A stretch of DNA of 47,988 nt from Streptococcus sanguinis (GTDB taxonomy: Bacteria > Bacillota > Bacilli > Lactobacillales > Streptococcaceae): assembly GCF_003943655.1 (NCBI RefSeq), contig NZ_RJMM01000002.1:101184-149171 (forward strand). Reading direction: 5' to 3'. The notes under the pieces are model-generated. The model had not been told where the DNA came from and ran no database searches. It worked only from the letters and a program-made list of their open reading frames with translations. A program made the position numbers and the translations under genes. This document shows, piece by piece, positions 1 to 47,988 of this stretch. Numbering within the stretch: position 1 is the first letter of the stretch; every line of letters starts with the position of its first letter.

Positions 1-1
1 A

Positions 2-481
2 CTAAGAAAAGAAAAAGGCTGGTCACAAGAAAAACTGGCTGAACAAATCAATGTCTCTCGTCAGAGCATTTCCAAGTGGGAGTCTGGCCAAGCACTGCCA
101 GAACTCGAAAAAGTTGTAGAACTGAGCAAGATTTTCCAAGTGACTACAGATTATCTGCTTTTAGAAGAAAGCGACAAGCCGGAAATAAAACCCGTCCTCT
201 CAGAAGACGAAAAAAATCGCTACTACAAGGAAGTAAAATCTTATGGCTTCTGGCAGGTTCTGTATATTTTTATATCTGCCTTGGCTATCTTTCTCTTCTT
301 CGCAGGTTCTAGCTTTCCAGCAAAATTCACTGCGCTAGTCTGGTTGAGCTTTTTCCTCTTAATCGCATCCGCAATGGCTATTAACAAGGCGCTAAAAATC
401 AAGAAAAAGTATCTGGACAAGGTTATAGGCCTTGATGAGGATTCTAAGAAAGAAGGTGCTAAAGATGAAACTAAAAACTGA
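2..481 (+). CDS. XRE-family transcriptional regulator, 5' end outside window
   Basis: Reading frame 2 is open from the left edge to a TGA at 479-481, giving the last 159 residues. It opens inside a Cro/CI-type helix-turn-helix: [28 protein letters not shown], read in pieces, is the classic recognition-helix region, and it continues [20 protein letters not shown], the usual end of this domain. After a short charged linker (residues about 55-80) come two hydrophobic membrane segments (about 82-102 and 107-125), then a Lys-rich tail. It is therefore a membrane-anchored XRE regulator, a common streptococcal type. It overlaps the next gene by 17 bp and is probably co-transcribed with it. The targets are not evident. 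The start codon lies before base 1; an internal ATG at 140 would remove the DNA-binding domain and is not the real start. Confidence 0.9.
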
Positions 482-974
482 CAATCCCATACCTGTCAAA
501 ACGCGTCTGAAAGAACTCTTTGGCGACTGGCTCTTCATCTCAGGCTACCTCATTGCTCTTTTTTTACTAGCTACGGGCTTTTATAATCTGGTTCTAAAAG
601 GCATTCCTGCATTCACTGAAGCCCAGAGCCAGCTTCTGGCTTTTTCTACCTCAGTCCTGCCTCTAACTATTATCTTTGCTTGGCTAGACTATAGAAAAGG
701 CAGTTTTGGCAAGCGTTGGGCAGGTTTACAGCTGATTTACAAGCATAGGAGCCTTGCCCACAGCCTTTTGCGCTCTGCTATTAAGTTTTTCCCTTGGCAG
801 CTGGGTCATATAGGAGCTATCCGTAGTGCTTATCAAGCTGATGGACTGTCAATTTTCTTGTCAACTTCAGCAGGGATTCTCTTCCTGATCTTTCTGCTGA
901 TGGGACTGCTTCGCAAGGACAAACGACATCCAGCTGATTTGCTTGCTGGAACACAGGTTCAGCTCAAACATTAA
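465..974 (+). CDS. RDD-family membrane protein
   Basis: 169 residues. ATG at 465 is preceded by AGAAGG at 451-456 with 8-bp spacing; an earlier in-frame ATG at 432 lies deep in the upstream gene without a comparable RBS. The protein has three to four hydrophobic segments (about 22-45, 55-75, 125-150) and the signature of the RDD family: a conserved Arg/Asp pair near '[18 protein letters not shown]' and a C-terminal '[15 protein letters not shown]', the usual final RDD motif. RDD proteins are poorly understood membrane proteins, some linked to ion or solute movement. Pairing with a membrane-anchored XRE regulator in one overlapping operon suggests that the regulator controls or senses through it. 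That link is inference. Confidence 0.75.
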
Positions 975-975
975 A

Positions 976-1007
976 AAACAGCTCTAGTTCCATGACTAGG
1001 GCTGTTT
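976..1007. terminator. Bidirectional terminator between RDD gene and mutL
   Basis: Inverted repeat AAACAGCTCTAGT / ACTAGGGCTGTTT (one G-T pair) with a 6-nt loop and A/T tracts on both sides. It lies between two convergent genes and can serve both. Confidence 0.8.
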
Positions 1008-1022
1008 GATCTTCTATAGAGT

Positions 1023-2966
1023 TTAGTATTTCCCTAACTCCCGTAGGCTAGTATGATTTTCCTGAATGCGGCGGAACATTTTTTCCATATCCGACTTGGT
1101 AAAGTTGACCAAGACCGGTCGGCCGTGTGGGCAGTTGTAAGGATTATCACACTGGGATAGCTGAAAGAGCAAGTCACGCGCAGAGTAGTCATCCAGACTG
1201 TGATTGGCCTTGATGGAGCGTTTGCAGCTCATCATAATGGCTAGCTCTGCTCGATATTTCTTGATGGAAACTTCCTTGGTCAGGAGAAGCATATCACACA
1301 TTTCATAGATGCCGGCCTCAATCTCCTCTTCCTTGAACCAAATGGGATGCTCACGGAGGATAAACTGATTGGCTCCGTACTCTTCTAAAAAGATGCCAGC
1401 ATCTTCTAACAGCTCCATCCGCTGCTTGATTCGCAGCATATCGTCTGCTGGAAATTCAAAGATATAGGGCACCAAGAGCTGCTGCTGGCTATTGTCCACA
1501 TCCCCTATCTTCTCCCGATAATACTCATACTTGACCCGCTCTTGGGCAGCATGCTGGTCAATAATGTAAAGACCACCCTTGCCCTGAGCAAAGAGATAAG
1601 TGCCATGCATCTGGCCGAAATATTCTAACTCTGGGAAGCTTGACTTCTCTTCCTGTTCCAACTTATCCACAGCCCGCTCCAGACTGACCTGATCAAGCTC
1701 TGGATGGTCTAGTTGGTCATAGCTAACTGGCTTTCTCTCTGCAAATTTGACCGAAGTTGGTTGTGGCTCTGCTTTTTCATTTGTCGCTTCATGAATAGGC
1801 TCCGCTGATTCTTCGAAGGATAGCTGCTGCTCGGCCACCTGTGGCTTGAGGAAGAAGTCATTCTGCTCCTTATCGTAGTAGAGGCGATTTTCTTTCAGCG
1901 GGAGGCTGGTCTGTTCGGGCTTAGTCGCACGCTTAACAGTTGATTTGGCTAGATTTTCCAAAGCATCCGGGATAAGATCCTGCTCCTTGAGACTGGTTGC
2001 AATAGCTTGCGAAATCAAGGCCATGAGTTCCCGCTCTTTAGAAATTCGCACCTCTTGCTTGGTCGGATGGACATTGACATCGGCCAGATAGGGGTCAATC
2101 TGAATATTGATGACCGCGAGTGGAAAGCGACCTACCATAAGCTTGCTGCCGTAGCCGTCCAAAATAGCGCGATTGAGCAGGAAATTCTTAATGTAGCGGC
2201 CGTTGATGAGAATGGTAATATAATTCCGATTCGCACGAGTCAGCTCAGGCAAACTGACATAGCCACTCACTTCAAAATCCAAATCCGATGCAGAGATTTC
2301 CACCATTTTCTTAGCTGTTGCCAAACCATAGATTCCTGCAATAGCCTGACGCAGATTACCACTGCCGGCAGTCCGTGTCATTTCGCGGCCGTCACTGATA
2401 AGGGTGAAAGCCACTTCCGGATGGGCCAGACTAAGCCGATTAATCACATCAACGATATGGGACAGCTCAGCCTGCTGACTCTTCATATACTTGAGCCGGG
2501 CGGGAGTATTGAAGAAGAGATCTTCTATCTTGATTTTCGTTCCCACCGGACTGTTGGTAGGCTCATGCTCTTCAATTTCACCGCCTTGGGCAACTAGCAG
2601 GGTCCCGTGCTGGCCGGCTTCAGTCGCTGTCTCAATGGTAAAACGCGAGACAGAAGCAATGGAAGGAATGGCCTCGCCCCGAAAACCCAGTGTCCGAATC
2701 CGAAAGAGATCCGCCTGCTTCTTGATTTTACTGGTAGCATGGCGGCGAAGGGCCAGAGGAACATCTTCGTGGTCTATACCCTCGCCATTATCCGTCACCT
2801 GAATGCTCTTGAGTCCCGCTTCTTCGATTTCGATGGTAATCTGGCTGGCACCCGCATCAATTGAATTTTCCACTAGCTCCTTGACCACGCTGCTAGGCCG
2901 CTCAATGACTTCACCGGCCGCAATCTGATTGGCTAGAATTTCTGGAAGTTCGATAATTTTTGACAT
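1023..2966 (-). CDS. mutL: DNA mismatch repair protein MutL (HexB)
   Basis: 647 residues. Start ATG at 2964-2966 gives MSKIIELP, the usual MutL N-terminus; the frame is open further upstream but that extension is not conserved in character. The GHKL ATPase motifs are clear: ENSIDAGA (33-40), DNGEGI (59-64) and GFRGEA (94-99). A low-complexity linker (about 335-440) leads to the C-terminal domain, which carries the MutL endonuclease metal motif DQHAAQER...E at 470, SCKR at about 580 and CPHGRP at 612. So it is the nicking-competent type found in bacteria without MutH. MutL couples MutS mismatch recognition to strand removal. It is separated from mutS by the LytTR-DUF3021 pair and has its own extended -10 promoter. 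Confidence 0.97.
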
Positions 2967-2994
2967 CTTTTTCTCCGTATTTGTTCTGCTATCT

Positions 2995-3003
2995 ATTATA
3001 ACA
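2995..3003 (-). promoter_or_regulatory. Extended -10 promoter of mutL
   Basis: On the minus strand TGTTATAAT is a perfect extended -10 (TGnTATAAT), 28 nt before the mutL ATG. No good -35 is seen, as is usual for extended -10 promoters. Confidence 0.6.
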
Positions 3004-3101
3004 CATTGGGCTCTTTCTATCAGAAGGCAGACTTGTATTAACCATTCTGCCCGCAAGCCAAACCAGATAGACACAAATAGCTGCCACATGGTCAAAAGGG
3101 C

Positions 3102-3131
3102 TTGTTTTCTCTGCCATGTTGCGGTTTAATA
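3102..3131 (+). promoter_or_regulatory. Weak candidate promoter of the LytTR-DUF3021 operon
   Basis: TTGTTT (3102-3107), 18-bp spacer, TTAATA (3126-3131), about 20 bp before the start codon. The match is weak, as expected for a regulated promoter. I see no convincing LytTR direct repeats here. Confidence 0.3.
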
Positions 3132-3150
3132 AAGGTGAAAGGAGGAAGTT

Positions 3151-3591
3151 ATGAAAGTTAAGCTAAGAATCGATTCTCAAGTCACCGAAGACTCCGTCAG
3201 CATTGAGGCTCGTCTCATGACTGAAAGCATTCAGGAATTGGTCCACTTTGCGCAACATCTGGATAAAGAGGACAAGATCCATGTCAAGAAAGAAGACAAC
3301 ATCTATCTGCTGGACGCTAAGGAAATCCACCGAGTCTATACAGAAAATCGTCAGGTTCAGGTCCGCACAGCAAAAGACAGCTATCGAGCTCAACAAGCTC
3401 TTTATCAGTTGCTGCAGGTCCTGCCGGAGTATTTCCTGCAGATTTCTCAGTCGGAGATTATCAACAGCCGACAAATCAGCCACCTCAAGCTAACTCCAAA
3501 TGGTCTGATTCAAATATTTCTGAAAAACGGCGACCAGACATACTCGTCTCGCCGCTATCTTAAATCTATCAAAGAAAGGTTGCAATTATGA
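3151..3591 (+). CDS. LytTR DNA-binding domain protein
   Basis: 146 residues, ATG at 3151 after GGAGGAAGTT. A short N-terminal region (1-40) precedes a LytTR DNA-binding domain (about 42-146): 'IYLLDAKEIHRVYTENRQVQVRT', 'LPEYFLQISQSEIINSRQI' and 'RRYLKSIKERL' follow the family pattern. There is no receiver domain, so it is a stand-alone LytTR regulator, not a two-component response regulator. It overlaps the next gene, a DUF3021 membrane protein, by 4 bp (ATGA). Such pairs are known in streptococci and lactobacilli as LytTR regulatory systems in which the membrane protein inhibits the regulator. In Streptococcus mutans, LytTR systems affect competence and bacteriocins. Targets here are not visible. 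Confidence 0.85.
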   Translation: MKVKLRIDSQVTEDSVSIEARLMTESIQELVHFAQHLDKEDKIHVKKEDNIYLLDAKEIHRVYTENRQVQVRTAKDSYRAQQALYQLLQVLPEYFLQISQSEIINSRQISHLKLTPNGLIQIFLKNGDQTYSSRRYLKSIKERLQL

Positions 3592-4058
3592 AAACTCGTC
3601 TTAAAGAACTCTTTTTCGGAGGGATTGGAGGGATTTTCATCGGTCTCTTCTTCTCCATGATTGTTTCTTATTTTTACAATCCAGCTTATCTACCGCTTCA
3701 TCCTCGCTCTCCTATCGGCCACTTCTTTTTGATCCAGCATGTCCATGTTTCCCTCATCATGCTCTACTGCATGCTTATCTGGTTTATCATGGGAGCTATT
3801 TTCAGATGGAGCGGAAGCTTCTTTCAAAGAGACTGGAGCATCCTGCGCTCCGTTGTCAGTCACTATGGTGTGATGATTCTGACCTTTGCACTTTTAGCTA
3901 ACCTAGCTGGATTTTTCCCAAGAGAAAAAATACTCAGCCTGACACTGACTGCCGTTGGGGAATTCACTCTCATTTATCTGATTATTTCAGGAATCATCTA
4001 TTACCACACCTACCGCAACATTCAAAAAATTAATAGCGGTTTGTCTAGCAAATCGTGA
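3588..4058 (+). CDS. DUF3021 family membrane protein (putative LytTR inhibitor)
   Basis: 156 residues with four predicted membrane helices (about 10-30, 48-70, 88-108, 118-140) and a short basic C-terminus. Size, topology and the ATGA overlap with a preceding LytTR regulator match DUF3021 proteins, which in characterised LytTR systems hold the cognate regulator inactive at the membrane. That role is taken from family knowledge; nothing in this sequence identifies the signal. The gene is followed by a strong hairpin and converges on mutS. Confidence 0.75.
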   Translation: MKTRLKELFFGGIGGIFIGLFFSMIVSYFYNPAYLPLHPRSPIGHFFLIQHVHVSLIMLYCMLIWFIMGAIFRWSGSFFQRDWSILRSVVSHYGVMILTFALLANLAGFFPREKILSLTLTAVGEFTLIYLIISGIIYYHTYRNIQKINSGLSSKS

Positions 4059-4060
4059 GA

Positions 4061-4108
4061 AACAAAAAGAACAGACTCGAGGCATTAACAAGTCTGTTCT
4101 TTGTTTTT
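4061..4108. terminator. Bidirectional terminator, DUF3021 / mutS
   Basis: Stem AAAGAACAGACT / AGTCTGTTCTTT with a 13-nt loop, flanked by an A-rich left arm and a GTTTTT right tail. It sits between convergent genes and reaches the mutS stop codon. Confidence 0.85.
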
Positions 4109-6656
4109 ACAACTTCTTCTTGAGCTCGGCCACTGCTGCCATGACTTCCAGGGGAGTCATATTGTAGATGTCCAAGTCTCGTAGTTCAGTCAGGACTGGA
4201 TTTTCCGTTCCTTCTGCAAAAAGAGACATCTGCTCCGCCACTTGCGACTGCTTCGGTCTGGATGCAGTAGGAAGCTCTGAGCCTAGTCCTGTATCCTGAC
4301 TCTCCAAATGACTCAAAATGCTATCCGCCCGCTCCAGTAATTTCTCAGGAAGTCCGGCAATCTTCGCCACATGGATCCCGTAGGACTTGTCAGCCGGACC
4401 CGGCTCAATCTTATGCAGGAAAGTCACCTGCCCGTCCTTTTCCAAGGTTGCTACATGGACATTTTCCAAATGCTCCAAACTTTCCTCTAAGGCTGTCAGC
4501 TCATGATAGTGGGTGGCAAAGAAGGTCTTGGCTCCAGTATAGTGATGAATATGCTCGATAATAGCCTGAGCCAGCGCCATCCCATCATAAGTAGCCGTTC
4601 CACGTCCCAGCTCATCAAAGAGAATGAGCGAACGCTCGCTGGCCTGCCGAATGGCCCGATTGGCCTCCATCATCTCCACCATAAAAGTGGACTGGCCAGA
4701 TACCAGATCATCCGCCGCGCCGATGCGAGTGAAAATCGCATCGAATAGCGGCAGACTGGCAGACTGAGCAGGCACATAAGAGCCCATCTGTGCCATAATG
4801 ACGATAATAGCCAGCTGGCGCATATAAGTCGATTTCCCGCTCATATTAGGGCCAGTAATCAGCTGAATATCCGTTTCCTGGTCCAGCAGAATACTATTTG
4901 GAATGTAGCTTTGGGCACCCATGACCTTTTCCACAACAGCATGCCGGCCTTTTTCAATCTGCAGACGGCGCTCTGCAGTAAAGACAGGGCGCACTAAGTG
5001 CTGCTGTTCTGCCACCGCAGCAAAGCTCTGCAGGACATCTACAGCTGCCAGCGTTTGTGCTAAGGCCTGCAAGCGCTGGATGTATTTGCCAGCTTCCTCG
5101 CGAATCCGCATGAAAATCTCGTATTCCAAATTAGCAGATTTTTCACGCGCCTCCAACATCTCTCCCTCAATCCGGGCCAACTCCTCCGTTCCAAAACGCT
5201 CCGAATTTTTCAGGGTCGCCTTGCGGAAGAAATGACTAGGCACATGAGCCAACTGAGAATTGGTCACATGGAAATAGTAACCATCTTTTTTATTGTAATC
5301 AATCTTTAGATTGCTGATGCCGCAGTTGGCACGTTCTTTAACTTCCAGCTCCGCAATCCATCCGGTCCCCTCCCTCAGCACAAGCCGATACTGATCTAAA
5401 GTCTCATCAAAACCTGTCCGAATGATATTTCCCTCGGTGATGATATGGGGTGCATCCGGCGAAATAGCTGAGCTAATCAAGCCCGCCAACTCTGGAATAG
5501 GATCCAAGCCCTCAATCAAACGAGCTAGATGCGGACTGCCAATTCCTTGCAAGATAGCCTTAATCTGAGGCACATTGCCCAATGTAGCTGCCAGCTGCAG
5601 CAGATCCTTGGGATTGGTCTTGCCAAATGAAACCCGACTAGCAAGCCGCTCGATATCATAGACTCCCTTGAGGCTCTCCGTCAAATCACTCCGCTCAAAG
5701 AAATGATTCAGAAAAACCTCGACGACATTCTGCCGCTGGCTAATTCGCGCTTCATCAATCAGCGGACGCTGAATCCAAGAGCGCAGCATACGGCCGCCCA
5801 TGGCCGTCTTGGTCTCATCCATCAGCCAATAAAGACTGCCGTGCTTCTTGCCCGAGCGAGCATTTTCTGTCAAATCCAGACTCGCCTTGGTGGCATAGTC
5901 CATTTGCAGAAAGTCCTTGATTTCATAATGCTGAGCCTTCTTTAAATGGCTGAGCTCCCTCATCTGGGTCCGGTACACATACTCCAGCAATTTCCCTGCT
6001 GCCTGACGTTCCATAGGAGACAGCTCCTCGCCCAGCAGCTGGACATCGTCCAAGGCCGTCTGTACATAGGACAGTAAAAGATTCATCTGTCCAGCCAAGA
6101 CCTGCTCCTCAACTTCTGGCAAGGCATAGCCCAGCACCACTTCCCTAGCTTTCAAATTGCGGATTTCCCCGCAGACCAAGACAAAGTCCTCTAGACTGGT
6201 CACCTGAAACTCACCGGTCACCAAGTCCATATAAGCCAGACCATAGAGGCCGTCTGAGTAATCCAAAGCCACCAGAAAGTTATTCGCAGAGTCCGGCTTA
6301 CTGGAATCCACTACCGTTCCCGGTGTGATAACCTGAACCACCTCCCGCTTGACAACTCCCTTGGCTTCCTTGGGATCTTCCATCTGCTCCGCAATCGCCA
6401 CCTTATAGCCTGACTCAACCAAAACATCAATATACTGCTGAGCCGAATGATAGGGAACTCCAGCCATGGGAATGGGATTTTCTGCATTTTTATTGCGGCT
6501 GGTGAGAGAAATCTCTAAAATCTGAGCGGCATTGACCGCATCATCATAAAACAACTCATAGAAATCCCCCATCCGAAAAAGCAAGAATGCATCTGGATAG
6601 TCCTTTTTGATATCCAAATACTGCTGCATGCCCGGCGATAACTTTTCTACTGCCAT
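4107..6656 (-). CDS. mutS: DNA mismatch repair protein MutS (HexA)
   Basis: 849 residues. Start ATG at 6654-6656 gives [14 protein letters not shown] and follows AAAGGA with 5-bp spacing; a TTG 21 bp further upstream has no RBS. The mismatch-contacting Phe-x-Glu is present as GDFYEL (F32, E34). The connector, core and clamp follow, then the ABC-type ATPase with Walker A GPNMSGKS (602-609), a Walker B at [11 protein letters not shown] (about 680) and the signature and helix-turn-helix tail. The full length is normal for the family. MutS recognises mispairs and recruits MutL. In streptococci it also limits recombination between divergent DNAs during transformation. It lies 78 bp downstream of argR on the same strand and could be read through from it. 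Confidence 0.97.
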
Positions 6657-6734
6657 CTCTATCCTTTCTAAAAACAAACGAGGTCAGGACATCCGTCTCA
6701 AACCTCTCCATTTTTCCTGAAAAAACTGTGATTC

Positions 6735-7172
6735 TTACATCACTTCCTGTATTTGCTCCTCAATCTCCTGAGCCGCTGCCTGATCCCGGCAAACTACTAA
6801 AAGAGTATTGGCACCCGCAACGGTTCCCAGAATACGGCTATCAAACGAGTTATCCACGACATTGGCCAGCACTGTTGCCTCTCCCAGGCCCGTACGAAGA
6901 ACCAGACTAAACTCTGCCCTGGCCACACTCTCCACATGCTTGGCTAAAAACTCTATAAAATCAATCTCTTCAGTCTCATGCGCCAAAACATAATAAGTCA
7001 GCCCCTTCTTCTTAACCTTGGTCAGGCCGATTTCACGAAGGTCACGCGACAGGGTAGTCTGCGTTACATAAATCCCTTGCGCTTCCAGACGATCCTGAAT
7101 CTCCTTTTGCGTTCCTAGCTTTTCCTCCTTAATCATCGTTTTGACTAACTGATGACGGTCATTCTTTCTCAT
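6735..7172 (-). CDS. argR: ArgR/AhrC-family arginine repressor
   Basis: 145 residues, ATG at 7172 after GAGG. The N-terminal winged helix-turn-helix (1-65) has the family sequence 'LGTQKEIQDRLEAQGIYVTQTTLSRDLREIGL'. The C-terminal hexamerisation/arginine-binding domain (about 75-145) ends GTVAGANTLLVVCRD. In classical ArgR the corresponding motif is GTIAGDDT, whose two Asp residues contact arginine; here they are Ala121 and Asn122. Streptococci and lactococci carry two or more ArgR paralogues that act together, and this may be one with altered or no arginine binding. It is divergent from argS, a conserved streptococcal arrangement, and upstream of mutS. Confidence 0.93.
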   Translation of the reverse strand: MRKNDRHQLVKTMIKEEKLGTQKEIQDRLEAQGIYVTQTTLSRDLREIGLTKVKKKGLTYYVLAHETEEIDFIEFLAKHVESVARAEFSLVLRTGLGEATVLANVVDNSFDSRILGTVAGANTLLVVCRDQAAAQEIEEQIQEVM

Positions 7173-7472
7173 TTTTACCTCATTATTGAATATTTAGAAG
7201 CTGCATTCATGAAGAATACTCCATCCGATGAAAGACTGCTTCTCCATCAATCTAGGCAAAGATTTGCAGGAATACTGAGAATAAACAAAAAACTTTAACC
7301 AAGAGTAACAGAGAAGGAAGCATTTAGATGAAAAGGCCATCTATAAATACAGGTTCTTATCCCTCTTATTATATCAGAAAAATTCCTATTAGCCCAAAAA
7401 TTATTCCCAAAAAAATTGAAGATTCCTTGAAAAATGTGATAAAATAATAACAAAAGACACAAAGGAGCAAAT
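7173..7472. other. argR-argS divergent intergenic region
   Basis: About 300 bp between divergent genes. The argS side has a sigma-A promoter. On the argR side one ARG-box-like half site, TTGAATATTT (7186-7195), lies close to the argR start, with a second TGAAT half (minus strand) about 20 bp away. The spacing does not match a standard ARG box, so autoregulation is only possible. No RNA gene or T-box structure is evident. Confidence 0.4.
7416..7445 (+). promoter_or_regulatory. Promoter of argS
   Basis: TTGAAG (7416-7421), 18-bp spacer, TAAAAT (7440-7445); the argS ATG follows 27 nt later with AAAGGAG as RBS. Confidence 0.6.
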
Positions 7473-9161
7473 ATGGATAACAAACAGTTGATTGCCGGCG
7501 AATTGGCCAAGGTTATTGACAGCCTTGATCAAGACGCTATTTTAAATTTATTGGAGCAGCCAAAGAGCTCTGAACTTGGCGATATCGCCTTCCCAGCCTT
7601 TTCTCTGGCAAAGACTGAGCGCAAAGCTCCTCAAATCATCGCTGCTGATATCGCTGAAAAGATTGACACAGCGCATTTTGATAAAGTCGTTGCGACTGGT
7701 CCTTATGTCAACTTTTTCCTCAGTAAGGCTGAAATTTCTGGCCAAGTCATCAAAGAAGTCATCAAAGACGGAGCTGATTATGGTCAGCAAAACGAAGGAA
7801 ATAATCAGAATATCACCATTGACCTGTCCAGTCCAAACATTGCCAAGCCTTTCTCAGTCGGCCACTTGCGCTCTACTGTTATCGGTGACGCTCTTTCCAA
7901 CATCTTCCGCAAGATTGGCTACAACACCATCAAAATCAACCACTTGGGAGACTGGGGCAAACAGTTTGGTCTCTTGATGGTAGCTTATAAGAAGTGGGGA
8001 AGCCAGGAAGCTGTTGAAGCTAACCCTATCGACGAGCTCCTCAAACTTTACGTGCGTATCAATGCCGAGATTGAAAACGACCCATCTCTGGATGAAGAAG
8101 GCCGCCTTTGGTTCAAGAAGCTGGAAGATGGCGACCCAGAAGCAACTGAGCTCTGGCAATGGTTCCGCGATGAAAGTCTGACAGAATTCAACCGTATCTA
8201 CGAACTCCTAGGTGTCGAATTTGACAGCCTAAACGGTGAAGCCTTCTACAATGACAAGATGGACGAAGGGATTCAAATCCTTGAAGACAAGGGTCTCCTG
8301 CAGGAATCCAAAGGAGCTAGCATTGTAGACTTGGAAGACTTTAACCTTCCGCCTGCTATGATTAAAAAATCAGACGGCGCTACCCTCTACATTACACGGG
8401 ATATCGCAACAGCCATCTACCGGGCTCGCACTTACAACTTTGTCAAAAATGTCTATGTTGTAGGTCAAGAGCAGGTCAACCACTTCAGACAGCTCAAGGC
8501 CGTTCTGAAAAAGATGGGCTTTGACTGGAGCGATGACATGATTCACGTTGACTTTGGTCTGGTGACTAAAAACCGTCAAAAGCTGTCTACACGTAAAGGA
8601 AATATCATCCTTCTCGAACCAACTCTGTTAGAAGCTATCAGCCGGGCTAAGAGCCAGATTGAAGCTAAAAACCCAGATTTGGAAGACAAGGAAGCTGTTG
8701 CTCGTGCAGTTGGGGTAGGAGCAGTTAAGTTCTACGACCTCAAAACTGACCGCCGCAATGGTTACGACTTTGATCTGGAAGCTATGGTTTCCTTCGAGGG
8801 AGAAACAGGCCCTTACATCCAGTATGCCTATGCTCGTATCCAGTCTATCCTGCGCAAGGCGAACTTCCAGCCTGATGCAGAGGCTACATACAGCCTGAAC
8901 GATCCAGAAAGCTGGGAAATTATCAAGCTGCTTCAAGACTTCGGTCGCGTTGTCAAGCGTGCTGCTGATAACTATGAGCCATCACTGATTGCCAAATACG
9001 CTATTAGCTTGGCTCAAGCCTTTAACAAATATTATGCGCACACGCGGATTCTGGATGAAAGCCCTGAACGCGACAGCCGTCTGGCTCTCAGCTACTCAAC
9101 AGCTGTTGTCCTCAAAGAAGCTCTACGTCTGCTAGGAGTAGAAGCGCCAGAAAAGATGTAA
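7473..9161 (+). CDS. argS: Arginyl-tRNA synthetase
   Basis: 562 residues, the expected length of a class I ArgRS. The additional N-terminal domain (1-110) for the tRNA D-loop precedes the catalytic core with the HIGH-like signature as SVGH (128-131) in [15 protein letters not shown]. The KMSKS region appears as QKLSTRKGN (about 375), a usual ArgRS variant. The C-terminal anticodon-binding domain (about 445-562) includes '[15 protein letters not shown]' at its start. It charges tRNA-Arg in the cytoplasm. A terminator hairpin directly follows and the gene is monocistronic. Confidence 0.97.
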
Positions 9162-9178
9162 GCTTAATTTAGAACATC

Positions 9179-9211
9179 AAAAAACGAAAACCTCACTGGT
9201 TTTCGTTTTTT
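9179..9211. terminator. Bidirectional terminator, argS / nrdI
   Basis: Stem AAAAAACGAAAACC / GGTTTTCGTTTTTT with a 5-nt loop. It serves argS and overlaps the 3' end of the convergent nrdI gene. Confidence 0.85.
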
Positions 9212-9669
9212 TCAATATGATAGAGCTCCTCAATAATCCCCGCAACCTTCTTAATGTCTCCCAACATGCCGCGCATTTCAAAATCAGCCAAAACCGGAAA
9301 TCCGAACCGCTCTGAGTATTGCTTGGCTGTCAGACAGTATTGGTTGTTAAAGTTACGATTGCCGCTGCCAATGACCCCCAGACACTTGCTGGCATTCTGA
9401 CCATAGGCGATAAAATCCCCTACATCGGTTGTCAGAATTTCTACATCGCCATTGTCCACACCATTGCCACCCTCCAGATAAGTCGGCAGAAAAGCGATAA
9501 AAGGATTGTCCATTTCAAAAAAGGGAATTCCTTCCTTTACCAGGTCTTTGATATGAATCTTCTCTACTTCTAGGCTTGGATGCTGCTCCAGCAAATAGTC
9601 TGTCAGCCGACGGACGAAACTCTCTGTATTGCCGCTCAGGCTGATGTAAACCAAGGAAACCTTTGTCAT
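9193..9669 (-). CDS. nrdI: NrdI-type flavodoxin (class Ib ribonucleotide reductase maturation)
   Basis: 158 residues. ATG at 9667-9669 is chosen because GGAG lies 7 bp upstream; an ATG 12 bp earlier lacks an RBS. The N-terminus [17 protein letters not shown] is the FMN phosphate loop of a flavodoxin fold. [25 protein letters not shown] is the conserved NrdI block that lies over the flavin. NrdI supplies the oxidant that forms the dimanganese-tyrosyl cofactor in NrdF. No nrdE, nrdF or nrdH is present nearby, so this is the unlinked nrdI arrangement known in several streptococci. The gene lies downstream of a small membrane protein gene, separated from it by a hairpin. Confidence 0.9.
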
Positions 9670-9687
9670 TTTACTCTCCATTCTAAA

Positions 9688-9735
9688 AAATAACAGATAT
9701 TGCTTCTTAAAATTGTAAGCACTTATCTGTTATTT
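9688..9735. terminator. Long hairpin between membrane protein gene and nrdI
   Basis: Outer stem AAATAACAGATA / TATCTGTTATTT, with an inner TGCTT / AAGCA stem. It lies just downstream of the minus-strand membrane protein gene and just upstream of nrdI, so it could terminate or attenuate transcription into nrdI. Confidence 0.6.
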
Positions 9736-9743
9736 GTCAAATC

Positions 9744-10262
9744 TTATTCGTTTGCAGCTAGTTCTGCTTTTTCAGCTTCTTTCTGCTGCTGGATTAGCTT
9801 AAAGACGACGATGGAAAGGAAGATAAGGCTGATGACCACTGACAGGAGGATGGAGAAATTCAGTCCCGTCATCTGTGCCGAAAGAAGAGTTGAGTCTGAA
9901 AAAGAAGAAGCTATAATTCCCTTTGATACCACATAAGCATAGGCTGTCGAAATCAAGCCCACAAGAACATCGGCAATGTAGACAAGATTGGCCTTAAATA
10001 TATCTTTCCTAAAAAGGAAGAAAAGAGCCACTATTAAGAGAACGATGTGCCCGTAAAAAAAGAAATTATTGGCTAGCGAATTCGCCACTTCTGCACTCTT
10101 GCTAAAATAAGTTGCATACTGGGATTTTGCTGGTTCTTCTATCTGCTTAAGAATGCTTTTCACTCCAGCATCAGAAGAAGTGAACTTGCCAAAAAGTCCC
10201 CACAAGGTTCCCACGGTTGACAATCCCAGCAAAACATAAAGGTAAATTGGTTTCTTTTTCAT
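9744..10262 (-). CDS. Four-helix membrane protein of unknown function
   Basis: 172 residues. The start at 10260-10262 (MKKKPIYLYVLLG) has a consensus RBS AGGAGG 5 bp upstream; the frame is open 66 bp further but unsupported. There are four hydrophobic segments (about 6-26, 66-86, 97-119, 132-155) with a large external loop after the first, rich in Lys/Ser (27-60), and a Gln/Glu/Ala-rich charged tail (156-172). I do not recognise a characterised family. It stands alone with its own promoter and a following hairpin. Similar small membrane proteins are common in streptococci. Confidence 0.7.
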   Translation of the reverse strand: MKKKPIYLYVLLGLSTVGTLWGLFGKFTSSDAGVKSILKQIEEPAKSQYATYFSKSAEVANSLANNFFFYGHIVLLIVALFFLFRKDIFKANLVYIADVLVGLISTAYAYVVSKGIIASSFSDSTLLSAQMTGLNFSILLSVVISLIFLSIVVFKLIQQQKEAEKAELAANE

Positions 10263-10293
10263 GAACGCCTCCTGTAAAGAAATATTTTCACTT

Positions 10294-10322
10294 ATTATAC
10301 ACCGAAAAGAAAAAGCTGACAA
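10294..10322 (-). promoter_or_regulatory. Promoter of the four-helix membrane protein gene
   Basis: On the minus strand, TTGTCA (10317-10322), 17-bp spacer, TATAAT (10294-10299). A near-consensus sigma-A promoter. Confidence 0.7.
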
Positions 10323-10390
10323 GACCAAGAGGCTTTCGCCTTTTCAGAAGCCCACACAATAGCTAATTCCCTATCCACATATTTTATTCA

Positions 10391-10431
10391 AAAATCAAAG
10401 CCGAAACACTGCTGTCTCGGCTTTTTTGATT
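10391..10431 (-). terminator. Terminator of malQ-glgP
   Basis: Stem AATCAAAGCCGA / TCGGCTTTTTTGATT with a 12-nt loop, immediately downstream of the glgP stop and with U-rich flanks. Confidence 0.85.
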
Positions 10432-10440
10432 CAAAGAATA

Positions 10441-12702
10441 TTAGCTGTTCAAGTGCCATACTTCTTCTTCGTATTGAGCGATAGTACGGTCAGATGAGAA
10501 GAAGCCAGCTTTGGCGATATTGACGATGACTTTGTCCATCCAAGCATCGCGATCTTCATAGTCCGCCAGCATGCGCTCTTTGACTTGGATATAGTCTTCT
10601 AGATCCAGCAGGGTCATGAACCAGTCCTTGCTGATCAGTTCATTGTAAAGACGTTCCAAGCGTTCAGCTTTACCGACTGCCAATACTTCATCGCTGACGA
10701 TAAAGTCAACCAACGGCTTGATAGCTTCACGTGCATAGTACTCACTAGACTTGTAAGCAGATTTTGCATAGAGGTCAATAACAGTTTCAGAATCTTCACC
10801 GAAGATGTAGATGTTGTCTTCGCCGACCAGCTCTGCAATCTCAACATTCGCTCCGTCCATAGTACCAAGAGTCAAAGCACCGTTAAGCATGAACTTCATG
10901 TTACCAGTACCAGATGCTTCCTTAGAAGCCAAGGAAATCTGCTCAGAAATATCACCAGCTGCAATCAAGAAGCTAGACGCTGTAACATTGTAGTTTTCTA
11001 CCATAACTACTTGCAGGTGTGGAGCCACTTGAGGGTCATTAGCAATCACTTCTGACAAGCAAAGGATGAGGTGGATGATGTCCTGTGCAATTGTGTAAGC
11101 AGGAGCAGCCTTACCACCGAAGAAGACAGTGATTGGACGAGCAGGGATGTTACCAGCCTTGATGTCCAGATACTTGTGGATAACGTAGAGAGCGTTCATT
11201 TGTTGGCGCTTGTACTCATGCAGACGCTTGATTTGGATATCAAAGATAGATTCTGGATTGATTTCCACGCCTTGTGCTTCCTTCAAGTGACGAGCCAATT
11301 TACGCTTGTTATGAGCCTTGATACCTTCCAATTTTTCTTTGACATTTGCAGCGCCAGTGAATTCCAACAAGCCTTCGAGCTTAGTTGCATCATGGTGCCA
11401 GTCTCGGCCCAGCAACTCATCCAAATAATGAGACAGGCGTGGGTTGGCATGCATGAGCCAGCGGCGGAAAGTAATACCGTTGGTCTTGTTATTGAATTTT
11501 TCAGGGTAGATATCGTAGAAGGCTTTAAGCTCAGAATTTTTCAGGATTTCTGTATGCAGAGCAGCAACACCATTGACACTGTATCCGTAGTGGATATCCA
11601 TGTGCGCCATGTGTACACGATCGTGCTCATCAATGATTTGCACTGCTGGATCTGCGTATTTAGCTTTCACGCGCTTATCAAGCTCTTTGATGATAGGCAC
11701 CAGGTGCGGCACTACTTCTTTCAAGAATTCCAGAGGCCATTTTTCAAGAGCTTCTGCCAGAATCGTGTGGTTAGTATAAGCAGTCATCTTCTGTACGATA
11801 GCAATTGCTTCGTCCAGATCCAAACCACGCTCAGTCAAGAGACGAATCATTTCTGGGATAACCAGAGATGGGTGGGTATCATTGATTTGGATGACAGCGT
11901 AGTCTGCCAAGTCGTGCAGGTTGCTGCCTTTTTCAATCGCTTCGTCAATAATCAGCTGAGCACCATTTGAAACCATGAAGTACTGCTGGAAGATACGGAG
12001 CAATTCCCCTTGCTTGTCACTATCATCTGGATAGAGGAAGAGGGTCAAGTTGCGAGCGATATCTGTCTTATCAAAGTCAATACCATCTGTGATGATATCT
12101 GCATCCACTGAGTCCAAATCAAAGAGACGAAGACGGTTCTTAGTTTCTGTCTTGTAACCTGGCACATCAATATCATAAAGAGTAGATGTCAGAGTGAAGT
12201 GAGCAAATGGCACTTGGTAGCTGCGGCTAGAGCGAACCAACCAGTTTTGCTCAGTCAGCCAAAAGTTAGGAATCGTTGTCTGTTCGTTGTTTTTCAAAAC
12301 CTGTTGGAAAAGACCAAAGTGGTAGTTCAGTCCTACACCATCACCATTGAGACCAAGTGTCGCAATAGAGTCCAAGAAGCAGGCAGCCAAACGGCCCAAG
12401 CCTCCGTTACCCAGAGACGGTTCCAACTCAACTTCTTCTACCTCGATCAAGTCTTTACCAGCATCTGCCAACTCTTGCTTCACATCATCGTAAAGTCCAA
12501 GGTTGATCAAGTTGTTAGACAAAAGTTTACCAATCAGGAACTCTGCTGAGATATAGTAGAGTTTTTTCTTACCAGTATTGACTGGCTTTTGAGCACTGGC
12601 TAATTTAGTGTAGTTTAAAAGAGCCAGATAGAGTTCTTCGTTGCTGCAATCAGCAAGATTTTTTGAATAAGTATTTTTGATATAAGTTTGTAAGTTTGAC
12701 AT
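10441..12702 (-). CDS. glgP: Glycogen/maltodextrin phosphorylase
   Basis: 753 residues. ATG at 12700-12702 ([15 protein letters not shown]) follows GAAGGG with 7-bp spacing; a TTG 15 bp upstream is not supported. This is a GT35 alpha-glucan phosphorylase: '[21 protein letters not shown]' near 95-115, '[17 protein letters not shown]' near 275, and the pyridoxal-phosphate motif [20 protein letters not shown] near 595-615, whose Lys binds PLP. It releases glucose-1-phosphate from alpha-1,4-glucan ends. Being directly downstream of malQ (32-bp gap) under a MalR-type operator, it is the maltodextrin phosphorylase (MalP) rather than part of a glycogen synthesis operon. Confidence 0.95.
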
Positions 12703-12734
12703 GATTAATCCCTTCAAGCCTAGTTAGCTATTCT

Positions 12735-14246
12735 TTATTTGTTAATTAAATCGGTATTCATACGACGGTAAGTCTTGGTCAAGCTGTAAAGCTCACCTTC
12801 GACGATTGGATTCAGCTCTTCAGCTGTCATCCGCCAAGTCCAGTTGCCACCAATTGTGGATGGATAGTTCATCCGTGCTGCACCGTCTAATTCCAGTAGG
12901 TCTTGCATGGTCGCAATGGCCATAAAGCTGACTGAAGCAAAGATTGTGCGCAGCATTGCATGAGGTACTGTTTCGTACTCCTTACGGTTGGTGTACTGTG
13001 CCATATACTGGCGAGTAGCGTCGTCAATCTCATCCTTGTACCAGCCCAAAACAGTATTATTATCATGGGTTCCTGTATACATGACTGAGTTGTTTGGCGC
13101 CAGATGCGGGCTGTCAATGCTTTCATCATCAGGATTGAAGGCAAATTGCAAGATCTTCATTCCTGGGAAACCAGTACGCTCACGCAGCTCGATCACTTCG
13201 TCCGTCATAAAGCCTAGGTCTTCTGCGATGATATTCAAATCACCCAAGGCTTCCTTGACTGCAGCAAAGAGCTTGTAGTCTGGACCTTTGACCCATTTAC
13301 CAGTAGCAGATGTTTCTGAGTCAGCAGGCACTTCCCAGTAAGACTCAAAGCCGCGGAAGTGGTCGATACGGACAATATCGTAAATCTTGAAGCTTTCACG
13401 CAGACGCTCAATCCACCAAGCATAGCCATCTTTGTCCATAGCTTCCCAGTCATAGATAGGATTGCCCCAAAGCTGGCCAGTTTCTGAAAATTCATCTGGC
13501 GGACAGCCTGCCACACAAGTTGGCTTGCCAACAGCATCAGTCTTAAAGAAGTGCGGCTGTGCCCACACATCAGCACTATCAGCTGCCACATAGATTGGCA
13601 TATCACCGACAATCTCGATGTGATGTTCATTAGCATAGGCTTTTAATCTTAACCACTGCTTAAAGAAGAGATACTGGGTTACACGATGATAAGTCAGCTT
13701 GTCAGCCAGCTTCTCACGATAAGAAGCGAGACTAGCAGCCTCACGGCGGCGGATCGCTTCATCCGGCCACTCAGTCCAAGCTAGATTATCAAAATGCTCT
13801 TTGATAGCCATGTACTCAGCGAAAACTTCCAACCAAGCTGCATTTTCCTCCACAAAGCTCTCATAGTCAGACAGATCTTCTGCTTTCAAGAAGCGAGCTA
13901 CTGCTTTTTCCATGATTGGACGGCGAGCATCGAAAATCTTTGCATAATCCACTTTTCTAGGATCATCTCCAAAATCAGCTCCCTTGACATCTGCCTCGTT
14001 CAGCAAACCTTCTTCTATCAGAATATCAAAATCGATAAAGTAGGTATTCCCCGCAAAAGCAGAGAAAGACTGATAAGGAGAATCACCATAACTGGTCGTT
14101 CCCAGTGGCAAAATCTGCCAATAGCGCTGCTTGGTGCGAACCAAGAAGTCTACAAAATCATAAGCACTTTGGCCAAAAGATCCGATACCGTACTTGCCCG
14201 GAAGGGATGAAATGTGCATGAGCACGCCGCTTTGACGTTTTTTCAT
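12735..14246 (-). CDS. malQ: 4-alpha-glucanotransferase (amylomaltase)
   Basis: 503 residues, ATG at 14246 after GAGGTGA. GH77 amylomaltase: 'SGVLMHISSLPGKYGIGSFG' at the N-terminus, nucleophile Asp in VRIDHFRGFESYW (about 294), acid/base Glu in NIIAEDLGF (about 340) and the third Asp in YTGTHDNNTVLGW (about 395). It disproportionates maltose and maltodextrins, giving longer chains for GlgP and free glucose. It is the first gene of the malQ-glgP operon, divergent from malR, with a perfect-spacing promoter and an operator just downstream of the predicted transcription start. Confidence 0.96.
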   Translation of the reverse strand: MKKRQSGVLMHISSLPGKYGIGSFGQSAYDFVDFLVRTKQRYWQILPLGTTSYGDSPYQSFSAFAGNTYFIDFDILIEEGLLNEADVKGADFGDDPRKVDYAKIFDARRPIMEKAVARFLKAEDLSDYESFVEENAAWLEVFAEYMAIKEHFDNLAWTEWPDEAIRRREAASLASYREKLADKLTYHRVTQYLFFKQWLRLKAYANEHHIEIVGDMPIYVAADSADVWAQPHFFKTDAVGKPTCVAGCPPDEFSETGQLWGNPIYDWEAMDKDGYAWWIERLRESFKIYDIVRIDHFRGFESYWEVPADSETSATGKWVKGPDYKLFAAVKEALGDLNIIAEDLGFMTDEVIELRERTGFPGMKILQFAFNPDDESIDSPHLAPNNSVMYTGTHDNNTVLGWYKDEIDDATRQYMAQYTNRKEYETVPHAMLRTIFASVSFMAIATMQDLLELDGAARMNYPSTIGGNWTWRMTAEELNPIVEGELYSLTKTYRRMNTDLINK

Positions 14247-14294
14247 TTTGTCACCTCGTTATTTTTCCTCTACGCCTTTTCATTTTTACTTAAT

Positions 14295-14306
14295 GCAAAC
14301 GTTTGC
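14295..14306. promoter_or_regulatory. MalR-type operator O1 for malQ-glgP
   Basis: GCAAACGTTTGC is a perfect 12-bp palindrome, the form bound by LacI/MalR-type regulators. It starts about 3 bp downstream of the predicted malQ +1 (about 14309), a position that blocks RNA polymerase. Confidence 0.8.
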
Positions 14307-14315
14307 GTCGACTTG

Positions 14316-14344
14316 ATTATAACCTATTTTTTTTTTTAGTGCAA
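14316..14344 (-). promoter_or_regulatory. Promoter of malQ-glgP
   Basis: On the minus strand TTGCAC (14339-14344), 17-bp spacer that is mostly A, TATAAT (14316-14321). Strong consensus. Confidence 0.8.
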
Positions 14345-14439
14345 GGGGTTTTTGAGATTTTTTTCAATTTATTGGTTAATGGATATAATGCTCTTTTAGG
14401 ACTCTCCTACTGCCCCAATTGTTTACCGTTTTTCTCTTC

Positions 14440-14468
14440 TTGCAAGCGTTCTCTTTTTGTGTTAAAAT
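14440..14468 (+). promoter_or_regulatory. malR promoter overlapped by a cre site
   Basis: TTGCAA (14440-14445), 17-bp spacer, TAAAAT (14463-14468). The same -35 is part of TTGCAAGCGTTCTCT (14440-14454), a full match to the CcpA cre consensus WTGNAANCGNWNNCW. CcpA bound here would occlude RNA polymerase. Confidence 0.7.
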
Positions 14469-14481
14469 GTTCTTACAAACA

Positions 14482-14500
14482 GAAAACGTTTGCGTTTGCG
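14482..14500. promoter_or_regulatory. MalR-type operator O2 at malR
   Basis: GAAAACGTTTGCGT shares the AAACGTTTGC core of O1 and is followed by an extra CGTTTGCG half site (14493-14500). It lies just downstream of the malR -10, so malR is probably autoregulated. The spacing from O1 is about 187 bp. Confidence 0.65.
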
Positions 14501-14681
14501 GAGAAACTGCTTCATACTTGCTTTTTTGACCACAATAGTTAAGCAAAATCACTGGCTACGATGGCTATTTTTGGCACAGGTTTGCATGACTCTTAGAAAG
14601 CAAGTGCTTCTACTAGTAGATTTAAAATTGTTCATGTTATCGTAAGGATTTCCAGCAAATGCAGGCCTTTAGGAGGTTTTT

Positions 14682-15665
14682 ATGCGAGTTACTATCAAAG
14701 AAGTCGCAAAACTAGCAGGCGTATCACCCTCTACCGTGACCCGCGTCGTGCAAAATAAATCAACCATCAGTGAAGAAACTAAAAAACGGGTCCGCGCTGC
14801 TATGAAGGAGCTGGACTATCATCCCAACCTCAATGCCAGAAGTCTGGTCAGCCAGTCCAGCCAGGTCATCGGCTTGGTCCTGCCGGACGACTCAGATGTC
14901 TTCTATCAAAACCCTTTTTTCCCAACTGTGTTGCGGGGGATTTCTCAGATTGCTTCTGACTATGACTATGCCATCCAGATCAGCACCGGGCAAGATGAAC
15001 AGCACCGCTTGGAAAATATGAAGCAGATGATTTTAGGAAAGCGAGTAGACGGACTGATCTTCCTTTATTCTAAGCAGGACGATCCTTTGGTCGACTTTGC
15101 AGTCAGAAACAACTTCCCCTTCCTTATCCTTGGGAAAGCTGTCTCACCTTTCATCTCTCTGGTGGACAATGACAATATTAAGGCCGGCTATGACGCGACC
15201 AGATACTTCCTTGACAAGGGCTATCGGAAAATCGCCTTTCTGGCCGGGAATAAGGAGCTGGTCGTTTCCCAGGATCGTTACACAGGCTACAAGCAAGCCC
15301 TGAATGAAGCAGGCCTGGCTTTTGATGAACGCATTATCAAATTCGCCTTCGGTTTCCTTCTGGAAGACAACAGTTACAAGATTATGGAGGAGTTACCGCT
15401 GGATGAGATTGAAGCTATTGTAACCTCTGATACCTTGGTAGCAGAAGGAGCCCTGCACTATCTCAAAGATCAGGACTACCAGATTCCCATTATCACCTTT
15501 GACTCTATCAAACCGCGCATCGATGTGGATGCCTATATTGATATCAATGCCCTCGAGCTTGGGAAAGAGTCCTTCCGGACTCTCTTCCAAATCATCAAGG
15601 ACAATAAAGAAGACAAGCAAATCTGCTATCGCCAGTTGATCCCGCATAGCATCAGCACTCGCTAA
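14682..15665 (+). CDS. malR: LacI-family maltodextrin operon repressor MalR
   Basis: 327 residues, ATG after TAGGAGG. The N-terminal LacI helix-turn-helix (1-55) reads TIKEVAKLAGVSPSTVTRVV, followed by the hinge helix 'HPNLNARSLVSQ'. The C-terminal periplasmic-binding-like domain (about 60-327) binds the effector, in MalR proteins maltose or maltotriose. It lies between malQ-glgP (divergent) and a pullulanase gene, with two matching palindromes in its own control region, which supports the MalR assignment over other LacI regulators. A terminator overlaps its stop codon. Confidence 0.9.
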   Translation: MRVTIKEVAKLAGVSPSTVTRVVQNKSTISEETKKRVRAAMKELDYHPNLNARSLVSQSSQVIGLVLPDDSDVFYQNPFFPTVLRGISQIASDYDYAIQISTGQDEQHRLENMKQMILGKRVDGLIFLYSKQDDPLVDFAVRNNFPFLILGKAVSPFISLVDNDNIKAGYDATRYFLDKGYRKIAFLAGNKELVVSQDRYTGYKQALNEAGLAFDERIIKFAFGFLLEDNSYKIMEELPLDEIEAIVTSDTLVAEGALHYLKDQDYQIPIITFDSIKPRIDVDAYIDINALELGKESFRTLFQIIKDNKEDKQICYRQLIPHSISTR

Positions 15666-15678
15666 TCCGAGTGCTTTT
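15654..15678 (+). terminator. Terminator of malR
   Basis: Stem AGCACTCG / CGAGTGCT, 6-nt loop, then TTTT. It includes the malR stop codon, so pulA is likely to need its own promoter or partial read-through. Confidence 0.7.
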
Positions 15679-15782
15679 GCTCATTCATCAACGATTCACA
15701 TATCGGCCTTGTCCCAACCAGGGCAGAGCCCTAAACTCAAAACAATTACCCAAAGAGAAACTAACAAAGAAAGAGGAAAAAC

Positions 15783-17858
15783 ATGGCCTTTCGTATTTTT
15801 CAAGCCTATTTAGATGACGAAAACATCATCACCATCGAACTGGAAAAGAGCTTTGATGCCTACTCCATCCACTTTACACTGGAAGACAAGCACAGCTCCA
15901 GCCCTTTAACTATCAAAAACATCAACAATCAGGAAGAGCGGATTATCTACACTGTATCGGCTAATGAGCCCATTGACCTGACGCAGTCCTACAAGGTCTA
16001 TGACCAAGACCGCAACCATACCGACCTGCAGTACCGCCATATCGTGAAAAAGCCTATTTTCGATGAGATTTTTGACTATGCAGGCGACGATTTGGGAGCT
16101 CAATACAGTCCCCAAGCCACTGATTTCAAACTCTGGGCACCTATTTCTGAAAAAGTCCTCCTGTATCTGAAAGATCAGGTTCACCATCTCAAACGTCTGG
16201 ATAGGGGAGTCTGGCATGCAAGGATTGAGGGAGATTTAGAGGGAGCCTCCTATTCTTATCTCCATAAGATCAATGGCAAGTGGGTGGAAGTCCACGATCC
16301 CTACGCCCTATCCTCAGATGTCAATTCGGGCAACAGCTATGTCATCGATCTAGACAAGATTAAAAAGACAATCAAACGAGCGAAAACACAGCTGGATCCG
16401 ACAGAAGCCGTCATTTATGAAATGAGCGTCCGAGATTTCTCTATGCAGAAGGAAGCTGACTTTTCCTATCCTGGGAAGTTTGCCTCGCTGAGCGAATCTC
16501 CAGTCGTCCACGGCCAGAAGTTCGGTCTGGACTATCTGAAAGAGCTAGGTATCAGCCACGTGCAACTCATGCCTGTCTACGACTTTGGCAGCGTTGATGA
16601 AAAGCATCCAGAGCTCGTCTACAACTGGGGCTACGACCCTGTCCAGTACAATGTCCCAGATGGCAGTTTTGCCAGCAATCCGAGAGACCCTTATGCCCGC
16701 ATCTTAGAGCTACAGGCGGCCATTACTGCCTACCACAACGCGGATATCAGCGTCATCATGGATGTGGTCTATAATCACGTCTATGACGCCAACAGCTATG
16801 CTTTTGAAAAAATCGTGCCCGGCTATTTTTTCCGGCTCAATGACATGGGCTACCGGACCAACGGAACCTTCTGCGGCAATGATGTGGCCAGTGAGAAGGC
16901 CATGGTCCGCCGCTATATCAAGCAGTCGGTCAAGCAATGGGTCATCCTCTATGGCTTTGACGGTTTCCGCTTTGATCTGATGGGGATTTTAGATATCCAA
17001 ACCATGCAGCAGATAGCTGACGAACTCAAGGCGCTCTATCCTAACATCTATCTCTATGGTGAAGGCTGGCAGATGGATACTGGACTGGCAAGTGAGCGAT
17101 TGGCTCATCAGTACAATGCTGCTCAGCTTCCGGATTATGGATTTTTCAGTGACCATTTCCGTGACAGTCTCAAACAGACCATCGCCCAAGGCCGGCAAAT
17201 CGAGAGCAAGACTCCTGCCAGTCAGCTTGAAAATGTCCTGACAGCCAATGTCGGTCTAAAAGGTGAGGCTCATTTCACTGCGCCCCAGCAAGCTATTAAT
17301 TATGTCGAGTGCCATGACAATGCAACAGTTTTTGATTACTTTGATATCGTCAATCCTGCTATCACCCTGCGGGATCGGCTGGCCAATTCGCGGCTGGCTC
17401 TCCATCTCGTCCTCCTGGCTCAAGGTGTACCCTTTATCCACAGCGGTCAGGAATTTTTCCGGACTAAAAATCTGATTGACAACACCTATAATATGCCCGA
17501 CGAGATCAATAAGCTAGACTGGCTGCGCTCTCTGCATTACACAGAAGACATTGCTTTTGTCAAGAAGCTGATTGACTTCCGCAAGGCGCATCCGCTGCTG
17601 CATCTAAAGACCAGCACTGCCATCAAGCAAGCCTGTCAGGTCAACTGGCTGACAGACAGTTTATTGGAGTACAAAATTCAAGACAGCAAGGAGAGCATGA
17701 CCATTGTCATCAACTTTGGCATCCAAGAGGCTGTCTACGAAAACAAAAACAAGCAAAAGCTACACCTCCAATACCCAGCCATTGATGCCCAAAAACCAAT
17801 CGCACCACTAGCTGACAGTTACAGCCTAGCTGGTAAGCAGTTGATTGTTTTGAAATAG
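15783..17858 (+). CDS. pulA: Type I pullulanase, intracellular
   Basis: 691 residues, ATG after AAGAGG. There is no signal peptide and no cell-wall anchor, unlike the large surface pullulanases of streptococci (SpuA/PulA), so it acts in the cytoplasm. An N-terminal carbohydrate-binding-like region (about 1-105) is followed by a CBM48-type module starting 'GAQYSPQATDFKLWAP' and the GH13 barrel. The pullulanase signature YNWGYDP is at about 280. Catalytic residues are the nucleophile Asp in GFRFDLMG (about 398), the Glu in YLYGEGW (about 427) and the HD in VECHDN (about 513). It removes alpha-1,6 branches so MalQ and GlgP can finish the linear chains. It follows malR by 117 bp. Confidence 0.93.
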   Translation: MAFRIFQAYLDDENIITIELEKSFDAYSIHFTLEDKHSSSPLTIKNINNQEERIIYTVSANEPIDLTQSYKVYDQDRNHTDLQYRHIVKKPIFDEIFDYAGDDLGAQYSPQATDFKLWAPISEKVLLYLKDQVHHLKRLDRGVWHARIEGDLEGASYSYLHKINGKWVEVHDPYALSSDVNSGNSYVIDLDKIKKTIKRAKTQLDPTEAVIYEMSVRDFSMQKEADFSYPGKFASLSESPVVHGQKFGLDYLKELGISHVQLMPVYDFGSVDEKHPELVYNWGYDPVQYNVPDGSFASNPRDPYARILELQAAITAYHNADISVIMDVVYNHVYDANSYAFEKIVPGYFFRLNDMGYRTNGTFCGNDVASEKAMVRRYIKQSVKQWVILYGFDGFRFDLMGILDIQTMQQIADELKALYPNIYLYGEGWQMDTGLASERLAHQYNAAQLPDYGFFSDHFRDSLKQTIAQGRQIESKTPASQLENVLTANVGLKGEAHFTAPQQAINYVECHDNATVFDYFDIVNPAITLRDRLANSRLALHLVLLAQGVPFIHSGQEFFRTKNLIDNTYNMPDEINKLDWLRSLHYTEDIAFVKKLIDFRKAHPLLHLKTSTAIKQACQVNWLTDSLLEYKIQDSKESMTIVINFGIQEAVYENKNKQKLHLQYPAIDAQKPIAPLADSYSLAGKQLIVLK

Positions 17859-17863
17859 ATTGT

Positions 17864-17900
17864 AAAACATCAGCCAATGAATAAGCTGATGTTTTTGTTT
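17864..17900. terminator. Bidirectional terminator, pulA / thrC
   Basis: Stem AAAACATCAGC / GCTGATGTTTT with a 10-nt loop and T-rich tail, between convergent genes. Confidence 0.85.
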
Positions 17901-17901
17901 T

Positions 17902-19386
17902 TTACAACCCCAAATAATCCTCAACTGCTGCCTGCATTTGGTCTGCAGCGACTGTCGTTTTATGACGCACTGGGGCTGTTTCTAAGCCATCCACGGCTGG
18001 TGGAAGGGCTACGCCAGAAAGTTCGTGCAGTTGAGCCAAAGCCTCGAAGTCACTAAGTCCTGACTGACCAGTCACAGCCTCAACAGCCACAACTGGGAAT
18101 TTATAAGGACTAGCGGTAGACGCGATAACAGTCTTGCGCTGATCGCCTGTCTCTGCCAAGTACTTTTGATAGACAGCGGACGCAACGGCAGTATGAGGGT
18201 CTTCGATGTAGTTAGAGGCTTGATAGACCCGCTTGATTTCAGCTGCTGTTTCTGTCTCTGTGGCATAGTCAGCCGCAAAGAGCTCTAAAATCTCAGTGTC
18301 AAAGTCCGTCAGTTCATACTGTCCATGCTCATTCAGAGCCGCCATCAAAGCAGCTGTTTTCTCAGCGCTGTTACCAGACAGATGGAAAATGAGACGCTCT
18401 AAGTTAGAAGAAACCAGAATATCCATGGACGGACTAGACGTCACCTTGAAGCTCCGCTTCTTGTCATAAACCTGAGTCTTGAAGAAGTCGGTCAGGACAT
18501 TGTTCTCATTTGATGCGCAGATCAGCTTGCCAACTGGAAGACCGATTTGCTTGGCATAGTAGGCAGCTAGAATATTACCAAAGTTCCCAGTCGGAACTGT
18601 AAAGTTGACCTTGTCTCCTGCTGTGATTTCTCCCGTCTTCACTAGCTGAGCATAGGCATAGACATAGTAGACAATCTGCGGCACCAAACGGCCGATATTC
18701 ATGGAATTAGCTGATGAAAACTGCAGTTTATGCTCCAAGAGACGAGCTCTTAGGTCTGTGTCATTGAACATGTGTTTAACATTGGTCTGGGCATCGTCAA
18801 AGTTGCCGTCAATAGCAACCACATGCGTATTGGCACCCGTCTGGGTCGTCATTTGCAATTCTTGGACCTTGCTGACACCGTCTTTGGGATAAAAGACGAT
18901 AATCTCAGTCCCAGGAACGTCCGCAAAGCCTGCCATAGCTGCCTTACCTGTGTCGCCAGAAGTCGCCGTCAAAATGACAATTTTGTTTTCCAAGCCGTGC
19001 TTTTTGGCTGCGGTTGTCATCAAGTGAGGCAGGATAGACAAAGCCATATCCTTGAAGGCAATGGTCGCTCCGTGGAAAAGTTCTAGATTATACTGACCAT
19101 CCAGCTTGACCAAGGGAGCAATCTCCGCATCATCAAACTTGCTGTCATAGGCATGGTTGATACAGTGGTCCAGCTCTGCTTCAGAAAAATCATCCAAAAA
19201 AGCAGACAGAATCAGCTTAGCTACTTCCTGATAAGAAGCGTCTTTGAGCTTGGCAAAGTCCAAATCGACCTGCGGATAGGTAATGGGCGTAAAGAGACCG
19301 CCGTCTGTCGCCAAACCTTGTAAAATCGCCTGGCTGGCTGTTACTCTATTCTTTTCGTCGCGTGTTGATTGATAAACTAAGGTCAT
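17902..19386 (-). CDS. thrC: Threonine synthase
   Basis: 494 residues, ATG at 19386. A fold-type II PLP enzyme: the N-terminus 'LVYQSTRDEKNRVTASQAILQGLATDGGLF' is typical of the long threonine synthases, the Schiff-base Lys is in HGATIAFKDMALSILP (about 113) and the phosphate loop is in TSGDTGKAAMAGF (about 145). It converts O-phosphohomoserine to threonine. It is monocistronic here, away from hom-thrB, with an extended -10 promoter and convergent with pulA. Confidence 0.96.
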   Translation of the reverse strand: MTLVYQSTRDEKNRVTASQAILQGLATDGGLFTPITYPQVDLDFAKLKDASYQEVAKLILSAFLDDFSEAELDHCINHAYDSKFDDAEIAPLVKLDGQYNLELFHGATIAFKDMALSILPHLMTTAAKKHGLENKIVILTATSGDTGKAAMAGFADVPGTEIIVFYPKDGVSKVQELQMTTQTGANTHVVAIDGNFDDAQTNVKHMFNDTDLRARLLEHKLQFSSANSMNIGRLVPQIVYYVYAYAQLVKTGEITAGDKVNFTVPTGNFGNILAAYYAKQIGLPVGKLICASNENNVLTDFFKTQVYDKKRSFKVTSSPSMDILVSSNLERLIFHLSGNSAEKTAALMAALNEHGQYELTDFDTEILELFAADYATETETAAEIKRVYQASNYIEDPHTAVASAVYQKYLAETGDQRKTVIASTASPYKFPVVAVEAVTGQSGLSDFEALAQLHELSGVALPPAVDGLETAPVRHKTTVAADQMQAAVEDYLGL

Positions 19387-19417
19387 TCTCTCTCATCCTT
19401 TATCTGTATTTCGCTTT

Positions 19418-19426
19418 ATTATACCA
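19418..19426 (-). promoter_or_regulatory. Extended -10 promoter of thrC
   Basis: TGGTATAAT on the minus strand, an extended -10, 31 nt before the thrC ATG. Confidence 0.6.
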
Positions 19427-19466
19427 AAATTTATCAGAAAATTCTCGCTTTTTCATAGAGAATATA

Positions 19467-19495
19467 AGAAAAAGCCCATTTCTGGGCTTGTTTTC
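19467..19495 (-). terminator. Terminator of the LysM protein gene
   Basis: Stem AAGCCCA / TGGGCTT with a 4-nt loop and a T-run on the minus strand, directly after the stop codon. Confidence 0.8.
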
Positions 19496-19498
19496 ATC

Positions 19499-20602
19499 TT
19501 ATTCATTCATAGATACGTGAACGTGGTCGTAGTGGTTTTCAGTTACGCTGCCGCGGTCAGGCATTTGGTTCCAAGTATTAGCTGGTCCATAAACGCTTTC
19601 AAATGGCGCGTAGAACTGTTGCTGCCAGATAACGTAAGAGATTCCTCTTTCAGTCATGTTAGAAGTAACATCAGCTGCGACCTGGTTTCCTAATTCAGTA
19701 TTGTCACCAACGATAAAGTCAGCCGCCAAGCCTTTACCATGGTCACCACTATCACCTGGGCGGTAAAGACTAAATTCTGTAATTCCATATTTAGCTGCTA
19801 TCTCTTCTTTCAGAGCAGCAGTCTGTGGCTGAAGACCGGCATTAGCAGAGTTGTTGGTTGCAACGCTGGCTGCATCTGTTACAGCTGGAGCATTGTAAGT
19901 TGTTGGCTCAACAGCGGCAGTTGCTTGACTAACTTGGTCTTGGCCTAATTCAGTCACTTCTGGTGCTGCCTCTGCTGGTGCTTCTGGACTTGCAGCTACT
20001 GCTGGCTGCGGTGCCGCCTCTACAGGAGCGGCTGCATTTGCTTCCGCAGCTGGGGCTGCTTCACTTGCAACTTCTGCTACTGGTGCAGGCGCTTCTTCAG
20101 CAGGCGCTGGTGCTTGGTCTGCTGGAGCCGCAACAGCTTCCTCAACAGCTGGAGCTGGAGTTTCTGCTGCTTGAGCCGGTGCCGCTGGGGCTGCTTGCTC
20201 AGTACCAAAAATCTCGTCAGCTGTATAACTTTCTGTTACATATCCTGCGTTATTTCCTGCTTGGTAGCTTTGGATTTCTACAGAGGCAATTTCATTTTGT
20301 CCATTTGTTGTAACGGTCAAAACAGTACCTGGGAAAATCAAGTCTGCATTGGCAATTTGATTGATTTTAGCCAATTCAACAAGGTCAATATTCATCGCTT
20401 GAGCGATATTTCCTAAAGTATCTCCATATTGAACAGTGTATGTTTGTTGGTTTTCATTGCTTGTAATATCCGCTTTAATTTGCTCAACTGTTCTGGCAGT
20501 CCAGTTTTGTGGCTGCTCCTCAGCTTTTGTTGTAAACAAAGGCAATGCTGACAAAGCAACAGTTGAAGCCAAAAGTAATTTCTTATTCATTTTCATTTGC
20601 AT
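19499..20602 (-). CDS. Secreted LysM protein with Ala/Pro linker and M15-like C-terminal domain
   Basis: 367 residues. ATG at 20602 has AAGG 6 bp upstream; ATGs 6 and 12 bp later are alternatives. A signal peptide (1-27, cut after TTKA) precedes one LysM domain (54-97: TYTVQYGDTLGNIAQAMNID...) that should bind peptidoglycan. A long Ala/Pro/Glu linker (about 135-235) spans the wall. The C-terminal domain (about 265-367) contains DHGKGLAADF, an H-x6-D pattern, and near the end HYDHVHVS, an H-x-H pattern: together the zinc-ligand layout of M15-type/VanY-like peptidases. So it may be a peptidoglycan hydrolase or a binding protein of that fold; activity is unproven. Homologous streptococcal proteins exist but I cannot name one with certainty. 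Confidence 0.85.
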   Translation of the reverse strand: MQMKMNKKLLLASTVALSALPLFTTKAEEQPQNWTARTVEQIKADITSNENQQTYTVQYGDTLGNIAQAMNIDLVELAKINQIANADLIFPGTVLTVTTNGQNEIASVEIQSYQAGNNAGYVTESYTADEIFGTEQAAPAAPAQAAETPAPAVEEAVAAPADQAPAPAEEAPAPVAEVASEAAPAAEANAAAPVEAAPQPAVAASPEAPAEAAPEVTELGQDQVSQATAAVEPTTYNAPAVTDAASVATNNSANAGLQPQTAALKEEIAAKYGITEFSLYRPGDSGDHGKGLAADFIVGDNTELGNQVAADVTSNMTERGISYVIWQQQFYAPFESVYGPANTWNQMPDRGSVTENHYDHVHVSMNE

Positions 20603-21030
20603 AATGCACCTTCCTAATCATTCATGATACGAAATCCATCTTACCATAAATCTTCTAAGAAAAAAGCCTTTTTCGACCTATTTAACAGAACTGTCTGCCC
20701 CCTGTAATATGGAGATTTGTTTGTAACATATAAATATTTGCAATAAGCAAAAGAACCCCATTTAGAGAGGTTCTGTTTCTTTTGGACTTGTTTGAACTCT
20801 TAGTATTCTGCTAAGCTAAACCCGACCCAAACTTTGGTCAAAAAAGATAAGATCTCCTAGAAGTTGTCGCTTCTTCGTCTATTTTTGCTTTGAATATATC
20901 TATTCACTCTGGGTTAGCTCAGCTAAATCGAGCTACGGCTAAAAACTCGGAAAAAAGAGAACTGGCTCGGATTCATCGAATCCATCGTCCAGCTCCTATT
21001 TTTCAGTCGTTTTTTTAACGCCTACGCATC
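20603..21030. other. Intergenic region between LysM gene and ntpD
   Basis: 428 bp without a credible gene. It holds the leader of the LysM gene (a weak TAAGAT -10 on the minus strand near 20640), a short AGAACC/GGTTCT hairpin (20752-20774) and the V-ATPase terminator at the right side. No RNA gene or clear WalR box is seen. Confidence 0.5.
20951..20996 (-). terminator. Terminator of the V-ATPase operon
   Basis: On the minus strand GAGCTGG...CCAGTTC encloses GGATTC-GAT-GAATCC, then a TCTCTTTTTT tail. It lies 35 bp after the ntpD stop. Confidence 0.75.
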
Positions 21031-21654
21031 TTACTTCACCTTCATCATTCGGACGAGGCTGGCCCGTTCGGCTTCTTCGAGTTTCATTTCAATGTAGTAA
21101 ATCGTTTCTTTGAGGTCAGGGATGGTAGCATACTCTAGTCCGTTGACCCGACGGCGGGTTTTCTCGATTTCATCCGCCATGAGCTGGCAGCTTTTTTCAA
21201 TCTCAGCTAGTCGCAGCAGGTCAGGAAGCAGATCGCTCATGCTTTCAATGGTTTCATCCATCTGGCTGTTAGACGCCACATAGCTATAAACCACGTCTCC
21301 CTCGTCATCACCGTAGGGATTGTCAATATGGGCGTGCATCTTGGGCACGCGCACACTCATGATATTCTCTGTTTCCACATGTAGATTAACTTCTCGCATG
21401 GGTACAGCAAAAATCTCCTCGACCATGAGGTCACTCTCCAGTGCCTTGGCCATGACAAAATCCTGCAGGTGACCGACCAGAGCGGATTCGACCTTTTGGC
21501 GGAGCTGATTATTTTCACGGACAGACTCAATGAAGCGCCGCATCAGCTCATCCCGCTTGTCCTTGAGCAGTTTATGCCCACGAACAGCCGTTTTGAGACG
21601 GGCTTTTAAGTTATTCAGCTCCATCCGAGTCGGCTTGACATTGAGTCGTGTCAT
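21031..21654 (-). CDS. ntpD: V-type Na+-ATPase subunit D
   Basis: 207 residues. N-terminal '[38 protein letters not shown]' is the signature of the central-stalk D subunit. The protein is almost all long coiled helix at both ends (1-75, 125-200), with a small middle part, as expected for the shaft that rotates inside A3B3. The start overlaps the ntpB stop by 4 bp (ATGA). It is the last gene of the operon, followed by a terminator. Confidence 0.95.
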
Positions 21655-23045
21655 CTTTCTTCCTCCTTGGTCTGCGGCAGGTATTGGTCAATCATATCGT
21701 CCTTGATCCGCTTGAGCTCTGTTCTTGGCAAGATGGACAGGAGTTCCCAGCCCAGATCCAAGCTTTCCTCGATGGTTCGGTTGGTCTGGAAGCCTTGATT
21801 GATGTATTCCTGCTCGAAGCGGTCAGTAAAGCGCACATAGAGCTTGTCCGTTTCGGACAGGGCGGATTCCCCCAGAACGACAGCCAACTCCTTGGCCTGC
21901 TTGCCTTGCGCATAGGCGGCAAATAGCTGGTTCATGGTTGCGGCATGGTCACCTCTGGTCTTGCCCTCACCTGAGCCCTTGTCCTTGAGACGAGACAGAG
22001 AAGGCAGGACATTGATGGGCGGACGATAGCCACTGTTGTATAGGTCACGTGAAAGGATAATCTGCCCCTCCGTAATATAACCCGTCAAGTCTGGAATCGG
22101 ATGGGTAATGTCATCCTCTGGCATGGACAGAATCGGAATCTGCGTCACCGAGCCTTTCTTACCGACCAGACGACCAGCCCGCTCATAGAGGGTGGACAGG
22201 TTGGTATAGAGGTAACCCGGATACCCACGGCGGCCCGGCACCTCCCGACGAGCTGCGGAAACTTCCCGCAGGGCTTCACAGTAGTTGGTCATGTCGGTCA
22301 TGATGACCAGAACGTGCATGTCCTTTTCATAAGCCAGGTACTCAGCTGCTGTCAGGGCAATCCGCGGCGTCGCAATCCGCTCGATAGCTGGATCATTAGC
22401 CAGATTGATAAAGAGCACCGATCGGTCAATGGCTCCTGTCTCCCGGAGGTCATTCATGAAGAACTCGGCTTCTTCAAAGGTAATCCCCATGGCCGCAAAG
22501 ACCACGGCGAAGTTTTCATCAGAGTTGAGCACGGTCGCCTGACGGGCGATTTGAGCGGCTAATTCCTTATGGGGCAGACCAGAGCCAGAGAATACTGGCA
22601 GTTTTTGTCCCCGAACCAAGGTATTGAGGTGGTCGATGGCTGAAATACCAGTCTGGATAAACTCATCCGGATAATCGCGAGCTACTGGATTGATAGCTTG
22701 ACCGTCAATATCCAGATATTTTTCTGGCAGGATAGCTGGGCCGCCATCAATCGGCTTGCCCATGCCATTGAAAATCCGGCCCACCATGTCTTCTGACACT
22801 GGCAGCTCTAGCGGACGACCGGTAAAGCGGACCTTGGCTTTTTCCAGATTAATACCACTAGATCCCTCAAATAGCTGGACCATAGCCTTGTCTTCTTGGA
22901 CTTCTAGAACCTGGCCCTGACGCTTGCTGCCGTCATGCAGCTGGATTTCTACCAATTCATTGAAATGCACGCCAGCGACTTGGTCGACAATCATCAGGGG
23001 GCCGACAACTTCACTGACGGTGCGGTATTCTTTAATGACGCTCAT
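21651..23045 (-). CDS. ntpB: V-type Na+-ATPase subunit B
   Basis: 464 residues. The N-terminal beta barrel begins [21 protein letters not shown]; the nucleotide-fold region has [14 protein letters not shown] (about 155) in place of a Walker A loop, as in all non-catalytic B subunits. '[23 protein letters not shown]' is the family signature. B alternates with A in the A3B3 head and contributes to the ATP sites. It overlaps ntpA by 14 bp and ntpD by 4 bp, so the three are translationally coupled. Confidence 0.96.
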
Positions 23046-24822
23046 TGTCTAGTCCTCCTTGGGCAAGAATCTGGTGCAGGGTTTCCTCAATAGTCTGACT
23101 GAGAGCCTGAATGTTTTCCAACTGGTCTTCATGGATAAACTTGCTGCGAGCAATTCGGTCACGCAGCTCCACCGTTCCTTCCATGATTTCTCGGAAATAA
23201 GCCCCCAGCTCCAAGGCACGATTGGCCTCCGCATCAAAGGTCAGGATATTGCTCAATAAAGCCACCTGCTTTTTGAAAGAAGTATAGGTGTCCACATCAT
23301 CAAAGGCATTCTGCTGCAGATAGTCCTCGCGGATCATCTTGGCCGCATTCATGGTCAGCCTGTCCTTCTCAGACAAGGAATCCAAGCCCACCAAACGCAC
23401 GATTTCCTGCAGTTCGCTTTCCTTTTGCAAGATATTCATGGCCTTGGTGACTTTCTCAGCCCAAGCAATCTTCTCATGCTGGTCGATATAGGCTCCCACT
23501 TCGTCTAGGTAGAGCGAGTAGGAGCTCAGCCAGTTGATAGCTGGGAAATGCCGGCGTTGAGCCAGCTGGGCATCCAAGCCCCAGAAGACCTTGACAATCC
23601 GCAGGGTATTTTGCGTCACCGGTTCAGAAATATCTCCACCCGGAGGTGATACGGCCCCGATAGCGGTAATAGAGCCTTCACGCGCAGTCGAACCGAGCGT
23701 CTTGACCCGGCCAGCCCTCTCATAATACTCAGCAATCCGACTGCCCAGATAGGCTGGATAGCCTTCGTCACCCGGCATTTCTTCCAGGCGGCCGGACATT
23801 TCCCGCAGGGCTTCCGCCCATCGAGAAGTGGAGTCCGCCATGATGGCCACGGAATAACCCATGTCACGGAAGTATTCTGCTATTGTAATCCCAGTGTAAA
23901 TCGATGCCTCCCGGGCCGCCACCGGCATATTGGAGGTGTTGGCAATCAGCACCGTCCGCTGCATGATGGACTGGCCAGTCGCTGGGTCGATTAATTCTGG
24001 AAATTCATTGAGTACGTCGGTCATCTCATTGCCACGCTCACCGCAGCCGACATAGATAACGATATCAACATTGGCAAACTTGGCTACCTGGTGCTGAACG
24101 ACAGTCTTACCAGCCCCGAATGGTCCAGGTACGGCGGCTGCTCCACCCTTAGTTACTGGGAAGAAGGTATCGATGACCCGCTGACCTGTCACCAAAGGCT
24201 CAACCGGAATCAGCTTCTGAGCAAAAGGGCGCCCACGACGGACTGGCCATTTTTGCATGAGAGTCCCTTTAAAAATAGACCCATCCGCCTGCTCAATCTC
24301 GTAAACAGTCTCTTCGACAGTAAAACTGCCAGCAGAGATGTTGACCAAGTGTCCACTGACGCCGACTGGCACCATGATGCGGTGCTCCACCAGATTGGTC
24401 TCCTGCACCGTTCCCAGAATATCGCCAGCCTCAACCGCATCACCGACAGACAGACTTGGAACAAAATCCCACTTAGTCTCTCGGTCTAGATTTGGCAATT
24501 GGACACCGCGGACGAGGAAGTCGCTCTCCGTGATGGTCTGGAAACGCTCTAAAGGCCGCTGAATTCCGTCAAACATCTGGGAAATCAGACCGGGTCCCAG
24601 TTCAACGGACAGAGGACTTCCAGTCGTGATGACCGGCTCTCCTGGCCCCAAGCCAGAAGTTTCTTCATAAACCTGAATAGAGGCTTTGTCCCGCCGCATT
24701 TCAATAATTTCACCGATCAGCCCCAAATCGCCAACCCGGCAGATATCCTGAATATTCGCTTCCTGCATCCCTGATGCCAGCACCAGAGGACCAGAAACTT
24801 TGATAATCTTTCCTTGACTCAC
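23032..24822 (-). CDS. ntpA: V-type Na+-ATPase catalytic subunit A
   Basis: 596 residues. The start is a GTG at 24820-24822 with GGAGG 6 bp upstream, giving [14 protein letters not shown]. The Walker A motif GPFGAGKT is at about 233, preceded by the non-homologous insert found only in V/A-type A subunits ('[26 protein letters not shown]'). A catalytic Glu in GCGERGNEM and the family motif '[24 protein letters not shown]' follow. It hydrolyses ATP to drive Na+ export. It is separated from ntpF by a GNAT gene and a 164-bp gap, unlike the compact rest of the operon. Confidence 0.97.
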
Positions 24823-24986
24823 AATCTTCCTCCATTCTTGGGAGATTTTTGTTCCTTCTCAATGAAAATCAAAGAGCAAACTAAGTAACAGTTTGAATTC
24901 CATTTCCAAAGAGTGTTTTTTGATCCTTGCCGCGAGTTTGAAATCCTTCTTAGCTAACTCTAGGGCAAGGATTGTTTCTTTTTATT
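24823..24986 (-). other. Gap inside the V-ATPase operon with a repeat-like segment
   Basis: 164 bp between the GNAT gene and ntpA. 24859-24885 contains TGAAAATCAAAGAGCAAA, which resembles, from memory, the end of a small repeat very common between genes of S. pneumoniae and S. mitis (RUP-like). 24923-24972 is a hairpin, ATCCTTGCC / GGCAAGGAT, with a 32-nt loop. No promoter of good quality is seen. Confidence 0.45.
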
Positions 24987-25682
24987 TTAAAAATCAGATA
25001 AGGCTTTTATTTGCTGACCCTTTTCGTCGAAATTGTCTGGGCTTAGCCATTTTTCTAGACGACTCTTGACGGCCGGCCAATCCTTGTCAATCATGGACAG
25101 CCAGTCAGTATCTCGGTTGCGCCCCTTATATACAAGAGCCTGACGAAACCTGCCTTCATAGGTGAAACCAAGCCGCTCTGCTGCCCGCCTTGACGGCTGA
25201 TTGAGGGCATCGCATTTCCATTCATAGCGGCGATACTCCAACTCTTCAAAGACATAGCGTGCCAGTAAATACTGGGCTTCTGTAGCCAGCCTAGTGCGCT
25301 TCAGCTTGGGCGAATAGGTCACAGCTCCCACTTCGATAACGCGGTTGCCCCGGTCAATCCTCATCAAGGCAAAAGTTCCCAGAGCCTTTCCGCTCTCCTT
25401 GTCCACAATCGCATAGTGAAAACGATCCTTTGCTGCCAGCATCTGATCTAGCAGCAGAGACCATTCTTCCTGATTTTGGGCAGGATTTTGAAAGAGATAG
25501 GTCCACATATCCGCAGGAGAATCCGGTCCATACACTTCATATAAATCTGCTCCATGCTTATCCTTGGACAAACGCTCAATAATAACATACTGGCCTTCGA
25601 TTCGCTCCAGGTTGGGCAAGCCCCCCGGCTGAAAATCCGGCAGAGCATCCCCAATGGGTTGGCCTAGTTCATTGATTCGCAT
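24987..25682 (-). CDS. GNAT-family acetyltransferase (RimJ/RimL-like) inside the V-ATPase operon
   Basis: 231 residues. Start ATG at 25680-25682 with GAGG 5-6 bp upstream; the longer open frame overlaps ntpF and is not supported. The family pattern is clear: 'WTYLFQNPAQNQEEWSLLLDQML', 'FHYAIVDKESGKALGTFALMRID', 'RVIEVGAVTYSPKLKRTRLATEAQYLLARYVFEEL' and 'YRRYEWKCDALNQPSRRAAERLGFTYEGRFRQALV', the acetyl-CoA site and beta-bulge of RimJ/RimL/YdaF-like enzymes. It may acetylate a protein N-terminus or a small molecule. It lies 7 bp after ntpF and before ntpA, so it is co-transcribed with an ATPase to which it has no known functional link. Confidence 0.9.
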   Translation of the reverse strand: MRINELGQPIGDALPDFQPGGLPNLERIEGQYVIIERLSKDKHGADLYEVYGPDSPADMWTYLFQNPAQNQEEWSLLLDQMLAAKDRFHYAIVDKESGKALGTFALMRIDRGNRVIEVGAVTYSPKLKRTRLATEAQYLLARYVFEELEYRRYEWKCDALNQPSRRAAERLGFTYEGRFRQALVYKGRNRDTDWLSMIDKDWPAVKSRLEKWLSPDNFDEKGQQIKALSDF

Positions 25683-25689
25683 AAAAACC

Positions 25690-26010
25690 TCACAATATAT
25701 CCTGTCCGACAGCCTTCTCGACATTTTCATGGATCCGCGAAAGAGCCAGTCCCGTGCTCCCCTTATGGGTAGGAATGAGCACAAGAGCAGGAATCTCCAG
25801 CTGGTCATAGTAAGCCAGGGTTTCTGGAATATCAGCAGCCATATCCTCCGTCAGATAGATAATGCCGAAATCTTCACGGGCAAGCCGACGCAGGGTATTG
25901 ACCGTCTCCTGAGCTTCCTTAACCGGAAAGGTCTGAAAACCAATCAGCTTAAATGGGAGAATGGTATCGCGATTTCCCACGACAGCAATCTTGTAGCTAG
26001 TCTTGTCCAT
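25690..26010 (-). CDS. ntpF: V-type Na+-ATPase subunit F (NtpF; labelled G in some streptococcal genomes)
   Basis: 106 residues. 'YKIAVVGNRDTILPFKLIGFQTFPV' and 'FGIIYLTEDMAADIPETLAYYDQLEIPALVLIPTHKGSTGLALSRIHENVEKAVG' match the small Rossmann-like central-stalk subunit, including the conserved P-x-x-L-I-P block. It binds subunit D at the base of the shaft. It overlaps ntpC by 14 bp. Confidence 0.93.
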   Translation of the reverse strand: MDKTSYKIAVVGNRDTILPFKLIGFQTFPVKEAQETVNTLRRLAREDFGIIYLTEDMAADIPETLAYYDQLEIPALVLIPTHKGSTGLALSRIHENVEKAVGQDIL

Positions 26011-27010
26011 AAATCGGTCGCATCCTTTCTCTGATAAGCTCTACTGGCAACTGATTGTCCATTCCGGTCAAAATCAGCCGCAGATTCTTGACTTCCAGCT
26101 CCTTACCCAACAGATAGCGGGCCAGAGGGAGCGGTCCATCTGTCTCAAACTGACCAGCCGCAAGCAACTTAGCCTGCAAGAGGTCCGCTAGATATTCTAG
26201 CTCTACTGTCGTCAAGGTCTGGTTCCGCATTTTCTCCTCATAGGAGCGCAGTTCCAGATCGTAACCACAGGGATTGATCTGGCTAAACCAAGTCAAGAAA
26301 TCTCCCTGCTCTGCCATGGCAATCCAGTTGGTAGCAGAAAGACTTCCCTCATCAGACAAGAGCTGCCTCATAAAGCTGCGCGGTTTTACCAAGCCAACAG
26401 CCCGCTTGACGGTGATGGCATTGTAAAAATCAATAGTCAGATTCACCAGCTGCAGCAAGCTCTCATCTTCCAACTCCTGTGTCAGACGCTTAAGATGCTG
26501 GAAATAAGCCATGTCCATGCCAATCTCCAGCACGCGCACATCCTGATAATCCTGGTATTCCTGCCAGGTCGCAAGCACCTCGTCCAGCATGAAATCTGGA
26601 CAATACTCAGCCGAAAAGGCCATAACTAGGTGCTCTAAAACCTCCAGCGAATAGGTCCCCACCGGCATCAGCAAATGCTTTAAGGACTGACCTGTCGCCC
26701 GACTCTTGAGAAAAACCTTGAGATTGTGGTAGGTATAGCGGAGCGTGAAAATCTCCACTAACTCCTTACTTGGACTGATCTCAAGCGCCCAATTATAAAC
26801 GGAATACAAATGCTTCATCAGTACTTGCTCAATGGCATTGAGATCCTTAATCGCTTCAGCATCCATGGCATAGACCGTTCCCTGCAGAAGAGCCGAACGG
26901 CTGGCAGGATCGTCAGCCTGCAGCAACTGTTCATATTGCTGGGGCGTCAAAAAGGAAGCCTCCTGCACACTAATGGCTGTATTGACTTGAGAGAAGCTTG
27001 TTTCACTCAT
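25997..27010 (-). CDS. ntpC: V-type Na+-ATPase subunit C
   Basis: 337 residues with the start at 27008-27010 (MSETSFSQVN), 10 bp after ntpE; the open frame upstream overlaps ntpE and lacks support. Mostly alpha-helical, with 'YTYHNLKVFLKSRATGQSLKHLLMPVGTYSLE' and 'YLLGKELEVKNLRLILTGMDNQLPVELIRERMRPIY', the characteristic C-terminal block of the funnel-shaped d/C subunit that links the central stalk to the K ring. Confidence 0.94.
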   Translation of the reverse strand: MSETSFSQVNTAISVQEASFLTPQQYEQLLQADDPASRSALLQGTVYAMDAEAIKDLNAIEQVLMKHLYSVYNWALEISPSKELVEIFTLRYTYHNLKVFLKSRATGQSLKHLLMPVGTYSLEVLEHLVMAFSAEYCPDFMLDEVLATWQEYQDYQDVRVLEIGMDMAYFQHLKRLTQELEDESLLQLVNLTIDFYNAITVKRAVGLVKPRSFMRQLLSDEGSLSATNWIAMAEQGDFLTWFSQINPCGYDLELRSYEEKMRNQTLTTVELEYLADLLQAKLLAAGQFETDGPLPLARYLLGKELEVKNLRLILTGMDNQLPVELIRERMRPIYGQD

Positions 27011-27020
27011 GGTCCGCCTC

Positions 27021-27611
27021 CTATTCTGCCTGGTCTTTGAAAATATCCTGAGCCAGACGGTAGCTTTCCTCCTGCCAGACAGAATCCAGCAAGTCACGAT
27101 AGAGATAACTATCATCCACTCGTCCTTGGCTTAGTACAAAGCCTGCCTGACCGGCTATGGACTGGTCTGAAAAATGCACTCGCGGAAAGGCCTTTTTCAA
27201 CCCTTCTAACTGACTGGAGCTGAATTTCTCATCTGATAGAGCACCGAAAACCAGTGTCATCTCTTCCTCTTGGTATTTAGCCAGGACATTCTTCAGAAAA
27301 TGCTCTTCCTCAATCTGTGACCAAGCTGCCATCTGAGCATAAGCCTCTTCAAAAAGCTCTCTGAGAACCCGCTGCTTGATGACCAGAGTAGACTGGCGCT
27401 TTTGATTTTCTAACTGCTGAATATCGCGCTGACTGCGACGGCTGATTTCTTTGAGCTGCTGCTCCCGCTGTCCAAGCTTTTGCCGAACCAGCTGGGCCTC
27501 ACGTTCCTTGGCTTCCTGCTCTATTTTCTCAGTAGCCTCGGCTAAGAGCAAACGCCCCTTCTCGTGAGCCTGCTCCAAGACAGAAGCTTTGAGATCTGAT
27601 ATGTCAGACAT
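27021..27611 (-). CDS. ntpE: V-type Na+-ATPase subunit E
   Basis: 196 residues. Residues 1-85 form a charged coiled coil rich in Glu, Lys, Gln and Arg (peripheral stalk), and the C-terminal part (about 90-196) is the globular head-binding domain with 'LVFGALSDEKF' and 'GFVLSQGRVDDSYLYRDLLDSV'. It pairs with the G/H-type coiled-coil subunit encoded by the first gene of the operon. Confidence 0.92.
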   Translation of the reverse strand: MSDISDLKASVLEQAHEKGRLLLAEATEKIEQEAKEREAQLVRQKLGQREQQLKEISRRSQRDIQQLENQKRQSTLVIKQRVLRELFEEAYAQMAAWSQIEEEHFLKNVLAKYQEEEMTLVFGALSDEKFSSSQLEGLKKAFPRVHFSDQSIAGQAGFVLSQGRVDDSYLYRDLLDSVWQEESYRLAQDIFKDQAE

Positions 27612-27621
27612 AAAAGCCTCC

Positions 27622-28104
<483 letters not shown>

Positions 28105-28196
28105 TTACTCCTATGAAAATGCTGTAATCGTCGTAAAACCAACAGCTAGTTGAATGAATGTTGCTTATTTTGATGTTCTAGAAAATGTATTTCAAA

Positions 28197-28213
28197 AGAT
28201 GAGTTTCTCATCT
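28197..28213 (-). promoter_or_regulatory. Stem-loop between ntpI and ntpK
   Basis: On the minus strand AGATGAG-AAA-CTCATCT is followed by TTTG. The 7-bp stem and short T-run could pause transcription or mark a processing site ahead of ntpK. Confidence 0.45.
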
Positions 28214-28233
28214 CTTATCATAGTCCCTAATCT

Positions 28234-30189
28234 TTATTTCTTGCTTTGCTGAACGTATTTTTCACTAGGCTTGAGCGGAGTGAAAGGCTTGCCGCCGCCG
28301 TCGTAAAATTTCCCGAAGAATTCCACGAAAATCAAACGTGCTCCGTGCACATAGCCGGACAGAAAAGATAGAAACATATTGACCAAATGCAGGGCAATAA
28401 AGAGCAGAATACCAATGCTAAAGCGAGCGACAGGTGGAAAGAGGCTGACAATCAAGTTAAAAGCCGAGCCAATGCTGGCCCCCGAAAGCCCCAGAGCCAT
28501 CAGCCTTGTAAAGCTGACAAGGTCTCCTACATAACCACTGACATTGTAGAGATTAAAGAGACCTGACCCCAGCCCTGCCAAACTCTTAGCACTGACAATG
28601 GATACTGCCAGTATGCCCAGAGCGTTGATGATGGCCAGCCATTGACCAATCGTTGCCGCAAAAGCCAAGGATGGGAAGAAATTCCCCAAGGCCAAGAGCA
28701 GCAGCCCCAGCAAAATCAACACCCAAGCAAAGCCTGCATTATAAGCTTCTGCATAATCCTTGAGGCGAATATTTTTCAGACCGCTGAGGAAGAGGCCCGC
28801 CAGCACTGTAACAAAGCCAAAGACGACCGAAATAACCAGAATCGTCATGGCATCGGAGCTGGTGCTAATCAGAGCGAAGGGCAGTTCAAAGCCAAAGAAA
28901 GAGCCATAAACCAGTCCCCAGATGATGACTGCCACACCCAACAAGCGGAAGAATCGTAGATTCTTAGCCAATCCCGGCTTGACATGCAAGAAGTGCAGCG
29001 CCAGGCTGGTGCCCACAAAGAGCAAAAGGCCGTAGCCGATGTCCGCAACCATCATGCCAAAGAATACAAAATAAAATAGGGAAACGACGGGGGTTGGATC
29101 CTTATCACCGTACTTAGGCAAGGAATACATCTCTGTCACTAGCTCGAAGGGCTCCACCAAGGCATTGTTTTTTAGCTTGGTCGGAACTTTATCTTCCTCA
29201 TCCGGTCGAATCTCTCTGGTCTGGATGAGAATGCTCTGGCCAAACTGCTCCGTCAAGCAAGCCTCAAGAGCTTGAACTTGATTGCTTTCGATCCAGCCTT
29301 CCAAGGCCGCCAGATTTTGCGTACTGGCTAACTGATTTTTACTTTCTTGGCGGGAGGAGAGATTGCAGAGATAGTCCAGCTGAACCTTGAGCTGATCCAG
29401 TTCATTCTTGGAAGCTGCCAGACTCTTGGTCATAGCATCTGCCACCGCCTCATGCTGTCGAATATTGGCCTTGAGCTGGGCTATCCGATCAGCAGGCAGT
29501 TCCTCATGGTCATACTCAAAAGGCTTAAAGCCGTACTCTTTCAAGATTTTGCGAACTTCTTCCAGAGAGCCTGTCTTGTAAAAAATAAGAACCCCGTGCT
29601 CCGTATCATCGGTAAAGACTTCCTGAAACTTCAGGTCAGGATGTGCTCCCAGAGTCAGGCGCAGAGCATCGTCGTCAGTATTAGGAATCGTCCCAATCAA
29701 AGCTCCCAGATGGCTGAAAGTCGCAGCTGCTTGCGGTGTTAGCTCCAGTGGCTCCCACCTCTCCAGCGCAGCCACTTCCAAGCGGTCAGCTTCTATCTGA
29801 CCTTTGGCCTCTTGCAAGACCTTGAGCTGCTTGCTGATTCCTTCTAACAGCGCCACCTCATCGCGAGCCTTCCCTGCCTGTTCCAAAGCAGCAAAGGATA
29901 ATTCCAAAGGCTCTTCTTTTAAGGATTCCAACAGTTTCTTTTTGGGCATAAAGGGCTCCAGCTCTGCAATCAGTCTCTCGAGCTTTTCTTGACGACTGAG
30001 CAAATCCTGCTGAGATAGCTGCCGATCCGGTTGGCCGACTAAAGCCTGCTCAAAGGCTGCCTGCCAGTCCTCTTCCTGCCGCAGGTCATGAATCTGAACC
30101 GACTCTAACCCCTGTAGGTAAAAGAGAAGCTGATCCAGCAGTTCCTTGGGCAGAAGCAGAGACAGCTGCCGCATTTGACTAATGGCCAT
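28234..30189 (-). CDS. ntpI: V-type Na+-ATPase subunit I (a-type stator)
   Basis: 651 residues. The N-terminal half (1-330) is soluble and rich in coiled coil; the C-terminal half (about 345-630) has seven to eight membrane helices. Motifs include 'KYGDKDPTPVVSLFYFVFFGMMVADIGYGLLLF' at the first helices and 'VSFTRLMALGLSGASIGSAFNLI' with the essential Arg of the ion half-channel. It overlaps the preceding gene by 11 bp. The C-terminal 'FVEFFGKFYDGGGKPFTPLKPSEKYV' is the conserved family end. Confidence 0.96.
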   Translation of the reverse strand: MAISQMRQLSLLLPKELLDQLLFYLQGLESVQIHDLRQEEDWQAAFEQALVGQPDRQLSQQDLLSRQEKLERLIAELEPFMPKKKLLESLKEEPLELSFAALEQAGKARDEVALLEGISKQLKVLQEAKGQIEADRLEVAALERWEPLELTPQAAATFSHLGALIGTIPNTDDDALRLTLGAHPDLKFQEVFTDDTEHGVLIFYKTGSLEEVRKILKEYGFKPFEYDHEELPADRIAQLKANIRQHEAVADAMTKSLAASKNELDQLKVQLDYLCNLSSRQESKNQLASTQNLAALEGWIESNQVQALEACLTEQFGQSILIQTREIRPDEEDKVPTKLKNNALVEPFELVTEMYSLPKYGDKDPTPVVSLFYFVFFGMMVADIGYGLLLFVGTSLALHFLHVKPGLAKNLRFFRLLGVAVIIWGLVYGSFFGFELPFALISTSSDAMTILVISVVFGFVTVLAGLFLSGLKNIRLKDYAEAYNAGFAWVLILLGLLLLALGNFFPSLAFAATIGQWLAIINALGILAVSIVSAKSLAGLGSGLFNLYNVSGYVGDLVSFTRLMALGLSGASIGSAFNLIVSLFPPVARFSIGILLFIALHLVNMFLSFLSGYVHGARLIFVEFFGKFYDGGGKPFTPLKPSEKYVQQSKK

Positions 30190-30502
30190 AGGCTTCTACC
30201 ACCTTCTCTACAATGGCTCGCGCCAAGTCTGCTTTTTTGTCCGTCAACGCAGCCGCAACCTTGGCCTCATTTTGCTGGGTTGTCTGCTCCAAGTCTTGCT
30301 GCAGGAGCACCAACTTTTGTTGGGAAGACGCGGTTAATTCTTCTGCCAGCTTCTGCGTTTCATTGTCATAGGTCAGACCCAGCTGCCTGAGATTTTCATC
30401 TACCTGCTGTCGCAGCTCCTGAGTCTGCTTCCTGTAGCCCATCAAAACTTCTTCTGCAGCAGTTTCAATTTCCTGCATTTTTTCAAGTGTTTCATTGGCC
30501 AT
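30179..30502 (-). CDS. ntpH: V-type Na+-ATPase G/H-type peripheral stalk subunit
   Basis: 107 residues, almost entirely a coiled coil rich in Gln, Glu and Lys, ending 'ALTDKKADLARAIVEKVVEAYGH'. As the first gene of a V-ATPase operon it corresponds to the AhaH/NtpH-type stalk subunit that pairs with E (named G in eukaryotes). The naming of this subunit varies between databases. The start ATG at 30502 has a G-rich region (GAGGGGGTG) 5 bp upstream. Confidence 0.8.
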   Translation of the reverse strand: MANETLEKMQEIETAAEEVLMGYRKQTQELRQQVDENLRQLGLTYDNETQKLAEELTASSQQKLVLLQQDLEQTTQQNEAKVAAALTDKKADLARAIVEKVVEAYGH

Positions 30503-30515
30503 CTATTCACCCCCT

Positions 30516-30551
30516 CGTTTTCAAAAACCTTCGAAAACGGATTTTAAAATC
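30516..30551 (-). promoter_or_regulatory. Structured leader of the V-ATPase operon
   Basis: GATTTTAAAATC (30540-30551, palindrome) and a stem CGTTTTC / GAAAACG (30533-30539 with 30516-30522) lie just upstream of the ntpH RBS in a leader of about 110 nt. It could modulate translation; no known riboswitch is recognised. Confidence 0.35.
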
Positions 30552-30620
30552 TGCATTCCTGGCTGACAGTCCAGCATCTGGTATAGTCATCTTCTGGAAT
30601 ACAGCTTCGTACTTGCATAA

Positions 30621-30629
30621 ATTATATCA
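30621..30629 (-). promoter_or_regulatory. Extended -10 promoter of the V-ATPase operon
   Basis: TGATATAAT on the minus strand is a perfect extended -10; no good -35 accompanies it. It lies between the ROK kinase stop and ntpH, so the operon need not depend on the sialic-acid promoter. Confidence 0.55.
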
Positions 30630-30652
30630 TATTCTTTCTGAAAACATCTTTT

Positions 30653-31549
30653 TCAAACAGAGTTTTTCTCCTGATTCAGAAAATGTCGAACAGCGCCTAA
30701 TCGTCCGGCTTCATTCCCTAGAGCTGCTGCCACTAAGTTTTTAGGCAAAAAGCGCGGATCTACTACTTGCTGCTTCATCAGACTTTCAAGACGTGGCAGA
30801 ATAAGCTCAGATCTAGCTAATATGCCGCCTCCGACAATCAAGACCTCTGGATTTAGAATATAGGACAGGGTTAAGAGACCTTTAGCTAGGCGGCCCAAGA
30901 ATATATCAAGTGTTTCCTGCGCCAGCTTATCTCCCTGGTCTACCGCTGCAAAAAAACTACGCCCAGTATGGCCTTGCTCACCTGTCTTTTGGCTGTATAA
31001 TGCTAACAAGGCAGTTGTTGAGGCCAGAGATTGCCAGTCCTGTCCATCTTCCATAGGCAGATAGCCTACCTCACCAGCGGTATAGGTGGATCCATTGACA
31101 ATCTTTCCATCATAGATAATGCCACCGCCAATGCCTGTACCGACAGTAATCATAACTGCAGAAGCATGACCTTTGGCAGCACCTAGCCAAGCCTCACCAA
31201 GAGCAGCACAATTAACATCATTTTCAATCGCAATCGGTAAACCAAATTCTTTTAAAATCCGACTACGGAAATCCGTTCCAATATAGCCTGGAATGGTATA
31301 GCCAGCGTAACTGATTTTCCCAGCCTGGCTGTCAACTACACCAGCAGATGAAATCGCTACTCCATCTAGCTCAAACTTCTCCTTATAAAATGCTATTAAC
31401 TGGCAAACCTGTTCTAAAATCTGATTCGTTTTCTTTTCAAAGTCAATCTCAGTAGCAACTTCTCGAAATTGATTTAGACTACGTCCATCAGACTGATAGA
31501 GATCTGCTTTAATCGTTGTCCCACCGATATCTATTCCAACAATATTCAC
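30653..31549 (-). CDS. nanK: ROK-family kinase, probable N-acetylmannosamine kinase
   Basis: 298 residues, GTG start at 31547-31549 overlapping the rpiR stop (GTGA). ROK motifs: phosphate loop GIDIGGTTIKADLY (5-18), catalytic Asp in AIENDVNCAALGEAW (about 105) and MITVGTGIGGGIIYDGK (about 132). The Cys-rich zinc site typical of ROK repressors and many glucokinases is absent, and there is no N-terminal helix-turn-helix. In a cluster with nanA and nanE the natural substrate is N-acetylmannosamine; glucose kinase activity cannot be excluded. It is the last gene of the sialic-acid cluster. Confidence 0.82.
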   Translation of the reverse strand: MNIVGIDIGGTTIKADLYQSDGRSLNQFREVATEIDFEKKTNQILEQVCQLIAFYKEKFELDGVAISSAGVVDSQAGKISYAGYTIPGYIGTDFRSRILKEFGLPIAIENDVNCAALGEAWLGAAKGHASAVMITVGTGIGGGIIYDGKIVNGSTYTAGEVGYLPMEDGQDWQSLASTTALLALYSQKTGEQGHTGRSFFAAVDQGDKLAQETLDIFLGRLAKGLLTLSYILNPEVLIVGGGILARSELILPRLESLMKQQVVDPRFLPKNLVAAALGNEAGRLGAVRHFLNQEKNSV

Positions 31550-32388
31550 GATTCATGCTCCTTGTCTTCTTGATTTTCTTCTAAAGCCGAAAGTGTATTT
31601 GTAAAGATTTGGCTGCGATGATCTCGGTCTAAATCCATATAATAGGCATAGAAAATGTCCATCACGACTAAAACCGGAAACTGAGGAGAGATATTATTGC
31701 CCTGTGCCAAGTGCTTCTTGACAGCTACTAAGACCAGTTCATCACACTGCTGCCTCAAATCGTCGCTGTTATTGGAAGTTACCAGCACAGTCTTGGCTCC
31801 GACTTTTTTAGCACTCTGAATAGCCTGCGTGATAATTTTAGTTTCACCAGATATGGAAATTCCAATAACCAGACAGTCTGGATCCAGCATGACTCTATTC
31901 ACCCGAATCATATGGTCGTCCGTAATGGCCTTACAAACCATTCCCAACCGCATGAAGCGAAACTCCATTTCCCGAGCCACTAAGCCTGAACTTCCCTGTC
32001 CGTAGATATAGACTCGGCCAGCATTGTTGAGCATATCCCCCACGCGCAAGAACTGTTCTTCATCAATCAAGGAAAAAGTCTTATTGAGCAATTCGCCATA
32101 ATCAGACAAGACATTTCTGGTCAAATCCCGACTGACATTTTTACTTTCTGAGCTGGATTCCTGAAATTCAAAGATAAACTGCCGATAGCCTGAAAAGCCA
32201 CATTTCTTGGCAAAGCGAGTCAGAGAAGGCACAGAGACATAGAGCTTCTGAGACACAGCCTGAGCCGATAAATCAGCTGTCAGTGCCCCGTCAGACAGAA
32301 AATAATCTGCAATTTTCTTTTCCAGGTGTGTCAGACTGCCATATACAGACTCAATCACTGGCAAAATGTTTTTTTCCAAAGAAACCAT
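31546..32388 (-). CDS. nanR: RpiR-family regulator of the sialic-acid cluster (NanR-type)
   Basis: 280 residues. N-terminal RpiR helix-turn-helix (1-75: 'LTHLEKKIADYFLSDG...SAQAVSQKLYVSVPSLTRFAKKCGFSGYRQFIFEF') and a C-terminal SIS sugar-phosphate domain (about 105-260: 'VYIYGQGSSGLVAREMEFRFMRLG...DCLVIGISISGETKIITQAI'). SIS domains bind phosphorylated amino sugars, so ManNAc-6-P or GlcNAc-6-P is a likely effector. It has its own promoter, and its start is 170 bp from yhcH. Confidence 0.82.
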   Translation of the reverse strand: MVSLEKNILPVIESVYGSLTHLEKKIADYFLSDGALTADLSAQAVSQKLYVSVPSLTRFAKKCGFSGYRQFIFEFQESSSESKNVSRDLTRNVLSDYGELLNKTFSLIDEEQFLRVGDMLNNAGRVYIYGQGSSGLVAREMEFRFMRLGMVCKAITDDHMIRVNRVMLDPDCLVIGISISGETKIITQAIQSAKKVGAKTVLVTSNNSDDLRQQCDELVLVAVKKHLAQGNNISPQFPVLVVMDIFYAYYMDLDRDHRSQIFTNTLSALEENQEDKEHES

Positions 32389-32419
32389 CAGACACTTTCC
32401 TCCTGCAACTATTTTCTTT

Positions 32420-32449
32420 ATTTTACCACTTTCTCAAAAGTAATTCCAA
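32420..32449 (-). promoter_or_regulatory. Internal promoter before the RpiR gene
   Basis: On the minus strand TTGGAA (32444-32449), 18-bp spacer, TAAAAT (32420-32425), 31 nt before the ATG. It would allow regulator and kinase expression without induction of the whole operon. Confidence 0.55.
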
Positions 32450-32557
32450 CCCTTCCTTGCTAGAATTCTCCAGCAGAAAATAAAGTTCAAAACTAACTAA
32501 AAAAACTGGGGCAGCATGTTAAGAACAATCCGTCTTTCTCATCCCGCCCGCAGCCTT

Positions 32558-33010
32558 TTATACAATTTTTACTTTAAAGACAACCTTACGGATGGGGCCG
32601 GCTTCTTCAGCTATCAGTCCAGTCTTATGGGCGTCATTAGGATCCAGCAAGAGCAGGTTGCCAGGAGTAAATATCAGGTCAAACAAAGCTTGGCCGGACA
32701 TCTGCTGCCAGTCTCCCTCCGCATCATAATCCCCTTCTTCCATATTGGACAAAAAGTTATAGTGGATGCGCTCTCTTCCTTCAAAAATCAGATGCACATC
32801 GTAAAATTCCCTATGACTTTCCCAGACCCGTTTATCTTCGGTCGTAGTCGTCATTTCAATGACATTGTAAAAGAAATCATCAGACACAGGGTGATTGCCC
32901 TTTTCATCTTGGCTGACATCATGTGTCTTTAAAAACTCCAAGACTTTTTTTAAGGCAGGATGCTGAATGTCTCTCTCAACAGCTGCTCCTTTATATTGAA
33001 CTAGTTCCAT
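32558..33010 (-). CDS. YhcH/YjgK/YiaL-family protein (cupin-like, sialic-acid associated)
   Basis: 150 residues. Its ATG shares one base with the stop of the symporter gene (TAATG), indicating translational coupling. The family core is visible: 'VIEMTTTTEDKRVWESHREFYDVHLIFEGRERI' with the Glu/His/Asp/His metal-binding set, and 'LFTPGNLLLLDPNDAHKTGL'-like sequence near 110. In E. coli the homologue in the nan region (YhcH/NanQ) is linked to sugar anomer handling. The exact substrate here is inferred from the neighbours. Confidence 0.85.
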   Translation of the reverse strand: MELVQYKGAAVERDIQHPALKKVLEFLKTHDVSQDEKGNHPVSDDFFYNVIEMTTTTEDKRVWESHREFYDVHLIFEGRERIHYNFLSNMEEGDYDAEGDWQQMSGQALFDLIFTPGNLLLLDPNDAHKTGLIAEEAGPIRKVVFKVKIV

Positions 33011-34548
33011 TAGTGCCGTACCTCCCAGGATTTATCTGCGTGAATGCTTGCAATATCGTAAACTGTTGTATTCTCTGGCGCAGCCTTGCCTCCGGTTAAG
33101 ACGGAAACCACATAGCCTACAATCAAGGAAACAACAATTGAAATCAAGGAATAAGCCCAGATACTAACGGCTTCTGCTGGTAGAGCGTACTTGATGACTA
33201 GCAGGACAATACTGGAAGCAATCATAGCTGCATAAGCTCCCTTGAGGTTGGCACGCTTGGTGAAGATTCCCAGAATAAAGATTCCTCCCAAGACACCTAG
33301 CACCAAGCCCATAAAGCCATTAAACCAAACATAGGCCGATGTAATACCTGTATGAGCCATCACGATTGAAACTACTGTGGAGAAGACTCCTACACCTAGA
33401 GAAACATATTGAGCAATTTTAGTCCGTTTCTTGTCGTCCAGATTGCTGGATACAACATCTTGAATATCCAGCGTCCAAGAAGTCGCTACGGAATTAAGAC
33501 CAGTCGAAATGGTAGATTGAGCCGCCGCATAAATGGCTGCAATCAGGACACCGGTCACCCCAACTGGAAGACCATAGGCAATAAAGTAAGTGAAGATCTG
33601 GTCTTGAGGAATAGAGCTGCCCTCGCTGCCTGGATGCTGTACTTGATAATAGACGTATAAGCCTGTACCAATCAGATAAAAGACAGAGGCGATAAAGATT
33701 GACAAAACTCCGTTCGTAAACATCATTTTATTGAGTTTCTTCACATTCTGAGTTGTCGTAAAGCGCTGAACGATATCTTGCGAAGATACATAAGAGGACA
33801 GGGTATTGGTACCAGAGCCCAAGATAATTAGGAAAATAGAATCTTTCAGCAAGTTAAGATTGAAAATAGTTTCTTTTCCTGAGATAAATTTACCGCTGGC
33901 CAGCTCACTAGCAATATCGCCAAAGCCACCCTTGAGATTGGCAATTAGGAAGAAAAGCCCTACAACTGTACCAATCAAGAGTACTGAACCTTGAATAAAG
34001 TCTGTCCACAGAACTGACTTGACACCACCGGTATAGGAGTAAACAATGGCAATCGCACCCATCGCGATAATCAAGATATTGACATCAATCTTCGTCAGAG
34101 TAGCCAGAGCCACTGAAGGTAGATACATAATGATGGACATGCGGCCGATTTGATAGATGATGAAGAAGACAGCTGACAAAGCCCGCAAGGCCTTAGAACC
34201 AAAACGTTTTTGCAGGTAGTCATAGGCTGTATCAATATCCAGACGTGCATAAATCGGCAAGAAGAAACGAATAGCCACTGGAATGGCAAAAATCATACCC
34301 AACTGGGCAAACCAGAGCAACCAAGTCCCTGCATAAGAGTTCCCCGCCAGTGTCATAAAGGAAATCGGACTTAGCAATGTAGCAAAAATGGAAACAGATG
34401 TTACATACCAAGGTACCGTTCCATCACCTTTAAAGAACTCTTTACCCTGCATCTCCTTTTTCGAGAACAACAAACCTGCTACCAGAACAACTAGTAAATA
34501 CACAATCAGAATAATCATATCGATTGTGGTAAAACCAACATTTCCCAT
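33010..34548 (-). CDS. Sodium:solute symporter, probable sialic-acid transporter
   Basis: 512 residues with about 13 hydrophobic helices, RBS GGAG. SSS-family pattern: N-terminal 'TTIDMIILIVYLLVVLVAGLLFSKKEMQGKEFFKGDGTVPWYVTSVSIFATLLSPISFM' and the sodium-site helices including 'YIQKRFG'-like 'DYLQKRFGSKALRALSAVFFIIYQIGRM' and 'ISTGLNSVATSWTLDI' (Ser/Thr near the second Na+ site). Position between nanA and yhcH points to N-acetylneuraminate, by analogy to SiaT/NanT-type SSS carriers. Uptake would be driven by the Na+ gradient that the neighbouring V-ATPase builds. Confidence 0.88.
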   Translation of the reverse strand: MGNVGFTTIDMIILIVYLLVVLVAGLLFSKKEMQGKEFFKGDGTVPWYVTSVSIFATLLSPISFMTLAGNSYAGTWLLWFAQLGMIFAIPVAIRFFLPIYARLDIDTAYDYLQKRFGSKALRALSAVFFIIYQIGRMSIIMYLPSVALATLTKIDVNILIIAMGAIAIVYSYTGGVKSVLWTDFIQGSVLLIGTVVGLFFLIANLKGGFGDIASELASGKFISGKETIFNLNLLKDSIFLIILGSGTNTLSSYVSSQDIVQRFTTTQNVKKLNKMMFTNGVLSIFIASVFYLIGTGLYVYYQVQHPGSEGSSIPQDQIFTYFIAYGLPVGVTGVLIAAIYAAAQSTISTGLNSVATSWTLDIQDVVSSNLDDKKRTKIAQYVSLGVGVFSTVVSIVMAHTGITSAYVWFNGFMGLVLGVLGGIFILGIFTKRANLKGAYAAMIASSIVLLVIKYALPAEAVSIWAYSLISIVVSLIVGYVVSVLTGGKAAPENTTVYDIASIHADKSWEVRH

Positions 34549-34631
34549 AGAATTTCTCCATATTATTCATATCCAGAGCGTGGGGTGGGCAGTCTAAGCC
34601 TGCCCTGAACTCTGGTGTTACACTCTTTATA

Positions 34632-35549
34632 TTATAAGAAGTCTTCTCTTACCTGCTTAATCATAGCAGCTGCTTCTTTGGCAATTGCATAGTCTCCCTC
34701 AGATAGAGGCTCTAACGGTGCTCGAACAGAGCCAATATCCAAGTCCTCATTGAGACGAAGAATTTCTTTCATAACAGCATAGAGATTTGCTCGACCGCTG
34801 ACCATCTTGTAAATCACACTATTAATCGCATGTTGCAGTTCTTTAGCACGATCCAGATCTTTGTCAATGATGAGTTGGTTGAGCTTGAGGAAGAGGTCAG
34901 GCATCACAGCATAGGTTCCGCCAATTCCGGCCTTAGCACCAATAACTCGACCGCTGATAAACTGTTCGTCTGGACCATTAAAGACAATATGATCTTCCCC
35001 ACCTTCTGCGACAAAGATTTGAATGTCTTGAGTCGGCATAGAAGAGTTTTTAACCCCAATAACTCGTGGATTTTTACGCATTTCCGCATAGAGTGCTGGT
35101 GTCAGGGTCGTTCCAGACAGCTGCGGAATATTGTAGATGACAAAGTCAGTATTCGGAGCTGCTGCACTCATATCGTTCCAGTACTTAGCGATAGAATAGT
35201 CGGGCAAACGGAAGTAAATAGGAGGAATAGCAGCGATGGCATCAACACCCAAACTTTCAGCATGCTTAGCCAGTTCCACACTGTCCTTCGTGTTGTTGCA
35301 GGCTACATGAGCGATAACTGTCAGCTTGCCCTTAGCCACTTCCATGACATTTTCCAAAATCACTTTCCGGTCTGCTACACTGAGGTAAATACACTCACCA
35401 GAAGAACCATTAACATAGACACCCTTAACTCCCTTATCAATAAAGTACTGAGTCAAAGCACGCACACGTTCTGGGCTTACTTCTCCTGCTTCATCATAAC
35501 AAGCATAAAAGGCTGGAATGACACCTTCATATTTTTCTAATTTTGACAT
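34632..35549 (-). CDS. nanA: N-acetylneuraminate lyase
   Basis: 305 residues, RBS GAGGAAG. A class I aldolase of the DapA/NanA family: 'GVYVNGSSGECIYLSVADRK' (substrate carboxylate loop), Tyr in FVIYNIPQLSGTTL (about 143) and the Schiff-base Lys in RVIGVKNSSM (about 171). NGSSGE rather than GTTGE and the sialic-acid neighbours support NanA over dihydrodipicolinate synthase. It cleaves Neu5Ac to pyruvate and N-acetylmannosamine. It is second in the operon, 17 bp after nanE. Confidence 0.94.
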   Translation of the reverse strand: MSKLEKYEGVIPAFYACYDEAGEVSPERVRALTQYFIDKGVKGVYVNGSSGECIYLSVADRKVILENVMEVAKGKLTVIAHVACNNTKDSVELAKHAESLGVDAIAAIPPIYFRLPDYSIAKYWNDMSAAAPNTDFVIYNIPQLSGTTLTPALYAEMRKNPRVIGVKNSSMPTQDIQIFVAEGGEDHIVFNGPDEQFISGRVIGAKAGIGGTYAVMPDLFLKLNQLIIDKDLDRAKELQHAINSVIYKMVSGRANLYAVMKEILRLNEDLDIGSVRAPLEPLSEGDYAIAKEAAAMIKQVREDFL

Positions 35550-35566
35550 ATTCTTCCTCTTTTCTA

Positions 35567-36241
35567 TTATTTCGTTGCGTCTGCAAACTTCCTTGTAATC
35601 AGCTGCGGCCGTGTAATGGCAGATCCTACTACTACACTAAAGGCTCCCAGCTCTAGAACCCTTTTCACCTTTTCAGGACTATCAATATTCCCCTCAGCAA
35701 TCAGAGGGTGCTGAATCTCAGCTAAAGCTTTTCGGATGATTTCAAAGTCATTAGCTTCAATCTTATCTCCCTTGCTCTGACTAGTATAGCCTACCAAGGT
35801 TGTTCCGATAAAATCAAATCCCATTCGATCAGCTTCCAGCATCTCGTCAAGAGTTGAACAATCAGCCATCAAAAGCTGCTGAGGATATTTTTCTTTGACT
35901 TTCTGGAAAAATGCTTTTAAACTCTCTCCTTGAGGTCTGCTGGAATTTGTCGCATCTAAAGCGATAATCTCCGGATGGGCTTCCATCAGCTCATCTACTT
36001 CTATCATAGTTGCTGTAATAAAAGCCTGAGCATCTGGATAATCTCTTTTGATAATCCCAATAACTGGCAAATCCACCGCTTCTTTAATAGCCTTGATGTC
36101 TATAACCGAGTTAGCCCTAATTCCGCTAGCACCTCCTTCTTTGGCCGCCACTGCCATACGAGCCATGATAAAGTCGCTATGTAATGGTTCGTTTGGTAGA
36201 GCCTGACACGACACAATTAACTTATGTCTCAACTCTTCCAT
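35567..36241 (-). CDS. nanE: N-acylglucosamine-6-phosphate 2-epimerase
   Basis: 224 residues, start ATG at 36241 with AAGGAGG upstream. A NanE TIM barrel: 'LIVSCQALPNEPLHSDFIMARMAVAAKEGGASGIRANSV', 'VIGIIKRDYPD' with the catalytic Lys, 'IALDATNSSRPQG', 'LMADCSTLDEM', 'LIAEGNIDSPEK' and 'SVVVGSAITRPQLIT'. It turns ManNAc-6-P into GlcNAc-6-P, which enters glycolysis after NagA/NagB encoded elsewhere. It is the first gene of the nan operon. Confidence 0.95.
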   Translation of the reverse strand: MEELRHKLIVSCQALPNEPLHSDFIMARMAVAAKEGGASGIRANSVIDIKAIKEAVDLPVIGIIKRDYPDAQAFITATMIEVDELMEAHPEIIALDATNSSRPQGESLKAFFQKVKEKYPQQLLMADCSTLDEMLEADRMGFDFIGTTLVGYTSQSKGDKIEANDFEIIRKALAEIQHPLIAEGNIDSPEKVKRVLELGAFSVVVGSAITRPQLITRKFADATK

Positions 36242-36268
36242 TTGATTCCTATCCTCCTTACTTATTTA

Positions 36269-36283
36269 TTGTAAGCCTTTACA
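36269..36283. promoter_or_regulatory. cre-like site at the nan promoter
   Basis: TTGTAAGCCTTTACA matches WTGNAANCGNWNNCW at all fixed positions but one (C for G in the centre). It sits at about +7 to +21 of the nan transcript, a roadblock position for CcpA. Confidence 0.5.
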
Positions 36284-36289
36284 TTTATT

Positions 36290-36318
36290 ATCTTAACATT
36301 TATTGCAATTAGTTTCAA
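36290..36318 (-). promoter_or_regulatory. Promoter of the nan operon
   Basis: On the minus strand TTGAAA (36313-36318), 17-bp spacer, TAAGAT (36290-36295). Confidence 0.65.
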
Positions 36319-36334
36319 TATGATTTTACTTTTA

Positions 36335-36346
36335 GAAAGTACTTTC
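36335..36346. promoter_or_regulatory. Candidate RpiR (NanR) operator
   Basis: GAAAGTACTTTC, a perfect 12-bp palindrome, lies 16 bp upstream of the nan -35. RpiR regulators of amino-sugar genes bind palindromes of this general kind and often activate; the assignment is inference. Confidence 0.45.
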
Positions 36347-36448
36347 CTTTTGAGTATTACTTTTTTTATCTCAGTTTGAAACTTATACAGACGAATATAG
36401 CTAAAATATTTTTTCTTTTCGTGGCTGTTCCAACATTTTTCTACAACT

Positions 36449-36477
36449 AAAAAGAACTAGGCAAATGCCTAGTCCCA
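36449..36477 (-). terminator. Terminator after the esterase remnant
   Basis: On the minus strand GGGACTAGGCA / TGCCTAGTTC, a near-perfect stem with a tiny loop, then TTTTTAG. It ends the transcript of the remnant and precedes the nan promoter. Confidence 0.75.
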
Positions 36478-36522
36478 GGGGGGAAGCAGTTTTGTAGACT
36501 TCCAGTCTTAAAGGAATCAAAG

Positions 36523-36699
36523 CTAACAAACACTAAGCTCAACTAGCTTATTTAAAACCCCATATTTGAAGTTTAAATCAGCAGAGTGCCAATTAGCAAA
36601 CCTCCGCACGTATTGATTCCAAAAGGTATCAAAATCGTCGGGCATTTCATCTCTTCCGCGATAATGTAACATTTCTTTAAGTAAAGTAGGGTTTTTCAT
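36523..36699 (-). pseudogene. 5' remnant of an acetyl xylan esterase-like gene
   Basis: A 58-codon frame on the minus strand, ATG at 36697-36699, RBS GGGAGGA with 6-bp spacing, TAG at 36523-36525. It begins MKNPTLLKEMLHYRGRDEMP and continues DDFDTFWNQYV, which closely resembles from memory the N-terminus of streptococcal acetyl xylan esterase (Axe1, about 320 residues), a gene found with sialic-acid genes in S. pneumoniae. Residues 32-58 (RRFANWHSADLNFKY... ending LVELSVC) still follow the esterase spacing but are eroded, and the remaining 80% of the gene, with its Ser-Asp-His triad, is missing. Promoter, RBS and terminator remain. Most likely a deletion relic of an ancestral larger nan locus; a real small protein cannot be excluded. 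Confidence 0.65.
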
Positions 36700-36734
36700 G
36701 TCTTATCCTCCCAACGATTCTTGAGACCTCTTTC

Positions 36735-36763
36735 ATCATACCATAGAAAGAGGAAATCTTCAA
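36735..36763 (-). promoter_or_regulatory. Promoter of the esterase remnant
   Basis: On the minus strand TTGAAG (36758-36763), 17-bp spacer, TATGAT (36735-36740), 35 nt before the remnant's ATG. It looks functional. Confidence 0.6.
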
Positions 36764-36815
36764 TAGATTAATATATAGATTTTCTGTTTTTTCTGAAATT
36801 TTACCGATTCGCCGC

Positions 36816-37496
36816 CTAAGAACCCATATGAAGCAGAAGCAGCAAATAAAACAAACTAAATCCTATGTTTAGGCCGGCTCCGTTAAGGTAGGGGCGTCCG
36901 ATTCTAAGCTTTTCTACCAGTAAGATAGTTAACAGACTGAGCGGTAAAGGAGTCAGCAGCCCCAGATAAGCAGGCAATATTGTCTGACCGCTAACTATTA
37001 GCAGTGAGTAAACGAACCAGCCTAGACCTGTCAGGGCGATAGCTGTCCGCCAGGTTATATCTAGAAAGAGCACTGCTTCATTGATAAGCCCGCTGTCTTC
37101 GTCTGAGCAGACCTGTCCGTTACTTCGTTTATAAGCCTTTTTGCTGATGATCCCAACGTAGTAAAAGGCCACATGTGCCACGGGTGACAGGGCAAATCCA
37201 ATTCCTAACAAGGCTATTGACAGATAAGCCCACAAGCCCTTATTTGTCAAACCAAAGAGAGCATAAAGCGAGACTAACATAAGAGGGATTGAGAAGTTAG
37301 CCACCAGAGCGCCCAGACGCAGCCGACCGACAGAGCCAGATAACATCAGCATAGCCAGATTCTTATTGCCAATCCGACTCTGCTCCGTAAAAGAGGCATA
37401 ACTTTCCTTGTCTACCTCAAAACCAACCAGCAGAACATCCCCCAATAACCAGCAAAGACCACTCAACAGCCCAGCCCATAAAGATAAAAAAATCAC
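36816..37496 (-). CDS. Seven-helix membrane protein of unknown function (DUF6796-like)
   Basis: 226 residues. GTG start at 37494-37496 with AAGGAG 6 bp upstream; an ATG two bases earlier is in another frame and meets a stop at once. The protein has about seven hydrophobic segments (3-25, 55-75, 80-100, 110-130, 150-172, 177-200, 205-224) with little soluble part; one loop (about 118-135) has a Lys/Asp-rich stretch. I believe it belongs to a family called DUF6796, from memory only. No enzyme motif is seen. It stands alone between adhE and the esterase remnant. Confidence 0.75.
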   Translation of the reverse strand: MIFLSLWAGLLSGLCWLLGDVLLVGFEVDKESYASFTEQSRIGNKNLAMLMLSGSVGRLRLGALVANFSIPLMLVSLYALFGLTNKGLWAYLSIALLGIGFALSPVAHVAFYYVGIISKKAYKRSNGQVCSDEDSGLINEAVLFLDITWRTAIALTGLGWFVYSLLIVSGQTILPAYLGLLTPLPLSLLTILLVEKLRIGRPYLNGAGLNIGFSLFYLLLLLHMGS

Positions 37497-37939
37497 ATTA
37501 CTCTCCTTTTTTCCATTGTCTCCTTATCTTAGCACAAAAGCTCACTCAATCACAAGTAGTCAGAAGGTTTACGTCTTTTTACCCCAGCAAGCTCCTTTCG
37601 TTAAGAGACTTAGCACTCACGTCGCTCCTCTCCTCAGCATCCATGTCTCTATGCCCGGCTTCGACCAGAGGTCTTGCCTGGCTATGTGTTTCTTCAAGGT
37701 GTACAGCTTTTGTCCCAAGGGACAAAACTGCATCCACTGCTCTATGACTCAACTTTGTCCTACGGACGCGTTTCATTAAGACACATAGCGCTCACGTCGC
37801 TCCGCTCCTCAGCATCAATATCTCTAAGCTCGGCTTCGACCGACGGTCTTGCCTCGCTAAGATACATAGAAAAATCCCCCACCAAAGGCTAGGGGATAAC
37901 CGACAGACTGTCTTATTTTTAATTGAGGAAGCTGCTCGC
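37497..37939. repeat. Two degenerate direct repeats of ~90 bp and internal hairpins
   Basis: 443 bp without a credible gene. Unit A (37599-37691) and unit B (37774-37870) share TCACGTCGCTCC, CTCCTCAGCATC, CGGCTTCGACC and GGTCTTGCCT in the same order and spacing, about 75-80% alike by eye. Each can fold (in unit B, CTAAGCTCGGC... pairs with ...GCCTCGCTAAG). Between them is a perfect hairpin TTTTGTCCC-AA-GGGACAAAA (37708-37727). The region is GC-richer than its neighbours. Confidence 0.7.
37870..37897 (-). terminator. Terminator of adhE
   Basis: On the minus strand ATCCCC-(12 nt)-GGGGAT followed by TTTTC, about 45 bp after the adhE stop and abutting repeat unit B. Confidence 0.7.
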
Positions 37940-40594
37940 TTATTTGCGGCGTCCTGGGCGTTCCTTGTAGCCATAGTAAGCGTCTTCGATGATTTCCTGC
38001 ATGTGGTCAACCATTGGAAGGCGTGGGTTGGCTGGAGAACATTGGTCTTCGTAAGCAAGGAAGGCCAATTCGCGTGAATGTTCTTTCCATTCTTTTTCGT
38101 CAATACCTTGAGCTTTGAAGTTCATTTCGATACCGACACGTTCTCCCAGTTCATAAACAGCTTTCGCAAATGATTCAACACCTTCTTCTGGAGTAGAAGC
38201 TGGCAAGCCGAGCATGCGAGCGATGTCTTGGTATTTCTCATCCGCACGGTAGTAGTTGTACTTAGGCCATGTCGCTGTCTTAGCTGGACGTGTACCGTTG
38301 TAACGGATTACATATGGCAGCAAGATCGCATTTGTACGACCATGGATCGTATGGAACTGAGCACCAATCTTATGGGCCATAGAGTGGGAAATTCCCAGGA
38401 AGGCATTGGCAAAGGCCATACCAGCAATAGTAGAGGCATTATGCATCTTTTCGCGAGAGTGGAAATCAGCATTCTTAACAGAGCTTTCCAGATTTTCAAA
38501 GACGAGTTTGATAGCTTGGAGAGCCAAACCATCTGTAAAGTCGCTGGCCATCTGAGATACATAAGCTTCTGTTGCGTGAGTCAGCACGTCCATACCAGTG
38601 TCCGCTGCGACAAATCCTGGAACAGTCAGTACCAGAGCTGGGTCTACAATGGCTACAGTTGGAGTCAGAGAGTAGTCAGCGATTGGGTACTTGCGGTTAT
38701 TAGCCTTATCAGAGATAACGGCAAACGGTGTTACTTCTGAACCTGTACCAGATGTTGTAGGGATTGCGATAAACTTAGTCTTCTTACCAAGCAACGGGAA
38801 TTTGAAGGCACGTTTACGGATATCCATGAATTTTTGCACAAGGTCACGGAAGTCCACTTCTGGTTGCTCATAGAAGAGCCACATTACTTTAGCTGCGTCC
38901 ATTGGCGAACCACCACCAAGCGCGATGATTGTATCAGGTTTGAAGGTACGCATAATCTCTGTACCACGTTCAACTGTTGTGATATCTGGATCTGGCTCTA
39001 CGTCTGCAAAGATTTGGTAAACAACCTTATTCCGACGAAGATCAAGTTGTTCGATGATACGATCTAGGAAACCAAGCTCTACCATAGCATGGTCTGTTAC
39101 GATCATGACACGTTCCACATCGCGACATTTTTGCAGATATTGGATAGAGTCACGCTCGAAGTAAGTTTTTGAAGGGAGTTTCATCCATTGCATATTATTT
39201 CTACGTCTTCCTACTTTTTTGATGTTCAAGAGATTCACAGCACTAACGTTATCACCAACTGAGTTGCGACCATAAGATCCACAGCCCAGAGTCAGTGATG
39301 GCAGGAAGGCATTATAAACATCCCCGATACCGCCGAAAGTAGAAGGTGAGTTGCAAATAACACGGATAGCACGGACAGCCTTACCAAATTCCTTGGTCAA
39401 CTCTTCGTCCGCTGTATGGATAGCAGCTGAATGACCAAGACCATGGAATTCTACCATTTGACGGGCTTTTTCAACACCGTCTTCACGGGATTCAGACTTG
39501 AGCACAGCAATGACAGGTGACAATTTTTCACGTGTCAATGGCTCTTTTTCACCAACTTCTTTACACTCTGCAGCCAAGATATTCGTATCTTCTGGCACGC
39601 TGAAACCTGCTTGCTCTGCAATCCAAGTAGCTGGCTTACCAACGATATCCGGATTGAGCTTAGCACCAGCACAGTTCTTGCTATTTGCCTTAGCACCGAA
39701 GCAGAATTCTTCCAACAGAGCTTTTTCTTTCTTATTTACAAAGTAAGTATGATAAGATTTGAACTCTGCTACAAATTCATCATAAACTTCCTTGTCAATG
39801 ATAACCGCTTGCTCAGAGGCACAGACCATACCATTGTCAAAGGACTTAGACATAACGATATCATGAGCTGCTTGACGGATATTAGCGGATTTTTCCACAT
39901 AAGCTGGTACGTTTCCGGCACCAACTCCCAGAGCTGGCTTACCACATGAGTAAGCTGCCTTCACCATTGCATTACCACCTGTAGCAAGGATCGTCGCAAT
40001 CCCTTCGTGGTTCATGAGGGCAGAAGTTGCTTCCATAGATGGCACTGTAATCCACTGCACACAGTTTTCAGGCGCACCTGCTGCAATCGCTGCATCACGC
40101 ACGATTTGTGCTGCATGAGCAGAAGATTCTTGAGCCGATGGGTGGAAAGCAAAGATGATCGGATTACGAGTCTTCAAAGAAATCAAAGATTTGAAAATCG
40201 CTGTTGAAGTCGGGTTGGTAGTCGGTGTGATACCGCAGACAACACCCACTGGCTCCGCAATCAGGGTCAAACCAGTTACATCATCTTCTTCAATCACGCC
40301 AACAGTCTTCGTGTGGCGCATATTATTCACAACGTGCTCACAGGCGAAAAGGTTTTTCGTTGCCTTGTCTTCAAAAACTCCGCGGCCTGTTTCTTCATAA
40401 GCGTGCAGGGCCAACTCACCGTGGGCATCCAAAGCTGCTACAGAGGCCTTGGCTACGATGTAGTCCACCTGTTCCTGATTCAGCTTTCTCATTTCCTCTA
40501 GTGCAGCCAGACCTTTTTGCACCAATTCATCAACATGCTTTTGCGCTGCCAAAGCCTTGTCTTCTTGTTCTACCGTTTTCTTCTTTTCAGCCAT
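37940..40594 (-). CDS. adhE: Bifunctional acetaldehyde-CoA/alcohol dehydrogenase
   Basis: 884 residues, ATG at 40594, RBS GGAGG. The N-terminal aldehyde dehydrogenase domain (1-450) has the catalytic Cys in SFDNGMVCASEQAV (about 255) and the glycine-rich region 'ATGGNAMVKAAYSCGKPALGVGAGNVP'. The C-terminal iron alcohol dehydrogenase domain (about 465-870) has 'DTIIALGGGSPMDAAKVMW', 'TGMDVLTHATEAYVS' and 'SHSMAHKIGAQFHTIHGRTNA', which supply the Asp and His iron ligands. It reduces acetyl-CoA to ethanol and regenerates two NAD+ in mixed-acid fermentation. Regulation by Rex and CcpA is suggested by the upstream sites. It is monocistronic. Confidence 0.97.
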   Translation of the reverse strand: MAEKKKTVEQEDKALAAQKHVDELVQKGLAALEEMRKLNQEQVDYIVAKASVAALDAHGELALHAYEETGRGVFEDKATKNLFACEHVVNNMRHTKTVGVIEEDDVTGLTLIAEPVGVVCGITPTTNPTSTAIFKSLISLKTRNPIIFAFHPSAQESSAHAAQIVRDAAIAAGAPENCVQWITVPSMEATSALMNHEGIATILATGGNAMVKAAYSCGKPALGVGAGNVPAYVEKSANIRQAAHDIVMSKSFDNGMVCASEQAVIIDKEVYDEFVAEFKSYHTYFVNKKEKALLEEFCFGAKANSKNCAGAKLNPDIVGKPATWIAEQAGFSVPEDTNILAAECKEVGEKEPLTREKLSPVIAVLKSESREDGVEKARQMVEFHGLGHSAAIHTADEELTKEFGKAVRAIRVICNSPSTFGGIGDVYNAFLPSLTLGCGSYGRNSVGDNVSAVNLLNIKKVGRRRNNMQWMKLPSKTYFERDSIQYLQKCRDVERVMIVTDHAMVELGFLDRIIEQLDLRRNKVVYQIFADVEPDPDITTVERGTEIMRTFKPDTIIALGGGSPMDAAKVMWLFYEQPEVDFRDLVQKFMDIRKRAFKFPLLGKKTKFIAIPTTSGTGSEVTPFAVISDKANNRKYPIADYSLTPTVAIVDPALVLTVPGFVAADTGMDVLTHATEAYVSQMASDFTDGLALQAIKLVFENLESSVKNADFHSREKMHNASTIAGMAFANAFLGISHSMAHKIGAQFHTIHGRTNAILLPYVIRYNGTRPAKTATWPKYNYYRADEKYQDIARMLGLPASTPEEGVESFAKAVYELGERVGIEMNFKAQGIDEKEWKEHSRELAFLAYEDQCSPANPRLPMVDHMQEIIEDAYYGYKERPGRRK

Positions 40595-40619
40595 TCTATT
40601 CCTCCAATGGTTTTGCCTT

Positions 40620-40643
40620 AGGTTAGATGAAGAACTCTAACCT
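40620..40643 (-). promoter_or_regulatory. Hairpin in the adhE leader
   Basis: AGGTTAGA / TCTAACCT, 8-bp perfect stem and 8-nt loop, between the Rex-like site and the RBS. Confidence 0.4.
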
Positions 40644-40661
40644 TTGTTAAATATTTCACAA
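40644..40661. promoter_or_regulatory. Rex operator at adhE
   Basis: Minus strand TTGTGAAATATTTAACAA matches the Rex consensus TTGTGAAnnnnTTCACAA except one base. It begins 5 bp after the -10 and covers the transcription start, so Rex would repress when NADH is low. Confidence 0.75.
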
Positions 40662-40665
40662 TTTA

Positions 40666-40694
40666 ATTATAACCTATTTAATGATTTTTGTAAA
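40666..40694 (-). promoter_or_regulatory. Promoter of adhE
   Basis: On the minus strand TTTACA (40689-40694), 17-bp spacer, TATAAT (40666-40671). The -35 overlaps a near-cre (GTGAAAGTGTTTACA, two mismatches). Confidence 0.75.
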
Positions 40695-40705
40695 CACTTT
40701 CACTT

Positions 40706-40743
40706 AACATTCACAAACTTTTCTCTATTATTTTGTGAATGTT
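40706..40743. repeat. 12-bp inverted repeat of Rex half-site type upstream of adhE
   Basis: AACATTCACAAA (40706-40717) and TTTGTGAATGTT (40732-40743), perfect arms 14 bp apart, each containing a TTCACAA/TTGTGAA Rex half site. A 14-bp palindrome AATAAGCGCTTATT (40748-40761) adjoins it. Confidence 0.6.
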
Positions 40744-40842
40744 ATACAATAAGCGCTTATTTATCAGATTATTTTTGTCTATTTTGTGAAAAAATTTTTT
40801 AATTTTTTAGAGCTTTCACATACTTTTGTTTTCACATAATAT

Positions 40843-40857
40843 ATGAAAGCGTTTTCT
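40843..40857. promoter_or_regulatory. cre site upstream of adhE
   Basis: ATGAAAGCGTTTTCT matches WTGNAANCGNWNNCW at every fixed position. It is about 150 bp upstream of the adhE -35, a position where CcpA may activate or repress at a distance. Confidence 0.65.
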
Positions 40858-40867
40858 TGATTTAGAC

Positions 40868-40892
40868 ATAAAAAGCTCGGATGGACCGAGCT
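40868..40892 (-). terminator. Terminator of the phosphatase-MORN-acyltransferase operon
   Basis: On the minus strand AGCTCGG-TCCAT-CCGAGCT then TTTTTAT, just after the acyltransferase stop. Confidence 0.85.
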
Positions 40893-40898
40893 GATTAT

Positions 40899-42704
40899 TT
40901 ATGGTTTCACATTACCTGAATTGGCTTCATCTATGGCTTGCTTAATGGTATTGGCATAGAGGGTTCCACCCTCTATAATGGACTCTGAGTTCGAGCCAAA
41001 GTGGACATAGTCTGTCCCTTCCCAAATCTGTGGGTTATCAATAGCGGTCTGATGCCAGTCAGCTACAAAGACATAGTCGTACTTCTTGGCTAATTCTAGC
41101 TCATACTCCCGCTGCTGGGCCAAGACACCGCCCTCTGAGCGACCGTCATAAGGAGTCACGAGGATCAGTTGATGACCTTTAGGCAGGCTGGAAACATATT
41201 CATCCAAAAGTTCACTCGAGTAACCGGACGAATTGGTTCCAAGAGCCAGAATAACCTGCTTCTTCAGCACCCTATTAGCAATATCTGTCTTGTAGACCTC
41301 CAAGCCTGTGCTCAAACTGCGGCTAACGACAGTATCTAGCTCGATTCCTGGCAAGATCTGCTGCAATTGATCGCTTGAGCGCAGGGCAACCGAGTCACCA
41401 ATCATAGTAATCCCGTCCGCCACATTGTACTCAGTAGCCTTGGACTGATCAACCTGGCTGCGAGTTGTCTGCATCTTAGTGTCTGCTTGATTCAGAGCGT
41501 TGACAATCAAACTTTCCTCAAAAGCTCCGACCTTTGGTGCTGTCACCGAGATAAAGAACATGATTAAAGTCAACGGAATCATACTGTAAAAAATTGGTCT
41601 AGTGAGAGATGACAGATCCATCTTGGTTCCCATGATAACCGGCTGACGACCAGCAAGAGTTGGCTCCAAGATATAGAAAGACAAGGCTGCAAAAGTAAGA
41701 GACAGCAGCGTGGTCAAGAGAACAGCCAAACCGTTACTCATCAGCTGGGTAAAGATAATATAGAATGGCCAGTGGAAGAGATAAACACCATAGCTGGTAT
41801 CTGCGATAAAGTTGATAGGGCTAGGCTCCTTCACATCAGGAAGCTTATCATGCAGCATTCTAGCAGCCAAAATCATCAGACAGGCCAAGATAGTCGAAAT
41901 CAAAAATCCTACCAGGTAGGTCCAAAGATTATCAAACTTGAGTAGGAAACTGAGCAAAAGCAAAATAGCTGCGCTGCCCCCCATAATTCCTAGCACTTGC
42001 TTGAGAGCCAACTTTTGCTCCAGCATTTTAAAGCGACTGCTGACATGGCCGACACCAGACAAGGTAGCCAGGATGCTTCCTGCAAAGAAAGGAAAGACGT
42101 GGGTCAAACTTGAGAAATAAATATCAGAGAAATTCTTAGTGGTCAAAGCGCCAGCAAACATTGATACAAAGCTGACCAAAAAGAGACCTGCAGAAACCAG
42201 CGCAATCATACCGCGATAGCGGGCTGTTGACTTGGCAACCTTGCCCAAGCCCCAAGCAGCCAAGCCCCAAAGAACATAATAGTGCACTTCTAAAGCCAGA
42301 CTCCAAGTATGGATCAAGATGTGCGGCACAAACTGACTCTCATAACTGCCGCCTGATAGCATTTCATAAAAGTTGGTCACAAAGCCCAAAGCAGCCGCAA
42401 TCTGCGTCCCAATCCCAGCCACAAAATCCTTACGTATCAAGAGAGTAAAGGGCATAACGACCAAAATCATAAAGACCAGAGGTGGTACAATCCGATAAAA
42501 ACGCCGTTTGAAAAAGCCTTGGATATCGATTTCTTTCTTCTTGGCAAACTCGTCAATAAGCAGAGCGGTAATCAAGAAGCCAGAAAAGGTAAAAAAGATA
42601 TCCACGCCAATAAAACCGCCAGGGAAAACGCCCTGGAAGTAATGATAAAGCAGAACTAGAAGCAGCCCCGTGATTCTGACGAGCGAAAACCATTTAATGC
42701 GCAT
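40899..42704 (-). CDS. Membrane O-acyltransferase with SGNH domain (OatA-like)
   Basis: 601 residues with the start at 42702-42704 (MRIKWFSLVRITG), AAGGAA upstream. The N-terminal acyltransferase_3 domain (1-390) has about 10-11 membrane helices, the catalytic-type His in LVLLYHYFQG (about 23) and 'GVDIFFTFSGFLITALL'. The extracellular C-terminal domain (about 410-601) is of SGNH type: GDSVALRS with the Ser nucleophile (about 438) and DYVHFG with the His at the end (about 575). This is the architecture of OatA/Adr enzymes that O-acetylate peptidoglycan; other surface glycans are possible. It overlaps the MORN gene by 11 bp. Confidence 0.88.
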   Translation of the reverse strand: MRIKWFSLVRITGLLLVLLYHYFQGVFPGGFIGVDIFFTFSGFLITALLIDEFAKKKEIDIQGFFKRRFYRIVPPLVFMILVVMPFTLLIRKDFVAGIGTQIAAALGFVTNFYEMLSGGSYESQFVPHILIHTWSLALEVHYYVLWGLAAWGLGKVAKSTARYRGMIALVSAGLFLVSFVSMFAGALTTKNFSDIYFSSLTHVFPFFAGSILATLSGVGHVSSRFKMLEQKLALKQVLGIMGGSAAILLLLSFLLKFDNLWTYLVGFLISTILACLMILAARMLHDKLPDVKEPSPINFIADTSYGVYLFHWPFYIIFTQLMSNGLAVLLTTLLSLTFAALSFYILEPTLAGRQPVIMGTKMDLSSLTRPIFYSMIPLTLIMFFISVTAPKVGAFEESLIVNALNQADTKMQTTRSQVDQSKATEYNVADGITMIGDSVALRSSDQLQQILPGIELDTVVSRSLSTGLEVYKTDIANRVLKKQVILALGTNSSGYSSELLDEYVSSLPKGHQLILVTPYDGRSEGGVLAQQREYELELAKKYDYVFVADWHQTAIDNPQIWEGTDYVHFGSNSESIIEGGTLYANTIKQAIDEANSGNVKP

Positions 42705-43107
42705 TTTGATAAATTCCTTGTTTAAACGTTCCTTCATAAACGACATTGCCTTCTGTCGTTAGCTTTCCTTGTCCATCGGCCTGACCCTTGCTGAAGTCCC
42801 CTTCATATTTCCAGCCAGCCTGCGAGGTAAAGGTTCCTTTGCCGTCAAAGATGCCATTGCGAAATTGACCGCTATAACTATCCCCATTTTGAAAAGTCAT
42901 AGTCCCCTGACCGTTGATCTTCCCGCGAACCAAGGTTCCGTCATACTTGATCTTTCCCTGATCCAACGTTAAAACGCCATTACCAGGAATCCCCGAAGTA
43001 AAGACCAGAATAGCTGACAGTACAATGACCGTGACAGCCAAGAGTTCTAAATTCTGCCGGGTCAGATAGACCTTGTATTTATCGTAAAATTCTTTTACTT
43101 TATCCAT
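42694..43107 (-). CDS. Membrane-anchored MORN-repeat protein
   Basis: 137 residues. ATG at 43107 is preceded by GGATGG at 8 bp; an ATG at 43119, inside the phosphatase gene, is the alternative. There is one membrane helix (about 21-42), then four MORN-type repeats (about 55-137) with YDGTLVRGKINGQGTM, YSGQFRNGIFDGKGTF, YEGDFSKGQADGQGKL and YEGTFKQGIY. MORN repeats act as protein or lipid contact surfaces. Being tightly coupled to an OatA-like enzyme and a phosphatase, it may be an accessory factor of cell-surface modification. Confidence 0.85.
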   Translation of the reverse strand: MDKVKEFYDKYKVYLTRQNLELLAVTVIVLSAILVFTSGIPGNGVLTLDQGKIKYDGTLVRGKINGQGTMTFQNGDSYSGQFRNGIFDGKGTFTSQAGWKYEGDFSKGQADGQGKLTTEGNVVYEGTFKQGIYQNAH

Positions 43108-43111
43108 ATTC

Positions 43112-43534
43112 CTATCCATCCAAACGCTCTAGCCACTTCTTGCAGCCAGCCAAGACCAAATCATAGGTTTGGTCAAAATCTCCTGTGTACCAAGGATCTG
43201 GTACACTTTCTTCTTCAAACTGATAAATTTTATGCTGAAAATCTTCAGGCGCCATCCGCTTCAAATCTCGAACATTGCTCTCATCCATACCGATGACGTA
43301 GTCAAAATCCGCAAAATCCGCTGCTGAAATCTGCCGAGAAGTCTTGTTCCTATCATAAGCAATAGCATATTTCTTAAAAATAGCCTGTGTTCCCCGATGA
43401 ATGGGATTGCCGTGCTCCCAGCTTGAGGTTGCCCGGCTCTCGATTTTCAGTTGGTCTGTTAAACTCTTCATGACAAACTCTGCCATCGGACTGCGGCAGA
43501 TATTGCCCAAACATACAAATACAATTTTCTTCAT
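43112..43534 (-). CDS. Low-molecular-weight protein tyrosine phosphatase
   Basis: 140 residues. The P-loop CLGNICRS (C8, R14) is at the N-terminus as in all LMW-PTPs, and the general-acid loop VPDPWYTGDF lies at about 116-125. Homologues dephosphorylate tyrosine phosphoproteins linked to capsule or surface polysaccharide control. First gene of a three-gene operon with MORN protein and acyltransferase, starting from an extended -10 promoter with a short leader. Confidence 0.94.
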   Translation of the reverse strand: MKKIVFVCLGNICRSPMAEFVMKSLTDQLKIESRATSSWEHGNPIHRGTQAIFKKYAIAYDRNKTSRQISAADFADFDYVIGMDESNVRDLKRMAPEDFQHKIYQFEEESVPDPWYTGDFDQTYDLVLAGCKKWLERLDG

Positions 43535-43551
43535 ACAATACCTCGCTATCT

Positions 43552-43560
43552 ATTATAACA
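43552..43560 (-). promoter_or_regulatory. Extended -10 promoter of the phosphatase operon
   Basis: TGTTATAAT on the minus strand, 17 nt before the ATG, so the leader is only about 10 nt and contains GAGG as RBS. Confidence 0.6.
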
Positions 43561-43653
43561 AAATAATGGCAAAAACTAGTTCTGAATCGTTTACAGTTTC
43601 CTGATTCTCGTTGAAAACTGGCAAGCCCTGTCCCTCTCATGTCTGAAAATAGC

Positions 43654-43679
43654 AAAAAACCACCGTTTGGTGGCTTTTT
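43654..43679. terminator. Terminator after the nucleotidyltransferase
   Basis: CCACC-GTTT-GGTGG between an A-run and a T-run. Both strands give a U-tract, so it can end the toxin-cassette/nucleotidyltransferase transcript. Confidence 0.75.
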
Positions 43680-43809
43680 GTAGGGAGATTATTTTTTAAA
43701 AAGAAAAAAGTTTTAGGAGTTAAGTTAATTTCTTAACTTGGTTATAGTATAATATCCATTCCTTAAAACTTCCTTAAAATAACTTAAACATTTTACTCTT
43801 ATCTTGTAC

Positions 43810-44409
43810 CTATTTATCAGGATAGTGGTATTCCAGATGGGGCCAGCGTTTCTGCCAATTCTTCTTAGCCAAGCGCTCAGAATAGACACGCTGGCGCTCC
43901 TTATTTTCAAGAAAATGAGGAGTCGGTCTGACCTGAAAGTTTAAGATATCCTCCAAACCATAGGGAGCAAAAAGTTCCAGTTTGTCATTTGCCAGCAAGC
44001 GCAGTCCGATAGCCGTGCAGCGCTCAGGATACTTACTCATGGCTTCGCAAGCATTTTTATAAGGCGCTGTTCCAGGACTATGGCGGTGCATATAGGCTTG
44101 ATTTCTGAGCTCCCATCGATACTGTGGCCAGTCTGCCTTGAGTTTGGCTTCCAGCTCTATCGTCTCTGCCTCAGCATAAGTCGGATCAAAGAAAATGACA
44201 TCTACATCCGTCTCTGAGTCAAAACCTGGTCGCTCTGACAGCATATTCCAGATGAAATTCCTCACACATCCAGCCGCTAACCAAGAATCCTTGAGCTCCA
44301 GACTGCGAATAATTTCCAAAATCGCTCGGATGTCTGGATCCTGACCTAGTTGATTTAAGGCAATCTGTTCCATTTTCGTCTCATGTTGGATATTAGCATT
44401 CCCCTTCAC
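43810..44409 (-). CDS. Nucleotidyltransferase-like protein (DUF925/PF06042 type)
   Basis: 199 residues if the GTG at 44407-44409 is used; an ATG at 44373 (187 residues, MEQIALNQLG) is the alternative. Neither has a convincing RBS. 'DSWLAAGCVRNFIWNML' and 'ETDVDVIFFDPTYAEAE' form the nucleotidyltransferase-fold core with an Asp pair, and 'HRHSPGTAPYKNACEAMSKYPERCTAIGLRL' and 'LELFAPYGLEDILNFQVRPTPHF' match the family. The function of this family is unknown. The start lies 4 bp after the stop of the last cassette gene, so it may be read from the same promoter, although its base composition is nearer to the core genome. Confidence 0.85.
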   Translation of the reverse strand: MKGNANIQHETKMEQIALNQLGQDPDIRAILEIIRSLELKDSWLAAGCVRNFIWNMLSERPGFDSETDVDVIFFDPTYAEAETIELEAKLKADWPQYRWELRNQAYMHRHSPGTAPYKNACEAMSKYPERCTAIGLRLLANDKLELFAPYGLEDILNFQVRPTPHFLENKERQRVYSERLAKKNWQKRWPHLEYHYPDK

Positions 44410-44413
44410 TTTA

Positions 44414-44710
44414 TCACTTACCTATATCATCATATTTTGCTAGCATATTGGGAACATACATTTCTAATCTTTGTAGGATATTACCCCGGATAGCAGTATC
44501 CATTTGACTACTGATGTTGATAATCGTTGTCTTTGTTTCAAGTGCAATTTGCTTGGCTCTAGTCTGAAATTCTTTCTTCACTTTTTCACGAGCTTTCTGC
44601 GCAGCCTGAGCTTCCGCTAATGCACGCTTGCGTTCCATTATCCTTCGCATCTCTTTCAAAGCAAATTCATATTCCTTGTCTGTATAATATTCATTTATTG
44701 GAGCTCTCAT
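44414..44710 (-). CDS. Small helical protein, candidate toxin-targeting partner 2
   Basis: 98 residues, ATG at 44710 overlapping the previous gene by 20 bp. The protein is highly charged and almost all helical: INEYYTDKEYEFALKEM, then a Lys/Arg/Ala-rich helix (about 22-58), then 'ETKTTIINISSQMDTAIRGNILQRLEMYVPNMLAKYDDIG'. No WxG motif and no membrane segment. Size and position after a lipase-helical-domain gene resemble the small partners of type VIIb toxins (Lap or Tla proteins). I cannot assign a Pfam family with certainty. Not to be read as a proven export factor. Confidence 0.65.
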   Translation of the reverse strand: MRAPINEYYTDKEYEFALKEMRRIMERKRALAEAQAAQKAREKVKKEFQTRAKQIALETKTTIINISSQMDTAIRGNILQRLEMYVPNMLAKYDDIGK

Positions 44711-45083
44711 ATCTCTTCCTCATCTGATAATATTCTTCTTCTAGCTTATCCCTGTTCTTTCGGAAAGCTTTTTCGCATTCGAGTTGTTTTTCATCTAATT
44801 TTATAGTTTGTTGATTATAAACAGTTTGGGATTCCAACATTAGATTTTCCATGTTAGAGAAATAGTCCTGCATATCCTCAGAAGAAACCGAAAACCTCTC
44901 CAAAACATAAGTCATTTTCTCTATCTCCTCATCTACTAAATTCCCGAATTCCCTGAAGCGGTCATAAAGTTCTTTCTCATTCCTCTCAAATAACTTTTTT
45001 TCATGACGATATTTATCTTCAAACTCAGTCAATTCTCGTTCTTTTCTGTTTACATCTTCCCAAGTTACATCTCTTCTTTCCAT
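44691..45083 (-). CDS. Coiled-coil protein, candidate toxin-targeting partner 1
   Basis: 130 residues, ATG at 45083 inside the end of the lipase gene (19-bp overlap). Nearly the whole length is a charged coiled coil: 'DVNRKERELTEFEDKYRHEKKLFERNEKELYDRFREFGNLVDEEIEKM' and 'LDEKQLECEKAFRKNRDKLEEEYYQMRKRYES', with a short hinge (about 64-85). The layout (two long helices around a turn, 110-130 residues) is that of DUF3958/Lap2- or Tla-like partners in type VIIb toxin loci. Two overlapping junctions in a row suggest co-translation with the lipase and the next small protein, as expected for a ternary complex. Confidence 0.65.
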   Translation of the reverse strand: MERRDVTWEDVNRKERELTEFEDKYRHEKKLFERNEKELYDRFREFGNLVDEEIEKMTYVLERFSVSSEDMQDYFSNMENLMLESQTVYNQQTIKLDEKQLECEKAFRKNRDKLEEEYYQMRKRYESSNK

Positions 45084-46327
45084 CGTTTAAATTCCTCCGC
45101 CAATCCTGCATCTGTTGCCAGTACTTTTTCAATAGCTTCCTGAAGCTGCCCGTTTAGTCGTTCAAAAGCTGTCGCTGGATCAGCCATTTTAGCAACTTGA
45201 TGATTGGTTTCACTCTGAAATCCATCTACATATTGGTCTTTTGTAACACCTTGACTAGCATAGATAGCTTCTACTTCTTCAATGGATAGTTCTGTATAGT
45301 TAGTAAAGTCAATTTTGGACCAGAGATTCGCTACTTGATTGTTTGCCTCTTCAGATAATTTCAATAACTCTTCCGCTCCAATACGCGCTGCGTTCATCAT
45401 ACTAGAAGACAAAATCTGTCCCTGTACAGCATCCAGATAAATCTGTTCTGCTCCACTAATACGATTGGAAGCCCACCTCGTTTTTAATTCCTTATAACGC
45501 TGCATTCTACTCAAACTATCAGCATAAGCCTTATAGAGCCCGCTGACTAAAGGTTTACCTCCCTTGCTATCAATCACCTGTCCAGTTACAGGGTCAAATA
45601 TCCATTCATCAATTCTATGACTAGTTCCATCTACCCAATATATAGTTCTGGGAATAGAATTTGATATATCATTTTGACTAGTAAACCATTCAGGATGATT
45701 AAAATCATTATAGCGGACTACGTCATCATTCTTTCTACGGTAATCCACAAACATAGCAGAGTTCTTTTCCAGAAACTGTTTTTCTTCCTCAGTCAAAGCT
45801 CCATATTTAAACCAAGCATTAAAAGTGGTTGTTGGAATATGATACTTTGCCCCCAATTTAAGCATGTATGCTCCTTGAGAATAACCAGATAATTTACTTA
45901 CTTCATACTGAGGATTATCCATAATCTCTTTGACAAATTGATCCGCCACCTTATATTGAGGAGATAAGTATGTTTGTCTGGCTCCAACTGCACCAGCGGC
46001 ATCACGCGTAAGCGGACCCAACTTGTTAACTGGACTTTTAGGATCCGTTCCTGCCGAAATTACAGCCACACTCTTATAGTCAGGTAGTCCGTTAACAATT
46101 GGCGCAACGGCCATACCATCAAAACCTGTCTTAGGATCTGCCTTAGTCGCAATAACACGAAATTCCTGACCATCTGAAGTCGTAATAGTGTTGGTTTCGT
46201 TACTATTCTTTGGATTAGACGTCACTAATTTCTGTTTATTCCGATCTGAAAAATCTTTATTCACACTGTAGACAGCATAATCCTGATTCAAACCATTCAA
46301 TTGTTCATCTGTGTAATTAAACGACAT
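45065..46327 (-). CDS. Lipase-domain protein with C-terminal helical domain, probable type VIIb toxin (TslA-like)
   Basis: 420 residues, ATG at 46327 (its A is shared with the previous TAA). The N-terminal part (about 1-250) is an alpha/beta hydrolase: 'YKSVAVISAGTDPKSPVNKLG' as the oxyanion strand, nucleophile elbow SGYSQGAY with S150, a likely acid Asp near 201-204 (KNDDVVRYND) and a likely catalytic His at 237 (GTSHRIDEW). From about 263 to 420 it is only long helices ('LYKAYADSLSRMQRYKELKTRW', 'AARIGAEELLKLSEEANNQVANLW', 'AFERLNGQLQEAIEKVLATD'), similar in character to an LXG targeting domain but at the C-terminus. No signal peptide. This reverse order is that of the staphylococcal T7b lipase toxin TslA. 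The assignment is by architecture and context. Confidence 0.72.
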   Translation of the reverse strand: MSFNYTDEQLNGLNQDYAVYSVNKDFSDRNKQKLVTSNPKNSNETNTITTSDGQEFRVIATKADPKTGFDGMAVAPIVNGLPDYKSVAVISAGTDPKSPVNKLGPLTRDAAGAVGARQTYLSPQYKVADQFVKEIMDNPQYEVSKLSGYSQGAYMLKLGAKYHIPTTTFNAWFKYGALTEEEKQFLEKNSAMFVDYRRKNDDVVRYNDFNHPEWFTSQNDISNSIPRTIYWVDGTSHRIDEWIFDPVTGQVIDSKGGKPLVSGLYKAYADSLSRMQRYKELKTRWASNRISGAEQIYLDAVQGQILSSSMMNAARIGAEELLKLSEEANNQVANLWSKIDFTNYTELSIEEVEAIYASQGVTKDQYVDGFQSETNHQVAKMADPATAFERLNGQLQEAIEKVLATDAGLAEEFKRWKEEM

Positions 46328-46770
46328 TATACTTCTCCTCTCTCGTTATTAGAATAGATAACTAATATTTTGGATGAAGTTTTTCCCCTATGACTTTGAA
46401 GCATCTTCCATTGCTGATCAATTTCTTCATCTGTCTTTCCTTTCATTAGTCCATCATGATTTTCTTTACTATACAATTTATGATTTATTCCATAAATTAT
46501 TTTTTCTCCATTATTAAATCGTATTTTTACATCACAAGACCAAGAACCTGGTTTATCAGTATAGTAGGGTTCTGTTATCTCAATTTCCTCAATCCCTTCA
46601 TAAGAATTCTTCAAAGCCTTTACTAGACTGACTTCATACTCTCTGTTGCGACGCTCTTCTTCGGACTTTTTGTTCAAGGTAAACATATAAATACCTCCTA
46701 CAGTAATGATAGTCAACAATACAATAACAATGAGCCATTTGAATCTGCTCATATATCTAGATTTTGCCAT
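46327..46770 (-). CDS. Membrane-anchored small protein, candidate immunity protein of the lipase
   Basis: 147 residues. Start at 46768-46770 (MAKSRYMSRFKW) with AAAGGAG 9 bp upstream; a longer frame from 46905 crosses the promoter. A basic N-terminus and one membrane helix (about 12-32) predict an outside domain (33-147) with an alpha/beta pattern: 'YEVSLVKALKNSYEGIEEIEITEPYY', 'GSWSCDVKIRFNNGEKIIYGINHKLY', 'SSKILVIYSN'. No lipobox Cys. It is the first cassette gene, its stop overlapping the lipase start by one base. An outward-facing anchored protein made with a secreted lipase fits immunity. I do not recognise its family securely. Confidence 0.6.
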   Translation of the reverse strand: MAKSRYMSRFKWLIVIVLLTIITVGGIYMFTLNKKSEEERRNREYEVSLVKALKNSYEGIEEIEITEPYYTDKPGSWSCDVKIRFNNGEKIIYGINHKLYSKENHDGLMKGKTDEEIDQQWKMLQSHRGKTSSKILVIYSNNERGEV

Positions 46771-46806
46771 AAGCTTTTTCTCCTTTATCGCTATTATACT
46801 ATAATT

Positions 46807-46846
46807 TCTAAAGCAAAGTATAATAGAATAATGTTCTTTAGAGCAA
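46807..46846 (-). promoter_or_regulatory. Promoter region of the lipase cassette with inverted repeat
   Basis: On the minus strand TTGCTC (46841-46846), 18-bp spacer, TATACT (46817-46822). Arms TCTAAAG (46807-46813) and CTTTAGA (46836-46842) form a 7-bp inverted repeat that brackets the -10 and spacer. A second TATAAT (46793-46798) lies downstream without a good -35. Confidence 0.5.
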
Positions 46847-46901
46847 ATAATAATTCTACAATATATTGTTCTGATGTATGAAAAAAGAAACAACGTCTCC
46901 G

Positions 46902-47900
46902 TCATTCCTTCATATACTCATATCCTAGATGCTCATAGGCTTTACGGGTAGCCACGCGCCCAGTCCGTGTCCGCATGACAAACCCTTTCTGAATCAGGTA
47001 AGGCTCATACATGTCCTCCACTGTTTCACGCTCCTCAGCAATATTGACCGAGAGGGTTCCCAGCCCCACGGGACCGCCACCGTAGATCTCAATCATGGTC
47101 TTCAAAATCTTCTGGTCCACATAGTCCAGCCCTTCCTGGTCCACATCCAGCATGGAGAGAGCCTGGTCAGTTATCTTAGCATCAATCAGGCCATTGCCCA
47201 TAATCTGCGCGTAGTCCCGGACCCGCTTGAGCAAACGGTTGGCAATCCGCGGTGTGCCTCGGCTACGCAGAGCCAGCTCCTTCGCAGCCTCGTGGGTAAT
47301 ATCCATCTCAAAAATCTCTGCCGTCCGCTCGACAATTTCAGTCAAGTCGCCAGCTTCATAATACTCCATGTGACCCGTAATTCCAAAGCGAGCACGCAGA
47401 GGATTGGACAGCATGCCTGCCCGAGTGGTCGCCCCAATCAGAGTGAACGGTGGCAAATCCAGATGGACACTGCGACTGGTCTCACCTGAGCCAATCATAA
47501 TGTCGATGTAAAAGTCTTCCATAGCGCTGTACAGCACTTCCTCTACTGCCATTGGCAAGCGGTGAATCTCATCTATAAAGAGGACATCACCCGGCTCAAG
47601 GTCATTTAAGATCGCAACCAAATCACCAGACTTCTCAATCACCGGACCTGAAGTCTGCTTGAGATTAACACCTAGTTCATTGGCAATGACAAAGGCCATG
47701 GTCGTCTTCCCCAGACCTGGAGGGCCAAAAAGCAGGGTGTGATCCAGCGCCTCATCCCTTAGCTTAGCCGCTTCAATAAAAATTTTCAGCTGATCCTTGA
47801 CCTTATCCTGACCAATATACTCCTGTAAATACTGGGGACGCAAGGTGCGCTCCACCAATTCCTCATCACCCATTAATTCATTATCTAAAATTCTACTCAT
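46902..47900 (-). CDS. ruvB: Holliday junction DNA helicase RuvB
   Basis: 332 residues. AAA+ ATPase with Walker A GPPGLGKT (60-67), Walker [11 protein letters not shown] (about 107-116), sensor IGATTRAG (about 155) and the Arg finger region '[10 protein letters not shown]', then the C-terminal winged helix (about 255-332: '[61 protein letters not shown]'). It drives branch migration with Ruv[26 protein letters not shown] is the usual streptococcal N-terminus, so the ATG at 47900 is right, yet no Shine-Dalgarno precedes it and a TATAAT ends only 6 nt upstream. Confidence 0.97.
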
Positions 47901-47906
47901 AGAACT

Positions 47907-47915
47907 ATTATAGCA
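47907..47915 (-). promoter_or_regulatory. Extended -10 promoter of ruvB, next to the start codon
   Basis: TGCTATAAT on the minus strand, a perfect extended -10. Only 6 nt separate it from the ruvB ATG, so the transcript would begin at or within a base of the start codon. Confidence 0.6.
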
Positions 47916-47960
47916 GAAAATAAACCAGAGGAAGCAAATCTAATCCACGTCTGAACACAA

Positions 47961-47988
47961 AAAAAGACCACCGGATTGGGTGGCCTTT
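47961..47988. terminator. Terminator at right edge
   Basis: ACCACC-GGATTG-GGTGG stem with A-run on the left and CCTTT at the window edge; it probably ends a gene lying beyond the window. Confidence 0.6.

Follow-up and report, generated by a model that had tools for sequence, protein, structure and literature searches.

Streptococcus sanguinis, an oral commensal able to cause endocarditis, carries in one of its genomes a short open reading frame that begins as an acetyl xylan esterase (AXE) does and then breaks off. What is this stump: a gene that decayed by itself, a small protein, the template of a short RNA, or the trace of a change in the genes beside it? We examined it within a window of 47,988 nucleotides, the whole stretch of DNA analysed here, and consider it very probably a truncated AXE gene, a scar on the left border of a replaced operon.

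A sequence-only reading of the window had described a 58-codon relic of AXE at 36523–36699. An ATG frame of that length exists, but it runs on the minus strand (ATG at 36699–36697, stop ending at 36523), the plus strand of the interval having stops, and only codons 1–31 are AXE in frame. The frame has two parts:

36607 to 36699, minus strand: AXE gene remnant, codons 1–31 in frame (88% amino acid identity to intact AXE; codon table against nine AXE-bearing genomes).
36523 to 36606, minus strand: out-of-frame tail of 27 residues and a stop, with a one-base deletion at its start.

The resemblance to the AXE N-terminus is real. The Pfam family AXE1 (PF05448) matches stump residues 1–38 (E 1.9e-6, 27.3 bits against a cut-off of 21), over profile positions 1–39 of 321 only, and residues 1–33 are 88% identical to the intact AXE of genome G046. 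A protein search with the 58 residues matched 37 of 98 genomes; solved esterase structures matched weakly (E 0.27 and 0.39), and NCBIfam gave no match up to E 1. The catalytic part is gone, as had been claimed: the stump has neither the GGSQG catalytic serine motif, which lies at Ser181 in the G046 AXE, nor the hydrolase body, so its product would not be expected to have esterase activity. No second AXE was found elsewhere in the window's genome.

What became of the rest of the gene is answered by its relatives. We searched 284 Streptococcus genomes, one per GTDB species cluster, with a 461-base DNA query, scoring at most two candidates per genome; 51 genomes matched, 12 of them strongly (E <= 1e-47) and S. 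sanguinis-like, these counts not being frequencies within species. Of the loci that a protein search of the GTDB collection gave, the seven with a name all belong to S. sanguinis, and the window is 93–97% identical to its S. sanguinis relatives. Three of the 12 strong matches (the window's genome, G035 and G248) span all 461 bases, and the other nine cover the first 114–121 bases only, to about AXE codon 33.

The locus exists in two haplotypes. In the nine, the order is adhE, DUF6796 gene, AXE, nanE, an ABC transporter with its ATPase, nanA, nanK, a reversed rpiR and V-ATPase genes, with an extra 354-codon frame before rpiR in two (G251 and G247). The comparison with full-esterase strains that the sequence-only reading had proposed could thus be made at the same place: AXE has 333 codons in all nine, intact in eight of the 12 genomes and full-length with an in-frame stop in one more (G009). 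In the three, the stump is followed by nanE, nanA, a sodium:solute symporter gene, yhcH, rpiR, nanK and the same V-ATPase genes. The features of the window at this locus are:

37940 to 40594, minus strand: adhE, common left flank (name presumed).
36816 to 37496, minus strand: DUF6796 protein gene, left flank common to both haplotypes.
36600 to 36607, no strand: left breakpoint, where homology to the AXE haplotype breaks off (of six AXE loci compared, at 36600 in four and at 36607 in two).
35567 to 36241, minus strand: nanE (over its NCBIfam cut-off; 50% amino acid identity to the AXE-haplotype NanE).
34632 to 35549, minus strand: nanA, N-acetylneuraminate lyase-like (below NCBIfam equivalog cut-offs; 74% amino acid identity to the other haplotype).
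33010 to 34548, minus strand: sodium:solute symporter, replacing the ABC transporter (TIGR00813, over cut-off).
32558 to 33010, minus strand: YhcH/YjgK/YiaL family protein (TIGR00022, over cut-off).
31546 to 32388, minus strand: MurR/RpiR-type regulator (below equivalog cut-offs).
30653 to 31549, minus strand: ROK kinase, NanK-like (below cut-offs).
30644, no strand: approximate right breakpoint, where homology resumes toward the V-ATPase genes in the two AXE loci long enough to show it.

The names of the adhE, V-ATPase, ABC ATPase and permease genes are presumed from their sequences. NanE, the symporter and YhcH pass their NCBIfam cut-offs and NanA, NanK and RpiR do not; NanE, NanA, the NanK-like kinase, the symporter and the RpiR regulator nevertheless occur together, as in a sialic acid operon with a sodium:solute symporter. 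The best solved match of the symporter is 5nv9 (E 1.2e-75, over most of its length), a protein of the same family that we take to be the sialic acid transporter SiaT, although its entry names it a putative symporter only. The substrate of the window's protein is likewise only putative; on the strength of that match, window-type strains might take up sialic acid itself. Sodium:solute symporter matches occur in 29 of the 284 genomes, the three stump genomes included, and nowhere in the nine AXE genomes.

Homology between the haplotypes ends sharply and resumes on the far side of the replaced block. Six AXE loci align with the window in blocks of 93–95% identity up to the left breakpoint, proteins inside the replaced block are only 27–74% identical from haplotype to haplotype, and of the 150 bases before the V-ATPase genes 142–143 match in all nine AXE genomes. 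Like the flanks, the AXE portion of the stump is 94–98% identical to its counterparts in the nine. The DNA from 36600 downward is specific to the symporter haplotype, and window codons 32–58 consist of the frame-shifted junction and DNA without significant AXE similarity. With an intact sister copy at the same place and homology that ends sharply and resumes further on, the stump has the properties of a gene remnant at an allelic replacement junction.

The history that we favour would begin with an ancestor ordered adhE, DUF6796 gene, AXE, nanE, ABC transporter, nanA, nanK, rpiR and V-ATPase genes. In one lineage, the stretch from about AXE codon 33 to just before the V-ATPase genes would have been swapped for a shorter operon of nanE, nanA, symporter, yhcH, rpiR and nanK. 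The AXE promoter, ribosome site and first codons would have been retained because they lie outside the exchanged block. The loss of the AXE body, read from the window alone as the loss of a single gene, stands as an observation; its likely cause is the replacement of the whole downstream operon and not the decay of one gene.

Other variation at the locus was seen alongside the two haplotypes. The 12 S. sanguinis-like genomes hold three alternative transporter modules (window 30644–36600; loci L031, L034, L035 and L119): one ABC system in six, a SatABC-like ABC system with an added 367-amino-acid protein in three, and the sodium symporter in three. The solute-binding proteins of the AXE genomes have 439 amino acids in six (100% identical, as rounded) and 448 in three, the longer being 26–28% identical to the shorter and 81% to its counterpart in another relative, G039. 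Between the DUF6796 gene and adhE lies a repeat of about 89 bases (window 37596–37684 and 37771–37860), apparently in two copies in the window and several relatives (83–91% across copies) and in one copy in others, for example SK1. In G009, the AXE gene (locus L035, from 6518) is otherwise full-length and has a single in-frame stop, after codon 93; here AXE was lost a second time, independently.

Which form came first was judged from genomes outside the 12. Among 24 AXE loci from other genomes, nine hold nanE and four hold adhE and nanE within 3.1 kb (L008, L015, L026 and L027); two of those four genomes, viewed at 19 kb (L036 and L037), show the order adhE, AXE, nanE, ABC operon. Nan-type genes lie within the same 19 kb as AXE in all seven chosen relatives outside the 12, in one of them (L042) as YhcH and a transporter gene only, which bears out the earlier statement that AXE accompanies sialic acid genes. 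Because adhE, AXE and nanE stand together in those four loci and AXE lies near nan genes in all seven relatives, the AXE form is most likely the ancestral one here.

In a possible reverse history, the AXE form would have arrived and its left end then recombined into the symporter form; two genomes in which a symporter operon is flanked by adhE and V-ATPase genes leave room for it. In G275 the operon is unbroken, adhE precedes it at a distance of about 4.7 kb and V-ATPase genes follow; a complete AXE stands at another place in that genome. In G056 (L110, 7123–12648), a symporter-type nan operon lies in pieces between adhE and the V-ATPase genes: symporter, kinase and lyase are each in several frames or truncated, yhcH is mostly gone, no nanE match was found, and small double-glycine peptide genes lie between nanA and adhE. 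The adhE of this genome is also read in two frames, and some of the breaks may be sequencing errors. From G056 and G275 it follows that the symporter form would be old near this place. Recombination across the shared flanks is the likely route of the operon change. No donor of the symporter operon was found among the genomes searched, and about 115 bases past the breakpoint are without known source.

Several origins for the tail were considered. The 115 bases from breakpoint to hairpin align to AXE with scores of 25.5–29.5 against shuffle maxima of 31–36.5, no better than shuffled sequence, and the tail as an AXE 3' end was rejected on this ground. Among the 284 genomes, with at most two candidates scored per genome, no match outside the three stump genomes covers the tail DNA; an origin in a phage or plasmid was likewise rejected, with no match in phages and none in plasmids. 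At the AXE edge stand 15 bases, AAACAAGTGGCGGAG, that recur in a double-glycine peptide gene of G056 lying between adhE and nanA. A short-homology junction with such a gene was set aside as unproven because the G056 gene is oppositely oriented and the 27-base junction pattern (up to three mismatches) occurs in three of 284 genomes, all of them stump genomes.

Against operon replacement as the first cause stands an internal deletion within AXE, before or apart from the operon change, which is partly compatible with it and which we hold to be improbable. Its evidence starts from the expression signals of the stump:

36735 to 36763, minus strand: promoter-like TTGAAG-17-TATGAT, inherited from AXE (found by scan; −10 hexamer in 12 of 12 genomes).
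36706 to 36712, minus strand: ribosome-binding site GGGAGGA (identical in 12 of 12 genomes).
36453 to 36476, minus strand: terminator-like hairpin with a T-run, possibly a retained AXE terminator (from its likeness to the hairpin of intact AXE).

The hairpin is 81–84% alike over 43 bases to the one directly 3' of intact AXE in five of the nine AXE loci searched, and in the best alignment against L049 the likeness reaches about 40 bases farther upstream. Both observations would fit an internal deletion in AXE, as an added or alternative step, and G009 shows that AXE can be lost without operon change. Yet the symporter operon is present in all three stump genomes and in none of the nine AXE-bearing ones, and the stretch between breakpoint and hairpin, as noted, has no AXE likeness beyond that of shuffles.

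The same signals had been called intact, and TTGAAG-17-TATGAT, GGGAGGA and the hairpin are indeed present; they are not, however, specially kept. A simple scan found four promoter-like sites against a mean of 2.9 in shuffled sequence and one terminator against 1.1, no more than chance; what lifts the signals above chance is the identity of the −10 hexamer and of GGGAGGA in all 12 S. sanguinis-like genomes. The −35 hexamer varies among them (TTGAAG, TTGAAA or TTAAAA). The stumps took these signals over from AXE and have kept them no better than the intact genes have. An inverted repeat, CCTCTTTC ... GAAAGAGG, spans the AXE −10 hexamer (window 36727–36753) and may be an operator; its left arm is complete in six of the nine intact genomes and carries one change in three, and of the stumps, the window and G248 have the whole arm and G035 has two changes in it.

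Promoter-like and terminator-like signals less than 300 bases apart could also mark a unit that yields a short regulatory RNA, and the predicted fold of its 3' part is somewhat more stable than shuffles (z −1.8). This is very unlikely: 10 of 200 shuffles fold equally well, no Rfam family comes near its gathering score (best E 0.062, 21.8 bits against 128), and the 3' part, at 93–94% identity to the window among the stumps, is kept no differently from its surroundings (92–97%). The two other stumps differ from the window in the tail by 5.7% and 6.6%; among the stumps, adhE, the DUF6796 gene, nanE and nanA diverge by 3–5%, the stretch from the DUF6796 gene to the stump by 5–8% and that before nanE by 4%.

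Selection on the stump product was judged from the three stump frames and from intact AXE. The frames have 58 codons in the window and 35 in each of G035 and G248, with different C-termini: G035 and G248 have 33 AXE codons and a stop at 35, and the loss of one base in the window puts the frame out of register, so that it continues into the stump-haplotype DNA and ends at 58 codons. Codons 29–30 of the window match the intact AXE of G251 and not the other stumps, which suggests that the left flank went on recombining. A change of three bases sits at codon 10 in G035, G248 has a private amino acid change at codon 25, and none of the three stumps has a private synonymous change in codons 1–31. 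The changes in the roughly 30 stump codons are too few for a useful dN/dS.

Intact AXE has pN/pS 0.14 over the gene (36 pairs), and its codons 1–30 have a pS of 0.016 against 0.12 for the gene, with four of 304 windows lower still. Codon identity at the 5' end is mildly raised (first window 0.65 against a mean of 0.56, four windows higher; 15 sequences), in a scan that left out 10 of 24 locus sequences, nine read in the wrong orientation and one of fewer than 300 codons. A hidden element at the AXE 5' end was rejected on these figures. Because the 5' codons of intact AXE also vary little, low divergence among the stumps does not speak for a new role.

That the stump encodes a small protein retained for a different function, the alternative offered by the sequence-only reading, is very unlikely: start codon, ribosome site and −10 hexamer are intact in all three stumps and the frame is open, but the unequal frame lengths (58, 35 and 35), at odds with the constant 58-residue length that the reading had named as the mark of a real small protein, indicate that the product is not conserved, and the codon 10 and codon 25 changes and the low variation of the 5' end of intact AXE point the same way.

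The truncation had also been taken to mean that removal of O-acetyl groups from sialic acid was lost from an ancestral locus, which overstates the case. The window's genome keeps an EstA-like esterase, matching the tributyrin esterase 2uz0 (E 7.8e-127); no BNR_2-type sialidase was found in it. The available text of PMC5352144 describes S. pneumoniae Axe as active on mucin, as aiding sialidase in the tube and as intracellular, with no measurable contribution to mucin growth, colonisation or virulence, EstA being the esterase that mattered; the axe mutant expressed more estA, in the authors' view as compensation. Loss of sialic acid de-O-acetylation is thus not established for the window's genome, since an EstA-like esterase is kept and Axe has, in that text, no measurable role in pneumococcal mucin use.

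Known systems share parts of the locus. The AXE1 family (PF05448), S. pneumoniae Axe (SPD_1506) and SSA0070 of strain SK36 resemble the stump in their N-terminal 31 residues and their place beside nan genes, and differ from it in having the serine motif and the hydrolase body. For SK36, the portions of PMC3509027 at hand list an acetyl xylan esterase (SSA0070), NanE (SSA0071), an ABC transporter (SSA0074–0076) and no neuraminidase, and its Table 1 gives a nan locus (SSA0070–SSA0081) that has lyase, kinase, epimerase and regulator genes as the window does, with AXE next to NanE by locus number; unlike SK36, the window has a symporter for the ABC transporter, another gene order and an AXE stump. 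In the discussion of PMC3509027, both S. sanguinis and S. gordonii are said to use ManNAc and not NeuNAc, with growth curves shown for S. gordonii; PMC2693436 lists the same transporter gene of SK36, SSA_0076, as 'SAT 2'. None of the listed titles of open-access literature deals with a symporter-type nan locus of S. sanguinis, although such a form may nevertheless have been published.

The stump is most likely a real but inert remnant of a gene, left by the replacement of the neighbouring operon. We tentatively suggest, as a possibility on the doubtful side, that the S. sanguinis nan locus is a maintained three-way polymorphism, with one of three unrelated transporters (ManNAc-type ABC, SatABC-like ABC or sodium symporter) inside a common pair of flanks, in which AXE is kept with the ABC systems and discarded with the symporter and strains differ in the host amino sugars that they take up. 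AXE and such a symporter do not exclude each other everywhere: in other species, for example G275 and G031, one genome has both. As far as the consulted text of PMC3509027 and PMC2693436 goes, published work on SK36 describes the ABC form, and symporter-form strains may differ in sugar use. The operon polymorphism is of more interest than the stump, which marks an exchange of operons in an oral commensal.
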